From positions 2,356,001 to 2,420,000 of the forward strand of contig NC_013729.1 in the NCBI RefSeq assembly GCF_000024345.1: DNA of 64,000 bases. Reading direction: 5' to 3'. Below the pieces are notes generated by a model. The model saw only the letters and a program-made list of their open reading frames with translations. It was not told the origin of the DNA and did not search any database. Positions 1 to 64,000 of this stretch are shown piece by piece (the stretch's first letter is position 1; each line of letters opens with the position of its first letter). Made by a program: the position numbers and the translations under genes. Source of the stretch: Kribbella flavida DSM 17836 (GTDB taxonomy: Bacteria; Actinomycetota; Actinomycetes; Propionibacteriales; Kribbellaceae).

Positions 1-473
1 CGGTCTCGACGCCGGACAAGGCTGAGCTGTCCCGCAAGGCCGGCGCCGACCGGGTCGTCGCGTACGAGGACCTGGTGGACGCCGTGCGGGAGGAAAGCAC
101 CAGCCGTGGCCGATCCGCGCAGGGTGCCGCGGTGGTCTACGACAGCGTGGGCCGGGCCACCTTCGAGGACTCGCTGCGCTGTCTCGGTCGCCGCGGCACG
201 TTGGTGCTGTACGGGCAATCCAGCGGGCCGGTCCCGCCCTTCGACCTGCGCCGGCTCGGGCCGGCCGGCTCGCTGACCGTGACCCGGCCGACGCTGCGCG
301 ACTTCGTGGTCGGTGACGAGCTGCCGAGACGAGCGACGGAGCTGTTCGGCTGGGTCACCGACGGGGACGTCACGCCGTACGTCGGGCAAACCTACGCCTT
401 CGCAGAGGCCGCTCGGGCCCACGCCGACCTGGAGGCGCGTCGGACGGTGGGCAAGGTCCTGCTCGTCCCCTAG
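1..473 (+). CDS. Quinone oxidoreductase family protein (MDR superfamily), 3' part only
   Basis: The 5' end lies outside the window; the reading frame is open from base 3. The visible part reads as the C-terminal half of a zinc-independent medium-chain dehydrogenase of the NADPH:quinone reductase type. There is the end of the Rossmann fold (AGADRVVAYED), the segment VVYDSVGRATFEDSL followed by GTLVLYGQSSG, and the usual ending in which EAARAHADLEARRTVGKVLL precedes the stop. Such enzymes reduce quinones or enones with NADPH in the cytoplasm. The substrate cannot be told. The gene ends at a strong hairpin and converges on the ABC transporter gene. Confidence 0.85.
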   Translation, partial: VSTPDKAELSRKAGADRVVAYEDLVDAVREESTSRGRSAQGAAVVYDSVGRATFEDSLRCLGRRGTLVLYGQSSGPVPPFDLRRLGPAGSLTVTRPTLRDFVVGDELPRRATELFGWVTDGDVTPYVGQTYAFAEAARAHADLEARRTVGKVLLVP

Positions 474-479
474 GACGCA

Positions 480-515
480 CCAGGCCCCTTCCCGGCGCGA
501 CGGGAAGGGGCCTGG
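480..515. terminator. Bidirectional terminator hairpin
   Basis: A perfect 15-bp stem (480-494 with 501-515) encloses a 6-base loop between two convergent genes. There is no long U-tract, as is common in high-GC actinobacteria. It can serve both the oxidoreductase gene and the ABC exporter gene. Confidence 0.8.
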
Positions 516-543
516 TTGCTCAGCAGTTCATCGATCCACCGGG

Positions 544-2448
544 TCAGGCCAGCGAGTCCTGCCAGGCCTGGTGGAGGCCGGCGTAGTGGCCGCCGCCGCC
601 GATCAGGATCTCCGGTGGGCCGTCCTCGATGATGCGGCCGTGTTCGAGCACGATCACCCGGTCGGCGGTCTCCACCGTGGACAGGCGGTGGGCGATGACG
701 ATCGCGGTGCGGTCGGCCAGGATGGTGCGCAGCGCGCGCTGGATCAGCCGCTCGCTGGGAATGTCCAGGCTCGAGGTCGCCTCGTCCAGGATCAGCACCG
801 CCGGGTCGGCCAGGAACGCGCGGGCGAAGGCGACCAGCTGGCGCTGCCCCGCCGACAATCGGCTGCCGCGCTTCTCCACCGCCGTCTCGTAGCCGTCGGG
901 GAGCCGGACGATGAACTCGTGCGCGCCGATCACCTTGGCCGCCTCGACGATCTCGTCCATCGTCGCGTCCGGCTTGCCGAACCGGATGTTGTCGGCCACC
1001 GAGCCGGTGAACAGGAAATTCTCCTGCGTCACCATCACCACCCGCTCGCGCAGGTCGTCCTCGGACAGCTTGCGCAGGTCGATCCCGTCCAGCACGACCT
1101 GGCCACCGGTCGGGTCGTAGAAACGGGCCACCAGCTTGGCGATCGTGGTCTTGCCCGCGCCCGTCGTACCGACCAGGGCGAGGGTCTGCCCGGCCGGGAC
1201 GTCGAGGTCGAGCCCGGGCAGCACCGGCACCCCGTCGACGTAGGAGAACTTCACCTCGCGCAGCTCGAGGTGCCCGGGGGCGTGCCGGGTGGGCTTGGCC
1301 GGTTCCTTCGGCTCCGGCACGTCCGGCGTCTCGTTGAGCACGCCGGACAGCTTCTCCAGCGCGGCGCTCGCGGACAGGAAGGTGTTGTAGAACTGCGAGA
1401 TGTCCTGCAGCGGCTCGAAGAACTGCCGCAGGTAGAGCAGGAACGCGGTCAGCACGCCGACGGTGACGTGCCCGTGGTACGCCTGCCAGCCGCCGTACGC
1501 CAGGATCGCGACGATCGTGATGTTGCCGACGCCCTTGATCGACGGCATGAAGATCGCGTTGATCCGGAACGACTCCAGGTTCGCCTCCCGGTAGCGGTCG
1601 TTCACGCCGTGGAAGATCTGCTCGTTGCGCGGCTCGCGGCGGAACGCCTGAACCGCGCGGATTCCGGTCATCGACTCGACGAAGTGCACGATCACCAGCG
1701 CCACCGCCTCCCGGGTTCGCCGGTAGACGATCGCCGAGCGGCGCCGGAACCACGCGGTCAGGAAGAACAGCGCCGGGAACGACAGCAGCGCGATCAGGCC
1801 GAGCTCGAGATCCAGCGTGAGCAGCAGCACCGCCGTACCGACCAGGGTCAGCAGCGCCGTCACCAGACCGTCGAACCCGGTCTCCAGCATCTCGTCGATG
1901 ACGTCCACGTCCGAGGTCAGCCGGGAGATCACCCGGCCCGAGGTGTACCGGTCGTGGAACGACGGGCTCAGCCGCTGGAAGTGGTCGAACACCCGGCGGC
2001 GCAGCCCGAGCAGGATGGTCTGACCGAGCCGGCCGGCCCGCATCAGGAACACCTGCCGGGCGAACGCCTGGATCACCGCCGACGCGAACACCGCGCCGAC
2101 CACCGTGAGCAGCGTCGTGCTGCCCTCACCGGCGAGGATCGGCGGGATGCCGTGGTCGATGCCGAGGTGAACCAGGTACGGCACCGCGAGCCGGGCCGCG
2201 TTCTCCACCACGACGATGCCGACCAGGATCCAGATCAGCTTGTGGTACGGGCGCAGCAGCTCGCCGAGCAACGCCCGGGACTGCTCCTTGAGCCGCAAGG
2301 TCGTTGCCCGGGACAACTCGTCGTCGGACTGCTCGGCGTACCCGCGCCAGGACTCCTCCCGGTCGATCGTCTGGGTCCCGTGCCGGGACCCCGGTCTGGC
2401 GCCCGGTTCGGACTCGGGCTCCTGAGGTTGAGGTGGTTGCTCGGTCAT
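544..2448 (-). CDS. ABC exporter half-transporter (TMD-NBD), catalytically complete NBD
   Basis: A 634-residue ABC exporter subunit. A hydrophilic Pro/Glu-rich N-terminus is followed by six transmembrane helices (about residues 65-340) and a nucleotide-binding domain. Visible motifs are Walker A GTTGAGKTT (about 423), signature LSAGQRQL (about 529), Walker B with catalytic glutamate LILDEATSSLD (about 550) and the H-loop IAHRLS. It lies 97 bp downstream of a second half-exporter gene on the same strand, so the two probably form a heterodimer, with this subunit supplying the canonical Walker B glutamate. The substrate is unknown; drugs, lipids or peptides are usual for this family. Confidence 0.9.
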   Translation of the reverse strand: MTEQPPQPQEPESEPGARPGSRHGTQTIDREESWRGYAEQSDDELSRATTLRLKEQSRALLGELLRPYHKLIWILVGIVVVENAARLAVPYLVHLGIDHGIPPILAGEGSTTLLTVVGAVFASAVIQAFARQVFLMRAGRLGQTILLGLRRRVFDHFQRLSPSFHDRYTSGRVISRLTSDVDVIDEMLETGFDGLVTALLTLVGTAVLLLTLDLELGLIALLSFPALFFLTAWFRRRSAIVYRRTREAVALVIVHFVESMTGIRAVQAFRREPRNEQIFHGVNDRYREANLESFRINAIFMPSIKGVGNITIVAILAYGGWQAYHGHVTVGVLTAFLLYLRQFFEPLQDISQFYNTFLSASAALEKLSGVLNETPDVPEPKEPAKPTRHAPGHLELREVKFSYVDGVPVLPGLDLDVPAGQTLALVGTTGAGKTTIAKLVARFYDPTGGQVVLDGIDLRKLSEDDLRERVVMVTQENFLFTGSVADNIRFGKPDATMDEIVEAAKVIGAHEFIVRLPDGYETAVEKRGSRLSAGQRQLVAFARAFLADPAVLILDEATSSLDIPSERLIQRALRTILADRTAIVIAHRLSTVETADRVIVLEHGRIIEDGPPEILIGGGGHYAGLHQAWQDSLA

Positions 2449-2545
2449 GAGGCCTCCCGGCCTGGACTGAGGAGCGGAGCGACGAGGGAAGGCCGGGAGT
2501 TGAGGCTCGTGACCCGCCGTGCCGGAGGCGCGGCAATGTGCACAG

Positions 2546-4447
2546 TCATGCGTGCACCTCTTCCTCTTCTGCGGCCAGCAACTGCCGGTACGCCGGGACG
2601 GTGGCGAGCAGCTCGCCGTGCGTGCCGACGTGCGTGATCGTCCCGTTCTCCAGCAGCGCGACCTGGTCGGCCAGCATCACCGTGGACGCCCGGTGCGCCA
2701 CCACGATGCCGGTGGTCGCGGCGAGCACGTTGCGCAGCGCCTCCTCGACCAGGGCCTCGGTGTGGACGTCGAGCGCGGACAGGGTGTCGTCGAGCACCAG
2801 CACGGCCGGCTGCGCGAGCACCGCCCGGGCCAGCGCGAGCCGTTGCCGCTGGCCACCGGACAGCGACATGCCCTGCTCACCGACCCGGGTGTCCAGACCC
2901 CAGGGCAGGTCGTTCGCGAACGTCGCCTGGGCGATCTCCAGCGCCTGCTGGATCTCGGCGTCGGTGGCGTCCGGCCGGCCCAGGGCGAGGTTTTCCCGGA
3001 CCGACATCGAGAACAGCGTGGGGTCGTCGAAGGCCGACGCGACCGCGCTGCGCAGGGACTGCAGGTCGAGGTCGCGGACGTCGTGGCCGTCGATGGTGAT
3101 CCGGCCGCCGGTCACGTCGTACAGGCGGGGGACCAGCGCGGTCAGCGTGGTCTTGCCGGACCCGGTCGCGCCGACCAGCGCCAGCGTCGTACCGGGGGTG
3201 AGGTCGAGGTTGATGTCGTGCAGCACGTCGGCGGAGTCCGGCGTGAACCGGAAGCTGACGTTCTCGAACCGGAGGTGACCGCGGGGGTTCTCCAGCTGCT
3301 CCGGGCCGGAGACGATGGACGACCGGGTGTCCAGGATCTCGCTGATCCGGTCCGCCGAGGTCATCGCCTCCTGCGCCATCGCCAGAATGGTGCCGAGCGA
3401 CTGGACCGGCCAGATCAGCGACAGCATCAAGGTGATGAACGCGACCAGGGTGCCCAGCGTGATCGCCTCCCGGCCGACGGCGAGCGCGCCGAGCAGCAGC
3501 ACGACCACCAGGGTGAGGTTGGGGACCACTTCCAGGAAGGTCCAGAACCGCGACGCCAGCCGGACCTTCTCGATCGAGGTCCCGTACAGCTGTACCGCGC
3601 CGTCGTCGAACTGACGCTTCACGTGCTCGCGGCGGCCGAATGCCTTGATCACCCGGAAGCCGAGCGCGGACTCCTCGATCCGGGTGGCCAGGTCGCCCTG
3701 CTGGTCCTGGACCCGGCGGGAGATCGCCAGGTACTTCTTCTCGAACTTCAGCGACACCACGATGATCGGCACCGCGGCGACCAGCACCACCACGCCGAGC
3801 GGCCAGTACAGCCGCAGCAGCAGGATCGTGACGAGCACCAGCTGGAGGATGTTGATCACCAGGAACAGCAGGCCGAAGCCCATGAACCGGCGGATCGTGG
3901 ACAGGTCGACGGTGACCCGGCTGAGCAGCTGACCGCTCTGCCAGCGGTTGTGGAACTCCATCGGCAGCGACTGCAGCCGGACGTACAGGTCGTGCCGGAG
4001 GGTGGCCTCGAGGTCGCTGACGGCCCGGGACTGGGCCCAGCGGCGCATCCACACCAGCAGGACCTCGCTGATGCTGAGCCCGAGGGCGAGAAAGGCGAGC
4101 GGGACCAGCAGGTCGAGCTCGCGGCGGGTGACCGGTCCGTCGATGATGGCCCGGGTGACCAGGGGGACGGTCAAGCTGACGCCGACCCCGAGAATGGCCG
4201 TGGAGAACATGATCACCAGGCGCTTGCGGTGGGGCCGGAGGTAGGGCCGGAGCCGCCACAGGTTACGGCTGCGGGCGGGGGCGCGGGAGGAAGGGGGAGC
4301 GATCGACGGCGCTTGGGCAGGGTGCTCTGAGGGCATCTGGAGGGGCGCACTTCCCAACATGCTCGGCTGTGGGTGGGTGGCGACCGGAAAACGGCGCGAT
4401 TTCCAGTATCGCCCAGGGCTGGGCGGATGTCCCGGAAATTGCATCAC
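2546..4447 (-). CDS. ABC exporter half-transporter with degenerate Walker B
   Basis: First gene of the exporter pair, at most 633 residues. Six transmembrane helices precede an NBD with Walker A GATGSGKTT (about 425-433), signature LSGGQRQRL (about 527) and an H-loop in VVAHRAS. The residue after Walker B is aspartate (VLVLDDTLSALD) where a glutamate normally catalyses hydrolysis. This is the hallmark of the non-consensus site in heterodimeric exporters such as TM287/288 or BmrCD. The start is uncertain: the frame opens with GTG-ATG at 4447, but conserved sequence begins later, and ATGs at 4360 or 4336 are possible. It is expressed before the 544-2448 gene in a likely operon. Confidence 0.9.
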   Translation of the reverse strand: MMQFPGHPPSPGRYWKSRRFPVATHPQPSMLGSAPLQMPSEHPAQAPSIAPPSSRAPARSRNLWRLRPYLRPHRKRLVIMFSTAILGVGVSLTVPLVTRAIIDGPVTRRELDLLVPLAFLALGLSISEVLLVWMRRWAQSRAVSDLEATLRHDLYVRLQSLPMEFHNRWQSGQLLSRVTVDLSTIRRFMGFGLLFLVINILQLVLVTILLLRLYWPLGVVVLVAAVPIIVVSLKFEKKYLAISRRVQDQQGDLATRIEESALGFRVIKAFGRREHVKRQFDDGAVQLYGTSIEKVRLASRFWTFLEVVPNLTLVVVLLLGALAVGREAITLGTLVAFITLMLSLIWPVQSLGTILAMAQEAMTSADRISEILDTRSSIVSGPEQLENPRGHLRFENVSFRFTPDSADVLHDINLDLTPGTTLALVGATGSGKTTLTALVPRLYDVTGGRITIDGHDVRDLDLQSLRSAVASAFDDPTLFSMSVRENLALGRPDATDAEIQQALEIAQATFANDLPWGLDTRVGEQGMSLSGGQRQRLALARAVLAQPAVLVLDDTLSALDVHTEALVEEALRNVLAATTGIVVAHRASTVMLADQVALLENGTITHVGTHGELLATVPAYRQLLAAEEEEVHA

Positions 4448-4487
4448 CGGGTGATGTAACTGCCGCTTCCTGCAATGACCGGGTTCG

Positions 4488-4509
4488 GGCCCCGTGCGGT
4501 GACGGGGCT
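4488..4509 (-). terminator. Short hairpin after small membrane protein gene
   Basis: A GCCCCGT/ACGGGGC stem with a 6-base loop lies 9 bp beyond the stop of the minus-strand gene at 4518 and before the ABC gene. It is a weak terminator or attenuator candidate. Confidence 0.4.
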
Positions 4510-4517
4510 CACAGTCA

Positions 4518-4823
4518 TTACGACTTGTGATGGATCGGTACGCCCCGCTGCTCGGCTCCGATCGCTCTCCCGACGAGCCGCCGCCGGCCTCGGCTGCGCC
4601 CGGCGTGCAACGTCAGCGCCACCGCCACCGCGACGAGCAGCACCGCCGGCAACGCCCACAGCACCCGCGCCACCATGCCGAACGACTCGTCCAGCCTCCA
4701 CGCCGCCCACGCCGCGATCACCGGCACCCCGAAGAACGCCACCGTCCCCACCGGCGTGTACCGCCAGTCCCCGTCAGTCCCTACCTGCACGACCCCGCCG
4801 TGCCCCCGATGTCTCGCCTTCAT
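4518..4823 (-). CDS. Small membrane protein, two transmembrane helices
   Basis: A 101-residue protein with a short polar N-terminus (MKARHRGHGG), a first hydrophobic segment (VGTVAFFGVPVIAAWAAW), a short loop, a second (VARVLWALPAVLLVAVAVAL) and an Arg-rich cytoplasmic tail. The ATG at 4823 is chosen because a purine-rich AGGAGGGG lies upstream. I recognise no family. It precedes the two ABC exporter genes on the same strand with a 70-bp gap, so it may be co-transcribed with them, but the hairpin at 4488-4509 intervenes. Confidence 0.6.
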   Translation of the reverse strand: MKARHRGHGGVVQVGTDGDWRYTPVGTVAFFGVPVIAAWAAWRLDESFGMVARVLWALPAVLLVAVAVALTLHAGRSRGRRRLVGRAIGAEQRGVPIHHKS

Positions 4824-4956
4824 GTCCCCCGCCTTTCCCCTCCTCCGAGTATGCGTCCGATCCCCACGAATGCACCCTGCTGTGCCCGCGCGAATTCGCA
4901 AGATCTTCCGCGTACGACCGGACCAGCTGGTGCCGCCGGCCTGAGAAGGTGACTGG

Positions 4957-5772
4957 ATGGATCGCACCATCCGCACGATCGACGACGTCCTCGAACTGCT
5001 CGACACCCTCTTGCCCCCCGAGGCCAACCGGTGGACCACCGACGGCGCGTCCTGGTGGGATGCCTTCTACGCCGACCGCGACCGGCCGATCCCGTTCTTC
5101 GTCGCCAAACCGGACGAGAACCTCGTCGGGTATCTGTCCAGGGGGCTGGTCACTCCCACTCGACCGCAGTCCGACGCCGAGGTTGCGCTGGACCGCACGC
5201 CGTCGAGCGCGCCGGAGCAGCGCGACGCCGCCGCGCCCGCGCGCGCCCTCGACCTCGGCTGCGGCCCCGGCCGAAACGCCCTGCATCTCGCCGCCGCAGG
5301 CTTCGAGGTGGATGCCGTCGACCTCTCGCCGACCGCGATCGCCTGGGGCGAGGACCGGGCCCGCGACGCCGGCGCCACCATCACCTTCCACTGCGGCGAC
5401 GCCTTTGCCCTGCCCAACGACCAGCTCACCGGCCCGTACGACCTGATTTACGACTCCGGCTGCTTCCACCACCTCCCGCCCCACCGCCGGATCAGCTACC
5501 TCGCCCTGCTCGACCGCGTCCTCGCCCCCGGCGGTCACCTCGCGCTCACCACGTTCGCCGCCGGCCGGATGGGCTCCGAGCTCGACGACGTCGACTACTA
5601 CCGCCAGTCCCAGCTCCACGGCGGCCTCGCCTACACGCCCGACAACCTGCGCTGGATCTTCTCCGACCTCACCGAGCGCGAACTCCGCCCCATGCACGAC
5701 GAATCCCCGACCTCCCCGTACTTCGGCGAACCCTTCCTCCTCACCGCCCTCTTCCGCCGCGACCAACGGTAA
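4957..5772 (+). CDS. Class I SAM-dependent methyltransferase
   Basis: A 271-residue cytoplasmic methyltransferase. The SAM-binding glycine loop is ALDLGCGPGRNALHL (about residues 97-111), followed by the acidic residue of strand 2 in VDAVDLS and by CGDAF. The catalytic-region strand is YDLIYDSGCFHHLPPHRR. About 95 residues precede the Rossmann fold, including a variable Pro/Ala-rich linker. The N-terminal half (FVAKPDENLVGYL) resembles small-molecule or thiopurine-type methyltransferases. The substrate is not predictable. It is the first of three same-strand genes. Confidence 0.85.
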   Translation: MDRTIRTIDDVLELLDTLLPPEANRWTTDGASWWDAFYADRDRPIPFFVAKPDENLVGYLSRGLVTPTRPQSDAEVALDRTPSSAPEQRDAAAPARALDLGCGPGRNALHLAAAGFEVDAVDLSPTAIAWGEDRARDAGATITFHCGDAFALPNDQLTGPYDLIYDSGCFHHLPPHRRISYLALLDRVLAPGGHLALTTFAAGRMGSELDDVDYYRQSQLHGGLAYTPDNLRWIFSDLTERELRPMHDESPTSPYFGEPFLLTALFRRDQR

Positions 5773-5874
5773 GTTCTCGCCGAGCTCGGATCCTCGGCTC
5801 TCGTCTCCACCCGCGACTGGCGGCGCCTCCGCAGACACCGGCGCAAGCGGCAATCGCCGGGATAACCTCACCCG

Positions 5875-6375
5875 ATGCAGCGGTACGCCGGAGTCGTCGC
5901 GCGGTACGAGAACCAGGTCGCCCTCGTCCGCGAGCAGTACGACGCCTGGGGCCAGCCTTACTGGAACCTACCGAGCGGTGCCGTCGAGCCGCGGGAGTCG
6001 CCGACCGCAGGCGCCGTCCGGGAACTGCGCGAGGAGACCGGCCTGCGTGTCGCCGAGCACGACCTCGCCCTGATCTGGACGACGACCGTCATCTGCCGGC
6101 AGCAGACACTCTCGCGGTCCTGGAACTACGCAGTCGAAGCACCCGTTCCACACTTTGCCGTCGACGACCCCGACGGTTCGGTGCTCGAGGTCCGATGGTT
6201 CCCGCTGGAGGAGGCGGCTCGGCTGGTGCGGCAGGTCCCGTACCCGCCGATCAGCGTGCCGGCCGCGGCATACCTGGACGATCCCGCGACCGACCCGACG
6301 CCCTGGACCTTCGCCCGCGCCGACGACGACGGCGTACAGGCCTGGAGCAGCATCGACGAAGGAGAACGAGGATGA
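5875..6375 (+). CDS. Nudix hydrolase
   Basis: A 166-residue protein with a textbook Nudix box, GX5EX7REUXEEXGU: it begins at GAVEPRE (about residue 36) and ends with RELREETGL. Nudix enzymes cleave nucleoside diphosphates linked to another moiety, using Mg2+ bound by the REXXEE glutamates. The substrate is unknown. The stop codon overlaps the start of the next gene (ATGA, 6372-6375), so the two are probably translationally coupled. Confidence 0.9.
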   Translation: MQRYAGVVARYENQVALVREQYDAWGQPYWNLPSGAVEPRESPTAGAVRELREETGLRVAEHDLALIWTTTVICRQQTLSRSWNYAVEAPVPHFAVDDPDGSVLEVRWFPLEEAARLVRQVPYPPISVPAAAYLDDPATDPTPWTFARADDDGVQAWSSIDEGERG

Positions 6376-7079
6376 CGCTCAGTTCGGCGTACGACGACGT
6401 GGCGGACGACTACGACGAGTGGGTCGGGGCCGGTGCCGTGCTGGACGATCCGACCTTCGCCGAGCTCGTCGGCGACGTGGCCGGCCAGAAGGTCGCGGTG
6501 GTCGCCTGCGGCCAGGGCCGGGAGGCGCGCTACCTCGCGACGCAGGGCGCCGACGTCACCGGCCTCGACGCCTCCGGGAACCTGCTGGCGATCGCCAGGC
6601 AGCACGAGGAGACCGACCCGCTCGGCATCGTCTACCACCACGGCGACGCCCACACCCTGGACGGTCTCGCCGACGAGTCGTTCGACGGCGCCGTCTGCCA
6701 CATGGCGCTGATGGACATCCCCGACCTCGCCGCCGCCCTCGGCTCCGTCGCCCGGATCCTGCGGCCGCACGGCTGGTTCGTGCTCTCGATCACCCACCCG
6801 TGCTTCAAGACTCCCGCCACCGGCGAGATCGTCGACCACGTCGACCAGTCCGTACGCCGTACCGTCGGCCGCTACTTCGCCGAGGGCTACTGGGACGGCC
6901 CCGGCAAGCACCGCAACCCCCTGCCCGTCGGCGCCTACCACCGCACCCTCAGCACGTACGTGAACACCCTCACCGCCGCCGGCCTGACCATCGACCGCAT
7001 GGCCGAACCATCCCTCGACACCCCCGTCTGGCGCGAGGTTCCCTGCCTCCTGTACCTCCGCGCCCACTGCACCACCTGA
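6372..7079 (+). CDS. Class I SAM-dependent methyltransferase
   Basis: A 235-residue methyltransferase whose ATG overlaps the Nudix stop codon. Motif I is slightly unusual (VAVVACGQGREARYLA, about residues 40-55), followed by VTGLDAS, GDAH and the motif-IV-like FDGAVCHMALMDI. The ending HCF...RTLSTYVNTLTAAGL...EPS matches methyltransferases related to the UbiE/COQ5 type. It is probably a small-molecule enzyme acting with the adjacent Nudix hydrolase. The true substrate cannot be told. Confidence 0.85.
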   Translation: MTLSSAYDDVADDYDEWVGAGAVLDDPTFAELVGDVAGQKVAVVACGQGREARYLATQGADVTGLDASGNLLAIARQHEETDPLGIVYHHGDAHTLDGLADESFDGAVCHMALMDIPDLAAALGSVARILRPHGWFVLSITHPCFKTPATGEIVDHVDQSVRRTVGRYFAEGYWDGPGKHRNPLPVGAYHRTLSTYVNTLTAAGLTIDRMAEPSLDTPVWREVPCLLYLRAHCTT

Positions 7080-7430
7080 CCCCGGCGACCCGGCACGATC
7101 GTCGCGTGGAGCTCCGACCGTTGCTGGTCACCCGCCTCGCCAACCTGCTCCCCGGCGTCGCGCTGGCCGGCTTCGGCTTCAAAGGGTGGTTCGAGGCAAC
7201 AATCTCCCCGCAGGGGCGATCCCCCCCGCTCCCGGGTGCGCGACGGACCGCCCGATCAGGCCGGACCCGCTGGACCCCGATCGTCGCCTTCGCCCAGTTC
7301 GGCCACGTCCTCACCCCGGTAGCGGAACGGAAGCGACGGAGCACCTGGAGCGTTGGTTCGCGACCTCCGGCCGCCGGCGACGCCGATGAGCTCGTGGTCG
7401 CCGCGGGTGCCGTCGGCCGGGATCGACGGT
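7080..7430. other. Gene-poor gap, possibly decayed coding sequence
   Basis: 351 bases between convergent genes. No reading frame here has convincing composition or a family signature. A plus-strand stretch near 7106-7200 starts like a protein (VELRPLLVTRL...GFGFKGW) but then dissolves into Arg/Pro-rich low-complexity sequence. A degraded gene is possible but cannot be shown. I see no strong hairpin or RNA gene. Confidence 0.3.
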
Positions 7431-8189
7431 TCAGACGCCGCGCGCCGACTCGAGGGCGGCAAGGTCCCGTACGGCGTAGCGGTGGTGCTCCCATTCCTCT
7501 TCGAGCACGACGTGCAGGCAGGAGAGGGTGGATTCCGGGTGCGCCGGAGCCCACGGGTTCTTGCGGGGCGTCGCGAGGTCGTCGGCCGTCACCGTGGCCA
7601 GGAAGTCGCGCACCATGGCGACCCGGCTCGCGCGAGCTTCCAGCACCTCGGCGTACGACGGGGTGGTCGTCGTGAACACCGACCTGTCGAAGCCGTCCTC
7701 CTCGGCGCCGGTACCCATCAGCCCCAACGGGTGGAACGGCCGCTCGATCTGCAGAACCGCGTAACCCAACCACAGGTCCGTGGCGAGCACCAGGTGCCGC
7801 AGTGTCTGCGCGAACGACCACTCGCCGGCAACCGACTCGTCCACCGTGCCGGCGGGCATCGTCGCGACGCGTTCCAAGGTGGCGGCCCAGGTGCGTTCGA
7901 GGGCTGCCCAGGCCGCGCGCAGTCCGTCCGGATCGGTGGCCCGCCGGTCGGCGCGGCCGGGGAAGCGGCGGTCGAGCTCGGCCTCGACGAACGGGACCAC
8001 GTCGACGTCGTTGACGCGCAGGTGGTTCGGACCGTCGGACAGCCAGGGCGCGTCGATCTCGGCGTCCCGGATCTCGACGCCGCGCATCACGACGCCGGTC
8101 AGGTCGGCCCCGACGAACCGGGCGCCGCGCAGGTCCGCGTCGACGAACTCCGCTCCGCGCAGGTTGTCGGACCGGGTGAAAGTCGCCAT
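7431..8189 (-). CDS. Pentapeptide-repeat / DinB-like fusion protein
   Basis: A 252-residue protein with two parts. Residues about 8-45 form a short run of pentapeptide repeats (NLRGA EFVDA DLRGA RFVGA DLTGV). From about residue 85 to the end is a DinB/mycothiol-dependent maleylpyruvate-isomerase-like four-helix bundle. It shows the family pattern of a helix-1 region, VAGEWSFAQTLRHLVLATDLWL with a metal-ligand-type His, and a late histidine in EEEWEHHRYAVRDL. DinB-like proteins bind a divalent metal and often catalyse thiol-dependent (mycothiol or bacillithiol) transfer. The exact role is unknown. Confidence 0.8.
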   Translation of the reverse strand: MATFTRSDNLRGAEFVDADLRGARFVGADLTGVVMRGVEIRDAEIDAPWLSDGPNHLRVNDVDVVPFVEAELDRRFPGRADRRATDPDGLRAAWAALERTWAATLERVATMPAGTVDESVAGEWSFAQTLRHLVLATDLWLGYAVLQIERPFHPLGLMGTGAEEDGFDRSVFTTTTPSYAEVLEARASRVAMVRDFLATVTADDLATPRKNPWAPAHPESTLSCLHVVLEEEWEHHRYAVRDLAALESARGV

Positions 8190-8403
8190 CAGTTCTCCTC
8201 GTCGAGCCGCCTCCAGGAAGTCCGATCATGCAGCCCTCGGCCGCGGCGCGGAAGGGTAGCCGGCCCGGTGCACGAGGGTCAGCGGGAAGAACCCTGCCGC
8301 GGCGGTGATCGTCGCCGTGCTGATCGAGCACCACGTGCGGTACGACGTACGGGCTCTGCGATGCTGAGTGGACGCGGCAACTTTCGTTCGTAGGAGCGTG
8401 GCA

Positions 8404-9369
8404 GTGAGCATCAAGTCAGACGTGGATGCGTCGGTGGTGGAGTGGCTGCTCGATTCCGATCCCTCCGTGCGCTGGCAGGTCATGCGCGATGTGGCAGGAG
8501 CGACCGAGGAGGCGGTCACGGCCGAGCGGGCGTTGGTCGCGACGGAGGGTTTTGGGGCGCAACTGCTCGGCCTGCAAGGCGATGACGGCACCTGGGCCGG
8601 TACGGCGTGGAACCGCGGCTGGGACTCGACCATGCACGCCCTCATGCTCCTGCGCGACTTCGGCCTGGACCCCGACGGCGCCCCGGCGCGCACGGCGATC
8701 GACCGGGTCCGCGAGAACGTGACCTGGCGGGGAACCGGCCCGCCGGAGCGTGACGCCAACCGCTTCTTCGAAGGCGAGGTCGAGCCCTGCATCAACGGCC
8801 AGGTCGCCGCAGTCGGCGCGTACTTCGGCCAGGACGTCAGCGGGCTGATCGACCGGCTGCTCGGCGAGCAACTCCCCGACGGCGGCTGGAACTGCGAACG
8901 CGAGAACGGCGCCACCCGCTCTTCGTTCAACACCACCATCTGCGTCCTGGAGGCACTCCTGGAGTGGGAGCGAACTCAAGGCGCCACCCCAACCGTGAGC
9001 GAGGCCAGGCTGCGCGGCGACGAGTACCTCCTGACCCGCCGACTCTGCCGCCGCTCGACCGGCGAGCTGATCGAACGCGACCGCAAGGGCGGCACGAGCT
9101 GGACCCAGTTCGCGTTCCCGGCGTGGTGGCACTACGACGTACTCCGAGGCCTCGAGTACCTCCGCACCACCGGCACCAACCCCGACCCCCGCGCCGCCGA
9201 AGCCGTCGACCTCGTCACCTCCCACCGCGACTCCACCGGCCGCTGGCCCCTGCAAACCCGCTACCCCGGAACCATGCCGGTCGACCTGACCGAGCAAGTA
9301 GGCCATCCCAGCCGCTGGAACACCCTCCGAGCCCTCCGCGTCCTGCGCTGGTACGCCGCCCGCGGCTGA
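8404..9369 (+). CDS. Squalene-cyclase/prenyltransferase alpha-toroid fold protein
   Basis: About 321 residues. The GTG at 8404 is chosen because AGGAG lies 7 bases upstream. The protein is built of alpha-alpha barrel repeats with QW-like motifs: LQGDDGTWAGTAWNRGWDS, QLPDGGWNCE and DSTGRWPLQTRYPG. These are typical of the squalene-hopene cyclase/prenyltransferase beta-subunit fold. It is half the length of a true triterpene cyclase, and I see no DXDD acid motif, so terpene cyclisation is doubtful. Function unknown. Confidence 0.75.
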   Translation: MSIKSDVDASVVEWLLDSDPSVRWQVMRDVAGATEEAVTAERALVATEGFGAQLLGLQGDDGTWAGTAWNRGWDSTMHALMLLRDFGLDPDGAPARTAIDRVRENVTWRGTGPPERDANRFFEGEVEPCINGQVAAVGAYFGQDVSGLIDRLLGEQLPDGGWNCERENGATRSSFNTTICVLEALLEWERTQGATPTVSEARLRGDEYLLTRRLCRRSTGELIERDRKGGTSWTQFAFPAWWHYDVLRGLEYLRTTGTNPDPRAAEAVDLVTSHRDSTGRWPLQTRYPGTMPVDLTEQVGHPSRWNTLRALRVLRWYAARG

Positions 9370-9429
9370 CGTCGAAACCTGCGCGACGCACGACGAGCAC
9401 TACCGCGTCCAAGCCTGTGGCGGCTCGAA

Positions 9430-9636
9430 GTGGCAGCGGCCGCGATCATCGGGATGGCCGCCTGCTGGTTGACGGGTATCGCGTTGGCGCTGCACTCACT
9501 CGGCGCCCCAACTGAAACCGGCACCCGCGCCGCCGTGCTGGGGTTCTACCTCCCGCTCATTCCCGCTGTCGTCGCGGCAGGCCTGCGCGCAGCCGGCCAC
9601 CCGTTCTGCCTGTGCTGGGTCCCCGCACCCACCTGA
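9430..9636 (+). CDS. Possible small membrane protein
   Basis: A 68-residue frame opening with GTG. It contains a hydrophobic helix (IIGMAACWLTGIALALHSL), a polar turn (GAPTETGT) and a second hydrophobic segment (AAVLGFYLPLIPAVVAAGL). The two-helix layout is plausible for a real protein. No clear Shine-Dalgarno sequence is visible and the family is unknown. It lies between two convergent better-supported genes. Confidence 0.4.
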   Translation: MAAAAIIGMAACWLTGIALALHSLGAPTETGTRAAVLGFYLPLIPAVVAAGLRAAGHPFCLCWVPAPT

Positions 9637-9659
9637 CCCTCGCCCGACAGCGCCGCGCT

Positions 9660-10250
9660 CTACGTGTCGTACTCGAGCCCGTCCCACGGGGCGTAGTACG
9701 CGATGAAGTCTCCCGGCTCGACGTTGATCGAGTACATGCCTTCGAATTGAGTGACCGCGAAGCCGAACGTCACGCCGCGAACCGTCTTAGTGAACGGCTC
9801 GACCTCGATCGGCTCCAGCACGTAATCGCCGAGCTGGGCGAGCCGCGCAGCAACCAGTTGGTCCGCGTCAGCCGGGGCCGCCTGTCCAGGCGGCAGTCCC
9901 GCAGGCCGCACGACCTCGTCGACCCTCACCTCATCGAACGTGCCGTCGGCCTTCCACAGGAACACCCCGACGTACGCCGACCCCCCTGGCACGAACAGCT
10001 CGTCGCTCAGGAAGAACCTCCGGCCGTCCCCGGCGGTTCCGGCGTACGGCACGTGGTAGTCGTCAGGCACGATCGTGAAACGCGCGGGTGCTTCGTCCAT
10101 GGCAGCTCTTTCACTCGGGCCTGCCGGCGTCGACGCACAGCCGGCCAGTACGGCGAACACCGAGAGCGCGACTGCGCACAGCACCCCGGCACGCTCCGCC
10201 AAACGAGACACGACTAGCCGCGCCCGCGCCGAGAACGCTCGATGACTCAC
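9660..10250 (-). CDS. Putative lipoprotein of unknown function
   Basis: The frame can open further upstream (to 10307), but a GTG at 10250 gives a normal lipoprotein signal: Arg-containing n-region, hydrophobic core (GVLCAVALSVFAV) and lipobox LAGC. The mature part, about 160 residues, is hydrophilic and probably beta-rich. It has DDYHVPYAG, FFLSDELFVPGGSAYVGVFLW and an ending in GDFIAYYAPWDGLEYDT. No family is recognised. Expected location is the outer face of the cytoplasmic membrane. Confidence 0.65.
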   Translation of the reverse strand: MSHRAFSARARLVVSRLAERAGVLCAVALSVFAVLAGCASTPAGPSERAAMDEAPARFTIVPDDYHVPYAGTAGDGRRFFLSDELFVPGGSAYVGVFLWKADGTFDEVRVDEVVRPAGLPPGQAAPADADQLVAARLAQLGDYVLEPIEVEPFTKTVRGVTFGFAVTQFEGMYSINVEPGDFIAYYAPWDGLEYDT

Positions 10251-10423
10251 GCCGCAGAGCCTGGCACGTGGCGCACGGTCCGCGCGAACGGGGCCGGGGG
10301 TTTGCAAACGCCGAGCGGCCGAGGTCCGCGAAAGTTCCGCGGAGAGCCTGTCGGAATCCCCGGACGCCGTTCGTAGCGTGGGTGGAGGCGGACAGCGGGT
10401 CCGCTCGAGCCGAAGGAGCAGAC

Positions 10424-10783
10424 ATGCCCGAGTACCTCATCTACTTCAACCAGCAGTGGGTCGGTGACCACCCCGAGGAGTGGTACCGCGGCCGCGGGCC
10501 GCTCGCCATGGCGGTCGTGAACGAGATGAAGGACGCCGGCGTCTACGTCTTCGCCGGCGGGCTGGAGGAGGAGGACGGCCCCATCTACAGCGCCGACCCC
10601 ACCAGTGGCGAGGTGCTGATCACCGACGGACCGTACGTCGAGAGCAAGGAGTTCCTGGGCGGCTTCGCTCTCGTCGACGTGCCCGACGACGAAACCGCCA
10701 AGCTGTGGGCCGGCAAAATCGCCGAGGCCTGCGGCTGGCCCCACGAGATCCGCCGCTTCAAGCCCCAACCCAAGGTGGAGTGA
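10424..10783 (+). CDS. YCII-related (DGPF-type) domain protein
   Basis: A 119-residue single-domain protein preceded by GAAGGAG. The order is YLIYFNQQW at the N-terminus, GVYVFAGGLEE, VLITDGPYVESKEFLGGFALVDV and then DDETAKLWAGKIAEACGWPHEIRRF. The DGPYVESKEFLGGF segment is diagnostic of the YCII/DGPF family, which often sits beside ECF sigma factors; none is present here. Biochemical role unknown. Confidence 0.85.
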   Translation: MPEYLIYFNQQWVGDHPEEWYRGRGPLAMAVVNEMKDAGVYVFAGGLEEEDGPIYSADPTSGEVLITDGPYVESKEFLGGFALVDVPDDETAKLWAGKIAEACGWPHEIRRFKPQPKVE

Positions 10784-10830
10784 CTCCACCGCCGCGTAGC
10801 CGTACGAGGCTGGAAGGTGGCCACGCGCCC

Positions 10831-10871
10831 AAAGGCCAGGTCGGCGGCCGGCGCCTCTGACCTGGGCCTTT
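10831..10871. terminator. Terminator hairpin after YCII gene
   Basis: AAAGGCC(C)AGGTC pairs with GACCTGGGCCTTT, with one bulged base and a 16-base loop, 48 bp after the YCII stop codon. The right arm ends in a T run. Confidence 0.65.
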
Positions 10872-10929
10872 GCTGCGGAGCTGCGGCTGGCGGGGCTCTC
10901 GCTGCCTGAGTGGGTGACACGCTTCCGAT

Positions 10930-11388
10930 ATGACGGTTACGGATGTAACACCGGAGAGCATCGACGGCTCAGTCGATGCCGAGGCCGCCCGGACATGGAT
11001 ATTTGCGGTGCACCAGTGGATCCGGAGGCAGCCGAGCGGCACGCAGCTCGTAGGAGAAGTGCGAATGCCCGGGCCGGGCTGGAACTACTACGGGGTTCGC
11101 GTTCAGCTGTCCAGTGACTCGACCCTTCGCCTTCTCTTGAACGCAGCGATCGGTCTCGTCGCCGCGTCCGAACACGAGAATGTGCCCGAGTTCGGTCCGC
11201 TGAGATTCCGCGTGGTTCCCAGCCCTGAAGTATTCGAAGCGCACGGTTTGCGCGTTGCGAGCGCAACTCAACTGGCAGCGGAGATCAGCGAGGCCGACCT
11301 TCACGCTCTGCCAGAGAGTCGGAGGAAAGACGTCCTGTATCACGGTCCGACGACGGTCGGCGACCTCCTTTTCAATTGGTTCGACTGA
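10930..11388 (+). CDS. Hypothetical protein
   Basis: A 152-residue acidic soluble protein with no signal peptide or membrane segment: WIFAVHQWIRRQP, MPGPGWNYYGVRVQ, LLLNAAIGLVAASEHENVPEFG, SRRKDVLYHGPTTVGDLLFNWFD. I recognise no family. Part of the gene (11221-11280) is 60% GC, lower than most of the window, and it lies just outside the tRNA-Gly element scar. It could be a transferred gene. Confidence 0.7.
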   Translation: MTVTDVTPESIDGSVDAEAARTWIFAVHQWIRRQPSGTQLVGEVRMPGPGWNYYGVRVQLSSDSTLRLLLNAAIGLVAASEHENVPEFGPLRFRVVPSPEVFEAHGLRVASATQLAAEISEADLHALPESRRKDVLYHGPTTVGDLLFNWFD

Positions 11389-11508
11389 ACAGGGGCGCAT
11401 TCGGTGATCGGCAGGATCCTTGCGCTACCTCGCACGGCTCATCGGTCGGCAAGCTCCTAGACCTGCAGCAGATCAGCTGGCGACATCCGTCAAGGGTCTA
11501 TTGGCGGA

Positions 11509-12171
11509 TCACAGTGCAGAGTGACCGAGCGGCACGGCTTCAACGGTCCGCCACTCGTACATGCGGTTGTCGCGGTGCATCTCGATGAGCGAGACGGCGT
11601 TGATCGTCAGGTCGGCCGGGTCGGCTGTGACGCGGTTGATCGCGTCGAGCGCGGTGGCAGCAGGCTGAGAGGTGCTGACGTACGCAAGGCTGATGTGTGG
11701 CTGGTAGCCGTCGGCATTGTCCGGTGCTCCGTCCGGTCCGAGCACATCGGCGATTGCGGCTCGTACGGTGTGCCGGATCTGCTGGACGGGCTCCACCGGG
11801 TCCGACGGAAGGGCGATCGCCTCCGGGCGCATGACTGGCCGCTGAAATCGCACCTTGACCGGTTCCGCCTCGGCGAGCCGGGAGTGGGCGGCGTCCAGGA
11901 GCGCGTCTACCTGGACGGTCGACACGTCCTCGACGAATCCGACGCCTTGCATGGTCAGGTGCAGCCACTGCTGCGGGATCATGTCGAGTCCCGGCACGGT
12001 CGACAGTTGGGCCTGGTAGCTGGCGGCCAGCCGGTGGAGTGGAGTGGCGTCCTCGAAGACATTGATGTGCCAGGTGTAGAACCGCGTGCCGACCTTCCAG
12101 CCGGGCCGCCACCACCAGTGGTCGGCGAGCTGGTCGGCGTGGCGGAACGTCCATTCGGGAGCAGAGGCCAT
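11509..12171 (-). CDS. 2H phosphoesterase / 2'-5' RNA ligase family protein
   Basis: A 220-residue protein. The ATG at 12171 has GGTGGAA 8 bases upstream and starts just before conserved sequence. The two HxT/S signatures of the 2H superfamily are clear: WLHLTMQG (about residue 70) and PHISLAYV (about residue 158). These histidines act on 2',3'-cyclic or 2'-5' phosphodiester bonds in RNA or small nucleotides. The substrate is unknown. It lies next to the tRNA-Gly fragment, which may be coincidental. Confidence 0.85.
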   Translation of the reverse strand: MASAPEWTFRHADQLADHWWWRPGWKVGTRFYTWHINVFEDATPLHRLAASYQAQLSTVPGLDMIPQQWLHLTMQGVGFVEDVSTVQVDALLDAAHSRLAEAEPVKVRFQRPVMRPEAIALPSDPVEPVQQIRHTVRAAIADVLGPDGAPDNADGYQPHISLAYVSTSQPAATALDAINRVTADPADLTINAVSLIEMHRDNRMYEWRTVEAVPLGHSAL

Positions 12172-12284
12172 GTCGCATGTTCCACCGCGGTCAACAGCTT
12201 GGGTGGGACACGCCGGACGGCGATGGCGGCGGAGCCGGTGCGACGGCACGGTCGTACAAGGCTGGATCGAGATGAGAAAGGGCC

Positions 12285-12304
12285 GGCCACCGGCGACGGT
12301 GGCC
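12285..12304 (-). terminator. Hairpin beyond the tRNA-Gly fragment
   Basis: GGCCACCG-GCGA-CGGTGGCC is a perfect 8-bp stem with a GNRA-type tetraloop. It lies 10 bases past the 3' end of the tRNA fragment on the minus strand, the same spacing as the terminator of the intact tRNA-Gly. It is probably the original host terminator of that tRNA gene. Confidence 0.55.
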
Positions 12305-12314
12305 CCTCAGGCTG

Positions 12315-12356
12315 GAGCGGGTGACGAGAATTGAACTCGCGTAGCCAGTGTGGAAG
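12315..12356 (-). repeat. Displaced 3' half of tRNA-Gly (att-site remnant)
   Basis: These 42 bases match 13007-13048 at 40 of 42 positions, in the same orientation. They cover the tRNA-Gly(UCC) sequence from the anticodon loop through the T arm to the acceptor 3' end. No 5' half is present, so this is not a tRNA. A displaced tRNA 3' end is what tyrosine-recombinase elements leave at the far junction when they integrate into a tRNA anticodon loop. Confidence 0.8.
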
Positions 12357-12464
12357 CCCGGCCGACTGCCCGCGCGGATGGGCTCTCCACACCTGAAACC
12401 TATGCCCACAACACCCCGCGAGCGACCGCCGACGACCACCGGTTAGGGCACGTAGAGGTCACAG

Positions 12465-12734
12465 TTACCAGAAGGAGAACCAGCGACCCACGAAGCCGAA
12501 TGACCAGCGCGCGGCGTCTGATAGCCCCCGCCTGAGACTGCGCCGAACTAGCGCGACGATCAGGACCAGACATCCGAATGCCCCAACCACCAAGATCAGT
12601 AGACCGGCTGCCGTGTCGACATCCGCTGTGATTGCGGCGACGACAAGAAGCACACCGAAGAGCGCCAGGCCGAAGACCACATCGCCTCTGTCGGCTCCGA
12701 GGTCCTGCCGACGCTGGGTTGGTTCGTCCGCCAC
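12465..12734 (-). CDS. Small membrane protein inside the element scar
   Basis: An 89-residue protein from the GTG at 12734 (GGGGG just upstream). A hydrophilic N-terminus (ADEPTQRRQDLGADRG) precedes two hydrophobic helices (VVFGLALFGVLLVVAAIT and AAGLLILVVGAFGCLVLIVAL), then an Arg-rich region and an aromatic tail ending GRWFSFW. The topology is clear; the family is not recognised. It is probably cargo of the degraded element. Confidence 0.55.
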   Translation of the reverse strand: MADEPTQRRQDLGADRGDVVFGLALFGVLLVVAAITADVDTAAGLLILVVGAFGCLVLIVALVRRSLRRGLSDAARWSFGFVGRWFSFW

Positions 12735-12770
12735 GCCCCCAAGTATGCGGGTGAGGGATCGAGGCGAAGC

Positions 12771-12914
12771 GTGCCAGCGCACCACACCTGCCCCGCACTC
12801 CTGATAGCTGCCAACTGGCTCAACGAGCTAGTTGAACGCCAGATCAAGGCCATCACTGAGGGCACGACCGATGACGACGATGGTGCGGCCGGGCTGCTGG
12901 TGCCGACCGGCTAA
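12771..12914 (+). pseudogene. Short open tail, possible remnant of an integrase gene
   Basis: A frame of at most 47 codons ending at the TAA at 12912. Its last part (AANWLNELVERQIKAITEG, then an acidic GTTDDDGAAG) looks like the C-terminal helix and tail of a larger protein. It points toward the intact tRNA-Gly and stops 94 bp before it, which is where an integrase gene normally ends. No catalytic motif remains, so the assignment is a guess from position. Confidence 0.25.
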
Positions 12915-12959
12915 TTGCACGCTAATTGCACGAGGTGGGGAGCGGCCCACGCGAGCGAA

Positions 12960-12997
12960 AGGCCCAGGCTGGAGGTTGTTGCCTCTGACCTGGGCCT
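12960..12997 (-). terminator. tRNA-Gly terminator
   Basis: AGGCCCAGG and CCTGGGCCT form a perfect 9-bp stem about 10 bases past the 3' end of the minus-strand tRNA-Gly. It resembles the hairpin at 10831-10871, which also contains GCCTCTGACCTGGGCCT. Confidence 0.65.
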
Positions 12998-13007
12998 CTG
13001 TCGTTCG

Positions 13008-13078
13008 AGCGGGTGACGAGAATCGAACTCGCGTAGCCAGTTTGGAAGACTGGGGCTCTACCATTGAGCTACACCCGC
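13008..13078 (-). tRNA. tRNA-Gly (anticodon UCC)
   Basis: Read on the minus strand from 13078, the acceptor GCGGGTG pairs with CACCCGC. The D arm is GCTC/GAGC. The anticodon arm has loop CTTCCAA, giving UCC. The T arm contains GTTCGATTC. The discriminator base is U and no CCA is encoded. The 3' half is duplicated at 12315-12356, marking this gene as an integration site. Confidence 0.95.
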
Positions 13079-13226
13079 GGACGCCCGGTTGGGGGGCGCT
13101 CGGACATGATTCCACATCGCGGGGGCGGGCTCAAAACGGGTTCCGGGAGCGTGGGGTCGAAGGGCTGGGGTGGGCGCAGTAGGGTCGAAAGGCAGGGTGG
13201 GGGAGCGAGCACTACCTCGCGTCCAC

Positions 13227-13232
13227 TAGACT
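13227..13232 (+). promoter_or_regulatory. -10 element of tRNA-Pro
   Basis: TAGACT lies 13 bases before the mature tRNA-Pro start. The same CACTAGACT string precedes folC. No good -35 hexamer is visible at 17 bp. Confidence 0.45.
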
Positions 13233-13245
13233 CGTTCGGTCACTG

Positions 13246-13318
13246 CGGGGCGTAGCGTAGTGGCTAGCGCGCCTGCTTTGGGAGCAGGAGACCGCAGGTT
13301 CGAGTCCTGTCGCCCCGA
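13246..13318 (+). tRNA. tRNA-Pro (anticodon UGG)
   Basis: The acceptor CGGGGCG pairs with CGCCCCG, followed by discriminator A. The D arm is present, the anticodon stem CTGC/GCAG holds loop TTTGGGA (anticodon UGG), and the T loop is TTCGAGTC. CCA is not encoded. It lies 76 bp upstream of tig, a linkage seen in many actinobacteria. Confidence 0.95.
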
Positions 13319-13394
13319 CAAACCCCTGCAGCACCTGCGGCGTGGCCTGTTTCGGGCCTGCCGTGATCGTCATCGACCAAGGAGAACCGCCACC

Positions 13395-14792
13395 GTGAAG
13401 AGCACCGTCGAGTCCTTGAGCCCGACCAAGGTCCGGCTCATCGTCGAGGTGCCGTTCGAGGAGCTCAAGCCGAGCCTCGACGCGGCGTACCAGAGCATCG
13501 CCCAGCAGATCGTCGTCCCGGGCTTCCGCAAGGGCAAGGTTCCCCCGCAGGTCATCGACCAGCGCGTCGGCCGGGCCCCGGTGCTGGAGGAGGCGATCAA
13601 CGACGCGCTGCCGAAGCTGTACTCGCAGGCGGTGCAGGACAACCAGGTCAAGGCGATCGGCCGGCCCGAGGTCGACGTGACCGAGTTCAACGACAAGGAG
13701 AACCTGCAGTTCTCCGCCGAGGTCGAGGTGCGGCCGGAGATCGAGCTGCCCGATCTGGACGGCCTGGAGGCCTCGGTCGAGGACATCGCGATCAGCGACG
13801 ACGAGATCGAGGAGCAGATCGACGCGCTGCGGCAGCGGTTCGGCTCGCTGAACCCGGTCGAGCGCGCGGTCGCCGACAAGGACTTCATCACCCTCGACCT
13901 GTCCGCCACCAAGGACGGCGAGAAGATCGAGGAGGCGCAGGCGACCGGCCTGTCGTACCAGGTCGGCAGCGGTCAGCTGCTCGACGGCCTGGACGAGGCC
14001 GTGCTCGGCCTGACCGCGGGTGAGTCGAAGACCTTCGTCACCCAGCTGGTCGGCGGCGCGCTCAAGGGCGAGGACGTCGACGTCGAGGTGACCGTGACGG
14101 CGGTCAAGGAGCAGGAGCTGCCGGAGTTCGACGACGACTTCGCGCAGACCGCGTCGGAGTTCGACACGGCCGAGGAGCTCAAGGCCGACGTCCGGACCCG
14201 GCTGGAGCGCGGCAAGCGGCTCGAGCAGGCCGGCGACGCCCGCGACGCGGTGCTGGAGAAGATTCTCACCCTGGTCGAGGTGCCGGTGCCCGAGGGCCTG
14301 CTGACCGACGAGGTCGCCGCCCGCCGGGAGAACCTCGAGCAGCAGCTCGGCTACTCCGGGATGACCTTCGAGCAGTTCCTGGAGAGCGAGGAGCAGACCC
14401 AGGAAGAGTTCGACGAGGACCTGAAGAAGCGCTCCGAGGACGCGATCAAGGCGCAGTTCGTGCTCGACCTGGTCGCCGAGAAGCAGGACCTGAGCGTGAA
14501 CGACCAGGAGCTGACCGAGCACATCGTGCGGCACGCGCAGCGCTCCGGCGTGAGCCCGGACCAGTTCGCCCAGCACGCGGTCGAGAACAACCTGGTGCCG
14601 AGCCTGGTGTCCGAGGTCGTGCGCGGCAAGGCGCTGGCCTACCTGGTCGAGAACGCGAAGATCACCGACGCCTCCGGCAACGAGGTCGAGCTGAAGACGC
14701 TGCTCCCGGACGGCTCGTACGCCGACCCGGCGGCGGACGCCGCGACCGACGCCGAGGCGGAGACCCCGGCTGAGGAGCCCGCGAAGGCCTGA
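13395..14792 (+). CDS. tig: Trigger factor, ribosome-associated chaperone and prolyl isomerase
   Basis: 465 residues from a GTG preceded by AAGGAGA. The N-terminal ribosome-binding domain carries the signature VPGFRKGKVP (about residues 42-51). An FKBP-type peptidyl-prolyl isomerase domain follows (about 160-240: DFITLDLSATKDGE, GLTAGESKTF), then the long helical substrate-binding C-terminal domain and a disordered Ala/Glu/Asp tail typical of actinobacterial Tig. It binds L23 at the ribosome exit tunnel and folds nascent chains. It precedes clpP1-clpP2-clpX, with an aldo/keto reductase gene inserted between. Confidence 0.97.
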   Translation: MKSTVESLSPTKVRLIVEVPFEELKPSLDAAYQSIAQQIVVPGFRKGKVPPQVIDQRVGRAPVLEEAINDALPKLYSQAVQDNQVKAIGRPEVDVTEFNDKENLQFSAEVEVRPEIELPDLDGLEASVEDIAISDDEIEEQIDALRQRFGSLNPVERAVADKDFITLDLSATKDGEKIEEAQATGLSYQVGSGQLLDGLDEAVLGLTAGESKTFVTQLVGGALKGEDVDVEVTVTAVKEQELPEFDDDFAQTASEFDTAEELKADVRTRLERGKRLEQAGDARDAVLEKILTLVEVPVPEGLLTDEVAARRENLEQQLGYSGMTFEQFLESEEQTQEEFDEDLKKRSEDAIKAQFVLDLVAEKQDLSVNDQELTEHIVRHAQRSGVSPDQFAQHAVENNLVPSLVSEVVRGKALAYLVENAKITDASGNEVELKTLLPDGSYADPAADAATDAEAETPAEEPAKA

Positions 14793-14820
14793 ACGCCTCG
14801 CACCTGACGAACCACCGGCG

Positions 14821-14850
14821 ACGCCCCGGATCCCCTCGGATCCGGGGCGT
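14821..14850. terminator. tig terminator
   Basis: A perfect 13-bp stem, ACGCCCCGGATCC with GGATCCGGGGCGT, and a CCTC tetraloop, 29 bp after the tig stop and before the convergent aldo/keto reductase gene. Confidence 0.85.
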
Positions 14851-14888
14851 CGCTGCGTACGCCGTACGGGTGCTGCCGGGATCGGAGG

Positions 14889-15875
14889 TCAGTCGGCTGC
14901 GTCCAGGCGCCGGCGCTGGTCCGGGGTCAGCTCGAGATCGACCGCGCCGAGGCTCTCGTCGAGCTGCGCCACCGACGACGCGCCGACCAGCGGAATGATC
15001 GGCAGCTCGCCACCCATCAGCCAGGCCAGCACAACCTGGTTCGGCGTCGCGCCCGTCTCGCGAACCACCTCGTCCAGCACTACCCGCCGCGCCCGGGTGC
15101 CGGCGTGGTCGTGCACGTCGCTCAGCGGCCGATCAGCGCGCACATAGGCACCGCTCAGCAACGGCGTGTAGGCCACCAAGGCCAAGCCGGGCTCGGCCCG
15201 CAGATAGCTGAGCAGGTGACCATCGGTGACACCGATGCTCCCGTCCCGCGAGCGCAGCCCAGCCTGGTCGGTGCGTGCCCGGAAGTAGGTGTGGTGGTAC
15301 TGCAGCACCTCGCAAGCGGGCAGACCGGCCTGCGCCGCGAGGCTACGGGCCCGCTCCACCTGCCAGGCCCAGTGGTTGCTCAGGCCCACCAGTCCGACCG
15401 TCCCCTCGGCGGCGAGCGTGCCGAACGCCTCGACCTGGGCCGCCAGCGGTACCGCCGGGTCGGGGATGTGGGCGTAGTAGACGTCGAGCCGATCGCGTCC
15501 CAGATTCTCCAGGCTGCGCGCGGCCGACTCCTTGATCACCTCCGGCGCGAGCCCTTCGAGGTCCTCGGAGAGCTGCTTGGCCGGCCGCGGCGGTCGCCCA
15601 CCGACCTTGGTCGCGATCGCGACCTCGTCGCCCAGGCCGCGGCTGCGGAGCCAGCGGCCGAGGAGCTGCTCGCTCTCACCGCCCTGCGTGCCGTTGATCC
15701 AGAAGGCGTAGTTGTTGGATGTGTCGATGAAGCTGCCGCCCGCCTCGACGTAGCGGTCGAGGATCGCGTACGACGTCGACTCGTCGGTGCGGGTGCCCAT
15801 CAGCATCGCGCCGAGCGCGAGCCGGCTCACCCGGCGGCTGCGGGCGGGATCCGTTCCCAGTGTCAGATAGCGCAT
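14889..15875 (-). CDS. Aldo/keto reductase
   Basis: About 328 residues from the ATG at 15875; the frame can open 12 bases earlier at a TTG. Motifs of the NADPH-dependent TIM-barrel reductases are visible: LALGAMLMGT, the Asp/Tyr pair in SFIDTSNNYAFW, the lysine in IATKVGG, YYAHIPD and the cofactor-binding GLSNHWAWQ and IIPLVGASS near the end. It is probably a cytoplasmic reductase of carbonyl compounds. It sits between tig and clpP1 on the opposite strand, an insertion into an otherwise conserved gene order. Confidence 0.88.
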   Translation of the reverse strand: MRYLTLGTDPARSRRVSRLALGAMLMGTRTDESTSYAILDRYVEAGGSFIDTSNNYAFWINGTQGGESEQLLGRWLRSRGLGDEVAIATKVGGRPPRPAKQLSEDLEGLAPEVIKESAARSLENLGRDRLDVYYAHIPDPAVPLAAQVEAFGTLAAEGTVGLVGLSNHWAWQVERARSLAAQAGLPACEVLQYHHTYFRARTDQAGLRSRDGSIGVTDGHLLSYLRAEPGLALVAYTPLLSGAYVRADRPLSDVHDHAGTRARRVVLDEVVRETGATPNQVVLAWLMGGELPIIPLVGASSVAQLDESLGAVDLELTPDQRRRLDAAD

Positions 15876-15921
15876 GCCGCCAGGCAACCGGCTAGACCGC
15901 GCTCTAGGTCAAGCCTCGTTC

Positions 15922-15958
15922 CCGGTACGCCGGGCGCACCCGGCGGGCGGCGTACCGG
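15922..15958. repeat. 11-bp inverted repeat upstream of clpP1
   Basis: CCGGTACGCCG and CGGCGTACCGG are perfect inverted copies separated by 15 bases, in the divergent region between the aldo/keto reductase and clpP1. It could be an operator or an RNA hairpin of either leader. Confidence 0.45.
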
Positions 15959-15970
15959 CGGACCGGCAGG

Positions 15971-16007
15971 AATTCGCTCAGGGCAGACAGGGTGCGCCGT
16001 GAGCGAA
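15971..16007 (+). promoter_or_regulatory. Candidate ClgR-type operator of clpP1P2
   Basis: TTCGCTCA (15973-15980) is repeated inverted as TGAGCGAA (16000-16007). The left half, 15971-15988, also fits the CGC-N5-GC(G) core of the ClgR operators known upstream of actinobacterial clp genes, except for its last G. It lies just upstream of the presumed clpP1 promoter. Assignment to ClgR is inference. Confidence 0.4.
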
Positions 16008-16023
16008 CACTTGCCGACCGGCC

Positions 16024-16052
16024 TTAGGTCTGTCGCCGCCGCCCAGTAATGT
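16024..16052 (+). promoter_or_regulatory. clpP1: Candidate clpP1 promoter
   Basis: TTAGGT, 17 bases, TAATGT. Transcription would begin about 7 bases later, at or next to the GTG start at 16060. No Shine-Dalgarno sequence is present, which suggests a leaderless mRNA. Confidence 0.4.
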
Positions 16053-16059
16053 CGGCTTC

Positions 16060-16683
16060 GTGAACGAGACATTTGCAGCCAGCCCCACCGCCGCGGGCGG
16101 CAACGGTTCCGGCGGACTCGACGACCACATCTACCAGCGCCTGCTGAGCAGCCGGATCATCTTCCTGGGGTCCGAGGTTCGCGACGACAACGCGAACGCG
16201 ATCTGTGCTCAGATGCTGCTCCTCAACGCCGAGGACCCCAACAAGGACATCTGGCTGTACATCAACTCGCCGGGTGGTTCGGTCGACGCGGGCATGGCGA
16301 TCTACGACACCATGCAGTACATCTCCAACGACGTCGCCACGGTCGGTATGGGCCTGGCCGCGTCGATGGGTCAGTTCCTGCTCTGCGCCGGTGCGAAGAA
16401 CAAGCGCTTCGCCCTGCCGCACGCCCGGATCATGATGCACCAGCCGTCCGGCGGCATGGGTGGTACGGCCTCGGACATCAAGATCCAGGCCCAGCAGTCG
16501 CTGCACATCAAGGCCCAGCTGTTCAAGCTGATCGCCGAGCACACCGGCCAGGCCCTGGAGCAGGTGGAGAACGACGCCGACCGCGACCGCTGGTTCACCG
16601 CCGACCAGGCCAAGGAGTACGGCTTCATCGACCACGTCGTGGCCAGTGCCGCCCAGCTCAGCAGCGGCAGCCCGAACTCCTGA
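16060..16683 (+). CDS. clpP1: ATP-dependent Clp protease proteolytic subunit 1
   Basis: 207 residues from a GTG. The serine-protease triad can be placed with family spacing: Ser102 in AASMGQF, His127 in MMHQPSG and Asp176 in DRDRWF. The sequence [19 protein letters not shown] is diagnostic. In actinobacteria ClpP1 and ClpP2 form a mixed tetradecamer that degrades substrates fed by ClpX or ClpC1. It is followed by clpP2 after 30 bp, clearly an operon. The upstream region holds a possible ClgR site. Confidence 0.97.
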
Positions 16684-16713
16684 TCTCCCACTCAGCCAGG
16701 TAAGGACACGAGC

Positions 16714-17325
16714 ATGAACTACTTCATCCCGCAGTGGGAGGAGCGCACGTCGTACGGCATGCGCCGGATCGACCCCTACACCAAGCTGTTCGAGGACCGG
16801 ATCATCTTCCTCGGCACGCCGATCACCGACGAGATCGCGAACGCCGTGATGGCGCAGCTGCTGTGCCTGCAGTCGATGGACTCCGACCGCGACATCAGCA
16901 TCTACATCAACTCGCCGGGTGGTTCGTTCACCGCGCTGACCGCGATCTACGACACGATCCGCTACATCAAGCCGGACGTGCAGACGGTCTGCCTCGGCCA
17001 GGCGGCCTCCGCCGCGGCCGTGCTGCTCGCCGCCGGGACGCCGGGCAAGCGGCTCGCGCTGCCGAACAGCCGGATCATCATCCACCAGCCGGCCACCGAG
17101 GGCACCTACGGGCAGTCCAGCGACATCGAGATCCAGGCGAACGAGATCCTGCGCCTGCGCGCCCTGCTGGAGAAGATGCTGGCCGAGGCCAGCGGCAAGT
17201 CGCACGAGGAGGTGTCCCGCGACATCGAGCGGGACAAGTTCCTGACCGCCGACCAGGCGATCGAGTACGGCTTGATCGACGACGTGCTGCAGACCCTGAA
17301 GACCCCGGTCCCGGCCGGCGTCTGA
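16714..17325 (+). CDS. clpP2: ATP-dependent Clp protease proteolytic subunit 2
   Basis: 203 residues, with AAGGA before the ATG. The triad is Ser99 in GQAASAAAV, His124 in IIHQPAT and Asp174 in ERDKF. The short N-terminal region before YTKLFEDRIIFLGTPI matches other ClpP2 proteins. It partners with ClpP1 in the protease ring. It is translated from the same transcript as clpP1; clpX follows after 185 bp and may have an additional promoter. Confidence 0.97.
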   Translation: MNYFIPQWEERTSYGMRRIDPYTKLFEDRIIFLGTPITDEIANAVMAQLLCLQSMDSDRDISIYINSPGGSFTALTAIYDTIRYIKPDVQTVCLGQAASAAAVLLAAGTPGKRLALPNSRIIIHQPATEGTYGQSSDIEIQANEILRLRALLEKMLAEASGKSHEEVSRDIERDKFLTADQAIEYGLIDDVLQTLKTPVPAGV

Positions 17326-17510
17326 CCGATCACCCCGCTTCGGCGGTGCCCGTCGAGGGCTGTCAAGCGACTGTGCGTTCGCCACCGGCGTAGTTCCAAC
17401 GCGGCGGGCGGCACGGCGTTTCGGCCCTTGGCGCGGTACCGTCGAAAACGGGATCCGGGCCCTGTGAGTTCCCGGCCCGGTTCGACTGCTCAGAGAAGGG
17501 ATCTGTCCCG

Positions 17511-18806
<1,296 letters not shown>

Positions 18807-18828
18807 GGGCTGGTTCGTCAGTTCGGTG

Positions 18829-18868
18829 AGGAGGCCGGTATCCGCTGCGAGGCGGATACCGGCCTCCT
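18829..18868 (+). terminator. clpX terminator
   Basis: A perfect 17-bp stem (18829-18845 with 18852-18868) and a 6-base loop, followed by TCTTGT, 22 bp after the clpX stop. Confidence 0.9.
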
Positions 18869-18957
18869 TCTTGTGGTGGACGCCTGCGGAGGGCCGGGCC
18901 TCGTAGCGTCGGTGCTGCGGGTGCCGCTCCGTACCCGCCGACCAGTGAGGGAGAACC

Positions 18958-20778
18958 GTGCGAAGAACAACCAGGACGACTCTGACCCTGGCACTCGCCG
19001 CCACCATGGCCGTACCAGCCGCCGCGCCGATCGTCGCCGCGGCCGCGGGACCGGGCGGTACGGCGTACGCCGGGCAGACCTCCGTGCCGAGCACGCAGGA
19101 CCGCAGCGCCGCGCCGGGCGTGCAAGACCGCGCCGCCGCGTCGGGCGTGCAGGACCGCGTCGCCGCGCAGGCTGTGACCGGGGCTTCGGCCGCGCTGCGG
19201 GGGCGCGATGAGGCGCTTGCCCGGCGGGAAGCCGCGAAGGCCGCGCGCGTCGCCGTGCCGAAGATCGCGTGGAAGAGTTGCGGCAGCGCACCGGCGTTGG
19301 CCAAGTTCCAGTGCGCGACGGTCGAGGTGCCGACCGACTACGACCGTCCCCGGGGCGCGACGACCACGATCGCGCTGACCCGGCTGCCCGCGTCCGACCC
19401 GGCGCGGAAGATCGGCACGCTGTTCACCAACCCGGGCGGACCTGGTGGTCCCGGCGTCGACTTCGTCCAGCAGGCGGCGCAGGTCGCCTACACCCCGCAG
19501 GTGCGGGCCCGGTTCGACATCCTCGGCTTCGACCCGCGCGGTGTCGGCAAGTCCGACCCGGTGCTCTGCTTCCCGACCGCCGCCGAGGAGGCGGCCGTCT
19601 TCCAGGGCGTGCCGCCGTTCCCGCTGACGCCCGCCGAGACCGCGGCGTACACGCGATCGAACCTGAAGCTGGCGGCCGGCTGCCTGACGACCTCGCCGGA
19701 CCGCCTGAAGCACTACTCCACGGCGAACGTCGCCCGCGACCTGGACGTACTCCGCCGGGCCGTCGGCGACGACAAGCTGAGCTACGCCGGCTACTCGTAC
19801 GGCACGTACCTGGGCGCGACGTACGCCAAGCTCTTCCCGAGCAAGGTCCGCGCGCTCGTGCTGGACGGGACGCTGAGTCCCGAGTGGTACTCCGGTTCGG
19901 ACGGCGACCGCCGGCCGGTCGGCGTGCGGCTCCGGCAGGGCGAGGGTGGAGCGGAGACGTTCGCCCAGTTCCTTGCCGAGTGCAAGAAAGCCGGTGCGGC
20001 CCGGTGCCCGCTGGCCCAGCTCGGCGATCCGTCGACGGTGACGGAGGCGCTGCTCGAACGGCTCAAGACCCACCCGGTCGACGTACCGCTGGGCGATGGG
20101 ACCACGCTGAAGGTGACCTACCAGGTCGCCGTCCAGGTGATCTTCTTCAGCCTCTACGACGCGGCCGGGTGGACGGACCTCGCCGGTCTGCTGGCGCAGC
20201 TTGCCGCTCCGGTCCGTACCGCGAAGGTTGCCGCCGTCCCGCAGGCGCTGATCGAGTGGAACCGGCGCAAGGAGCAGTACACCTCGATCGGCAGCAGCCT
20301 GCAGCCGTGCATCGAGGCCCGGCACAGCGGGCAGCCGCTGGCGTACCAGCAGTTCGCCGACGAGGCGGACCGCCGCGCTCCGCACTTCGGCCGGATGCGG
20401 ACCTGGGTCGGCCAGACCTGCGAGTTCATGCCGGTCCGCGACGGCGACGCGTTCCTCGGTCCGTGGAAGTTGTCGGTGAAGGCGCCGGTGCTGGTCTTCG
20501 GCACCCGCTACGACCCGGCCACGCCGTACCGGGCGACCCGTCCGTACGCCGACCTCTACCCGGACGCGCGCATGGTCACGGTCGAGGGCTACGGCCACGC
20601 GACCATCGGCAAGAGCAGTTGCGCGGACGCGATGATCACCGCGTACCTGGTCGGTCTGAAGGCACCGGCCGACAACTCGACCTGCACCCAGGACCGCAAG
20701 CCGTTCGAGCCGCCGGCGAGCGCGCGTGAGGCGAAGACTCGTGTCACGGTGCCGGCGCTGAGCCGCTGGGGCCTCTGA
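18958..20778 (+). CDS. Secreted alpha/beta-hydrolase peptidase (tripeptidyl aminopeptidase type)
   Basis: 606 residues from a GTG with GAGGGAG upstream. A signal peptide (RRTTRTTLTLALAATMAVPAAA) is followed by a linker of three near-identical nine-residue units around QDR. The alpha/beta-hydrolase domain then has the oxyanion segment NPGGPGGPGVDF, nucleophile Ser280 in GYSYGTYLG, Asp519 in RYDPATPY and His547 in GYGHATIG, with the TAP-like C-terminal region. Relatives release tripeptides or dipeptides from the N-terminus of extracellular proteins. It is inserted between clpX and valS, flanked by terminators, so it is its own transcription unit. Confidence 0.9.
   Translation: MRRTTRTTLTLALAATMAVPAAAPIVAAAAGPGGTAYAGQTSVPSTQDRSAAPGVQDRAAASGVQDRVAAQAVTGASAALRGRDEALARREAAKAARVAVPKIAWKSCGSAPALAKFQCATVEVPTDYDRPRGATTTIALTRLPASDPARKIGTLFTNPGGPGGPGVDFVQQAAQVAYTPQVRARFDILGFDPRGVGKSDPVLCFPTAAEEAAVFQGVPPFPLTPAETAAYTRSNLKLAAGCLTTSPDRLKHYSTANVARDLDVLRRAVGDDKLSYAGYSYGTYLGATYAKLFPSKVRALVLDGTLSPEWYSGSDGDRRPVGVRLRQGEGGAETFAQFLAECKKAGAARCPLAQLGDPSTVTEALLERLKTHPVDVPLGDGTTLKVTYQVAVQVIFFSLYDAAGWTDLAGLLAQLAAPVRTAKVAAVPQALIEWNRRKEQYTSIGSSLQPCIEARHSGQPLAYQQFADEADRRAPHFGRMRTWVGQTCEFMPVRDGDAFLGPWKLSVKAPVLVFGTRYDPATPYRATRPYADLYPDARMVTVEGYGHATIGKSSCADAMITAYLVGLKAPADNSTCTQDRKPFEPPASAREAKTRVTVPALSRWGL
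19095..19175 (+). repeat. 27-bp tandem repeat, three copies, in the peptidase propeptide
   Basis: Units begin at 19095, 19122 and 19149. They encode three nine-residue blocks of the pattern QDRxAAxGV, just after the signal peptide. The spacing is exactly in frame. The copies differ at a few bases. Confidence 0.7.
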
Positions 20779-20784
20779 ACCGCT

Positions 20785-20820
20785 GAAGGCCGTCGGTCCC
20801 TTCCGGGGCCGGCGGCCTTC
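20785..20820. terminator. Terminator after the secreted peptidase gene
   Basis: A 16-bp stem, GAAGGCCGTCGGTCCC with GGGGCCGGCGGCCTTC (two G-U pairs), and a TTCC tetraloop, 6 bp beyond the stop. Confidence 0.8.
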
Positions 20821-21038
20821 GTCGCTTTCTCCGGCGCCGCCGAGCCCGGCCGTGCCGCGGGCGGCAGACCGATCTCCCAAGTCCCCACCTTGAGCACCGC
20901 TCGGTCAGGAATCGATGCTTCCGGTGGCTGGGTGGTGCTCAAGGTCGAGGTTGGGCGGGGAGAGCGGAGGTGGGGGGACGGTGCCGCCGCCGGATACCGA
21001 CGGCGGCCGTGCCGGCCTGGGTGGTGTGTTCCCAGGCC

Positions 21039-23201
21039 CTACTTCATCGCGTTGAACGCCTCGTCGGTGACCGGTCCGACCTCGTCGACCGTGACGCCGT
21101 CGTTGGCCGCCTGCACGATCACAGTCAACGTGTTCGACCCGCGGTAGCACTGCGTCGGCAGGGTGTCGGTCGCCGTCACACAGATCGAGTCGCCGATCCC
21201 GCGCACCTGGTCCGGCGTCGCGCCGGAGTCCTTGATCGTCTTGTCGATGTCGACCTTGCCGCGCAGCGCGATCACGATGTACATGCGCTTGCCGTTGAGA
21301 TCCCCGTACGCCTCGACGGTCGCCTGCTTGCCGTCGTTGATCCGGCTCAACGCCTCCCGCGTCTGATCCAGCTTCAACTGGTCCCGCACCTGGGTGTCGC
21401 TGATCCGCTCCAGCCCCGCGAGCTTCGCCGGCGGGGTGATGTCCCGAGCCGTGTTCAACCGGTTCATCGGCCCCAGCCCAGCGAAGTACCCGAACCCGGC
21501 CAGCACCAGCAACACCAGCACGACGCCCCCGACGGTGACCCAGGGATTGCGCCGCCAGCCCTTTCTGGCGGTGTCCTTGCCTGCACCGCCGGTGGCTCCA
21601 GCCCCGTCTCCGGCTGAACCAACGGCGGTGGCCGAACCGGGCGTCCCGGCTGGGCCGGTCGTGTTCGGGCCGCCTGGCGTACCCGCCGGGCTGCTGGTGG
21701 CCGGGCTGCCAGGCGTACCCGCCGGGGTGGTGGTGCTTGTGGTACCGGCTGTGCCTGTGGGACTGGCCTTGGTTGGCTTGCCAGGTGTACCCGCTGGGCC
21801 GGATGCGTGAGCAGTACCTGCTGTACCCGCGGCTCCAGCCGCCGCTGCGGGGCCAGCGGTGCTGGGGGCGCCGGTCGCGTTCGCAGTACCAGGGGTTGGC
21901 GTCGGCGCGGGTGCGCTCGCGGGGCCAGCCGCACCTCGGGGACCAGCCGCGCCGGCAGGACCAGCCGCGCCGGCAGGACCAGCCGCGCCGGCAGGACCAG
22001 CGGGGCCGCCGGGATCAGTCGTGCTCGAAGTATCAGCCGGACCGGTCGACTGCAGGGGCCCGGACGAACTCGGTCCCGCAGCCCCGCCGGCTGGCGCCGC
22101 AGCGGCTCCTGCTGCACCGGTAGGTGAGCCCGCCGAAGGAGATTCGGGGGCACCAGCAGACGTTTCTCCCGCGCCAGGCGATCCGGCTGGGGGGATTGCG
22201 GTTCCAGTGCCCTTGGCTGCAGGCGTTCCGGCCGGGCGCGAGGAACTGTGAGGGCTAGTGCCCGTTGAACCGGGAGAAGTGCTGGCGGTAGTTACAGGGG
22301 AGCTCGCGGAGTCGCCTGCGGAGCCGACGGTTGAGCTGGCGGCCGAGGCAGGGTTGACCGGGGAGGCCGCCGGGACGCCGGTGGACTTGTTGGTTGCTGC
22401 GGGCACCTTGTTCGTCGGTGCCGAACCTTTGCCGGAGGCTTCGGTCGAGCCGGGGGAGTTGCTTGTGGCTTCGGCGGTCGGCTTTGCAGGTGTGCCGGGA
22501 ACGGCGGGTGCCGGCGGCGTGCTGCTGGTTTCGGCGGACTTGGTTGCCGAGGTGCGGTTGCCTTCGTCGGTTCCTGCGGACGGCGACTTGGGGGCCGACA
22601 CTGCGGAGGCGGTCGCCGTGGCCTTGCCTGTTCGGCCGGTCTCGGAGGCGTCGTCGGCGGACTTGGTGGTGCTCGGCGGGCGGATCGGAGTCTGCGCGGG
22701 CATCGGAGTCTGCGCAGGCATCGGAGTTTGCGACGGCATCGGCGTCCGACCGGACTTCGAGGCGGCGGCCTTCTTCGCCTTCGCGGGCTTGGCCCGAGCA
22801 GCGGGATCAGCGGATGACTCCAGGGCGGACGGGGACGCCGCGGCGGGGCCCGAGTCCGGCGTCGAGGAGGATGCCGGAGTGGGGGACGTGTCCGGCGTCG
22901 CGGGCGATGCGGATGCTGCGGACGACTCGGGCGTCGCCCGAGATTCCGGCTCAGCGGACGACTCCGACGGCGCAGGAGAGTCCGGCGTGGCGGTCGTCTT
23001 GCGGGACTTGCGCTCGGGCGTGGAACCAGTCGGGGCCGGCGGCTCGAAGGGAAGCTCCGCCGGCGCAGGCGTGGTCGGCTTCGGCGTCCGCGCGGTGGAC
23101 TTCTTGCTGGGGCGGCGGGTCGTCTTCTTCGCGGGCTTGTCCGAGGGGGTCGAGTCAGCCGGGGTGGGGGTGCCGGTGGGGGGCTGGTTCTCGTCGCTCA
23201 T
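21039..23201 (-). CDS. Large low-complexity membrane-anchored protein with collagen-like segment
   Basis: 720 residues from the ATG at 23201, with GGAG upstream; an earlier in-frame start at 23255 is less likely. Residues 1-540 are low complexity, rich in Pro, Ala, Thr, Ser and Gly. They include Lys-rich patches, a TPMPxQ run and a collagen-like Gly-X-Y stretch of GPAGAA units. A basic patch (ARKGWRRNP) precedes one transmembrane helix (about 553-575, VTVGGVVLVLLVLAGFGYF). About 145 residues follow, containing a small folded domain with two cysteines (SICVTATDTLPTQCYRG). By the positive-inside rule the long N-terminus would be cytoplasmic and the C-terminus outside. Function unknown. Confidence 0.75.
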   Translation of the reverse strand: MSDENQPPTGTPTPADSTPSDKPAKKTTRRPSKKSTARTPKPTTPAPAELPFEPPAPTGSTPERKSRKTTATPDSPAPSESSAEPESRATPESSAASASPATPDTSPTPASSSTPDSGPAAASPSALESSADPAARAKPAKAKKAAASKSGRTPMPSQTPMPAQTPMPAQTPIRPPSTTKSADDASETGRTGKATATASAVSAPKSPSAGTDEGNRTSATKSAETSSTPPAPAVPGTPAKPTAEATSNSPGSTEASGKGSAPTNKVPAATNKSTGVPAASPVNPASAASSTVGSAGDSASSPVTTASTSPGSTGTSPHSSSRPAGTPAAKGTGTAIPPAGSPGAGETSAGAPESPSAGSPTGAAGAAAAPAGGAAGPSSSGPLQSTGPADTSSTTDPGGPAGPAGAAGPAGAAGPAGAAGPRGAAGPASAPAPTPTPGTANATGAPSTAGPAAAAGAAGTAGTAHASGPAGTPGKPTKASPTGTAGTTSTTTPAGTPGSPATSSPAGTPGGPNTTGPAGTPGSATAVGSAGDGAGATGGAGKDTARKGWRRNPWVTVGGVVLVLLVLAGFGYFAGLGPMNRLNTARDITPPAKLAGLERISDTQVRDQLKLDQTREALSRINDGKQATVEAYGDLNGKRMYIVIALRGKVDIDKTIKDSGATPDQVRGIGDSICVTATDTLPTQCYRGSNTLTVIVQAANDGVTVDEVGPVTDEAFNAMK
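21940..21993. repeat. 18-bp tandem repeat in the collagen-like region
   Basis: GGACCAGCCGCGCCGGCA occurs three times in perfect tandem (21940, 21958, 21976), with diverged partial units on both sides. On the coding strand it specifies the GPAGAA triplet pairs. Perfect identity suggests recent slippage or expansion. Confidence 0.85.
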
Positions 23202-23361
23202 CGGGGGTGCTCCTTCGGACAGGCCTGGTCGCCGGGTCGCACCCGATGGTTCCATATCGGGCGACTGACTTCGCAGCGTAGTCGTAGCGGTGAAAGCGGT
23301 AACGCCCGCCTCCGGGAGGAAGCGGGCGTTACGGACGAGGGCGTGTCGGCCAAGCCGAAGG

Positions 23362-25920
23362 TCAGAGCGTGGCGACGACCGCGACGGTGTCGGCGTCGGT
23401 CTCCGGACTCCAGACGATCTCGCCGGTGATGCGGCCGGCGGCGCGCAGGTCGTTCTCGGCGCGCTCGGCCAGGGTGAGGCGGGCGGCGGGGCCGGTGACC
23501 TCGACCTTGCTGACCTCGGTCTTCATCGAGACCTGTGCGGTGGACTTGGCGCCGCGGATGCCGGCGAGCACCTCGGCGACCGCGTCCAGCACGGCCGGGT
23601 CCTGCTCGGCGACCGCGATGTCGACGTCGGCGACCGGCCAGCTGGTCCGGTGGATCGAGCCCTCCTGCCACCACGACCAGACCTCTTCGGTCGCGAACGG
23701 CAGGTACGGCGCGAGCAGGCGCAGCTGGACCGACAGGGCGACCGCGAGCGCCGCCTTCGCCGAGTTGGCCGCGGCCTCACCCTGACCGCCGTACGCGCGC
23801 TCCTTGACCAGCTCGACGTAGTCGTCGCAGAAGGTCCAGAAGAACCGCTCGCTGACCTCCAGCGCGCCGGTGTAGTCGTACCGCTCGAACGCCGCGGTGG
23901 CCTCGCCGACGACCTGGCGCAGCTTGTGCAGCATCGCCAGGTCGACCGCCTCGGTGACGGCGGTCGGGTCCGCGGACGTCGCCCCGAAGCCGAGCACGAA
24001 CTTCGACGCGTTCAGGACCTTGATCGCGAGCCGGCGGCCGACCTTCATCTGTGACTCGTCGAACGGCGAGTCCAGCCCCGGCCGGGCCATCGCGGCGCGC
24101 CAGCGGACCGCGTCCGAGCCGTACTTGTCGAGGATCTCCGACGGCACGATCGCGTTGCCCTTGGACTTCGACATCTTCTTGCGGTCGGGATCGACGACGA
24201 ACCCGGAGATCATCGACCGCGCCCACGGCAGCGTGCCGTTCTCGAAGTGGGCCCGGACGACGCGGGAGAACAGCCAGGTACGGATGATCTCGTGGGCGTG
24301 CGTGTTCAGGTCCATCGGGAAGGTGCGGGCGAACAGGTCCGGGTCGCGCTCCCAGCCGCAGACGATGTGCGGGCTGAGCGACGACGTCGCCCAGGTGTCC
24401 ATCACGTCGGGGTCGGCCTGGAAACCGCCGGGCTTGCCGCGCTGGGACTCGTCGTACCCGCGCGGGCACTGCGAGGTCGGGTCGATCGGCAGCTCGGCCT
24501 CGCTCGGCATCAGCGGGTGGTCGTAGTCCGGCTCGCCGTCGTGGCCGATCGGGTACCAGACCGGGAACGGCACGCCGAAGAAGCGCTGGCGGGAGATCAG
24601 CCAGTCGCCGTTCAGCCCCTCGACCCAGTTCAGGTAGCGGTGCTTCATGTGCTCGGGGACCCAGCCGAGCTCGTTGCCGCGCTCGACGAACTCGGCCTTG
24701 AGGTCGGCGTCGCGGCCGCCGTTGCGGATGTACCACTGGCGGGTGGAGACGATCTCGAGCGGCTTGTCGCCCTTCTCGAAGAAGTTCGCCATCCGCTGGG
24801 TCGGCTTCGGCTCGCCATCCAGGTCACCGCTCTCGCGCAGCTTCGCCACGACCAGCTCGCGGGCGCTGAAGACGGTCTTGCCGGCCAGCTCGGCATAGAG
24901 TTCGGCGCCGGCGACCTCGGAGCCCTGCAGCCACTCCGGCGTCTCGCGCAGCAGCCGGCCGTCGCGGCCGATGACGGTACGGACCGGGAGTTGCAGCTCG
25001 CGCCACCACTGGACGTCGGTCAGGTCGCCGAAGGTGCAGCACATCGCGATACCGGCGCCCTTGTCCGGCTCGGCCGCCTCGTGCGCCAGGACCGGGACCT
25101 CGACACCGAACAGCGGCGAGCGGACCGTCGTACCGAACAACGCCTGGTAGCGCTCGTCGTCCGGGTGGGCGATCAGCGCGACACAGGCGGGGATCAGCTC
25201 CGGCCGGGTGGTCTCGATGTGGATCGGGCCTTCGGGACCGTGGAAGGCGATCCGGTGGAAGGCACCGGCGTACTCCCGCGCCTCCAGCTCGGCCTGCGCG
25301 ACCGCGGTCTGGAAGGTGACGTCCCACATCGTCGGCGCCTCGGACAGGTACGCCTCGCCGCGGGCGAAGTTGCGCAGGAAGGCTCGCTGCGACGTCCGCC
25401 GCGAGTCCTCCGAGATGGTGGTGTAGAGGTACGACCAGTCGACGCTCAGCCCGACCTGGCGCCACATCGCCTCGAACGCCTGCTCGTCGATGTGGGTCAG
25501 CTCGCCGCACAGCTCGACGAAGTTCTGCCGGCTGATCGGGAGCTGCTTCTTCGGGTCCGGCTTGGCCGGCGGGGTGAAGTCGGGGTCGTACGGCAGGGTC
25601 GGGTCGCAGCGGACGCCGTAGTAGTTCTGGACCCGGCGCTCGGTGGGCAGGCCGTTGTCGTCCCAGCCGATCGGGTAGAAGACCTTCTTGCCGCGCATCC
25701 GCTGGAAGCGGGCGATCAGGTCGGTGTGGGTGTAGCTGAAGATGTGCCCGACGTGCAGGGACCCGGACACGGTCGGCGGCGGGGTGTCGATCGAGTAGAC
25801 GTCGGCCCGCTCGGCCGTCCGGTCGAACGCGTAGGTCTGCTGCTCCCGCCATACCGCAGCCCACTTCTCCTCGAGGCCTTCGAGGGTGGGCTTGTCGGGA
25901 ACGCGGGAGATCTCGGTCAT
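23362..25920 (-). CDS. valS: Valyl-tRNA synthetase
   Basis: 852 residues from the ATG at 25920; the open frame upstream of this is not part of the gene. Class I motifs are present: HVGH (HIGH type) in [16 protein letters not shown], the CP1 editing domain with [10 protein letters not shown], a WYIRN region, [10 protein letters not shown] and the KMSKS loop (KKMSKSKGN). It charges tRNA-Val and edits threonine. The protein stops at about the end of the anticodon-binding domain. I see none of the C-terminal coiled-coil arm of the Escherichia coli enzyme. It is transcribed away from folC, unlike the usual co-directional arrangement. Confidence 0.97.
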
Positions 25921-25977
25921 GCGCACAATCGTAGTGGTTGTCAAGGGATGCTCCGACCGGATATCCACAGCCCTCAC

Positions 25978-25983
25978 TAGACT
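25978..25983 (+). promoter_or_regulatory. folC: -10 element of folC
   Basis: TAGACT lies 9 bases before the folC ATG. No Shine-Dalgarno sequence lies between, so the transcript would be leaderless or nearly so. It sits in the 72-bp divergent gap shared with valS. Confidence 0.35.
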
Positions 25984-25992
25984 GGCGTCCTG

Positions 25993-27354
25993 ATGAGCGA
26001 CCTCACCTACGCCGACGTGTCGGCCAAGCTCCAGGCCCGCTGGCCGGAGAACAAGATCGATCCCAGCCTGGAGCGGATCCAGCGCCTGGTGGAGCTGCTG
26101 GGCGACCCGCAGAAGGCGTACCCGGTGGTGCACCTGACCGGGACCAACGGCAAGACCTCGACCGCCCGGATGATCGACTCCCTGCTGCGCGAGGCCGGGC
26201 TGCGCACCGGCCGGTTCACCAGCCCGCACCTGGAGACGGTCCGGGAGCGGATCACGCTGAACGGCGAGCCGGTCAGCGAGCAGCAGTTCGTCGCCGCGTA
26301 CGCCGAGATCGCGCCGTACCTGGACGTCGTCGACGCCGAGCAGAAGCACCCGCTGTCGTTCTTCGAGGTGATCACCGCGATGGGGTTCGCCGTCTTCGCC
26401 GACGCGCCCGTCGACGTCGCGATCCTCGAGGTCGGCCTGGGCGGCACCTGGGACTCCACCAACGTGGCCGACGGCGTGGTCTCGGTGATCACCCCGGTCG
26501 CCGTCGACCACGCGCACCTGCTCGGCGGGGACCCGGTCACGATCGCCGGCGAGAAGTCCGGGATCATCAAGCCGGGCGGGACGGCGGTGATAGCGCAGCA
26601 GAGCCTCGACGTGCTGGAGGTGCTGCAGCGCCGGGCCGCCCAGGTCGGCGCGCAGGTCGCGCGCGAGGGACTGGAGTTCGGCGTCACCAGCCGCACGGTC
26701 GCGGTCGGCGGGCAGCTGATCTCGATCAAGGGCCTGGCCGGCGAGTACGAGGACATCTTCCTTCCGCTGCACGGCGAGTACCAGGCGCACAACGCAGCGA
26801 CCGCGCTGGCCGCCGTCGAGGCGCTGCTGGGGGCGACCGAGCAGACCGAGGGCCGGGTCACCACCGAGGTCGTCCAGGCCGGGTTCGCCGAGGTCACCTC
26901 GCCGGGCCGGATGGAGGTGGTCCGGACCGGCCCGACGATCATCGTCGACGCCGCGCACAACCCGCACGGCGCCGAGGCGACCGCGGCGACGGTGTCCGAG
27001 GCGTTCACCTTCAACCCGCTGATCGGCGTGGTCGGCGTGATGCGGGACAAGGACGTGTACGGCGTGCTCGAGGCGTACGAGCCGATCATGGAGTCGATCG
27101 TCTGCACCCGGAACTCGTTCGAGCGGTCGATGCCGGCCGAGGAGCTGGGCGAGATCGCGGCCGAGGTGTTCGGCGAGGACCGGGTGCTGGTCCGCCCGCG
27201 CCTGGTGGACGCGATCGACGAGGCGCTGCGGCTGGCCGAGCAGGACGCGATCGCGTTCGGCAGCGGCGGCGTCCTGGTCACCGGTTCGGTGATCACCGCC
27301 GGCGAGGCCCGCGCCCTGCTGGTCCGCAAGCCCAAGGACGGGGACCGGCGATGA
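25993..27354 (+). CDS. folC: Folylpolyglutamate synthase / dihydrofolate synthase
   Basis: 453 residues of the Mur-ligase superfamily. The P-loop is [14 protein letters not shown] (about 47-60), followed by [29 protein letters not shown], the divalent-cation segment [31 protein letters not shown] and the C-terminal [12 protein letters not shown]. It adds glutamate to folates, and to dihydropteroate in bifunctional members, in the cytoplasm. Its TGA overlaps the next gene's ATG. Confidence 0.96.
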
Positions 27355-27686
27355 GGTCGCTGGCGTCGATCGTGCTCGGGTTCGAGTCGATCGTGCTCGC
27401 GCTGGCCACGATCGTGATGATCTCGGTGGCCGGCGTGGATGCCAGTACGGCGCTGCCGCTGTGCCTCGGCCTCGCGGTGCTCGCGATCGTCGCGGCCGGT
27501 CTGCTGCGCACCCAGGCCGGTTACGTGCTCGGCTGGGCCGTCCAGGCCGGCGCGATCGGGCTCGGCTTCGTCGTACCGGTGATGTTCGTGCTCGGACTCG
27601 CGTTCGGCGCGTTCTGGGTGATGGCGATCGTGCTGGGCCGGCGGATCGAAGAGGCCAAGCGGGCGCACGAAGCCTCCGCCGGTTAG
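27351..27686 (+). CDS. DUF4233 membrane protein
   Basis: 111 residues, with three to four hydrophobic helices ([75 protein letters not shown]) and a charged C-terminal tail ([12 protein letters not shown]). Position and sequence match the DUF4233 proteins that follow folC in actinobacteria. Start and folC stop overlap (ATGA), so translation is coupled. Function unknown. Confidence 0.88.
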
Positions 27687-27741
27687 GCTCGCGGCCCAAC
27701 CACCGCCCCGTCGCGGAGCCGTCGAGAAAGAGAAGAGAGAC

Positions 27742-28152
27742 ATGTCGCAGCGCACCCTCGTCCTGCTGAAGCCCGACACCGTACGCCGTGGCCTGGTCGG
27801 CGAGATCCTTGGCCGGTTCGAGGCGAAGGGCCTGTCGATCGTGGCGATGGAGCTGCGCACGATCGACGGCGAGACGGCCGACCAGCACTACGCCGAGCAC
27901 GTCGAGCGGGATTTCTACCCGCCGCTGCGCGCGTTCGTCACCAGCGGCCCGCTGGTCGCCCTGGTGCTCGAGGGCGACGAGGCGATCGAGGTCGTGCGCG
28001 CGCTGAACGGCGCCACCGACGGCCGCAAGGCGGCTCCCGGCACGATCCGCGGCGACCTCTCGCTGTCCAACCGGGAGAACCTCGTGCACGGCTCGGACTC
28101 CGCGGAGTCCGCCGCTCGCGAGATCAAGCTCTGGTTCCCCGACGTCCCCTGA
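27742..28152 (+). CDS. ndk: Nucleoside diphosphate kinase
   Basis: 136 residues, with AGAAGAGAG before the ATG. The N-terminal [35 protein letters not shown] and the phospho-histidine site NLVHGSDS are all intact. It equilibrates nucleoside triphosphates by ping-pong transfer through the histidine. It follows DUF4233 in the conserved order and closes the folC operon. Confidence 0.98.
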
Positions 28153-28160
28153 CGCCCGCT

Positions 28161-28194
28161 CCCCGGCGCGACTGCTCGGTGGTCCGCGCCGGGG
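28161..28194. terminator. Terminator between ndk and the AlgX-like gene
   Basis: CCCCGGCGCG and CGCGCCGGGG form a 10-bp stem with a 14-base loop in the 51-bp gap between convergent genes. Confidence 0.65.
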
Positions 28195-28203
28195 GACCCG
28201 GAG

Positions 28204-29307
28204 TCAGCGCAGTGCGGCGGCCACCTTCTGGCGGAAGGCCGGGGTGGCGAAGGGGTGCGCCGGGGTGATGCTGCGCTGGACGATCTCGATCACGACCGTG
28301 TCGGACTCCTTGATGGCAGCGAAGATCTGAGCCTCGCTGACGTGGCCGATCCACAGGAACGTGCCGTCGGCGAACAGCGGCCGCAGGTTGCCCAGCGCGG
28401 AGTACGCGAACGAGTCGCCGATGATGACGGACTTGCCGCCGATCAGGCCGGTCGACGGCGTCGTGGTCCACTTCTCCACGCCGTACAGCACCTTCAGCGG
28501 GTCGTAGGCGGCGTAGCCGGGGCGGGGAGTCACCGTACCGCCCGCGGACAGTTGCACCGACGGCGGCGTCTCGGTCTCGGTCAGTCCGAGCAGCACGTTC
28601 AGGTCGGCGGTCTTGGTGACGGAGTCCGGCGTGGTGGTGATCCGGGCGGCCAGCCGCGGATCCAGCTTCGCCGCCAGCGCCTTGGCGAACACCGCGGATC
28701 CCACGCCCGACCAGTGCGAGTCGGTCCGCCAGTACGTCTGCGACTTCGTCAGCTCCTCGCGGACCCCGACCCACAGCGAGTGCTGGTACGAGTCGAGGAT
28801 CTGCTGCTGGGTGGCGATCCCGTCCAGCGCGCACTGCCCCTTCGGTACGACGGACGGCAGCGCTTCGGACACGACCGAGGACTTGTTCGGGCCGGCGGTG
28901 AAGACGACCCTGCGGCCGGACTGGCGGATCACCTCGGCCAGCCGGGCGAGTCCGTCCAGCCCTCGCTTGAACCCCGGCGTCAGGTTGCACGCCTTGGTGA
29001 AGTCCTCGCCCAGGAACAAATAGCCGTCGGAGCCCCGGACCACCTTGTTCGAGGCCGGCACCTCCCGCAGCACGTGGAAGTCGAACCACGACTTGGCCCG
29101 TACGGCGCTCGACCGCCCGGCCAGCCGGTCCGCGGCCCACGGCCCGACCGCGTCCAGCGCGTCGAAGCCGTCCGAGGCCTCCGGCGCGGGCGCGATCGCC
29201 CGGTTGTCCACCGGCGCCTGCCGGAAGCCGGCCAGGTACCCGGCGGCGGGCCCGAACACGAACACGACCGCGACCGCGAGCACGGCCATCCGACTGGCTT
29301 TCACCAC
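28204..29307 (-). CDS. AlgX/AlgJ-like SGNH acyltransferase
   Basis: 367 residues with an N-terminal membrane anchor or signal (MAVLAVAVVFVFGPAAGYLAG). The domain shows the ALGX/DHHW family pattern: GSDGYLFLGEDF near the start, GPNKSSV, the catalytic Asp/His pair in RTDSHWSGVG and the nucleophile in GDSFAYSALG. Such proteins transfer acetyl groups onto exported polysaccharides outside the membrane, using acetyl delivered by an MBOAT partner. That partner is encoded 7 bp upstream in the same operon. The polysaccharide itself is not encoded in this window. Confidence 0.88.
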   Translation of the reverse strand: MVKASRMAVLAVAVVFVFGPAAGYLAGFRQAPVDNRAIAPAPEASDGFDALDAVGPWAADRLAGRSSAVRAKSWFDFHVLREVPASNKVVRGSDGYLFLGEDFTKACNLTPGFKRGLDGLARLAEVIRQSGRRVVFTAGPNKSSVVSEALPSVVPKGQCALDGIATQQQILDSYQHSLWVGVREELTKSQTYWRTDSHWSGVGSAVFAKALAAKLDPRLAARITTTPDSVTKTADLNVLLGLTETETPPSVQLSAGGTVTPRPGYAAYDPLKVLYGVEKWTTTPSTGLIGGKSVIIGDSFAYSALGNLRPLFADGTFLWIGHVSEAQIFAAIKESDTVVIEIVQRSITPAHPFATPAFRQKVAAALR

Positions 29308-29314
29308 ATCACCC

Positions 29315-30733
29315 TCAGAACTGGAAGTACAGGAACGGGCTGAACGTGCCGGCCACCGCCACGATGCCGGCGTACGGGGCCAGGGCGACCGCGATACCGC
29401 GGACCGAGCGGCGGGCCCAGACCGGGGTGTTGTCCTGCAGGCCGTCGATCACCCGGCCGGTCACCCAGGTGGCGGGCAGCAGGGTGGACGCGAGCACGAG
29501 CACGAGCAGCAGGATCCGGTGGCCGGAGAGCAGCACCGCCACGTCCGGCGCGATCGACCAGCCCTCCGGAGTCACCATCGCCTGCAGCATCCGCCCGGCC
29601 GCGGGCAGCGACTCGGCCCGGAACAGCACCCAGCCGAAGACCACCAGCAGGAAGGTGATCGCGCGGCGCGGCCCGGCCCAGCGGTCCGAGCTGCCGAGTC
29701 CGGTGGCCCGCTCGATGATCAGCAGCAGGCCGTGGAACGCGCCCCAGATCACGAAGGTCCACGCGGCCCCGTGCCACAGACCCGTGGTCAGGAACACGAT
29801 GCTCAGATTGCGGTACGTGCGGAACGTGCCGCCCCGGTTCCCGCCGAGCGGCACGTACAGGTAGTCGCGGAACCAGCGCGACAGCGACTGGTGCCAGCGC
29901 CGCCAGAAGTCGGTCACCGAGATCGCGGAGTACGGGCGGGCGAAGTTCTCCGGCAGCCGCAGGCCGAACATCATGCCGAGCCCGATCGCCATGTCGGAGT
30001 AGCCGGAGAAGTCGAAGTAGATCTGCCCGGTGTAGGCGAGCGCGCCGATCCAGGCCGTCGACGTCGACGGGTCGGGCGAGGCGAACGCGGCGTCGGCGAT
30101 CGGGGCCAGCGAGTCGGCGATCGCGACCTTCTTGAACAGGCCCCAGGCGAACCGCGGGAAGCCCTCGGCGAAGTCGGCCAGCCGGTCGCGCCGGGCGTCG
30201 TTCAGCTGGTCGGCGATCTCGTGGTACCGCACGATCGGCCCGGCCACCAGCTGCGGGAACATCGCGATGTAGGTGACGAAGGTCAGCGGGTTGCGCATCG
30301 GCGGCCGGACGCCGCGGTACACGTCGACGACGTACGACAGGTGGTGGAAGGTGAAGAAGCTGATCCCGATCGGCAGCGCCAGGCTGACCACGCGGGTGTC
30401 GCCGAGGCCGAGCGAGCTCGCGATCGAGCTCACCGCGGTGGAGGCGAAGCCGGCGTACTTCCAGACCGCCAGCACGGCCAGGTCGGCGAGCACCGTCGCC
30501 ACCACGACCGCCTTGCGGCGCCGCAGCGGCAGTGCGCCGATCGCCAGGCCCGCGGCGTAGTTCACCGCGATCAGGGCGAGCAGCAGCAGCACGAACTCCT
30601 TGCCGCCGACGGCGTAGAACCCGAGCGAGAAGACCGCGAGCACGCCGTTGCGGGCGCGGTGCGGCAGGATCCAGCTGGCCAGCAGCACCGCGGGCAGGAA
30701 ATACCACAGGAACAGTGGCGCGGCGAAGGACAA
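29315..30733 (-). CDS. MBOAT family O-acyltransferase (AlgI type)
   Basis: 472 residues with many transmembrane helices. Family motifs are FFTFHHLSYVVDVYRG, FPQLVAGPIVRY, YFDFSGYSDMAIGLG, the cytoplasmic loop DFWRRWHQSLSRWFRDYLYVPLGGNR and the catalytic histidine (about 321) in GLWHGAAWTF. It moves acetyl groups across the membrane for polysaccharide O-acetylation, in partnership with the AlgX-like protein encoded next. No glycosyltransferase is nearby. Upstream on the same strand, after 82 bp, lies the SARP regulator gene. Confidence 0.93.
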   Translation of the reverse strand: MSFAAPLFLWYFLPAVLLASWILPHRARNGVLAVFSLGFYAVGGKEFVLLLLALIAVNYAAGLAIGALPLRRRKAVVVATVLADLAVLAVWKYAGFASTAVSSIASSLGLGDTRVVSLALPIGISFFTFHHLSYVVDVYRGVRPPMRNPLTFVTYIAMFPQLVAGPIVRYHEIADQLNDARRDRLADFAEGFPRFAWGLFKKVAIADSLAPIADAAFASPDPSTSTAWIGALAYTGQIYFDFSGYSDMAIGLGMMFGLRLPENFARPYSAISVTDFWRRWHQSLSRWFRDYLYVPLGGNRGGTFRTYRNLSIVFLTTGLWHGAAWTFVIWGAFHGLLLIIERATGLGSSDRWAGPRRAITFLLVVFGWVLFRAESLPAAGRMLQAMVTPEGWSIAPDVAVLLSGHRILLLVLVLASTLLPATWVTGRVIDGLQDNTPVWARRSVRGIAVALAPYAGIVAVAGTFSPFLYFQF

Positions 30734-30815
30734 GCTGGTCTCCCCCAGACGGACCGGCGTGATGACGGCAGGGTTGGTACGGACAAGGCGCCATGGGAAC
30801 GCCGGGCTGGTGCGC

Positions 30816-33599
30816 TCAGCCGTGGATGCCCCGAGAGGCTATTCGGTTGTCGCCGAGGTCGGATCCGAGGGCGCGGAGCCTTTCGTTCAGTGCTTCGGCG
30901 GCGGGGTGGTCGATCTCGGTCAGGAGAGCGAGTGCCGACGCCCACGAGCCGCCCGCCGCGCTTTCGTCCCCCAGCTCGAGCTGTACGTCACCGAGATGCT
31001 GCAGCATCAGCGCCTGATAGTACAAATCGTTGAGGTCACGGTAGAGCGCAAGAGCCTTTTGGTAGCAGCTGATGGCGTCCTGGTGCGAGGACTGGGCGCG
31101 GTAGGTGTACCCGAGGTGGTCCCAGGTGGCGGCTTCGCCGAGTTTGTGGCCGACCTCCTGGTAAAGCCGCTGAGCCTCCCGGCAGTTCTGGAGCGCCTGC
31201 TCGTACTCACCGAACGCCGAGGCGTGCAGCAGGCCCAATGAGTTCAGCGCGAGCGCCTGGCCGGTCCGGTGACCTGCTGCCTTGAACAGGTTCGAGGCGA
31301 TCAGGTCATGCTCGAAGGACTCCTTGAGCCTGTCCTGCTGAGCCAGGACGAAAGCCAGCATCCGCTCGCACCACGCCTGAGCGACCCGGTCGTGCTTGGC
31401 CAGCTCCAGCGCGGTCTCCGCCTCGACCCGTGCTTCGTCGAGTCGCTGCTGCCGCGCGAGTGCGTGAGCACGGTAGCGACGGGCCATCACCTGTCCCGCG
31501 CGGTCGCCGGACCTCTCGCAGGCGCGCACGGCGGTCGCCATGACGTCGACCCAGGTGCTCCACAGCCCACGCCGCTCCAGGAACCCGGTGATCGTGCGAG
31601 CCAGTTGGGTGGCGTGCGTGTCGAACTCCCGACGGGCCGCCTGCTCCACCAGCGCAACCAGGTTCGTCCACTCCTCCTCGAACCAGTCGAACGCCTCCTG
31701 GTAACCGCCGAAGCTCTGCGCGTACGGCGTACCGGCGGGCTCGGGCAGTTCGTCGGGGTCTCGGTGTGGGCGCAACCACTGGTCACCGGCGTCTGCCGTA
31801 CGGAGGTAGTAGTCGAGCAGGCGCCGGAGCGAATCGTGTCGCTCGTGGTGCTGCCGGACGAGCTCCGCGGCGTACACGTGCAGGAGGTCGTGGGTCGAGT
31901 AGCGGCCGGGGGAGTGCTGGGTGAGCAGATGAGCGCGCTCCAGCTCGTCCAGCGCGGGCTGCACACGGCCGGGCGTCGTACCGGCGAGCGCGGCGACGGC
32001 GGCGATGGGCAGATCAGGACCAGGATGTACGCCGGCCAGCCGGAACACGCGTGCCGAGGTGGCCGTGACGAGCTGGTAGGACCAAGAGAAGACGGCACGC
32101 AGGTCGGTCGCCTCGTCCTCACCGGCGAAGACGTCAAGCCCTTGCCTGGTACGGCGTAAGTCGGTTGCGACGGCCTCGAGTGACCAGCTGGGGTGTGCGG
32201 CGGCGTGAGCTGCCACCAGCGACAGCGCGAGTGGCAGCCGGGCGGCGAGCGTCACAAGCTCCTCGGCCGCCTCCGGCTCGGCCTGCAGGCGCTGACGTCC
32301 TACGGCATCTCCCAGCAACGACCGGGCCTGATCGCGGTCCATCAGATCCAGTGAGAGGGGGTGAGCGCCCTCTGCCGCCAGCAGGCCCGGTAGTGCGTTG
32401 CGGCTGGTGACGACCACGCGGCAGGTGTTCCCACCTGGAAGCAGAAAACGGACCTGGGCGGCGTTCCGCGCGTTGTCGAGCACTATCAGCATCCGGCGGT
32501 TCGCCAGCAGCGTCCGGTAGAGGGCGTACTGCGCGGCCGCGCCGGACGGGATGCGGCCCGGCATCATCTGCAGCGCGTCAAGGAACCCGCGCACGGCGTC
32601 CTCCGGCGAGACCAGCTCGCCGGTCGGGTCGAAGCCGCGCAGGTTGACGTACAGCTGACCATCAGGGAACTGCACGCTCGCCCGCTCGGCCCAGCGGACC
32701 GCCAGCGCGGTCTTGCCCACGCCAGCGGTCCCTGAGATGACAGCGATGGACCCGGTGGAGCTCAGTAGCACGCGGTCGAGCTCAGCCAGCTCCGCGTCCC
32801 GGCCAACGAACGTCCGCCCCACGGTCGGCAGCTGATGCGGAATCACCTCACGCGTACTCCGTACGGCGGCCGCGCGGGCGTCCGTCGCCAGTACGGCTTG
32901 ATGCAGACGGCGCAGCCCCGGGCCAGGGTCGAGACCTAGCTCGTCGGCCAGCCGGTGGGACGCCTCGCTGAAGGTGGCCAACGCATCCGCCGGCCGACCG
33001 GCCTTGATCTGTGCCTGCATGAGGAGAGCCCAGAGCGACTCGCGCAGGGGGTGCCGGCGGGTCAGGCCGCGCAGCTCCGAGGTGACGGCAGCGTGGTCGC
33101 CTTGCTCGAGCCGGGCGGTCAGCAGTAGCGCGGTGGCGTGGAGCCGCTCCTCGGTGAGCGTGGGGATGGCGTCGCGGATCAGTGCCCCAGCGACCAGCCC
33201 AGCCAGCGGCTCTCCTCGCCACAAAGCGAGCGCAGCCGTCAGTAGCTGCACTCGCTCGCCCGCATCTGTGGTCTCAGTACTGGCCCCAACCAGGTCTCGG
33301 AAGCGAGTCAGGTCGATGTCACCGGCGTCGACGGCGATCACGTAGCCCGCGGCCTCGGTGCGGATCAGCGGACGGCCGAGCAGAGTCCGGAGGCGGGACA
33401 CGTAGGTCTGCAGCGCCGCGCGAGGACGGGCCGGCAGGTCTTCCTCCCACAGCGTGTCCATCAGCTCCTGGCCGGCGACGACCCGGTTGGGCTGGAGCAG
33501 CAGGGCGGCGAGCAGCACGCGCAGCCGGTTCGCGGCCAGCTCGATCCGCCGGCCGGAGTCGTCGAGGACCTCCACCGGGCCGAGCAGGCGAAACTCCAT
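30816..33599 (-). CDS. AfsR/SARP family transcriptional regulator with NB-ARC and TPR domains
   Basis: 927 residues. The order is: OmpR-type winged helix (about 1-95, MEFRLLGPVEVLDDSGR...LQTYVSRLRTLL), bacterial transcriptional activation domain (about 95-245), STAND/NB-ARC ATPase with P-loop ISGTAGVGKTALAVRWAER (about 280-298) and MLIVLDNARNAAQVRFLLPG, a winged-helix region and C-terminal tetratricopeptide repeats (about 690-900, LNSLGLLH, WDHLGYTYRAQ, LQHLGDVQLELG). Such regulators switch on antibiotic or differentiation genes by binding heptamer repeats. Three such repeats lie just upstream (33626-33654). The likely targets are itself and the MBOAT/AlgX genes behind it. Confidence 0.93.
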   Translation of the reverse strand: MEFRLLGPVEVLDDSGRRIELAANRLRVLLAALLLQPNRVVAGQELMDTLWEEDLPARPRAALQTYVSRLRTLLGRPLIRTEAAGYVIAVDAGDIDLTRFRDLVGASTETTDAGERVQLLTAALALWRGEPLAGLVAGALIRDAIPTLTEERLHATALLLTARLEQGDHAAVTSELRGLTRRHPLRESLWALLMQAQIKAGRPADALATFSEASHRLADELGLDPGPGLRRLHQAVLATDARAAAVRSTREVIPHQLPTVGRTFVGRDAELAELDRVLLSSTGSIAVISGTAGVGKTALAVRWAERASVQFPDGQLYVNLRGFDPTGELVSPEDAVRGFLDALQMMPGRIPSGAAAQYALYRTLLANRRMLIVLDNARNAAQVRFLLPGGNTCRVVVTSRNALPGLLAAEGAHPLSLDLMDRDQARSLLGDAVGRQRLQAEPEAAEELVTLAARLPLALSLVAAHAAAHPSWSLEAVATDLRRTRQGLDVFAGEDEATDLRAVFSWSYQLVTATSARVFRLAGVHPGPDLPIAAVAALAGTTPGRVQPALDELERAHLLTQHSPGRYSTHDLLHVYAAELVRQHHERHDSLRRLLDYYLRTADAGDQWLRPHRDPDELPEPAGTPYAQSFGGYQEAFDWFEEEWTNLVALVEQAARREFDTHATQLARTITGFLERRGLWSTWVDVMATAVRACERSGDRAGQVMARRYRAHALARQQRLDEARVEAETALELAKHDRVAQAWCERMLAFVLAQQDRLKESFEHDLIASNLFKAAGHRTGQALALNSLGLLHASAFGEYEQALQNCREAQRLYQEVGHKLGEAATWDHLGYTYRAQSSHQDAISCYQKALALYRDLNDLYYQALMLQHLGDVQLELGDESAAGGSWASALALLTEIDHPAAEALNERLRALGSDLGDNRIASRGIHG

Positions 33600-33625
33600 C
33601 CGGCCATTCTGGCCCCCACGGCGGG

Positions 33626-33654
33626 CGAAAGCCGCACGAAAGCGCGATGAATGC
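33626..33654 (-). promoter_or_regulatory. Candidate SARP box: three heptamers at 11-bp spacing
   Basis: Read on the minus strand toward the SARP gene: GCATTCA, 4 bases, GCTTTCG, 4 bases, GCTTTCG. Heptamers separated by 4 bp are the known binding pattern of SARP proteins. The repeats lie 27 bases from the SARP start, and the last two cover the position of a -35 element if CAGAAT at 33606-33611 is the -10. Confidence 0.5.
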
Positions 33655-33784
33655 CCGAGCAGGCAAGCTGTGGCGGCGCACGGTCACCGCGGTCCTGGTC
33701 CTCAGGCCCGGCTCGCAGTCACCCGCGTCGCGCCTGTGGGGAGGAGCGCTCGCCCATCAGGGGAGGGGCGAGATCTGGGGGCGC

Positions 33785-33818
33785 GTGGTGCCGCCGCCCG
33801 ACTGGGCGGCGGCACCAC
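33785..33818. terminator. Perfect 15-bp hairpin in a divergent region
   Basis: GTGGTGCCGCCGCCC-GACT-GGGCGGCGGCACCAC. It looks like a strong intrinsic terminator but stands between divergent genes, so it may be a leader attenuator or mark a lost gene. Confidence 0.5.
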
Positions 33819-33981
33819 CCGGGCGCTTCTCTCGTCACCGCCCCGCAGTTTCCGACCCGTTCTGCTGCGCCCGTCGAAGCGCTTCACGCTGCCGGATCCG
33901 GACTGACAGCGTTTTGAAAGGACGTCACCTCATCCTCGCTGCGACGGGCCGACTGCGGGCCCGCGGATGAGGGAGGGAACC

Positions 33982-36900
33982 GTGGGGCAAGCGCTTGCGC
34001 TCATACACAGACTCCGGGGCGGCGGTAGGCGACGGCCGAGACGACTCGCGCTGGCAGCAGCAGTCGCCATACTGCTGCCGGTGACGCCGGCCGGAGCAAC
34101 TCCGGCAACGACCACCTCGGCGGCCGCCACAGCTGGGCCCGCCACAACCAGGCCCACCGCGAACGAACCGGCCGCCGCGACCGCACCAGGCGGTTCCGGC
34201 ACCCGGGCGCTCGCCGAAGCGCGCCGCACCAAGCGCTCGGTGGAGGTGACTGCGCAGCGCACACCGACCCGCAAGGTGGTCGCCAATCCGAACGGCACGC
34301 TCACTGCCACTCTGCAGGCTGCGCCGGTACAGGCTGCGGGACCTAGCCTCGCGGCCGGTGTACCGGGCAGTCCGGTCGCCCCGGCCCAGACCGGCTGGGC
34401 GATGGTCTTCTCCGGCTACCCGAGCGGTAGCTACTGGGGCGGCGACGGGGACGGCGTCGCGAAGGTCGGGCGGTGCTACGAGGACGGCTGGTGCAACGGC
34501 ATCGGGGTGGCCCGGGCGTTCTTCCAGTACGACACCGGCTGGCTCAACGGCAAGCACATCCTCGGTGCCAGCTTCCGGGCCCTGAACGTCTACTCCCCCA
34601 GTTGCGCCGCCCTCCCGGTCCGTGCCTGGGGCACCGGTCCGGTCGGAACCGGGACCACCTGGAGCAACCAGCCGGCCGGAGTCTTCGACCTAGGGGGCCG
34701 CAACGTCGCCGGCGGCCGTTCCGACTGCCCGTCGCAGCAGTACGCCGAGTACAACGCGCATGCCGTCGTCAACTGGTCGACAAGCCCTGGCACCGGCCTG
34801 CGGACCACTACGGTCCGGCTCAGCGCCGGGAACGAGTCCGACCAGCTCAACTGGCGCAAGTTCGCCTGGAACCCTTCGCTCAGCGTCACCTACAACACCG
34901 TGCCCGGCGTGCCGACCGACCTGACGGTCGAGAACGGCAAGCCGTGCGGCGTCGGCGCCGGCGAGGTCCGCATCAATCCGCAGCTGTCCGCGCCGCAGCA
35001 GAGCCGTGGGCCCCGGCTGTGGTCGACGATCGCCGACCAGGACGGCGGCACCCTGCAGGCGAAGTACACGTTGTACGAGCGCAACCACACCACCCAGCTG
35101 TACGCCGTCACCACCACCGGCCTGAACTCTCCGGGCCGGTTCAGCATCGACGTGCCCGGCCAGTTCAACGTCAACGGCCGGATGCTGTCGTGGCGCGTCG
35201 CGGGGTTCGACGGTGTGGACCACTCCGCGCCGTCGCCGTGGTGTGACGTCACGATCGACACGGAGGCCCCGAAGTACGCGCCCGGCGTGACCTCACCGAC
35301 CTACAAGCGGTGCCCGGACCAGGTGAACTGCCCGGCCAGCGGTGCGGTGGGCTTCACCGGCGGTTTCGAGTTCACGGCCGGCGGCGACACCTCCGGCCGT
35401 GACGCCGACGTGGCGGGCTTCCGTTACACACTGGAGGGTGCGGACGCCAGTGGCGGCGGCGACGGCGAGCCCCTGCAGGAGCGCTACGTCGCGATCGGTG
35501 CGGACGGTGTCGCCCGAACTCTGGTGACCCCACCGGACGACGGCCGGCAGACTCTCACCGTTCGCGCCGTCGACAAGGCGGGCAACGTTTCGGCGGTGGT
35601 GACGACGTACTCGTTCTTCGTCGGCCGGGGAACGCCGCCGGTCGCGCACTGGCGACTGGACGGGCACGGAACGGACACCGCGGTGGTGGACGAGTCTCCG
35701 GCGCGGCTGGACGGCGTTCTACCCAGCGGTGGCGCGGTGGCGTGGCGGGGTGGCCGGCACGGCGATGCCCTGTGGTTCAACGGCACCCGGACCGCGGCCG
35801 TCACCACCTCGAAGCGGTCCGCGGTCGACACCGGCAAGTCGTTCTCGGTCGCGGCGTGGGTCAAGCTGGACCAGGCCGACTCGACGTTCCGCACGGCGGT
35901 GAGCCAGAGCGGTTCCACGATCAGCGGCTTCTTCCTGCAGTACAACGGCAACACCAAGCGGTGGAACTTCACCCTGCCCGCGACGAACTCCGACACGGCC
36001 TTCCGCGACGTCGTCCAGTCGCCGGCCGCCGCGGTGGCAGGTCGCTGGACCCATCTGACCGGCGTCTTCGACGACGCGGCCAAGCAGATCCGGCTCTACG
36101 TCGACGGCGTACCGGCCACCGTCAACGGTCACACCACCCCGTGGCAGGCGACCGGGCTGGCGCAGCTGGGCGCCGCTCAAGTCCAGAAGGCGATGACCAA
36201 CTACTGGCTCGGCTCGATCGACGACGCCCGCATCTACCAGCGGGTGCTCACCGAGCCGGAGATCGACGACCTCGCCGGCCGGCCGGCCACCGAGGAGCTG
36301 TTCTGGCCGTTCGAGGAAGGCAGCGGTCCGGCGGTGGACGTCTCCGGCAACTACCGGCTCGGCACGCTCGGAGCCGGCGTGACCCGCAGCACCGGCGACG
36401 TCGGCGCCGGTGGGATCCGGTTCGACGGTTCCGGAGGCACCGTCAGCACCACGGACCCGGTGGTCCGGACGGACTCCGGCTTCACCGTCAGCGCCAGGGT
36501 GCGACTCGACGTGACCGACGGTACGACGCGGACCGTGCTCAGTCAGAACGGCCCGCAGGCCAGCGGCTTCGAGCTGCGGTACCGCGGCGACAACCACAAG
36601 TGGTCGTTCTCGGTTCCGACCGGTGCGACCACAACGGCGGTCGTCGACTCCGACCAGCTGGCGCAGGCAGGAACCTGGACCCAGCTGACCGGCGTCTACG
36701 ACCACGCTGCCGGCCATCTCCGGCTGTACGTCGACGGTCAGCAGGAGGGTGGCTTCGTGCCGGCCCAGTCAGCGGCAACAGCCGGCGGCGCCTTCCGCGT
36801 CGGCGCCGGTCAGCAGGCAGGCGGACCAGCCACCCCGTTCCTGGGCCAGATCGACGACGTCCACGTCTGGACCGGTGCCAGAACGGGTGACCAGGTGCTC

Positions 36901-37671
36901 AGCGAGTACGGCGCCCCGGTGAGCTCCCGGCCGAGCCGGTACGGAGCACAGCTGGCCAGATTCACGAACACCAACGGACTCCGGATCGTCACCAACGGGC
37001 CGGTACCGCCGGGCTCGCACTACGAGGCATCACTCGGCGTCCCGGCTCCCGCGGGCACGCCGGGGACCCGGACCATCTACTCCTGCCGCAACAACACCAG
37101 GGACTACTTCCTGGACCTGGACTGTGCCGACCACGCCAACCTCGGCGCCGTCGGGCAGTTCTGGATCAGCAAGCCCGACGGGGTCGACAGCGTTCCGGTC
37201 TACCGCTGCTACATCTACAACGTCGCGCACTTCGCCTCGACCGACGCCGGCTGCGAGGAGAAGGGCGAGATGGAGTTCCTGCTCGGCTACACGAAGGCGT
37301 ACGCCGGTCTGGTCCGGCACGTCGCGAGCGGCTATCCCTACGACCACGTATCGAGCACCCGCGCGCTGCCGGGCGGTCCGAAACCTGAGGGCACCCTGGG
37401 CTACCTGTCGATGACCGAGCAGCCCGGTACGACCGCCTGGATGCAGTGCACGACCGGTGCGGACGTGTTCAGCTCCGTCGATCCGGCTTGCGAGGGCAAG
37501 ACCGTCATCGGCTCGTCCGGCTACGTGTGGACCGAGCCGCCCGCTGCTCTGACCAGCCGGCAGGTCTTCCGCTGCCTGGCCGGCTGGAACGAGCTCTTCG
37601 ACTCCACCGACCCCAACTGCGAAGGCCAGACGGTCGATCGCCCGCTGGGCTACGTCGTCGTCAAACCCTGA
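33982..37671 (+). CDS. Secreted multidomain protein with two LamG (concanavalin-like) domains
   Basis: About 1229 residues from the GTG at 33982, which has a strong GAGGGAGGGA upstream; an ATG at 33967 is also possible. A signal peptide (RRRPRRLALAAAVAILLPVTPAGA) precedes a Thr/Ala-rich linker. Next is a DNRLRE-like domain (VARAFFQYDTGWLNGKHILGA), then Ig-like modules. Two LamG domains follow (about 555-765 and 765-970), each with a GxW(T/V)xLTGVxD-type motif and LYVDG. Four C-terminal repeats (about 1030-1229) each carry two cysteines and a C-terminal GY (pattern CYxxxxxHFASTDAGCEE...GY). It probably binds cell-surface glycans or wall material. It directly precedes the RHS gene and shares its transcript. 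Confidence 0.85.
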   Translation: MGQALALIHRLRGGGRRRPRRLALAAAVAILLPVTPAGATPATTTSAAATAGPATTRPTANEPAAATAPGGSGTRALAEARRTKRSVEVTAQRTPTRKVVANPNGTLTATLQAAPVQAAGPSLAAGVPGSPVAPAQTGWAMVFSGYPSGSYWGGDGDGVAKVGRCYEDGWCNGIGVARAFFQYDTGWLNGKHILGASFRALNVYSPSCAALPVRAWGTGPVGTGTTWSNQPAGVFDLGGRNVAGGRSDCPSQQYAEYNAHAVVNWSTSPGTGLRTTTVRLSAGNESDQLNWRKFAWNPSLSVTYNTVPGVPTDLTVENGKPCGVGAGEVRINPQLSAPQQSRGPRLWSTIADQDGGTLQAKYTLYERNHTTQLYAVTTTGLNSPGRFSIDVPGQFNVNGRMLSWRVAGFDGVDHSAPSPWCDVTIDTEAPKYAPGVTSPTYKRCPDQVNCPASGAVGFTGGFEFTAGGDTSGRDADVAGFRYTLEGADASGGGDGEPLQERYVAIGADGVARTLVTPPDDGRQTLTVRAVDKAGNVSAVVTTYSFFVGRGTPPVAHWRLDGHGTDTAVVDESPARLDGVLPSGGAVAWRGGRHGDALWFNGTRTAAVTTSKRSAVDTGKSFSVAAWVKLDQADSTFRTAVSQSGSTISGFFLQYNGNTKRWNFTLPATNSDTAFRDVVQSPAAAVAGRWTHLTGVFDDAAKQIRLYVDGVPATVNGHTTPWQATGLAQLGAAQVQKAMTNYWLGSIDDARIYQRVLTEPEIDDLAGRPATEELFWPFEEGSGPAVDVSGNYRLGTLGAGVTRSTGDVGAGGIRFDGSGGTVSTTDPVVRTDSGFTVSARVRLDVTDGTTRTVLSQNGPQASGFELRYRGDNHKWSFSVPTGATTTAVVDSDQLAQAGTWTQLTGVYDHAAGHLRLYVDGQQEGGFVPAQSAATAGGAFRVGAGQQAGGPATPFLGQIDDVHVWTGARTGDQVLSEYGAPVSSRPSRYGAQLARFTNTNGLRIVTNGPVPPGSHYEASLGVPAPAGTPGTRTIYSCRNNTRDYFLDLDCADHANLGAVGQFWISKPDGVDSVPVYRCYIYNVAHFASTDAGCEEKGEMEFLLGYTKAYAGLVRHVASGYPYDHVSSTRALPGGPKPEGTLGYLSMTEQPGTTAWMQCTTGADVFSSVDPACEGKTVIGSSGYVWTEPPAALTSRQVFRCLAGWNELFDSTDPNCEGQTVDRPLGYVVVKP

Positions 37672-37699
37672 GATGTCGAACCCTGAGATGAGGCCAGGA

Positions 37700-40600
37700 A
37701 TGCACCATCGCACGCAGTGGCACCGCCGCGCGGTGCCGGTGATCGCGGGACTGTTGAGCATCGCGCTGACGGTGCCGGCCCAGGCGGCCGAGGCCGCGCC
37801 AAGCCCTCCGGCAACGTCGGTGGCACCGCCGGCGCAACGCGTCCCGTCCGTGCCCGGACAGGCGTTCACGCCGGCGGCGGTCCCCGACAAGCCACGACCG
37901 AGCACACCGATGCCGAGAACAGCCTGGCCAACAGCCGGCACCGCGGATGTCAGCGTGCCCCGCGCCGGCGCGGCTGCCGTCCGGGCCGGCGCGCTGCCCG
38001 TCCGGATCGGGGCGCCGCGCGCGACCGGTGACGCCGTACCCGGTCAAGTACGGGTCCAGCTCCATCCAGGGCGCGAAGGCGAGCTGCGATTCGCCCTCCG
38101 CCGCTCCGACGCCCACGCGGCCGGTGCGCGACCGGCTGCAGGCACCGTGCGGGTCACTGTCGACTACAGCGCGTTCAAGGACGTGTACGGCGGTGACTGG
38201 GCGGCCCGGCTCGCAATCGTGCCGGAGCGGCCCGACCCGCGGGTGAAGCCCGTCGGCAACGACGTCGACGCCGGCACCGTCTCGGCTGAGGTGCCGGTGG
38301 ACGGCACCGCGCGGACCTTCACCGTGACGTCCGCTTCCAGCGGTAGCACGGGCGACTACCGTGCGACCTCGCTGGCACCGTCCGCTCAGTGGCAGGTCTC
38401 CAACTCTGGCGGGGGCTTCACGTGGAGCTACCCGTTCCGGACACCACCGGTCCCGGGTGGACTGGCTCCGGACCTGGCGGCAACGTACTCGTCGCAGGCC
38501 TCCGACGGACGCACTGTCGCCACCAACAACCAGTCGTCGTGGCTGGGGGAAGGCTGGGACCTGTCGCAGGGTTTCATCGAGCGCTCCTACAAGGCGTGCG
38601 CGATCGACCTCGGCGGCAACAACGGGCAGACCAAGACCGGCGACCTGTGCTGGGAGACCACCAACGCCACGATGTCGTTCGGCGAACAGTCCGGTGAGCT
38701 CGTGCTGGACAACGGCGTCTGGCACCCCAAGGACGACGACGGCACGAGGGTGGAGCAGCTCACCGGCGCGGTGAACGGCGACGACAACGGGGAGTACTGG
38801 CGGATCACCACCACCGACGGCACGCAGTACTACTTCGGCCTGAACAGGCTGCCCGGCTGGGTCAGCGGCAAGGAGACGGCGCAGTCCGCGTGGACAGTAC
38901 CGGTGTTCGGCAACGACACCGGCGAACCGTGCCACCAGGCCACCTTCGCGGCGTCGGCCTGCCAGCAGGCGTACCGGTGGAACTTGGACCATGTCGTGGA
39001 CCCGCACGGCAACACCATGAGCTATTTCTACGGCGTCGAGTCCAACGCCTACGGGCAGAACCTGGGCGCGACCAAGGCGACGTACGTGCGTGGCGGTGTC
39101 CTGCAGCGGATCGACTACGGCACCACCAAGGCAACCGCGTACGGCGGTGCGCCGGCCCGGGTGGTCTTCAGCAGTGCCGACCGCTGCGTACCGGGGCAGA
39201 ACTGTGCCACGCAGAGCACTGGTCCGGCCTGGCCCGATGTGCCGTGGGATCTGCAGTGTGCGAGCGCCACCTGCCCCGACAAGGTGTCGCCGACCTTTTG
39301 GTCCGCCAAACGGCTTGCGAGTGTGACCACCCAGGTATCCACCGGCAGCGGCGGCTACGCGGACGTGGAGCGGTGGAACTTTGCCCACAGGTACCTGGCG
39401 CCCGGCGACGGCACCGCCGCCGGTCTGTGGCTGGACAGCATCGGCCACAGCGGACTCGTCACCGGCACCGACGTGACGGCAAGCCCGGTCAGCCTGCCGG
39501 CCGTCAAGTTCACGCCGACCCTGCTCCCGAACCGAGTGGACACACCGACCGACGGCATGCCGGCGCTCTACAAGCCGCGGATCACCTCCGTCACCACCGA
39601 GTCGGGTGGGGAGATCACCGTCGCCTACGCCGCCCCGGACTGCACACCGGTAGCCGTACCGACGGCCGCGGACAACAACGGCAAGCGCTGCTACCCGGTC
39701 AAGTGGACGTTGCCTCCCGAGCTGGAGCCCCGGGACAACTGGTTCCACAAGTACGTGGTGGCGTCCACCACCGAGCACGATCTGGTCACCGATGCCAAGG
39801 ACGTGGTGACCTCCTACGTCTACGAGGGGTCAGCCGCCTGGGCCTACGACGACAACCCGCTGATCGAGGCGAAGTACCGCACGTGGTCGCAGTGGCGTGG
39901 CTACGAGAAGGTCGTGGTGGTGAAGGGAGACGGTCGGCAGGAGCCGGACGCGCCGCGCTCAGCCACGCGGTACCAGTATTTCCGCGGCATGCACGGCGAC
40001 CGGCTCGCCTCCGGGGGCAGCAAGGCGGTGAACGTCGTCGACACGACCGGCGCCGCCGTGGCCGACCTCGAGCCGTACGCCGGCTTTCTCCGCGAGCAGG
40101 TGACCTACAACGGCGTCGGCTTCGGTGAGGTGAACGCCGAGATCCACGACCCGTGGTCCCGCCTCACCGCCACCCAGGGCAGCGACAAGGCCTACCAGGT
40201 CGAGGACGCCAAGGTTCGCACCCGCACTCCGCTGGCTGCCGGTGGCGTGCGCCGGACCGAAGTCTCGACGACGTACGACCAGTACGGCAACGCGACGCAG
40301 GTCAACGATCTCGGAGACGTGGCGACCGCCGCGGACGACCGGTGCACGACCACGACGTACGTGCACAACACCCAGGCCATGCTCGTCCGCCTGCCCAGCG
40401 CTGACCGGACCGTCGGGGTGGCGTGCGGCGCGACTCCGTCTCTGCCGGCCGACGCGATCGAGGAAACCCGCACGTCGTACGACGGCGGCGCCTTCGGAGC
40501 GCAGCCCGTGCGCGGTGACGCGACCCGGACCGAGCAGGCGAAGTCGTACAGCGACGGAGTCGCCGGCTACGTCACGACCGGCACGACCGGGTACGACGGC

Positions 40601-43600
40601 TTCGGCCGGCCGATCGAGCAGCGGGACGCGCTCAACCGGTTGACCAGGACCGAGTACACCGACACCTTCGGGCTCACTACCCAGGTCAAGCGCACGAACC
40701 CACTCGGCCACGTCAGCACGGAGACCCTGACGCCGTCCTGGGGCTTACCGGTCAAGCAGGTCGACGCCAACCTGCGCAGCACGACCCTGCGCTACGACGC
40801 GCTCGGTCGCCTGACCAAGGTCTGGAAGCCCGGCCGGGACGTCGTGCTGCAGACACCGCACCTGCACTACGAGTACGGCGTACGCCAGAGCGGTGGGCCG
40901 AACTGGATCAAGACGCTCACGCTGAAGGCCAACGACAACCAGGTGGCGTCGTACAGCCTGTTCGACGGATTCCTGCGCGAGCGGCAGACGCAGGCGCCGA
41001 GTCCAGCGGGCGGCCGCATCCTGGCGGACGTGCTGTACAACAGCCGCGGCCTGACGTCGGTCAGGCGGCCGGGCTACTACAACGCGGACTCGTCACCCGG
41101 CACGACGTTGTACATGCCGGATGCCGGGGCGGTACCGACGGCGATGGTGCTCACGTACGACGGCGCCGAGAGGACCGTCACCGAGACGTACGCCAAGTTC
41201 AACGTGGCGCAGTGGACGACCTCCACGACGTACGGCGGCGACCGGGTCACTGTGCTGCCCCCGGAGGGCGGCACGCTGACCACCACGGTCTCGGACGCGC
41301 GTGGCCGGGTGACCGCCAGGCTGCAGTACCAGGGTCGGACGACCACGAGCGAGGCCGACAGCACGACGTACGGGTACACCAAGCGTGGCGACCTGTCTCG
41401 GATCACTGATGCCGCCGGCAACAGCTGGCGGTACGGGTACGACGTGCTCGGCCGGAAGGTGCGCGCGGACGACCCCGACAAGGGGATCACCGAGCTCACG
41501 TACGACGACGCCGGTCAGCTGGTGAGCACGAAGGATGCCCGCGGGCGGGTCCTGACCTCGACGTACGACGACCTCGGTCGCCGAGTGGAGGCGAAGCTCG
41601 GCTCCGGCACGGCCGTGGCCAGCTGGCTCTACGACACTCTGTCCAAGGGCTCGCTGACGGCTTCGACCCGCCACGTCGGCACGGACACCTACGTGCGAGC
41701 GGTGACCGGCTACAACCTTGCCGGGCTCCCGACAGGGGAGAAGGTCACCGTCCCGACCGGTCCGCTCGCCGGCAGCTATGAGACGACCGTCAGCTATGCC
41801 GCCGACGGCAGTGCGAAGTCGACCCGGCTCCCGAAGCTGGGAGACTTGGCTGCGGAGAGCATCGCCTTCCAGTACGACGACCACGGGCTGCCGGACACGA
41901 CGACCGGTCTGCTGCCCTACGTCACGGACACGGAGTACACCGGTCTCGGCCAGGTGACGCAGCTCGAGCTGGGTGCGGACGCCCGGAGGTACTGGCGGAC
42001 GATGACGTACGAGGAGGGCACTGGCCGGCTGGCCGAAGTCAGGACCGACAAGGAGCTGAACGGCTCGGTCCTGCTGGACATGCTGACGTACAGGTACGAC
42101 CAGACAGGCAACGTGCTCCGGAGCAGCGAGGCGATTCCGGGCGTTCCGACCGACACGCAGTGCTACCGCTACGACCATCTTCGGCGCACCAAGGCCGCAT
42201 GGACGGCGACGGACGAGTGCGCCGCCGCGCCATCGAGCTCTGTCGTCGGGGGCCCGGCGCCGTACTGGCAGGAGTTCAGCTACGACCTGATCGGCAACCG
42301 GACCAAGCTCGTCGACAAGGGAGTCGGCGGAGCAGCCGATGCGGTCACCACCTACACCTACCCGACCGCTGGCGACGGCGTGGACCGGCCCCACGCGGTG
42401 ACGTCGGTGACCACCGGCTCCACCGCGGCCCAGATCAGCTACGACGAGGCGGGTAACACGGTCAGCCGGCCCGGTCCGGCCGGCACTCCGCAGACGCTCA
42501 CCTGGGACGACGAGGGTCTGCTGGCCTCCGTCGGCGACACGAAGTACCTGTACGACGCCGACGGCAACCAGTTGATCCGTCAGGACGAGGGCTCGGCGAC
42601 CCTGTTCGTCGGCAGCGGCGAACTGACCGTCACCACCGCGACCGGCGCCGCCCAGGGGACCCGCTACTACGACGGCATCGGCACCCGCACCGCCGCCGGC
42701 TTCACCTGGACCGTTGCCGACCGCCACGGCACCGCCCAGCTCGGCATCACCGACGCCACCCAGAAGGTGACCCCACGCCGCTTCGACCTTTTCGGCAACC
42801 CCCGCGGCACCAGCACCGGCTGGACCGGGGGCACCCGGGCCTTCGTCGGCGGCACCCCCAACCCCGGTACCGGCCTCACCCGCCTCGGCGCCCGCGAGTA
42901 CGACGCCGAACTCGGCCGCTTCCTGTCGGTCGATCCCGTCATCGACCCCGAAGACCCCCAGCAACTCAACCCCTACGCCTATGCCAACAACAGCCCAGCC
43001 ACCTTCACCGATCCCGACGGCCTCCTGCTCTTCGAGGGCGACAGCGGCCGCTCCTACAGCAACCAGGCAGCCGTCAACAATGCGGCGTCGAAGAAGAAGT
43101 CGAAGCCGAAGCCGCCGGCATCCCGCGCCAGGTTCAACGACTTCGGTGCCTCCTGCAAGGGGGACAGGTCCGGCTGCCAGGCCGCGAAGCGTAACTCCGC
43201 GCGAGTAGTTCCCCGCACCATGAATCTGTGTTCGATCGGTCGCTGCACCACAGCGTCCGGGAAGAACATCGTCAAGGAGTGGCTCGGCGACAACATGACT
43301 CCCGACTTCCTCGCCAAACTCACCCAGTACGCCAACGAGGCGGGGGTGGATCCGCAATTGTTGCTGGCCATCCTCATCACCGAAAGCGGGGATGACCACG
43401 CCGGTGTGAAGGATGACAACAACATCTACGTCCAGAGCGTCGGCTTGGCGAACATGCAGCTGGACGCGTTCCTGCGCGCGCAGAAGTTCTCCGGCGGGGC
43501 GATCGATTACGGACTGCGGGACACTCGCGGGCTGACCGACCGAGGCAACATCCATCGGTCTGTCAAGGCCGCCGCTTATTACATCGGATTTCTCGAGGAC

Positions 43601-43828
43601 CGGTTGAACAAGACGAGGAGTGCCAGTCCGATGAACAGGTACGTCAGCCGGGAGCAATCCATCCGGGTCGGCTACAACATGGGAATTGGCGGTGTGACGA
43701 AATCAACCGACTGGATGACAGCTGTGGCAACTCTCAATCGCCGGCCTCAGGGAGACCCGGCGAATGTGATCCGCGTGTTCGACGAAGCCTGGACCGTTTC
43801 AGCAGGCTTACTTCTGGCGGGACGGTAG
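37700..43828 (+). CDS. Giant secreted RHS/YD-repeat protein with C-terminal transglycosylase (SLT-like) domain
   Basis: About 2042 residues. The ATG at 37700 is preferred because GAGG lies 6 bases upstream; in-frame ATGs exist at 37673 and 37688. A signal peptide ending near QAAEAA is followed by a beta-rich N-terminal part (FTWSYPFRTPPVPGGLAPDL). A long array of YD/RHS repeats follows (such as RYDALGRLTKVW and LTYDDAGQLVSTKDARG). It ends with the RHS core motif YDAELGRFLSVDP and NPYAYANNSP...DPDGL (about 1733-1775). The last 265 residues differ: a Lys-rich linker, then AGVDPQLLLAILITESG with catalytic-type Glu1895, SVGLANMQ, and YNMGIGGV, the three motifs of a lytic transglycosylase fold. 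GC content falls to 53-58% there. No immunity gene follows. Confidence 0.88.
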   Translation: MHHRTQWHRRAVPVIAGLLSIALTVPAQAAEAAPSPPATSVAPPAQRVPSVPGQAFTPAAVPDKPRPSTPMPRTAWPTAGTADVSVPRAGAAAVRAGALPVRIGAPRATGDAVPGQVRVQLHPGREGELRFALRRSDAHAAGARPAAGTVRVTVDYSAFKDVYGGDWAARLAIVPERPDPRVKPVGNDVDAGTVSAEVPVDGTARTFTVTSASSGSTGDYRATSLAPSAQWQVSNSGGGFTWSYPFRTPPVPGGLAPDLAATYSSQASDGRTVATNNQSSWLGEGWDLSQGFIERSYKACAIDLGGNNGQTKTGDLCWETTNATMSFGEQSGELVLDNGVWHPKDDDGTRVEQLTGAVNGDDNGEYWRITTTDGTQYYFGLNRLPGWVSGKETAQSAWTVPVFGNDTGEPCHQATFAASACQQAYRWNLDHVVDPHGNTMSYFYGVESNAYGQNLGATKATYVRGGVLQRIDYGTTKATAYGGAPARVVFSSADRCVPGQNCATQSTGPAWPDVPWDLQCASATCPDKVSPTFWSAKRLASVTTQVSTGSGGYADVERWNFAHRYLAPGDGTAAGLWLDSIGHSGLVTGTDVTASPVSLPAVKFTPTLLPNRVDTPTDGMPALYKPRITSVTTESGGEITVAYAAPDCTPVAVPTAADNNGKRCYPVKWTLPPELEPRDNWFHKYVVASTTEHDLVTDAKDVVTSYVYEGSAAWAYDDNPLIEAKYRTWSQWRGYEKVVVVKGDGRQEPDAPRSATRYQYFRGMHGDRLASGGSKAVNVVDTTGAAVADLEPYAGFLREQVTYNGVGFGEVNAEIHDPWSRLTATQGSDKAYQVEDAKVRTRTPLAAGGVRRTEVSTTYDQYGNATQVNDLGDVATAADDRCTTTTYVHNTQAMLVRLPSADRTVGVACGATPSLPADAIEETRTSYDGGAFGAQPVRGDATRTEQAKSYSDGVAGYVTTGTTGYDGFGRPIEQRDALNRLTRTEYTDTFGLTTQVKRTNPLGHVSTETLTPSWGLPVKQVDANLRSTTLRYDALGRLTKVWKPGRDVVLQTPHLHYEYGVRQSGGPNWIKTLTLKANDNQVASYSLFDGFLRERQTQAPSPAGGRILADVLYNSRGLTSVRRPGYYNADSSPGTTLYMPDAGAVPTAMVLTYDGAERTVTETYAKFNVAQWTTSTTYGGDRVTVLPPEGGTLTTTVSDARGRVTARLQYQGRTTTSEADSTTYGYTKRGDLSRITDAAGNSWRYGYDVLGRKVRADDPDKGITELTYDDAGQLVSTKDARGRVLTSTYDDLGRRVEAKLGSGTAVASWLYDTLSKGSLTASTRHVGTDTYVRAVTGYNLAGLPTGEKVTVPTGPLAGSYETTVSYAADGSAKSTRLPKLGDLAAESIAFQYDDHGLPDTTTGLLPYVTDTEYTGLGQVTQLELGADARRYWRTMTYEEGTGRLAEVRTDKELNGSVLLDMLTYRYDQTGNVLRSSEAIPGVPTDTQCYRYDHLRRTKAAWTATDECAAAPSSSVVGGPAPYWQEFSYDLIGNRTKLVDKGVGGAADAVTTYTYPTAGDGVDRPHAVTSVTTGSTAAQISYDEAGNTVSRPGPAGTPQTLTWDDEGLLASVGDTKYLYDADGNQLIRQDEGSATLFVGSGELTVTTATGAAQGTRYYDGIGTRTAAGFTWTVADRHGTAQLGITDATQKVTPRRFDLFGNPRGTSTGWTGGTRAFVGGTPNPGTGLTRLGAREYDAELGRFLSVDPVIDPEDPQQLNPYAYANNSPATFTDPDGLLLFEGDSGRSYSNQAAVNNAASKKKSKPKPPASRARFNDFGASCKGDRSGCQAAKRNSARVVPRTMNLCSIGRCTTASGKNIVKEWLGDNMTPDFLAKLTQYANEAGVDPQLLLAILITESGDDHAGVKDDNNIYVQSVGLANMQLDAFLRAQKFSGGAIDYGLRDTRGLTDRGNIHRSVKAAAYYIGFLEDRLNKTRSASPMNRYVSREQSIRVGYNMGIGGVTKSTDWMTAVATLNRRPQGDPANVIRVFDEAWTVSAGLLLAGR

Positions 43829-43911
43829 CTGCCGTTGCGGCACCTCGGCGGGCGCGCAAGGCCCTGACATGAGCTTGCGGAAGCTGCGGAGTGTCTGACT
43901 TCACTCCGTAA

Positions 43912-43959
43912 GGGGACCGATACACTCTGTTCCGGACGGACGGAGTCGTGTCGGTCCCC
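43912..43959 (+). promoter_or_regulatory. mreB: mreB upstream region: -10 element inside a long inverted repeat
   Basis: GGGGACCGA (43912-43920) and TCGGTCCCC (43951-43959) are perfect inverted 9-mers. A TACACT -10-like hexamer follows the left arm directly (43921-43926), and ACTC/GAGT pairs extend the structure inside. If transcription starts near 43933, only the right arm is in the RNA, so a DNA-level operator is also possible. The region 43829-44024 holds no other feature I can support. Confidence 0.4.
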
Positions 43960-44024
43960 GGGTGGCGCCTGGTCCGCGCTTAGCCTGTGATCCCGGGACC
44001 CGAGCAGCGGGAGGGGCGCCTGCG

Positions 44025-45050
44025 ATGGCGAACAGCATGCTCGGCCGCGACATGGCGGTCGACCTCGGCACGGCGAACACCCTGGTCTACGTGCGGGGCC
44101 GCGGCGTGGTGCTCAACGAGCCCTCCGTGGTCGCGATCCGGACCGACGAGCCGCGCGAGGCGGTCGCGTTCGGGCACGAGGCGAAGAAGATGATCGGCCG
44201 GACGCCGGGCAACATCACCGCGATCCGGCCGCTCAAGGACGGCGTGATCGCCGACTTCGACGCCGCCGAGCAGATGCTGCGCTACTTCATCCAGCGGGTG
44301 CACCGGCGCCGGTACTTCGCCAAGCCGCGGATCGTGGTCTGCGTGCCGTCGGGCATCACCGCGGTCGAGCAGCGTGCGGTCCGCGACGCCGGCTACATGG
44401 CCGGCGCCCGCAAGGTCTACATCATCGAGGAGCCGATGGCCGCCGCGCTCGGCTCGAACCTCGAGGTTCGCGACGCCACCGGCAACATGGTGGTCGACAT
44501 CGGCGGCGGCACCACCGAGGTGGCGGTGATCTCGTTCGGTGGCATCGTCACCAGCCAGTCGATCCGGGTGGCCGGCGACGCCATCGACAAGGCGGTGGTG
44601 AGCTACTGCAAGAAGGAGTTCTCGCTGATGCTCGGCGAAGCCACCTCCGAGCAGATCAAGATGACCATCGGCTCGGCCTTCCCGACCGCCGACGGTCCGG
44701 ACTCCGAGATCCGCGGCCGGGACATGGTGTCCGGCCTGCCGCGCACCGTGAAGGTCTCCTCGGCGAGCATCCGGCAGGCGATCGAGGAGCCGATCACCGC
44801 GATCGTCGACGCGGTCAAGGCCACCCTGGACAAGACTCCGCCCGAGCTGGCCGGCGACATCGTCGACCGCGGCATCGTGCTGACCGGCGGCGGCGCCCTG
44901 CTGAAGGGCATGGACGAGCGGCTCCGGCACGAGACCGGCATCCCGATCCACGTCGCCGAGAACCCGTTGGACGCGGTGGTGCTCGGCGCCGGCAAGTGCG
45001 TCGACAACATCGAGACGCTGAACCGCATCCTCGTCACCGACGGCCGCTGA
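44025..45050 (+). CDS. mreB: Rod shape-determining protein MreB
   Basis: 341 residues; the ATG at 44025 has GGGAGGGG upstream. Actin-fold motifs are intact: phosphate 1 loop AVDLGTANTLVYVRGRG, VCVPSGITAVEQRAV, the phosphate 2 loop VDIGGGTTEVAVIS, and adenosine motif VLTGGGALLKGMDERL. It polymerises under the membrane and positions lateral wall synthesis. First gene of mreB-mreC-mreD-mrdA-rodA. Confidence 0.98.
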   Translation: MANSMLGRDMAVDLGTANTLVYVRGRGVVLNEPSVVAIRTDEPREAVAFGHEAKKMIGRTPGNITAIRPLKDGVIADFDAAEQMLRYFIQRVHRRRYFAKPRIVVCVPSGITAVEQRAVRDAGYMAGARKVYIIEEPMAAALGSNLEVRDATGNMVVDIGGGTTEVAVISFGGIVTSQSIRVAGDAIDKAVVSYCKKEFSLMLGEATSEQIKMTIGSAFPTADGPDSEIRGRDMVSGLPRTVKVSSASIRQAIEEPITAIVDAVKATLDKTPPELAGDIVDRGIVLTGGGALLKGMDERLRHETGIPIHVAENPLDAVVLGAGKCVDNIETLNRILVTDGR

Positions 45051-45060
45051 GGCCTTCACC

Positions 45061-45981
45061 ATGCTCAAAGACCTCGGCACCCCCGCGAGAGGCCTGGTCC
45101 GTTCGGCCGGGCTGCCGCGCGAGATCCGCCGCCGCCGGACCGTGCTGGCGCTGGTGGTGCTGGCCGCCTGCACGCTGATCGTGCTGGACGCGCGCCGCTC
45201 GGTCAGCTCACCCGTGGAGCCGCTCCGGCACGCCGCCGCGGCGGTTTTCGGCCCGTTGGAGTCCGGCGCGACGTCGGCCCGGCAACCTGTGGACAACCTC
45301 CGCGACCGGTTCGCCGAACTGGATAGATTGCAAGCAGAGAACGAAAAACTCCAAGCGGACAACGCGAAACTCACCAGTGAGCTCCGGACCACCGACTACG
45401 CCCGCAAGCGCGCCGCCGAGCTGGACCGCCTGCTGAAGCTGGCTCCGGCGTTCACGATGACGCCGGCCCGGGTGATCGGGATCGGGGCCGCGCAGAGCTT
45501 TCACCACACAGTGACCATCGATGCCGGAACGGCGGACGGAGTGCGGCCGGACATGACAGTACTGAACGGGGACGGGCTGGTGGGTCGCGTCGTGCGGGCC
45601 ACCGACGCGACCGCCACGGTGCTGCTGATCGGCGACCGCAACTCCACCGTCGGCGGCCGGCTGAACTCGACGCTGGCGCTCGGCTTCGTCTCCGGCCGCG
45701 GTGAACCCGGCGGCACGCTCGACTACCGGCTGGTCGACCAGCGGGCCCGGCCCAAGGCCGGCGACCGGATCGTCACCTGGGGATCGCGCGGCAACGCGCC
45801 GTACGTGCCGGGCGTGCCGATCGGCACGATCACGTCGGTCACGCCGAGTCCGGGCGCGCTGGGCACCACCGCCACGGTGAAGCCGTTCGTCGACCCGACC
45901 CGGATCGACACCGTCGGCGTGGTCACCGGTCCACCGGCCCGGGCGCCCCGCGCCGTGCTCACGCCGGCGCAGGAGCGGTGA
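45061..45981 (+). CDS. mreC: Rod shape-determining protein MreC
   Basis: 306 residues, 10 bp after mreB. One N-terminal transmembrane helix (TVLALVVLAACTLIVLD), a coiled coil (about 80-125, LDRLQAENEKLQADNAKL), then the periplasm-facing double beta-barrel domain (FHHTVTIDAGTADGVRPDM, NGDGLVGRVV, GDRNSTVGGRL, VTWGSRGNAPYVPGVPIGTI). It scaffolds the elongasome and activates PBP2-RodA. Confidence 0.96.
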   Translation: MLKDLGTPARGLVRSAGLPREIRRRRTVLALVVLAACTLIVLDARRSVSSPVEPLRHAAAAVFGPLESGATSARQPVDNLRDRFAELDRLQAENEKLQADNAKLTSELRTTDYARKRAAELDRLLKLAPAFTMTPARVIGIGAAQSFHHTVTIDAGTADGVRPDMTVLNGDGLVGRVVRATDATATVLLIGDRNSTVGGRLNSTLALGFVSGRGEPGGTLDYRLVDQRARPKAGDRIVTWGSRGNAPYVPGVPIGTITSVTPSPGALGTTATVKPFVDPTRIDTVGVVTGPPARAPRAVLTPAQER

Positions 45982-45982
45982 G

Positions 45983-46516
45983 ATGATCCCCCTCCGGTAC
46001 GGGCTGGCCGCGCTGTTCCTGATCCTCGCGGTCACCGTGCAGACCTCGATCCTGCCGCACCTGGCCGTCGCCGGAGTGACGTGCGACCTGGTGCTGATCG
46101 TCGTGGTCGGCCTGGCCCTGGCCCGCGGGCCGGAGTGGGGCGCGATCACCGGGTTCGCCGGCGGACTGCTGCTCGACATCGTGCCGCCCGCGGACCACAC
46201 GGCCGGCCGGTGGGCGCTCGCGCTCGCCCTGAGCGGCTACCTGGCAGGCATGATCCGGCGCGAAGCCTCGGCCGCGCCGGTCGGCCCGGTCGGTGCCGCC
46301 GGCACCGTGGTGCTCTCCGCCGCGCTGTCCCTGCTGGTGTACTCCGCCACCGGCGCGGTGCTGCACGACCCGACCGTCGACTGGAGCCAGTTCGGCGTCC
46401 GCCTCGGCATCGCCGCCGGGTACGACGTGGTCGCCGCGATCGTGGTGATTCCGCTCGTGCTCTGGACGATGCGCCGGCTGCTGCCGGCCCGGGAGCGCCG
46501 CCGGGTGCTGTCATGA
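45983..46516 (+). CDS. mreD: Rod shape-determining protein MreD
   Basis: 177 residues, starting one base after the mreC stop. Five or so hydrophobic helices with family features: YGLAALFLILAVTVQTSIL, the polar CDLVLIVVVGLALARGPEWGAITGFAGGLLLDI and VVAAIVVIPLVLW. It anchors the elongasome in the membrane with MreC. Its stop overlaps the mrdA ATG. Confidence 0.94.
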   Translation: MIPLRYGLAALFLILAVTVQTSILPHLAVAGVTCDLVLIVVVGLALARGPEWGAITGFAGGLLLDIVPPADHTAGRWALALALSGYLAGMIRREASAAPVGPVGAAGTVVLSAALSLLVYSATGAVLHDPTVDWSQFGVRLGIAAGYDVVAAIVVIPLVLWTMRRLLPARERRRVLS

Positions 46517-48567
46517 GCTCCGGCAGCTTCGACCCGGCCCCGCTCCAGGCGCGTCTGCGGCTGTTCGTCATCGGGGTGCTGGTCTTCTCCCTGTTCCTCA
46601 CCCTGTTCGCCCGCCTCTGGTACATGCAGGTCCTGTCGTCGGAGGACTACTCCCAGGCCGCCACGAAGAACCACACCCGCGAGGTGCTGATCCCGGCGCC
46701 GCGGGGTGCCGTCGTCGACGCCGCCGGCCGCACGCTGGTCGGCAACCGGGTGTCGCTGGTGATCACGGTCGACCGGTCGGTGCTCGCGAAGCTGCCCGAC
46801 GCGCAGCAGCAGGCGATGCTGGACCGGCTCGCGAAGGTGCTCGGCCAGAAGCCGGCCGACCTGCGGGCGCGCACGATGCTGTGCGGTGAGCCCGGGGCGT
46901 CCAAGCCACCCGCCTGCTGGAACGGTACGCCGTACCAGCCGATCCCGGTCGCGAAGGACGTCAGCGCGCAGGTCGCGATCGAGGTGATGGAGCGCCGGGA
47001 GGACTTCCCGGGCGTCGGCGCCGAGTCGGCCACCCTGCGCGCGTACCCGGCGCCGTACGGGGTGAACGCGGCGCACGTCGTCGGCTACCTCTCGCCGATC
47101 ACCACTTCCGAGCTGGACGAGCTGGACAAGTCCGGCCAGGACTCCGTCCCGCACCGTTCCGACCTGGTCGGCCGCGCCGGGCTCGAGCGGACGTACGACG
47201 CGATGCTGCGCGGCACGCCCGGCGTCAAGAACGTCGTCGTCGACGCGATCGGTTACACCACCGGCGTGGAGAAGCAGACCTCGCCGGTGCCGGGCGCGAC
47301 CCTGGTGACCAGCATCGACGCCCGGATCCAGGCGGCGGTCGAGAAGGAGCTGCGCAGCGCGATCCTGACCGCCCGCAAGCAGTACGACAAGATCACCAAG
47401 CGCAACTACGTCGCGGACTCCGGGGCAGCCGTGGTGATGGACACCAAGACCGGTCAGGTCGTCGCGATGGCCAGCTACCCGACGTACGACCCGCGCGTCT
47501 GGGTCGGTGGAATCTCGCAGCGGGAGCTGGACGCGCTCTACTCGCCGGCGTCGGGCACGCCGCTGCTGTCCCGCGCGTTGCAGGGTCAGCTCGCGCCCGG
47601 GTCGACGTTCAAGCCGATCACCACGGCGGCCGCGATGGGCGCGGGGTACGGCCCGAAGACCCGGCTGGACTGCACGTCGTTCTTCGAGGTCGGTGACCGC
47701 AAGTTCAAGAACTACGAGTCCGCCTCCTACGGCATGATCGGCTTCGACGAGGCGCTGGCGCTGTCCTGCGACACCTTCTTCTACCGGATCGCGTACGACC
47801 TGTGGCTGAAGGAGGGCGGCGACTCCAGCAACATCGACGCCTTCGACCCTCTGGTGGAGATGGCGAAGAAGTTCGGGCTGGGCCGGCCGACCGGGGTGGA
47901 CCTGCCCGGCGAGGCGGCCGGCCGGATCGCCGACCGGAAGTGGAAGAAGCAGTACTACGACGCCCAGAAGGACTACTACTGCAAGCTCGCCGAGCGGCCG
48001 CCGGCCGGCACGTCGGCGTTCCTGAAGCAGTTCTCCCGGGAGTTCTGCGTCGACGGCTACCGCTACCGCGCGGGTGACGCGGTGAACTTCGCGATCGGCC
48101 AGGGCGACACCACCCTCACCCCGGTGCAGCTGGCCACGGTCTACTCCGCGCTGTCGAACGGCGGCATTCTCTGGGAGCCCCGGGTGGCCAAGAAGCTGGT
48201 CGGGCCGAACGGCAAGGTCCAGCCGGTGCCGGCCAAGATCTCCGCCCGGCTGCCGGTGCCGGCGACGACCTTGCGGTACATCGATCGCGCGCTGCAGGAG
48301 ACAGTCCGGACGGGGACGGCGGCCTGGAAGTTCAACGGCTTCCCGCTCGACCGGGTTCCGGTCCGCGCCAAGACCGGTACGGCCGAGGTCTACGGCAAGC
48401 AGACCACCTCGTGGCTCGCGTCCTACACCGACCGCTACGCCGTGGTGATGATGATCAGCCAGGCCGGAACCGGTTCGGGCGCGTCGGGTACGGCCGTGCG
48501 GCGCATCTACGAAGCCCTCTACAACCTCAAACCCGCGGCACCGCCGGCGAAGCAGGCGACGCCATGA
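46513..48567 (+). CDS. mrdA: Penicillin-binding protein 2, class B transpeptidase of the elongasome
   Basis: 684 residues; the ATG overlaps the mreD stop. A short cytoplasmic tail and one transmembrane helix (LFVIGVLVFSLFLTLFARLW) precede the dimerisation/pedestal domain (EVLIPAPRGAVVDAAGRTL, HVVGYLSPIT) and the transpeptidase domain. Active-site motifs are SxxK in APGSTFKPITTA (about 362), SCD in ALSCDTFFYRIA, as in other PBP2 proteins, and KTG in RAKTGTAEVYG. It cross-links peptidoglycan with the glycosyltransferase RodA. There is an insertion between SCD and KTG (residues DYYCKLAERPPAGTS) with extra cysteines. Confidence 0.97.
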   Translation: MSSGSFDPAPLQARLRLFVIGVLVFSLFLTLFARLWYMQVLSSEDYSQAATKNHTREVLIPAPRGAVVDAAGRTLVGNRVSLVITVDRSVLAKLPDAQQQAMLDRLAKVLGQKPADLRARTMLCGEPGASKPPACWNGTPYQPIPVAKDVSAQVAIEVMERREDFPGVGAESATLRAYPAPYGVNAAHVVGYLSPITTSELDELDKSGQDSVPHRSDLVGRAGLERTYDAMLRGTPGVKNVVVDAIGYTTGVEKQTSPVPGATLVTSIDARIQAAVEKELRSAILTARKQYDKITKRNYVADSGAAVVMDTKTGQVVAMASYPTYDPRVWVGGISQRELDALYSPASGTPLLSRALQGQLAPGSTFKPITTAAAMGAGYGPKTRLDCTSFFEVGDRKFKNYESASYGMIGFDEALALSCDTFFYRIAYDLWLKEGGDSSNIDAFDPLVEMAKKFGLGRPTGVDLPGEAAGRIADRKWKKQYYDAQKDYYCKLAERPPAGTSAFLKQFSREFCVDGYRYRAGDAVNFAIGQGDTTLTPVQLATVYSALSNGGILWEPRVAKKLVGPNGKVQPVPAKISARLPVPATTLRYIDRALQETVRTGTAAWKFNGFPLDRVPVRAKTGTAEVYGKQTTSWLASYTDRYAVVMMISQAGTGSGASGTAVRRIYEALYNLKPAAPPAKQATP

Positions 48568-49733
48568 GCCTGTTGACCGGGATGCCTGCGGTCCGGGCCC
48601 GGCTGGACCGCCGCTCGGCTCTGTGGCAGGCCGACTGGGTGCTTGTCCTCGGGGTGGTCGCGCTGGCCGCGATCGGCGCGTTGCTGATCTGGTCCGCGAC
48701 CCACCAGCGCAGCTCGCTCACCGGCGGCAACGAGCACGCCTACCTGGTCCGGCACGCGCTGAACTTCGCCATCGGTTCCGTGCTCGCCGTCGGCGCGGCG
48801 CTCACCGAGCACCGCCGGGTCCGCATCTTCGCCCCACTGCTGTACGTCGCGTCGCTGGTCGGGCTGATCCTGGTCCTGGTCCCGGGCGTGGGTGCGGTGA
48901 TCAACGGCTCCCGGTCGTGGATCGAGCTGCCCTGGCTGTCGGTCCAGCCGAGCGAGTTCGCCAAGCTCGCGGTGATCGTCGGCATGGCGCTGCTGATCGC
49001 CGAGAAGGGCGAGACCAACCACCGGGAGAGCGCCCGGACCGTCGACGTCGCGCAGGCGATCGGCGTCGCCGCGGTGCTGGTGGTGCTGGTGATGCTGCAG
49101 CCCGACCTCGGCACGGTGATGGTGCTCGGCTCGATCGTGTTCGGCATCATCGCGGTGTCCGGTGTGCCGAAGCGCTGGATGCTCGGCCTGGTCAGCGCGG
49201 GCACCGTGATCGCGGCGCTGGCGATCCAGTTCAACGTGCTCAAGGAGTACCAGCTGGCGCGCTTCGTCGCGTTCGCCGACCCGTCCCAGGACCCGCAGGG
49301 CATCGGCTACAACGTCAACCAGGCCCGGATCGCGATCGGCAACGGCGGCGTCTTCGGCCAGGGTCTGTTCCACGGCTCGCAGACCCAGAACGCCTTCGTG
49401 CCCGAGCAGCACACCGACTTCGTCTTCACCGTCGCCGGCGAGGAGCTCGGCCTGATCGGCGCCGGCGCGATCATCGCGCTGTTCGTGCTGATCCTGTGGC
49501 GTGGGCTGCGCATCGCCGTCAACGCCCGCGACGCGTTCGGTCGCCTGGTCGCCACCGGCGTCGTCTGCTGGTTCGCCTTCCAGGCCTTCGAGAACATCGG
49601 CATGACGCTCGGCATCATGCCCGTCACCGGCCTGCCGCTGCCGTTCGTCTCCTACGGCGGGTCCTCGATGTTCGCCGGCCTGCTGGCCATCGGCCTGCTG
49701 CAGAACATCCACCTCCGGTCCCACCAGGTCTGA
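48564..49733 (+). CDS. rodA: RodA, SEDS peptidoglycan glycosyltransferase
   Basis: 389 residues; the ATG overlaps the mrdA stop (ATGA). It is a polytopic protein, with SEDS signatures INGSRSWIELPWLSVQPSEFAKLA, VMLQPDLGTVMVLGS, GIGYNVNQARIAIGNGGVFGQGLF, VPEQHTDFVFTVAGEELGLIG and the C-terminal LPFVSYGGSSM. It polymerises glycan strands from lipid II in complex with PBP2. Last gene of the mre operon; the gene after it is on the opposite strand. Confidence 0.97.
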   Translation: MSLLTGMPAVRARLDRRSALWQADWVLVLGVVALAAIGALLIWSATHQRSSLTGGNEHAYLVRHALNFAIGSVLAVGAALTEHRRVRIFAPLLYVASLVGLILVLVPGVGAVINGSRSWIELPWLSVQPSEFAKLAVIVGMALLIAEKGETNHRESARTVDVAQAIGVAAVLVVLVMLQPDLGTVMVLGSIVFGIIAVSGVPKRWMLGLVSAGTVIAALAIQFNVLKEYQLARFVAFADPSQDPQGIGYNVNQARIAIGNGGVFGQGLFHGSQTQNAFVPEQHTDFVFTVAGEELGLIGAGAIIALFVLILWRGLRIAVNARDAFGRLVATGVVCWFAFQAFENIGMTLGIMPVTGLPLPFVSYGGSSMFAGLLAIGLLQNIHLRSHQV

Positions 49734-49756
49734 CCGTCAGCCGGAAACTCGTCCGG

Positions 49757-50137
49757 TCAGCCGTCGAACCGGCGGCGGGCGGCCTCGATGTGGCCGAGGT
49801 ACTGATGGGTCCAGTCGCACATCCCGCTGACGGTCTCGCGCAGGGCGCGGCCCGGTTCGGTGAGCGTGTACTCGACGCGCGGGGGCACGGTCGGGTGGAC
49901 GCACCGCTCGACCAGGCCGTACCGCTCCAGCATGCGCAGGTTCTGGGTGAGCATCTTGTGGCTGATGCCCTCGACCTCCCGGCGCAGTTCGCTGAACCGC
50001 AGCGTGCGGTCGTCCAGCAGTTCGATGATCAGGAACGCCCACTTGTTGGCGATGTCGGAGAAGATCTCCCGCGCCAGCGAGTCCGCGCGGGTGAGATCGG
50101 CGTCCTCGGGGGCGCCGCTGTACTGCTTGATCACCAT
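49757..50137 (-). CDS. HxlR-family winged-helix transcriptional regulator
   Basis: 126 residues. Core motifs are DIANKWAFLIIELLDDRTLRFSELRREVEGISHKMLTQNLRMLERYGLVER and VEYTLTEPGRAL, typical of HxlR/MarR-like regulators that often sense electrophiles or redox signals. It lacks the N-terminal cysteine used by redox-sensing members. It is divergent from the RidA gene, and the intergenic region contains an inverted repeat, so it probably controls that gene and itself. Confidence 0.92.
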   Translation of the reverse strand: MVIKQYSGAPEDADLTRADSLAREIFSDIANKWAFLIIELLDDRTLRFSELRREVEGISHKMLTQNLRMLERYGLVERCVHPTVPPRVEYTLTEPGRALRETVSGMCDWTHQYLGHIEAARRRFDG

Positions 50138-50195
50138 CTGGTTCCCCGGTCACTGAAAAGTGCGTTCTTCCCTGGCGCTCCACACTCTCCTACAG

Positions 50196-50224
50196 TTCCT
50201 GAGTAACCACAAGAGAGTTAGGAA
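50196..50224. promoter_or_regulatory. Inverted repeat between hxlR-type gene and ridA-type gene
   Basis: TTCCT-GAG-TAAC, 9 bases, GTTA-GGAA: two nested inverted half-sites in the 96-bp divergent gap. The position just upstream of the RidA ATG (50234) suits a repressor operator. Confidence 0.45.
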
Positions 50225-50233
50225 GGTCAGTAG

Positions 50234-50647
50234 ATGCCCATCACCGTGATGAACCCCGCCGGACTGCCCGAGATCGACCTGTACCGGCAGGTGTCGGTCG
50301 CGACCGGCTCCCGGCAGATCTACGTGGCCGGCCAGGTCGCCTGGGACGCCGACGGAACGCTGGTCGGTGCAGGAGACCTCGCCGCCCAGGTGGAGCAGGT
50401 GTACCTGAACCTCGGCACCGCGCTCGATCAGGCCGGCGCCACCTTCGACGACGTGGCGAAGCTGACCGCGTACCTGGTCGACTGGACCCCGGACAAGATG
50501 CCGGACTTCCTCGCCGGCGCCGCCCGCGCGTTCGCCAAGCTGGGAGTCAGCCCTGTCCCACCGTTCACCGGGATCGGCGTCGCGGCACTGGCCGAACCGG
50601 GACTGCTGGTCGAGATCGAGATCGAGGCCGTCGCGGTCCTCGCCTGA
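50234..50647 (+). CDS. RidA family protein (YjgF/YER057c/UK114)
   Basis: 137 residues. YRQVSVATGSRQIYVAGQVAWDADGTLV, VYLNLGTALDQAGATFDDVAKLTAYLVD and FTGIGVAALAEPGLLVEIEIEAVAVL match the RidA fold. Members hydrolyse reactive enamines and imines. The segment where RidA enzymes carry the catalytic arginine reads FTGIGV with no Arg, so this one may belong to a non-deaminase Rid subgroup. It is probably regulated by the divergent HxlR protein. Confidence 0.9.
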   Translation: MPITVMNPAGLPEIDLYRQVSVATGSRQIYVAGQVAWDADGTLVGAGDLAAQVEQVYLNLGTALDQAGATFDDVAKLTAYLVDWTPDKMPDFLAGAARAFAKLGVSPVPPFTGIGVAALAEPGLLVEIEIEAVAVLA

Positions 50648-50696
50648 CCTCGTACGGCGTACCGGAAGCCGGCGTGCGGCGTACAGGGGGAGGCCA

Positions 50697-51149
50697 TCAG
50701 CTGAGCGGCATCACGGTGGTGCGGCGGTGGTGCTCGAACACGACCGAGCTGCGGATGTCACCGATCTCCTGCCGCTTGGCCAGGTGCAGGACGAGATCGC
50801 GCAGCGCCTGGGTGTCCTTGACCGCGACGTGGGCCAGGAAGTCCGAGGCGCCCGACACCATGAACATCTCCAGCGTCTGCGGCAGGCTCTGCACGTAGTC
50901 CTGGAACGCGGTTGCGACCGCCATCGCCTGCGGGCGCAGCTTGATCGAGATGATCGCCTGCGTGGACCGGTCGATCGCCTGCAGGTCGACGGCCGCGTGG
51001 TAGCCGCTGATCACGCCGCGGTCCCGCAAGCCGCGGATCCGCTCCAGGCAGGTCGACGGCGCGATGCCGAGCTCGGCGGCCATGTCGCGGTTGGTACGGC
51101 GCGCGTCGTTCTGCAGCATCCGGAGCAGAGCCGTATCAAGTTCGTCCAT
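50697..51149 (-). CDS. Lrp/AsnC family transcriptional regulator
   Basis: 150 residues. The N-terminal helix-turn-helix is MDELDTALLRMLQNDARRTNRDMAAELGIAPSTCLERIRGLRDRGVI. The C-terminal RAM/ligand domain contains VMVSGASDFLAHVAVKD. It binds amino acids or related ligands as octamers. It is divergent from the DUF2000 gene with a 111-bp gap that includes CGAA-N5-TTCG (51173-51185), a possible site. Confidence 0.93.
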   Translation of the reverse strand: MDELDTALLRMLQNDARRTNRDMAAELGIAPSTCLERIRGLRDRGVISGYHAAVDLQAIDRSTQAIISIKLRPQAMAVATAFQDYVQSLPQTLEMFMVSGASDFLAHVAVKDTQALRDLVLHLAKRQEIGDIRSSVVFEHHRRTTVMPLS

Positions 51150-51260
51150 GCCGACCAGTTTGCCCCGTACGCCGAATTTCGTTCGGTCCGGCGTTCACCA
51201 GACTGATCGATTGGCTAGCTTTCTGGGCGTTGTATCGGGCACACGAAAGGGAATCAGGCC

Positions 51261-51671
51261 ATGCTGGCGAACAAGATGGTGGTCGTCGTCGCCGCCGAGG
51301 CGCCGGTCGGTGTCGCGCTCAACACCGCCGCACTGCTCGGCGTCGCGCTCGGGCATCACCACGACGACGTCGTCGGCCCGTCCGTGACCGACGCGTCCGG
51401 AGCCGTGCACACCGGCATGTGCGCTCACCCGATTCCGGTACTGCGGGCGCCGGCTGACCGCCTGCGCGAGCTCCGCGACGCCGCCGCCTCTCGCGGCGGC
51501 GTCACCGTGCACGACATGAACCAGGTGGCTCAGCAGTCCCGGACGTACGAGCAGTTCGCGGCGACGATCGGCGGTACGAAGGCCGAGGACCTGGAGTACT
51601 TCGGGCTCGGCATCTACGGGCCGCGCGCGGCGGTGGACTCGCTGACCGGAGCACTGGCGCTCTACCGCTGA
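51261..51671 (+). CDS. DUF2000 family protein
   Basis: 136 residues. NKMVVVVAAEAPVGVALNTAALLGVALGHHH, GMCAHPIPVLRA and EYFGLGIYGPRAAVDSLTGALALYR are the conserved blocks of DUF2000. Genes of this family often stand next to Lrp-type regulators, as here. Function unknown; small cytoplasmic alpha/beta protein. Confidence 0.85.
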   Translation: MLANKMVVVVAAEAPVGVALNTAALLGVALGHHHDDVVGPSVTDASGAVHTGMCAHPIPVLRAPADRLRELRDAAASRGGVTVHDMNQVAQQSRTYEQFAATIGGTKAEDLEYFGLGIYGPRAAVDSLTGALALYR

Positions 51672-51725
51672 CATCGGCACCCGAAGGCCGCGCGAACTGT
51701 CGGAGGCCCTTCGTACAGTGCCCGT

Positions 51726-52799
51726 ATGGAGACGCCGGAACTGCGCCGGGAGCAGGTTCTGGGGCACCGCGCGGTGGTCCAGGCACTGGCCGAGCCTGCT
51801 CGCCGGACACAAGACACCCCACTCCTGGGTCTCGGCCTGCAGAACACTCCGCCGGGTTCGGGCGCGATCGGACTCGCCGCGAGAACGCAGCAGTCGTCGG
51901 ACACGGTGACCGCTCTGTTCGAGCCGGGCGGACCGGTCGCCGTGGTGATGGCTGCCCGCGGCGCGCCGTACGTGGTGAGGCGGACCGACCTGCCGCTGCT
52001 GGCCGCCGCTTTGTACCCGCTCGACGCGCAGGAAGGCGCCGAGGTCGACGAGGTCGCCGCGGCGATGCGCGAGGTGGTTCGTGGCGACGCGGTGTCACGG
52101 CCGGACTTGAGTGAAGAGCTGAACGGCCGGGTGTCGGACGGCGTGCGGGCGTGGTGTGAGCGGTGCCAGTCGGTTCATGTCCGGGAAAGGCTGTTCCGGA
52201 AGGCGACCTTGCAGGCCGGGTTCGAGCTGGACGCGCAGGCGACTCCGACGGTGTTCCGATCTGCGGGAGCGCAGCCGTCAGCGGATCGGGATACGGCCCG
52301 GGCCGAGTTGTTCCGGCGCTACGTGCATCTGGTCGGCGTGACCAGCCCGGCGGAGGTCGCGACCTGGCTCGACTACAAAGCCGGCGCCGTCAAGGAGGCG
52401 TGGAGCCTGCTCGCCGAGGAGCTGACCGCCTGCCGGATCGAGGGGAAGCGACGCTGGGCCCTCACCGCCGACCTCGAATCGCTGCTGGACGGCCGCCTGC
52501 CGAGTACGGCGAAGCTGCTGCCGCCCTCCGACGCGTACCTGCTGGGGGAGCGCTCACTGGTCGTGCCCGACCGCGAGTATCAGCGCGAGTTGTGGCGGGC
52601 GGTCGCGAATCCTGGCGCCCTCCTGCTCGACGGCGAGATCGTCGGCACCTGGCGCCACCGCCTCACCGACAACCGCCTCCAGGTCACGTTCTCCCCGTTC
52701 CGCCCGCTGTCCGCGGCGGCCAGGAACGCCTTCGACCAAGCAGCCGAGTCTCTGGCCGCCCTCCGGTCCACCGCGGAGGTCACCACCACGTGGCCGTAG
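51726..52799 (+). CDS. AlkZ-like winged-helix DNA-binding protein
   Basis: 357 residues with the layout of the HTH_42/AlkZ family. There is an N-terminal helical region (REQVLGHRAVVQAL), a central winged-helix module (TSPAEVATWLDYKAGAVKEAWSLLAEEL), LLPPSDAYLLGERSLVVPD and the C-terminal GEIVGTWRHRLTDNRLQVTFSPF. AlkZ proteins unhook interstrand DNA crosslinks or protect producers of DNA-damaging metabolites. I do not see the catalytic Q-x-Q motif clearly, so activity is uncertain. Confidence 0.75.
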   Translation: METPELRREQVLGHRAVVQALAEPARRTQDTPLLGLGLQNTPPGSGAIGLAARTQQSSDTVTALFEPGGPVAVVMAARGAPYVVRRTDLPLLAAALYPLDAQEGAEVDEVAAAMREVVRGDAVSRPDLSEELNGRVSDGVRAWCERCQSVHVRERLFRKATLQAGFELDAQATPTVFRSAGAQPSADRDTARAELFRRYVHLVGVTSPAEVATWLDYKAGAVKEAWSLLAEELTACRIEGKRRWALTADLESLLDGRLPSTAKLLPPSDAYLLGERSLVVPDREYQRELWRAVANPGALLLDGEIVGTWRHRLTDNRLQVTFSPFRPLSAAARNAFDQAAESLAALRSTAEVTTTWP

Positions 52800-52820
52800 G
52801 CCTCGACCGTCGGTGCCTGG

Positions 52821-53804
52821 CTAGATGGCAGGGACGATCCGCCCCACCGAACGTCCTCCGCCGAGGACCTGGACGTGCCGCAGTTCGGCGGCAGGCGTGA
52901 CGTCCACTCCGCACTTCGCGAGCAGCGTGAGGGCCAGGGCGGTCGTCGCCCGGGGGTTCCCGTCGATGACCTTGACCGCCACCGCGTGACCGTCCGGCGC
53001 GGCCATGGCGATCACACCTTCGGCTCCGCCCTTGGCGAGAACGCCGGGCAGGAGGCGCATGGTGTCGGTGTTCAGGTGACCGCGGCCGCCGACGAGTTGC
53101 GGGTAGGCACGCATCGCGGCGGCGACCTGGTGCTCCGGGCTGCCGGGCGACGCGGTGGCGAGACGGCCGAAGGCAAGGGCGAGGCCGGACAACGGCATAC
53201 CGAGCAGGGGAGCTCCGCAGCCGTCGACGGTGACGACATCAATGGTTGCCGCGGTCAACCTCTCGATCTCCGCCTGGATGACTCGCTGCACCGGCGCCGA
53301 AGGCTCCAGATAGCCGGCCGCCGGGTCAGCGTCCGCCCCGGCGGAATGGCCGGCGACGGCAGCCAGCAGCATGGCCGCGTGCTTGCCGGAACAGTTCATC
53401 CGGACCGCCTCCGGACCGATGCCCTCGGCAATCAAGCGGAAGCGGGTCGGCTCGTCCTCCGGGCGGTCGGGCGGACACCGGAGGGCTGAGCGGTCGAGAC
53501 CCGCCGACGAGAGCATCCGGTCGACCAGCGCGACGTGCTGGTCCTCGCCGGTGTGGCTGCCGGCGGCGATCGCCGTAGCTCGCTCGTCCAAGGTGGCGCC
53601 GGCGACGAGGCAGCCGACCGCCTGCAGCGGTTTGGCCGTCGACCGGGGCAGGATCACCGCCTCCGCATCGCCCGCGGCGTACAGCTGCCTGCCCTCGGGA
53701 TCCAGCACCACCGCCATCCCGAAGTGCCGGCTCTCCACGAACCCGCTGCGCACCACCGCGGCCAGCTCGACGACGCCATCCAGACCCGGGACACCCTTCG
53801 ACAT
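52821..53804 (-). CDS. Asparaginase family protein (asparaginase II type)
   Basis: 327 residues from the ATG at 53804; the frame runs upstream to 53909, but the extra residues are Arg-rich and unlike the family. Diagnostic segments are VVRSGFVESRHFGMAVVLD, LPRSTAKPLQAVG, AIAAGSHTGEDQHV, MNCSGKHAAML and VDGCGAPLLGMPL. Relatives hydrolyse asparagine to aspartate and ammonia; specificity here is unproven. Convergent with the AlkZ-like gene and divergent from the hydrolase gene. Confidence 0.9.
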   Translation of the reverse strand: MSKGVPGLDGVVELAAVVRSGFVESRHFGMAVVLDPEGRQLYAAGDAEAVILPRSTAKPLQAVGCLVAGATLDERATAIAAGSHTGEDQHVALVDRMLSSAGLDRSALRCPPDRPEDEPTRFRLIAEGIGPEAVRMNCSGKHAAMLLAAVAGHSAGADADPAAGYLEPSAPVQRVIQAEIERLTAATIDVVTVDGCGAPLLGMPLSGLALAFGRLATASPGSPEHQVAAAMRAYPQLVGGRGHLNTDTMRLLPGVLAKGGAEGVIAMAAPDGHAVAVKVIDGNPRATTALALTLLAKCGVDVTPAAELRHVQVLGGGRSVGRIVPAI

Positions 53805-53898
53805 GCCGCGGACGCTAGCACTGCGCCGTACGCCGCCCCGTGGGATCCGACGCGGCAGACCTGCCCGCGACCAGCCGGCAGTCCCTAAGGTGGGACCC

Positions 53899-54657
53899 AT
53901 GCGACTCAACTACCAGGCAACCGGTCCCGAGGATGCTCCCGTGGTGCTGCTGGCGTCGTCGCTGGGCACCAACCACGCGATGTGGGCGCCGCAGCTCGAC
54001 GCCCTGTCCGACCACTTCCGGGTCGTCGCTTTCGACCACCGCGGGCACGGCGCGTCCGAGGCGCCGCCCGGCCCGTACACGATCGACGACCTCGGCGGCG
54101 ACGTGCTGGAGCTGCTCGACGAGCTCGGTGCCGAGCAGGCGTCGTACGTCGGCATCTCGCTCGGCGGCGCCGTCGGCCTCTGGCTCGCGCAGAACGCGCC
54201 GGACCGCTTCCACCGCTTCGCGCTGCTCTGCCCGCCAGTCAACCCCGCGGCCAACGCCCAGACCTGGATCGACCGGGCGGCTCAGGTCCGTGCCGAGGGC
54301 ACCCAGTCGATCACCGAGGCGACGCTCGGCCGCTGGTTCCTGCCCGAGTACGCCGAGGCGCACCCGGACGAGGTCGACCTGATCCGGCAGCAACTGCTTG
54401 CCACTCCCGCCGAGGGCTACGCCGCCTGCTGCGAGGCCCTCAGCGCCCTCGACCTCACCCCGGACCTGGGCTCGATCACCGCCCCGGTCCTCCTGGTCAC
54501 CGCAGAGTCCGACGCCTCCGTGCCACCGGAAACCGTCGTCCCTCTGGCCACCCAGATCCCGGGCGCGCACCTCGAGATCCTTCCCGGCGCCGCCCACCTG
54601 GTCACCTGGTCCCACCCCGACACCGTCAACCCCCTGCTGCTGACCCACCTCGGCTGA
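53899..54657 (+). CDS. Alpha/beta hydrolase, 3-oxoadipate enol-lactonase-like
   Basis: 252 residues from the ATG at 53899, with AAGGTGGG upstream. LLASSLGTNHAMWAPQLDAL, FDHRGHGASEAPPGPY, nucleophile Ser in GISLGGAVG, Asp in TAESDASVPPE and His in LPGAAHLVTW form the catalytic set. The N-terminal block resembles PcaD of the beta-ketoadipate pathway, but no other pathway gene is nearby, so the substrate is open. Confidence 0.88.
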   Translation: MRLNYQATGPEDAPVVLLASSLGTNHAMWAPQLDALSDHFRVVAFDHRGHGASEAPPGPYTIDDLGGDVLELLDELGAEQASYVGISLGGAVGLWLAQNAPDRFHRFALLCPPVNPAANAQTWIDRAAQVRAEGTQSITEATLGRWFLPEYAEAHPDEVDLIRQQLLATPAEGYAACCEALSALDLTPDLGSITAPVLLVTAESDASVPPETVVPLATQIPGAHLEILPGAAHLVTWSHPDTVNPLLLTHLG

Positions 54658-54758
54658 TCACAGGCAGTCGCCGACTGACGTAGTCGGGTGGATGCGGGGG
54701 AGCAGGGCGGGCGGCGTTAGGCTGGTAGGCGGTCTGTCCCCCGTAGCGGAAGTATCTG

Positions 54759-56690
54759 ATGACTGTCGAATCGCTGTTCCCCCGCCTGGAGCCGGTGCTG
54801 CCGGGTGTGCAGAAGCCGATCCAGTACGTGGGCGGTGAGTTGAACTCGGTCAGCAAGGACTGGGACTCGGTCAGCGTCCGGTGGGCGCTGATGTACCCGG
54901 ACGCCTACGAGGTCGGGCTGCCCAACCAGGGCGTCCAGATCCTGTACGAGGTGCTGAACGAGCGGGAGCACCTGCTCGCCGAGCGGACCTACTCGGTCTG
55001 GCCGGACATGGAGAAGGTGATGCGGGACAACGGCATCCCGCAGTTCACGCTGGACAGCCACCGGCCGGTCCGCGCCTTCGACGTGTTCGGGCTGTCGTTC
55101 TCCACCGAGCTCGGCTACACGAACATGCTGACCGCGCTCGACCTGGCCGGCATCCCGCTGTACGCCGTGGACCGCGGCGAGAACGACCCGATCGTGCTCG
55201 CCGGCGGGCACGCCGCGTTCAACCCCGAGCCGATCGCGGACTTCATCGACGCGGCGGTGCTCGGTGACGGTGAGGAGATCGTGCTGGCGATCTCCGAGGT
55301 GATCCGGGAGTGGAAGGACGAGGGCCGTCCGGGCGGCCGGGACGAGGTGCTGCTGCGGCTGGCCAAGTCCGGCGGCGTCTACATCCCGAAGTTCTTCACC
55401 GTCGAGTACCTGCCCGACGGCCGGATCCAGCGGGTCGCGCCGAACCGGCCGGGCGTGCCGTGGCGGACCGCGAAGCACACCGTGATGGACCTGGACGCCT
55501 GGCCGTACCCGAAGAAGCCGCTGGTTCCGCTGGCCGAGACCGTGCACGAGCGGTACTCGGTGGAGATCTTCCGCGGCTGCACCCGGGGCTGCCGGTTCTG
55601 CCAGGCCGGCATGATCACCCGGCCGGTGCGCGAGCGCAGCATCACCACGATCGGCGACATGGTCGAGAACGGGCTGAAGCAGTCCGGGTTCGAGGAGGTG
55701 GGCCTGCTCAGCCTGAGCTCCGCCGACCACAGCGAGATCGCCGACGTCGCGAAGGGCCTCGGCGACCGGTACGAGGGCAGCAACGTGTCGCTGTCGCTGC
55801 CGTCCACCCGGGTCGACGCGTTCAACATCACGCTGGCCAACGAGTTCTCCCGCAACGGCCGGCGCAGCGGTCTGACCTTCGCCCCGGAGGGCGGCTCGGA
55901 CCGGATGCGCAAGGTGATCAACAAGATGGTCAGCGAGGAGGACCTGATCCGTACCGTCGCGGCGGCGTACAGCCACGGCTGGCGGCAGGTGAAGCTGTAC
56001 TTCATGTGCGGGCTGCCGACCGAGACCGACGAGGACGTGCTGGCGATCGCGGACCTGGCCAAGCGGGTGATCGCCACCGGCCGCGAGGTGTCCGGGCGCA
56101 ACGACATCCGCTGCACGGTGTCGATCGGCGGGTTCGTGCCGAAGCCGCACACGCCGTTCCAGTGGACCGCGCAGCTCGGCGTCGAGGAGACCGACGCCCG
56201 GCTGGCCAAGCTGGGGGCGGCGATCCGGTCGGACAAGAAGTACGCCAAGGCGATCGGCTTCCGGTACCACGACGGCAAGCCCGGCATCATCGAGGGCCTG
56301 CTGTCCCGCGGCGACCGCCGGGTCGGCCGGATCATCGAGGCGGTCTGGCGCGACGGCGGCCGGTTCGACGGCTGGAGCGAGCACTTCTCCTACGAGCGGT
56401 GGATCGCCTGCGCGGAGCAGGCGCTGGCCGACGAGCCGGTCGACCTCGCCTGGTACACCACCCGCGAGCGCGAGTACGCCGAGGTGCTGCCCTGGGACCA
56501 CCTGGACTCCGGCCTGGACCGGGACTGGCTCTGGGAGGACTGGCAGGACGCGCTCGAGGAGGACGGCGCGATCGAGGTCGAGGACTGCCGCTGGACCCCT
56601 TGCTTCGACTGCGGCGTCTGCCCGCAGATGGGCACCGAGATCCAGATCGGCCCCACCGGCAAGAAGCTGATGCCGCTGTCGGTCGTCTGA
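54759..56690 (+). CDS. Radical SAM protein, TIGR03960 family (B12-binding type)
   Basis: 643 residues. The N-terminal cobalamin-binding-like region (MYPDAYEVGLPNQGVQILYEVLN, DVFGLSFSTELGYTNMLTALDLAGIPL, VLAGGHAAFNPEPIADFIDA) precedes the radical SAM core, whose CxxxCxxC cluster motif is FRGCTRGCRFCQAG (about 270-283). KLYFMCGLPTETDEDV and SIGGFVPKPHTPFQW follow. A C-terminal cysteine pair (CFDCGVCPQM) may bind a second metal. The usual downstream partner (DUF2344/TIGR03936) and RNase E gene are not next to it; the following gene is on the other strand. Reaction unknown. Confidence 0.93.
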   Translation: MTVESLFPRLEPVLPGVQKPIQYVGGELNSVSKDWDSVSVRWALMYPDAYEVGLPNQGVQILYEVLNEREHLLAERTYSVWPDMEKVMRDNGIPQFTLDSHRPVRAFDVFGLSFSTELGYTNMLTALDLAGIPLYAVDRGENDPIVLAGGHAAFNPEPIADFIDAAVLGDGEEIVLAISEVIREWKDEGRPGGRDEVLLRLAKSGGVYIPKFFTVEYLPDGRIQRVAPNRPGVPWRTAKHTVMDLDAWPYPKKPLVPLAETVHERYSVEIFRGCTRGCRFCQAGMITRPVRERSITTIGDMVENGLKQSGFEEVGLLSLSSADHSEIADVAKGLGDRYEGSNVSLSLPSTRVDAFNITLANEFSRNGRRSGLTFAPEGGSDRMRKVINKMVSEEDLIRTVAAAYSHGWRQVKLYFMCGLPTETDEDVLAIADLAKRVIATGREVSGRNDIRCTVSIGGFVPKPHTPFQWTAQLGVEETDARLAKLGAAIRSDKKYAKAIGFRYHDGKPGIIEGLLSRGDRRVGRIIEAVWRDGGRFDGWSEHFSYERWIACAEQALADEPVDLAWYTTREREYAEVLPWDHLDSGLDRDWLWEDWQDALEEDGAIEVEDCRWTPCFDCGVCPQMGTEIQIGPTGKKLMPLSVV

Positions 56691-56693
56691 GTC

Positions 56694-57857
56694 CTACGGC
56701 GACACGGCGAACAACGCCTCGCTGAGTGACAGTTGGTCGGCGCCGGTGAGCACCAGACCGGCGCCGGTCAGCGTTTCGGCCGGTACGTCCGGGGTGGCCA
56801 TCGCGACTGTCCGCATCCCGGCAGCCGCCGCGGCGGCGACCCCGTGCGCGGTGTTCTCGACGGCAACCGCCAGCCGGCCGGGCAGGTCGAGCCGGGACAG
56901 CGCGAGCTGGTAAACGGCCGGATCCGGCTTGTGAGCGGCCACCTCGTCCCCGGTCACGACGAGGTCGAAGAGGTCGAGCGCGCCCACCCGCTCCAGGTGC
57001 CCGGTCACCCAGGACCGCGGCGAGCTGCTGGCGATTCCGACCCGCAGCCCCAGGTCCCGCGCCTCGGCCTGCCAGCTCTCCACGAGTGTGGTCTCGGTGT
57101 TTATCAGCAGCCCGTCGAAGTCGAACACCACCGCCTCGAACTCGACCGGCGTCAGCAGCCGCAGCCCGAGCCGGTGGATCTCCCGCGCGGACAACCCGCA
57201 CCGCGCCAGGTACGCGCGGACCCCGCCGTACCGCTGGTCGACATGGTCGAGCGCACCGAGGATCGTCTCCGGCAGACTGCGCCACAGCAGGCCGGCCGCC
57301 GCGCGCTCCTCGTCGGTCCCGGGCAGGGCGGCGATCCGGTCGGGGATGCCGAGCCGGGTCTCGCTCATTGCGTAGTCCGCCGCGATCACGTCCCCCGGCA
57401 CACCGGCCAGTTCCTGGAGCAGTGCGACCAGCAGCCCGGTCCGGTCCTTGCCCGAGCGGCAGTGCACCACAACCGGTACGTCGAGCGGCACCTCGGCAAT
57501 CGCCCGGTACGCCTTGAGGATCTGGCCCTGGTTTCGGTCGAGGCTGCCGCGGTAGATGTCGACCATCAGCGGCTCGTCGGCCGGCATCCGCCGCTGGTCC
57601 GCGACCGGGTCGATCCAGGGAATCCGCCGGTACGCCGGGTCGCCGTCGAGCGGGTGCGGCTCGGTCATCTCCCAGTCGGAGCGCAGGTCGAGCACCAACC
57701 CGGCCCGAACCTGGTGGAACGCCGCCCACCCGGCGTCGTCGAGCTGGTGCAGCGAGTCGGTACGGATGATCCCGGCGCGGGTCGTCCCGCCGTACCGGGT
57801 CGGCAGGCCGGCGACGTCCCGGGCGTTGAGGCAGCCGTTCCAGTCCAGATCCGTCAC
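56694..57857 (-). CDS. Tyrosine/serine phosphatase fused to a HAD hydrolase domain
   Basis: 387 residues with two phosphatase modules. Residues 1-235 are a Y_phosphatase3-type enzyme: WNGCLNARDVAG, LVLDLRSDWEM and the P-loop VVHCRSGKDRTG (about 130-140). Residues about 238-387 are a HAD domain: DxDG nucleophile FEAVVFDFDGLLINTET (about 243), motif II GIASSSPRSWV (about 271), GDEVAAHKPDPAVY and VENTAHGVAAAAAAGM. Only about 28 residues separate motifs I and II, where beta-phosphoglucomutase-like relatives have a cap domain of some 65 residues, so the cap seems deleted in frame. Substrates are unknown. Confidence 0.85.
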   Translation of the reverse strand: MTDLDWNGCLNARDVAGLPTRYGGTTRAGIIRTDSLHQLDDAGWAAFHQVRAGLVLDLRSDWEMTEPHPLDGDPAYRRIPWIDPVADQRRMPADEPLMVDIYRGSLDRNQGQILKAYRAIAEVPLDVPVVVHCRSGKDRTGLLVALLQELAGVPGDVIAADYAMSETRLGIPDRIAALPGTDEERAAAGLLWRSLPETILGALDHVDQRYGGVRAYLARCGLSAREIHRLGLRLLTPVEFEAVVFDFDGLLINTETTLVESWQAEARDLGLRVGIASSSPRSWVTGHLERVGALDLFDLVVTGDEVAAHKPDPAVYQLALSRLDLPGRLAVAVENTAHGVAAAAAAGMRTVAMATPDVPAETLTGAGLVLTGADQLSLSEALFAVSP

Positions 57858-57955
57858 CCCGGTCAGCCTAGGGCGTGCCGATCCGGTCGATCAACGCACG
57901 TGCAGGCGCCTTGGCTGGGGGAGAATTGCCTGAAACCTCAAGGGGGAGGCCGTCG

Positions 57956-58504
57956 ATGCGCCGAGAGCTGTCCGTGCCGTTCGAGACCCGCGGGCACCGC
58001 GGACTGGTCAACGTCCGGGTGCTGGCCAACGACGACCCGTGGGCGTCGGGCCACCAGCTGGTCGTGCCCGACCTGAACGCCGACGCGTACCGCGGTTTCC
58101 CGATCTGTACTGCCACTCTGCGGTACCACGGCTCCGGCCTGAACGCGATCATGGGCTGGGTGCAGCTTGTGCATCGCAGCTTCGACGACCAGCGGTCGGT
58201 CGACGTCCTGCCGTACTTCGCGAGCGCCGCGCCGCTCTACATCTACGGCCACCTGCCGACGTTCTTCGACGCACCGGCCAATCCTGAGCACCCGGACGGC
58301 GACTGGCGGGCGACGACCTTGCTGGTGATCGCGCCCGACGTGATCCACACCCGCGTCCTGGTCCCGATCGCCGCCTTCACCTGGGGCTACCGCCTCGTCG
58401 GCGGCCACGCCGATCCGCTCGACCCCGAGCGCGCCGACCCGGCGGACTGGTCCGGCCACCGCGAACTGCTCGACCGCGGGTACCCGGACTGGACCTTCGG
58501 CTGA
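57956..58504 (+). CDS. Hypothetical protein
   Basis: 182 residues from the ATG at 57956, with AGGGGGAG 7 bases upstream. A soluble protein with no signal peptide: RGLVNVRVLANDDPWASGHQLVVPD, GSGLNAIMGWVQLVHRS, YFASAAPLYIYGHLPTFFDAPAN, HTRVLVPIAAFTWGYRLVGG and HRELLDRGYPDWTFG. Composition and codon use look normal for the window, so I take it as real. I recognise no family. It converges on the GNAT gene with only 9 bp between stops. Confidence 0.75.
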   Translation: MRRELSVPFETRGHRGLVNVRVLANDDPWASGHQLVVPDLNADAYRGFPICTATLRYHGSGLNAIMGWVQLVHRSFDDQRSVDVLPYFASAAPLYIYGHLPTFFDAPANPEHPDGDWRATTLLVIAPDVIHTRVLVPIAAFTWGYRLVGGHADPLDPERADPADWSGHRELLDRGYPDWTFG

Positions 58505-58513
58505 GCCCAGGAC

Positions 58514-59500
58514 TCAGAGTCCCAGCTGGAAGCTGATCCGGTGGTCGGCGGGGCGGAAGTCGAGCCTGTCGTTGACCGCGATCATCGCGGCGTTCTCGGG
58601 CGCGTTCCAGGTGTGCAGCACGGCCGGGTGGTCGAGCCCGGCCTGCAACGAGCGCAGGTTGGGAATCCTCACCGCCCGCCCGAGCCGGCGCCCACGATGC
58701 TCGGGCCGAACGAAGGTGTCGTACTGGTACAGCCGGTCCGGCGCCGCGGCATTGCCGCCCATCTGCGTGTACGCCGCGAGCCGGCCGCCGTCGTCGACCG
58801 CGACGGTGGTGTGGCAGAACCGGCCCTGCGCGATCCGGCGCGCTTCGCGGTCGAGCAGTCGCTCCGCCGTCCAGCGGGTGATCTCCAGCCCGCGGTCGCC
58901 CTGCGGCACGTCGCGGGTCATCGCCGTCAGCGCGTCGGCGAACTCGGCCAGCCACTCCCGCGGGGTGTTCTCCCGCCACTGCACCAGGTCGTACCCCGGC
59001 ACCTGCCGCTCGAGACCGTCGATCGTGGCGTCGGCCAGCGGAAGCTCCAGGACCTGGTGCAGCTCGCTGTGCTTCCGGGCGAACCCGCGCGCCTCGGCGA
59101 ACGCCGTACCAGCGCTGGTCCCGGTCACCGGGTCGCCCAGCGCGGAGCCGGACAGCTGAGTGCGGCCGTCCTCACGGGTGCGCTCCTTCACCTCTTCGAG
59201 CAGCCGGGTGCCGACGCGCTGCCGACGGAACTGCTGGTCGACGGCGAGCTCGACCTCCACCTGGTGGGTGTTCTCCTGCAGCGACCAGTCGAGCCAGGCG
59301 ATGCCGAGCCAGGTGTCGCCGTCGACCAGACCGAAGCCGTCGGACCGCTCGTCCGCGTGCTCGGCAGCGAACACCAGCCGGGCCTCCTCCAGCCCGAGCC
59401 CGGCCGGAAACTCCTGCTCCGCTTGTCGAACTTCCTCCCGCACCCGGAAGAACCGCTCGAACACCGCGCCGTCCCGCCCGTCCACCTCCACGATCCGCAT
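58514..59500 (-). CDS. GNAT family N-acetyltransferase with two GNAT domains
   Basis: 328 residues from the ATG at 59500 (AGAAGG upstream). The N-terminal GNAT half has VEVELAVDQQFRRQRVGTRLL. The C-terminal half has the better acetyl-CoA signature DTFVRPEHRGRRLGRAV, followed by LHTWNAPENAAMIAVNDRLDF. The layout resembles mycothiol-synthase-like tandem GNAT proteins. The substrate is unknown. It is a clear paralogue of the gene at 62400-63815, on the other side of the subtilisin gene. Confidence 0.85.
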   Translation of the reverse strand: MRIVEVDGRDGAVFERFFRVREEVRQAEQEFPAGLGLEEARLVFAAEHADERSDGFGLVDGDTWLGIAWLDWSLQENTHQVEVELAVDQQFRRQRVGTRLLEEVKERTREDGRTQLSGSALGDPVTGTSAGTAFAEARGFARKHSELHQVLELPLADATIDGLERQVPGYDLVQWRENTPREWLAEFADALTAMTRDVPQGDRGLEITRWTAERLLDREARRIAQGRFCHTTVAVDDGGRLAAYTQMGGNAAAPDRLYQYDTFVRPEHRGRRLGRAVRIPNLRSLQAGLDHPAVLHTWNAPENAAMIAVNDRLDFRPADHRISFQLGL

Positions 59501-59611
59501 CCGGCGACCTTCTGGCCTCGGCCGCGCGCCGGCTGTTTCCGACCCGGCCGAAATGTTCGGCCGGGTGGCCGGACATGAAGAGGTGAGGAGCCGACGACGA
59601 AGGAGAGACGC

Positions 59612-62164
59612 GTGCGGACAAGACGATGGGTGCTCGCCCTGCTGGCCCCGGCGCTGCTGCTGGTGCCACTGCCGACCCAGGCCGCCGAACCGGCCGCACC
59701 GGTGGCCACCCCGGACAAGGTGGTCACGCTGATCACCGGCGATCAGGTCGTGCTGCGCGGCGGTGATCGGGACCGGGTCTCGATCGTCCAGGCCGCCGGG
59801 CGTGAGCAGGTCGGCTTCGAGAGCCGCCGGACCGCCGAAGAGTGGACGGTGATGCCGTCGGACGTCCGGGCCGCCGTGCAGAGCGGGCAGCTGGATCGCC
59901 GACTGTTCGACCTCGACCTGCTGGTGCGCGACGGGTACGACGACGCCGCCCGCGGCGACATCCCGGTGCTGGTCACCGGCTCGACGGTCGCGGCGCGGGA
60001 GGCCACGACGGTCCGCGCGCTGAAGTCCGGTACGGCGCTGTCGGTGCCGAAGGCGAAGGCCGCCGGGTTCCTCCAGCAGTTCGGTGTCCAGGGCATCGGC
60101 CGGCAGACGGCGACCGGAACGAAGATCTGGCTGGACCGGACGCTGCACACGTCGCTCGACCACAGCGTCCCGCAGATCGGCGCCCCGGCCGCCTGGCAGG
60201 CCGGCTACACCGGCAAGGGCGTCACCGTCGCCGTGCTGGACAGCGGCATCGACAGCACGCACCCGGACCTGGCCGGGCAGGTCGTCGCCGCCAAGAACTT
60301 CACCGCCGACCCGGCCGCCGACACCGGGGGACACGGCACGCACGTCGCCTCCACCATCGCCGGCAAGGGAACGAACGGCCACCGGGGTGTCGCCCCGGAC
60401 GCGAAGCTGCTGGACGGCAAGGTCTGCGACGATTTCGGGTACTGCTCGGAGTCGACCGTGCTGGCCGGTGTCGAGTGGGCGGTCGCGCAGCAGGCCAAGG
60501 TCGTCAACCTCAGCCTCGGTGGTCCGGCCGGTGACGAGACCGACCCGCTCGAGCAGGCCCTCGACCGCTTCACCCGAGAGGCCGGCACGCTGTTCGTCGT
60601 TGCTGCAGGCAACAACGGGCGTGAGGTCGAGTCACCCGGTACCGCGGCGTCGGCGCTGACCGTCGGCGCGATCGACGCGGACGAGAAGCTGGCCGACTTC
60701 TCCGCCCCCGGCCCGGGCCGGGGCGGCGCGATCAAGCCGGACCTCACCGCACCGGGCGTCGGGATCGTCGCCGCGCGGGCCGGCGGCTCGCACCCGGAGG
60801 AGCCGGTCGGCGACCGGTACGCCAAGATGTCCGGCACGTCGATGGCGACTCCGCACGCCGCCGGGGCGGCCGCGCTGCTCGCGCAGCAGCACGCCGGCTG
60901 GAAGGCGCCGGAGTTGAAGGCCGCGCTCACCTCGACCGCCAAGGCCAACCCGGAGCTCACGCCGTACCAGCAGGGTTCCGGGCGGGTCGACGTGGCGCGG
61001 GCGGTCGGGCAGTCGGTGGTCGCCGCGACGACCAGTGTGTCGTTCGGGACGGCGCGCTGGCCGCATGCCGACGACCAGCCGGTGACCCGGCAGGTGACGT
61101 ACCGCAACTTCGGCAGCACGCCGGTCACGCTCGACCTGCGGGCTGAGCTGAAGGCGGGCAGCAGTCCGGCTCCGGCCGGCGCGCTACGGCTGAGCGCTGA
61201 GCGGCTCACTGTCGCCGCCGGTGGCGAAGCTTCGGTGCAGATCGTTTCCGACACCACGCACGCCGGGCCCGACGGCCTCTACACCGGGCGGCTCCTCGCG
61301 ACCGCTGGTGCGCAGCAGGTCGTTGTGCCGCTGGTGGTCGACAAGGAGGTCGAGAGCTACGACGTGGCGGTGACCACGCTGGGCGCGGACGGCAAGCCGG
61401 TCCCGGCGGGGCAGGCGTTCGTGTCGTTCGCGCGGCTGGACAGCTGGGAGCCCTTCGACGGACGGGACGTGACCCGGCTGCCGAAGGGCAAGTACGTGCT
61501 GGACGCCACCGTCTTCGGGCCGGCCGGCCAGCACTACCGGATCGTGCAGCCCGAGTTCGACGTACGCCGGGACGCCGCCGTCGTGCTGGACGTCCGGACG
61601 GCGAAACCGGTGAAAGTCAGCGTGCCGCGGGCGGACGCCCGCGGGTTCGTCTCCTTCTTCGGCTACCAGCGCAGGACCGCCACGGGCGGCGAGATGTCGA
61701 CCTGGAACCTGCAGCCGCTGGGCGACCAGCTGTTCCTCGGCCGGCTCGGACGCCCGGTCCCGAACGAGCAGTTCAAGGCCTTCCTGGTCTCCTACCTGGG
61801 CCGCCTCGCCCCGGACGGCTCGCTGGCAGGCAGCCCGTTCGTCTACGGCCTGGTCGACACCCGGCGCGGCCAGTTCTTCGACGGGTTCCGCCGTACGATC
61901 CACTCGGACCGGCAGCTCGCGCACGTCGTCGCGCAGTACCGCGGCCCGGCCGGCACGGAGGACTCCTGGCGCCTCGTCGGCCGCCAACCCGGCGTCGACA
62001 CCATGCCCATCGGCGCCCCGGTCACCCTGCCGCACACCGTCCACCAGTACCTCGAACCCCGCACCAACTGGCAACAGGCCTTCGCCGACGAAACCCGCGA
62101 ACCCCGCCAGTACAAACCCGGCACCACCACCACCGAAACCTGGACCCACCCCACCCCCAGCTAA
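59612..62164 (+). CDS. Secreted S8 family (subtilisin) serine protease
   Basis: 850 residues from a GTG with AAGGAGAG upstream. Signal peptide (RTRRWVLALLAPALLLVPLPTQA), propeptide to about residue 180, then the subtilase domain with Asp210 in VAVLDSGID, His241 in GGHGTHVAST, oxyanion Asn334 in AAGNNGRE and Ser410 in SGTSMATPHAAG. The C-terminal half (about 470-850) is a beta-rich accessory region (TSVSFGTARWPHAD, PVTLDLRAEL, FGYQRRTATGG). It probably degrades extracellular protein. Its gene ends at a 63-bp-class palindromic repeat that can act as terminator. Confidence 0.95.
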   Translation: MRTRRWVLALLAPALLLVPLPTQAAEPAAPVATPDKVVTLITGDQVVLRGGDRDRVSIVQAAGREQVGFESRRTAEEWTVMPSDVRAAVQSGQLDRRLFDLDLLVRDGYDDAARGDIPVLVTGSTVAAREATTVRALKSGTALSVPKAKAAGFLQQFGVQGIGRQTATGTKIWLDRTLHTSLDHSVPQIGAPAAWQAGYTGKGVTVAVLDSGIDSTHPDLAGQVVAAKNFTADPAADTGGHGTHVASTIAGKGTNGHRGVAPDAKLLDGKVCDDFGYCSESTVLAGVEWAVAQQAKVVNLSLGGPAGDETDPLEQALDRFTREAGTLFVVAAGNNGREVESPGTAASALTVGAIDADEKLADFSAPGPGRGGAIKPDLTAPGVGIVAARAGGSHPEEPVGDRYAKMSGTSMATPHAAGAAALLAQQHAGWKAPELKAALTSTAKANPELTPYQQGSGRVDVARAVGQSVVAATTSVSFGTARWPHADDQPVTRQVTYRNFGSTPVTLDLRAELKAGSSPAPAGALRLSAERLTVAAGGEASVQIVSDTTHAGPDGLYTGRLLATAGAQQVVVPLVVDKEVESYDVAVTTLGADGKPVPAGQAFVSFARLDSWEPFDGRDVTRLPKGKYVLDATVFGPAGQHYRIVQPEFDVRRDAAVVLDVRTAKPVKVSVPRADARGFVSFFGYQRRTATGGEMSTWNLQPLGDQLFLGRLGRPVPNEQFKAFLVSYLGRLAPDGSLAGSPFVYGLVDTRRGQFFDGFRRTIHSDRQLAHVVAQYRGPAGTEDSWRLVGRQPGVDTMPIGAPVTLPHTVHQYLEPRTNWQQAFADETREPRQYKPGTTTTETWTHPTPS

Positions 62165-62187
62165 CCTGCCCCCCGCCCGCTCTTTCG

Positions 62188-62262
62188 GGGGATAACCCGC
62201 CAAATGCTGGGTCCACCCATCGCATTCGGGTGGGTGGACCCACAACTTGGCGGGTGAACCCC
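62188..62262. repeat. Diverged 63-bp palindromic unit, likely terminator
   Basis: CCCGCCAAATGCTGGGTCCACCCA (62196-62219) is matched inverted at 62231-62254 with three mismatches and an 11-base loop. Outer GGGG/CCCC arms extend the stem. The ATAACCC at 62192 and TGAACCC at 62255 are exactly 63 bp apart, as in the tandem repeats 130 bp downstream. It lies 24 bp after the subtilisin stop and would terminate that gene. Confidence 0.7.
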
Positions 62263-62388
62263 TGAACGTGCGGGACCGAAGCGTCGCGTCCGGGGTGTGC
62301 TCGGCGCCGGCGGGGAGCCCCGGGGGATGGGACGTGCGGTCAGCGGGCCTGGCCCAGACGCCGTGGCGCTCCACCCCCGGCGTCTCGC

Positions 62389-62587
62389 GGGTTAACCCGT
62401 CAGACGCAGGGTTGGCCCAGCAGAATCCGGTGGGCCAACCGTTTGCCTGGAGGGTTAACCCACGCGACGCGGGGTGGGCCCAGCAGATTCCGGTGAGGCG
62501 ACCACTCGTCTGCGGGGTTAGCCCGCGAGGTGCAGGGTTGGCCCAGCGGATTCTGGGGGGCCAACCAATCATCTGAAGGGTTAACCC
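62389..62587. repeat. Three tandem 63-bp palindromic repeats plus a partial fourth
   Basis: GGGTTAACCC (or GGGTTAGCCC) occurs at 62389, 62452, 62515 and 62578, always 63 bp apart. In each unit it is followed by a hairpin: in unit 1, GGTTGGCCCA and TGGGCCAACC with an 11-base loop; perfect or near-perfect in units 1 and 3, degraded in unit 2. The array overlaps the 3' end of the minus-strand GNAT gene in frame (63 bp is 21 codons). Confidence 0.9.
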
Positions 62588-63815
62588 ATCGGAGCGGGCT
62601 GCCGGGCGGGTGAGGAGCGGGTGGGGGAAGGGGGCAGGTGGGGGGTGAGGTGCGGAGCCAGAGGTCCTGGCGTTCGACCACGCGGAAGCCGAGCTGCTGG
62701 TTCACCGCGAGCATCGGGTGGTTCGCCTCGGCGTTCCAGGTGTGGACCGTGCCGGGGGCGTCGCGCGCCGAGCGGGTCGCCGCCTGCAGGTTCGCGGCCT
62801 TGAGCGCGATTCCGAGCCGCCGGCCCCGGTGCTCGCGGCGTACGAGTGTCGACCGCTGCTCGAACTGCCCCGGCCGCGTCGGGGTCCCGGCGAGCTCCGT
62901 GAACCCCACCAGCACCCCGCCCGCGGCGGCGACCGTCGTCCATCCGGTCCGGCCGTGCTCGCGCCGATGGGCTTCGGCCGTGCGCAGCCGTTCGACCGTC
63001 CAGCGCTTCGGTTCGATCGCCAGCTCGTCGAGCGGGACCTCCTGATCCACCAGGCCGAGCAACCCGCAGTACTCGTCGACGTACTGCGCCGGGCACGCGT
63101 CCGGCCAGCTGATCAGCTCGTACTCCCGGTGGTACGGCGCCGCTTCGGCCGCGAGCGCTTCCAGACGGTCCGTGGGCAGGTCGAGAACGAGGTGCAGCGC
63201 GGAGTACTGGCGAGTGAAGCCGTGCGCCTCGGCGAAGGCCGGACCCGGGACCGGGCCCGCGGCGGCGTACGGGGTGAAGGTCTCGCCGAGTACGACGGTG
63301 CGGTGGTCGGCGGCGGCCTGCTGGCGTACGGCGTCGAGCAGGAGCGTGCCGGCGCCTCGACGACGGGCCGACGGGAGAACGGCGAGGTCAGCGACGAGCA
63401 GATGCCGGTTCTCGGACTGGGAGAAGGTCAGCCAGGCAGCTCCGACCACCCGCGAGCCGTCGACACACGCGAAGCACGCGAACCGGTACTCCGGCGGTGG
63501 ATCCCGCAGCAACGTCTCCGCCTCGGCCCGAGGGAGCAGCGTCGGGAACTCCCGCAGCGAAGCAACCTCCTCCAACACCGCGTACGCCGAAGCCAGGTCG
63601 ACGCGGCCCACCACGGATGCCGCCGACGGGTCGACGCCGGGCGTGGCGGGTGCCGCGTCGCTACCAGCCGACGGGATGTCGCCGGCCGTCGCCAACGGGT
63701 CGGCGCCGTTCCCCGCGGGCGCCGCCGAGGCGCCGCCGCCGTCCCTCGCCGGTCCCGCCGACCCCTCGCCGTACACCGCCGACGGGTGGCCCGGGGTGAC
63801 GCGGGTGACCCGCAT
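62400..63815 (-). CDS. GNAT family N-acetyltransferase with two GNAT domains and repeat-derived tail
   Basis: 471 residues from the ATG at 63815. Residues 1-70 are Ala/Gly/Pro-rich low complexity. The first GNAT domain has LVADLAVLPSARRRGAGTLLL, the second RSTLVRREHRGRRLGIALKAANL and VHTWNAEANHPMLAVNQQLGF. By comparison with the paralogue at 58514 the natural end should be near residue 390. The last 85 or so residues are a Pro-rich linker and repeats of 21 residues (WVNPSDDWLAPQNPLGQP type) translated from the 63-bp array; the stop lies inside the first unit. The start is 3 bp after the pheA stop, so the two share a transcript. Confidence 0.82.
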   Translation of the reverse strand: MRVTRVTPGHPSAVYGEGSAGPARDGGGASAAPAGNGADPLATAGDIPSAGSDAAPATPGVDPSAASVVGRVDLASAYAVLEEVASLREFPTLLPRAEAETLLRDPPPEYRFACFACVDGSRVVGAAWLTFSQSENRHLLVADLAVLPSARRRGAGTLLLDAVRQQAAADHRTVVLGETFTPYAAAGPVPGPAFAEAHGFTRQYSALHLVLDLPTDRLEALAAEAAPYHREYELISWPDACPAQYVDEYCGLLGLVDQEVPLDELAIEPKRWTVERLRTAEAHRREHGRTGWTTVAAAGGVLVGFTELAGTPTRPGQFEQRSTLVRREHRGRRLGIALKAANLQAATRSARDAPGTVHTWNAEANHPMLAVNQQLGFRVVERQDLWLRTSPPTCPLPPPAPHPPGSPLRWVNPSDDWLAPQNPLGQPCTSRANPADEWSPHRNLLGPPRVAWVNPPGKRLAHRILLGQPCV

Positions 63816-63818
63816 CGG

Positions 63819-64000
63819 TCAGTGGTGGGGGCGGAGGGCGCGGTTGGCGGCCGGTTCGGCGATGCGGTCGCGGAAGGGGTGCGCGGGGTAGACGCCGAGC
63901 AGGCGGACCTCGACCGAGAAGAAGGCGAGCTCCTCCAGCGCGAGGGCGACGTTCGGGTCCTCGGGGTGGCCCTCGACGTCGGCGTAGAACTGGGTGGCGA
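63819..64000 (-). CDS. pheA: Prephenate dehydratase, C-terminal end
   Basis: Only the last 60 codons are in the window. The sequence, FYADVEGHPEDPNVALALEEL then VRLLGVYPAHPFRDR, is the C-terminal part of the ACT regulatory domain of prephenate dehydratase, which converts prephenate to phenylpyruvate in phenylalanine synthesis and is feedback-inhibited through this domain. The catalytic part lies beyond 64000. Confidence 0.88.
   Translation of the reverse strand, partial: ATQFYADVEGHPEDPNVALALEELAFFSVEVRLLGVYPAHPFRDRIAEPAANRALRPHH

What the first reader, a model, noticed from the sequence alone, without database searches (positions are those of the whole stretch)
62188..62587. Family of 63-bp palindromic units, four full copies, two architectures
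Three tandem units with exact 63-bp period begin with GGGTTAACCC and contain a ten-base-pair hairpin. A fourth, more diverged unit 200 bp away keeps the same 63-bp spacing and the same order of parts: a TAACCC end, then a GGGTCCACCC...GGGTGGACCC hairpin. In units 1 and 3 both arms of the stem still pair, with differences between units on both arms, which suggests selection or constraint on the fold. This does not match any repeat class I know by name.
Basis: partly seen in the sequence, partly recalled or inferred. Interest (0 to 1): 0.65.

Follow-up and report, generated by a model that had tools for sequence, protein, structure and literature searches.

The report
Dispersed fixed-length palindromic elements in Kribbella
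The four units belong to a family of about ninety short hairpin DNA elements of constant length scattered through this soil bacterium and its relatives, mostly behind genes, where they look like mobile repeats that may double as stop signals for transcription.

Summary
Confirmed, and wider than seen. The four units (62182-62594) share one gapless 87-column layout, four boxes spaced 20-23-20, in two subfamilies (A once; B three times in tandem, sharing ends). The genome matches Kribbella flavida by exact length and holds at least 92 copies. Of 89 mapped, 84 are intergenic; gaps with a copy are convergent in 37 of 74 cases, gaps without one in 32 of 241 (but 14 of 46 in the window). Models of the two subfamilies match 34 and 35 of 38 genomes of the genus; the letters differ, the length hardly. 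In 44 copies, one 40-pair hairpin shows 318 two-sided changes against 115 in shuffles. A copy sits in frame in an acetyltransferase gene in 3 of 7 orthologues, and one copy with flanks (142 bp, 92%) recurs at an unrelated locus. So these are REP/MITE-like elements that move or moved. A Y1 transposase was found in 1 of 38 genomes, not in this one; the mobilizer is unknown. In convergent gaps the copy is the only hairpin above background; I infer a two-way terminator, though no U-tract follows. New variant of a known kind.

The parts
62182..62268 (.). Element of subfamily A, full 87 columns; outer boxes 62189-62198 and 62252-62261
   Evidence: profile scan, fold z -8.2, box search
62382..62468 (.). 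Element of subfamily B, tandem unit 1; outer boxes 62389-62398 and 62452-62461
62445..62531 (.). Element of subfamily B, tandem unit 2, central stem broken; shares its ends with units 1 and 3
   Evidence: lowest score of the 89 mapped copies, 56.1
62508..62594 (.). Element of subfamily B, tandem unit 3; outer boxes 62515-62524 (GGGTTAGCCC) and 62578-62587
59612..62164 (+). Subtilase (S8) gene upstream of the A element; its stop is 17 bp before the 87-mer
   Evidence: ORF, Pfam PF00082, E 6.6e-62
62400..63815 (-). GNAT acetyltransferase ORF, convergent with the subtilase; runs into the B array
   Evidence: ORF, Pfam PF00583, E 3.5e-16
62400..62648 (-). C-terminal stretch of that ORF (about 82 residues) without homology in the relatives' genes, coded by spacer and repeats
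   Evidence: tblastn matches in six relatives' loci end at residues 383-389 of 471
63819..64000 (-). 3' end of a prephenate dehydratase gene that continues beyond the window
   Evidence: Pfam PF00800 on L055:4638-5516

Best explanation
The units are copies of one family of short palindromic elements of Kribbella. Each is about 87 nt, can fold as one hairpin of up to 40 pairs, and carries a smaller 24-bp palindrome at each end; tandem units share these ends, which gives the 63-bp period. Shown: the family is dispersed, nearly constant in length, and mostly outside genes; presence differs between species, even in frame inside a gene; one recent extra copy lies at an unrelated place. Inferred: copies spread as non-autonomous mobile DNA, handled by something other than a resident Y1 transposase, which may read the folded strand more than the letters. 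Inferred: a copy between convergent genes serves as a hairpin that ends or protects both transcripts, which helps it to persist there.
For: At least 92 copies. Exact GGGTTAACCC at 49 places of the genome, 48 of them outer boxes of mapped elements, 1 at the reversed control. 84 of 89 copies intergenic. Gaps with an element: 37 of 74 convergent and 6 of 74 divergent, against 32 and 64 of 241 without. Matches in 34 and 35 of 38 genomes of the genus, at 86-87 nt in those read. Long hairpin across 44 copies: 318 two-sided changes against 115.3, 0 of 500 shuffles, slid controls far lower. In-frame insertion in 3, absent in 4 of 7 orthologues. Near-identical 142 bp at two loci with unrelated neighbours. 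In 31 convergent gaps with an element no other hairpin beyond background (+0.90 kcal/mol, p 0.17); in 24 without one a hairpin beyond background (-5.05, p 0.013); difference p 0.004.
Against: No mobilizing enzyme and no target-site duplication found. The recent duplicate includes about 20 bp of flank on each side, unlike precise transposition. With the window as background (14 of 46 pairs convergent) the convergent excess is only p 0.039, and subfamily A hardly shows it: 11 of 34 copies against 34 of 55 of B. No U-tract: 0 of 178 ends have TTTT within 10 nt. In co-directional gaps the hairpin contrast is not significant (p 0.13). At shared places the letters are no closer than random pairs in 9 of 10 comparisons. 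The relatives' copies were mostly top hits of models that reward pairing.
Confidence: 0.68

Rival explanations
1. Purely selfish REP/MITE-like repeats without a function; they lie after genes because insertions into genes and promoters were removed by selection.
For: Divergent gaps are avoided (6 of 74 against 64 of 241); copy number runs from none to many among 38 genomes; two own copies lie inside other genes in frame.
Against: Convergent gaps with an element lack any other hairpin above background while gaps without one have theirs. In 8 of 43 distinct relatives' places I read the element as lying in the same gap or at the same gene end as an own one.
Confidence: 0.3
2. The matched arms are kept by palindrome-correcting copying (template switching within the hairpin), not by selection on the fold; the elements are then by-products of repair.
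For: Two-sided changes (318 cells) far outnumber one-sided ones in the pair table; G-T and A-C mismatches are about equal, 81 and 66 of 1280 cells on the sense strand and 65 and 77 of 1760 in the cross-species set; the recent duplicate carries flanks.
Against: It does not explain the nearly constant 86-87 nt, the invariant GG..CC and nearly invariant GGTT/AACC columns or the placement.
Confidence: 0.2
3. Arrays of duplex binding sites for a chromosome protein (for example gyrase or a nucleoid protein) near converging transcription, as proposed for BIMEs.
For: Box columns are more conserved than spacers (mean information 1.69 against 0.93 bits in B, 1.45 against 0.86 in A); spacing 20-23-20 is near two helical turns.
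Against: No solitary boxes: 48 of 49 exact boxes lie in full units. Left and right boxes vary together as one hairpin (z 4.1), not each with itself (z -2.6), in 51 B copies.
Confidence: 0.12
4. A local duplication in this window with no wider role.
For: The three B units are tandem.
Against: At least 92 copies in the genome and matches in most of the genus.
Confidence: 0.01

Closest known systems
REP / BIME repeats, GTAG and CGTC super-families (PMC3733652, passages read)
   Same: Short palindromes in many copies, mostly outside genes, favouring convergent and co-directional gaps close to 3' ends, sometimes inside genes at the same site in related species; CGTC repeats also lack a dedicated transposase
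   Different: 87 nt instead of 20-40 bp; no GTAG or CGTC tag in the end columns; no Y1 transposase here; constant length with free sequence; the paper's text has no hit for Kribbella or Actinobacteria
MITEs, including ERIC, BOX, RUP and the terminator-like SPRITE (PMC10969869, passages read)
   Same: Short, non-coding, inverted-repeat, clustered or nested, may carry terminator-like hairpins
   Different: No parent transposon and no target-site duplication found; whole element is palindromic; tandem copies share ends
Rickettsia palindromic elements (PMC10969869, passages)
   Same: Palindromic, can sit in frame inside protein genes
   Different: Here 5 of 89 copies overlap a called gene, three of these being the array in the acetyltransferase tail; shorter; other phylum
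Intrinsic transcription terminators
   Same: Stable G+C-rich hairpin soon after genes; in convergent gaps the only hairpin above background
   Different: A repeated sequence family, longer and more symmetric, with no U-tract

Membership tests
REP (GTAG type) | Associated RAYT (Y1 transposase) in the genome | tested here: not met
   PF01797: 0 matches in the own genome, 1 of 38 genomes of the genus; the control rings in 5 of 14 named genomes
REP (GTAG type) | GTAG or CGTC tetranucleotide at the foot of the hairpin | tested here: not met
   Column frequencies of the ends and 25-bp flanks of 52 B and 25 A copies
REP (GTAG type) | Many copies, mostly outside genes | tested here: met
   84 of 89
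REP (GTAG type) | Unit of 20-40 bp | tested here: not met
   87 columns
MITE | Terminal inverted repeats | tested here: met
   Whole element is an inverted repeat
MITE | Target-site duplication | tested here: inconclusive
   Filled and empty forms of one gene could be aligned but the linker varies
MITE | Parent transposon with the same ends | tested here: inconclusive
   48 of 49 exact outer boxes lie in full-length units, none in a longer one; degenerate single arms were not searched
MITE | Presence/absence between relatives | tested here: met
   3 filled, 4 empty of 7 orthologous genes
Rickettsia palindromic element | Frequent in-frame insertion in protein genes | tested here: not met
   5 of 89 copies overlap a called gene by 50 bp or more
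Intrinsic terminator | Stable G+C-rich hairpin downstream of genes | tested here: met
   Median -59 kcal/mol as RNA for 77 copies; placement
Intrinsic terminator | U-tract after the hairpin | tested here: not met
   0 of 178 ends with TTTT in the next 10 nt
Intrinsic terminator | Stops transcription | not testable with these tools
   needs transcript-end mapping or a read-through assay
Described RNA family (Rfam 15) | Covariance match over the gathering score | tested here: not met
   61900-62900 only: one match below gathering, 23.3 against 100 bits

The most novel reading that the evidence does not exclude
A class of mobile terminators whose shape is inherited while the letters are not: an 86-87-nt element of nested palindromes kept at nearly constant length in Kribbella and in a genus of another family of the order, copied by an unknown enzyme or repair process that recognises the folded single strand, and taken up again and again as a two-way transcription stop at the same gene ends in different species.
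Probability: 0.25. Interest if true: 0.75.

Novelty: new variant of a known kind. Interest (0 to 1): 0.5.

Why it matters
My paper searches (open-licence papers only) gave no description of a palindromic repeat family in Kribbella. A family with about 90 copies, no RAYT, nearly constant length and free turnover of letters would point to another way for REP-like DNA to spread. If the terminator role holds, mobile DNA supplies many 3' ends of genes in these genomes, and the elements could serve as two-way terminators in high-G+C hosts.

Tried and rejected
Independent 24-bp palindromes as the basic unit: weaker covariation than one long hairpin (score 0.297 against 0.471) and no solitary exact outer boxes among 49. 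Insertion into a pre-existing 24-bp palindrome that is then duplicated: set aside for the same lack of solitary boxes. RAYT-driven REP: no Y1 transposase here and 1 of 38 in the genus. RNA-level selection through an excess of G-U pairs: not seen. A gene tied to the elements in the large spacers of L101 and L052: only mechanical ORFs, read by eye, no transposase recognised. Vertical descent of single copies by sequence: at shared places the relative's element is no closer to the own copy there than to other own copies in 9 of 10 comparisons; L175/L071 is at the 94th percentile. In-place replacement and re-insertion cannot be told apart. First alignments of A copies put gaps at the ends; a 21-copy core alignment was used. 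Mutual information on 25 copies was uninformative.

Rows dropped before counts: one search kept 51 of 55 B and 23 of 34 A copies (score over 88); one search used copies over 85 with co-directional neighbours (32); (energies) left out the copies under 85 (12 of 89), 77 kept; one search left out seven relatives' loci without a match to the 87-column profile (shown); one search used gaps of 20-500 bp only. Gene contexts in the second family rest on a codon model trained on 12 stretches and differ in places, so they are not counted. An earlier count said 35 bp for the distance in G024 and 'mostly convergent' for that second family; the report corrects the first (16 bp) and withdraws the second. 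Not used: structure prediction, fold search, and the viral, phage, plasmid and E. coli collections.

Full report
What is there. The window lies at 2356001-2420000 of a single 7,579,488-bp contig. That is exactly the published length of the Kribbella flavida type strain genome (PMC3035274, passages), and the closest conserved-gene relatives are titled Kribbella, one excepted. The region holds one element of subfamily A (62182-62268) and three tandem elements of subfamily B (62382-62594). All four fit one gapless frame of 87 columns with boxes at columns 8-17, 28-37, 51-60 and 71-80. The 63-bp period arises because tandem units share a 24-bp end palindrome. The third boundary is GGGTTAGCCC, and the middle stem of unit 2 is broken.

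Copies in this genome. BLAST with the A stretch gave 46 matches and with the B stretch 80, both strands counted and 40 first-look candidates scored in each. A covariance model of 25 B copies gave 132 matches at E up to 1, both strands counted, 150 of 2379 candidates being scored. I fetched 68 stretches round these sites, and a profile scan mapped 89 copies, 55 B and 34 A; 12 of the 89 score under 85 and the lowest is unit 2 of the finding. Three more A-like copies came and were read. All these counts are lower bounds. The exact outer box GGGTTAACCC occurs at 49 places in 7.58 Mb; 48 of them are outer boxes of mapped elements. The other is an operator-like palindrome beside a regulator gene that looks MerR-like to me. 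So the element exists as a unit and not as scattered boxes.

Where copies sit. With a codon-based gene caller of my own, 84 of 89 copies are intergenic and 5 overlap a called gene by 50 bp or more; 3 of these 5 are the finding's B array. Gaps with an element are convergent in 37 of 74 cases, against 32 of 241 non-overlapping gaps without one in the same stretches (odds ratio 6.5, p 3e-10). Divergent gaps hold 6 of 74 against 64 of 241. The comparison gaps come from neighbourhoods of elements. In the window itself 14 of 46 adjacent pairs are convergent, and against that the excess is only p 0.039. The bias belongs mainly to B (34 of 55 copies convergent) and hardly to A (11 of 34).

Fold. On 25 B copies neither the long hairpin nor the local palindromes exceeded column-composition controls. 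On 51 B copies the outer boxes pair left to right more than expected (z 4.1) and not with themselves (z -2.6); the inner boxes give z 4.5, the outer spacers 2.0, and the columns next to the loop -2.3. On 23 A copies the outer spacers give z 3.7 and the outer boxes 2.9, but the inner boxes -2.1 and the loop-side columns -1.8. Across 44 copies (38 from relatives, 6 own) the long hairpin is strongly supported: 87.0% of cells paired against 69.1%, 34 of 40 pairs with two-sided changes and 6 that never vary, 318 two-sided cells against 115.3, 0 of 500 shuffles, slid versions far lower. The end palindromes are real but weaker. The relatives' copies were mostly top hits of models that reward pairing, which favours well-paired copies. 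G-T and A-C mismatches are about equal, 81 and 66 of 1280 cells on the sense strand, so nothing points to RNA in particular.

Relatives. The B model matches 34 of 38 genomes of the genus, the own one included, and the A model 35 of 38. With the cross-species model G028 has 12 matches, while G010, G011 and G037 have none at E 0.01; G037 has two weak matches to the A model. Copies differ in sequence but keep 86-87 nt in those read. In a sample of 391 genomes of the order 49 match, 35 of them of this genus, in 7 of 40 genera; only 11 candidates per genome were scored there. One further genus (label g6), in another family, has elements of 85-86 nt with the same layout and other letters. Some matches in other genera look like different hairpin repeats. 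In 394 genomes sampled from the class, 3 match: the own genome, one of g6 and one other.

Same places, other letters. I compared the neighbours of 48 relatives' loci (43 distinct places) with the own loci. In 8 of 43 I read the relative's element as lying in the same gap or at the same gene end as an own element. The own gaps are about 74 among some 7,000 genes, so chance would give about 1%; this is a rough figure, not a test. At the finding's own place, the subtilase relative of G024 has an element 16 bp after its stop. That of G009 has a plain hairpin there, and five others have no match to the A or B model in the stretch held; in some of these five the next gene differs, so the place may not be the same. 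In 166 kb round murQ in 21 Kribbella-like loci and the own one, 3 elements were found, one of them the own copy. Sequences at shared places are no closer than random pairs in 9 of 10 comparisons.

Mobility. Downstream of murQ an acetyltransferase gene could be compared in 7 loci: the own genome, G009, and 5 of the 21 Kribbella-like loci; in the other 16 it was not found. It carries an in-frame element in 3 (own, G009, Kribbella sp. ALI-6-A) and a 21-27-nt linker without it in 4. It is the only copy detected in G009 (2 matches, one per strand). In the own genome the copies at 5602817 and 6828831 are nearly identical in opposite orientation, with about 20 bp of flank on each side, 142 bp at 92% in all. 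The called neighbouring proteins of the two loci give no blastp match at E 0.01; tblastx gave only short scattered fragments beside the element. No Y1 transposase was found in the own genome, and 1 of 38 genomes of the genus has one. Target-site duplications could not be read.

Likely function. In 31 convergent gaps with an element, the best hairpin outside the element is no stronger than in coding segments of the same length (mean +0.90 kcal/mol, p 0.17). In 24 convergent gaps without one, a hairpin stronger than background is present (mean -5.05, p 0.013; difference p 0.004). The element itself folds at a median of -59 kcal/mol (77 copies). So in these gaps it appears to stand in for the ordinary terminator. 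It lacks a U-tract: 0 of 178 ends have TTTT in the next 10 nt. That actinobacterial terminators often lack U-tracts is recalled, not looked up. For co-directional gaps the same contrast is not significant (p 0.13).

In the window. The acetyltransferase ORF 62400-63815 runs into the B array. Matches in six relatives' loci stop at residues 383-389 of 471, so about 82 residues are coded by spacer and repeats. The array can be read through because 63 is divisible by three and the frame meets no stop before 62400. Whether this tail is made is unknown.

Comparison with the known. The passages that I read of the REP survey PMC3733652 describe 20-40-bp palindromes tagged GTAG or CGTC, biased to convergent and co-directional gaps, some inside genes at about the same site in related species, GTAG ones tied to RAYT transposases; its text has no hit for Kribbella or Actinobacteria. 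The MITE review PMC10969869 (passages) mentions the terminator-like SPRITE and in-frame Rickettsia palindromic elements. The Kribbella family works like these, but it fails defining tests of a GTAG REP (RAYT, tag, size) and leaves MITE tests open. Searches that gave no description: Kribbella with palindromic, GGGTTAACCC (20 of 25 papers listed, judged by title and abstract start), REP with Actinobacteria, Kribbella flavida with repeat (15 of 19 listed), palindromic elements with MITE terms, Nocardioides with palindromic repeats, Kribbella with interspersed repeat. Only open-licence papers are held.

Verdict. I am confident that it is a dispersed palindromic family of the REP/MITE kind, fairly confident that copies move or moved, and only moderately confident that they serve as two-way terminators. 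The near-constant length with free sequence, and the missing mobilizer, are what a specialist would find unusual.

Noticed in passing
window 62400-62648 (-): The acetyltransferase ORF loses homology at about residue 389 of 471 and continues through the B array, so its last 82 or so residues are coded by spacer and repeats.
   Followed up: partly
G000:C1 6.0-6.9 Mb: Subfamily A is crowded here: 13 of 34 loci against 4.0 expected (p 8e-5, region chosen after looking); B is not, 8 of 44.
   Followed up: no
L060 2205-3665 (-): An A-like copy, partly decayed at one end, lies in frame within an ORF with an APS kinase domain, outside the domain itself.
   Followed up: no
L216 about 3001-3010 (G000:C1:2073926): The only exact GGGTTAACCC outside the mapped elements is an operator-like palindrome between divergent genes, one of which looks like a MerR-type regulator (by eye).
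   Followed up: no
L078 8001-8087 and L098 3001-3087: Nearly identical copies 1.2 Mb apart share about 20 bp of flank on each side that is not part of the palindrome; the copied unit was larger than the element.
   Followed up: partly
L101 9872-10343: Three B copies lie in a segment repeated together with flanks, in a 2.4-kb stretch where my caller found no gene; a mechanical ORF at 10814-11212 there looks coding.
   Followed up: no
L201 and L212 (genome G263): Other hairpin repeats, built on GGGGACGGTTCTCC, in a genome of another family of the order; they match the model weakly and look like a different family.
   Followed up: no
L199, L208 and L220-L223 (genome G028): A variant with GGTTACCCC inner arms, missed by the A and B models but found by the cross-species one.
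   Followed up: no
L238: A record titled Streptomyces sp. SID13031 carries a murQ locus 89% identical to the own one, among the Kribbella records; perhaps mislabelled.
   Followed up: no
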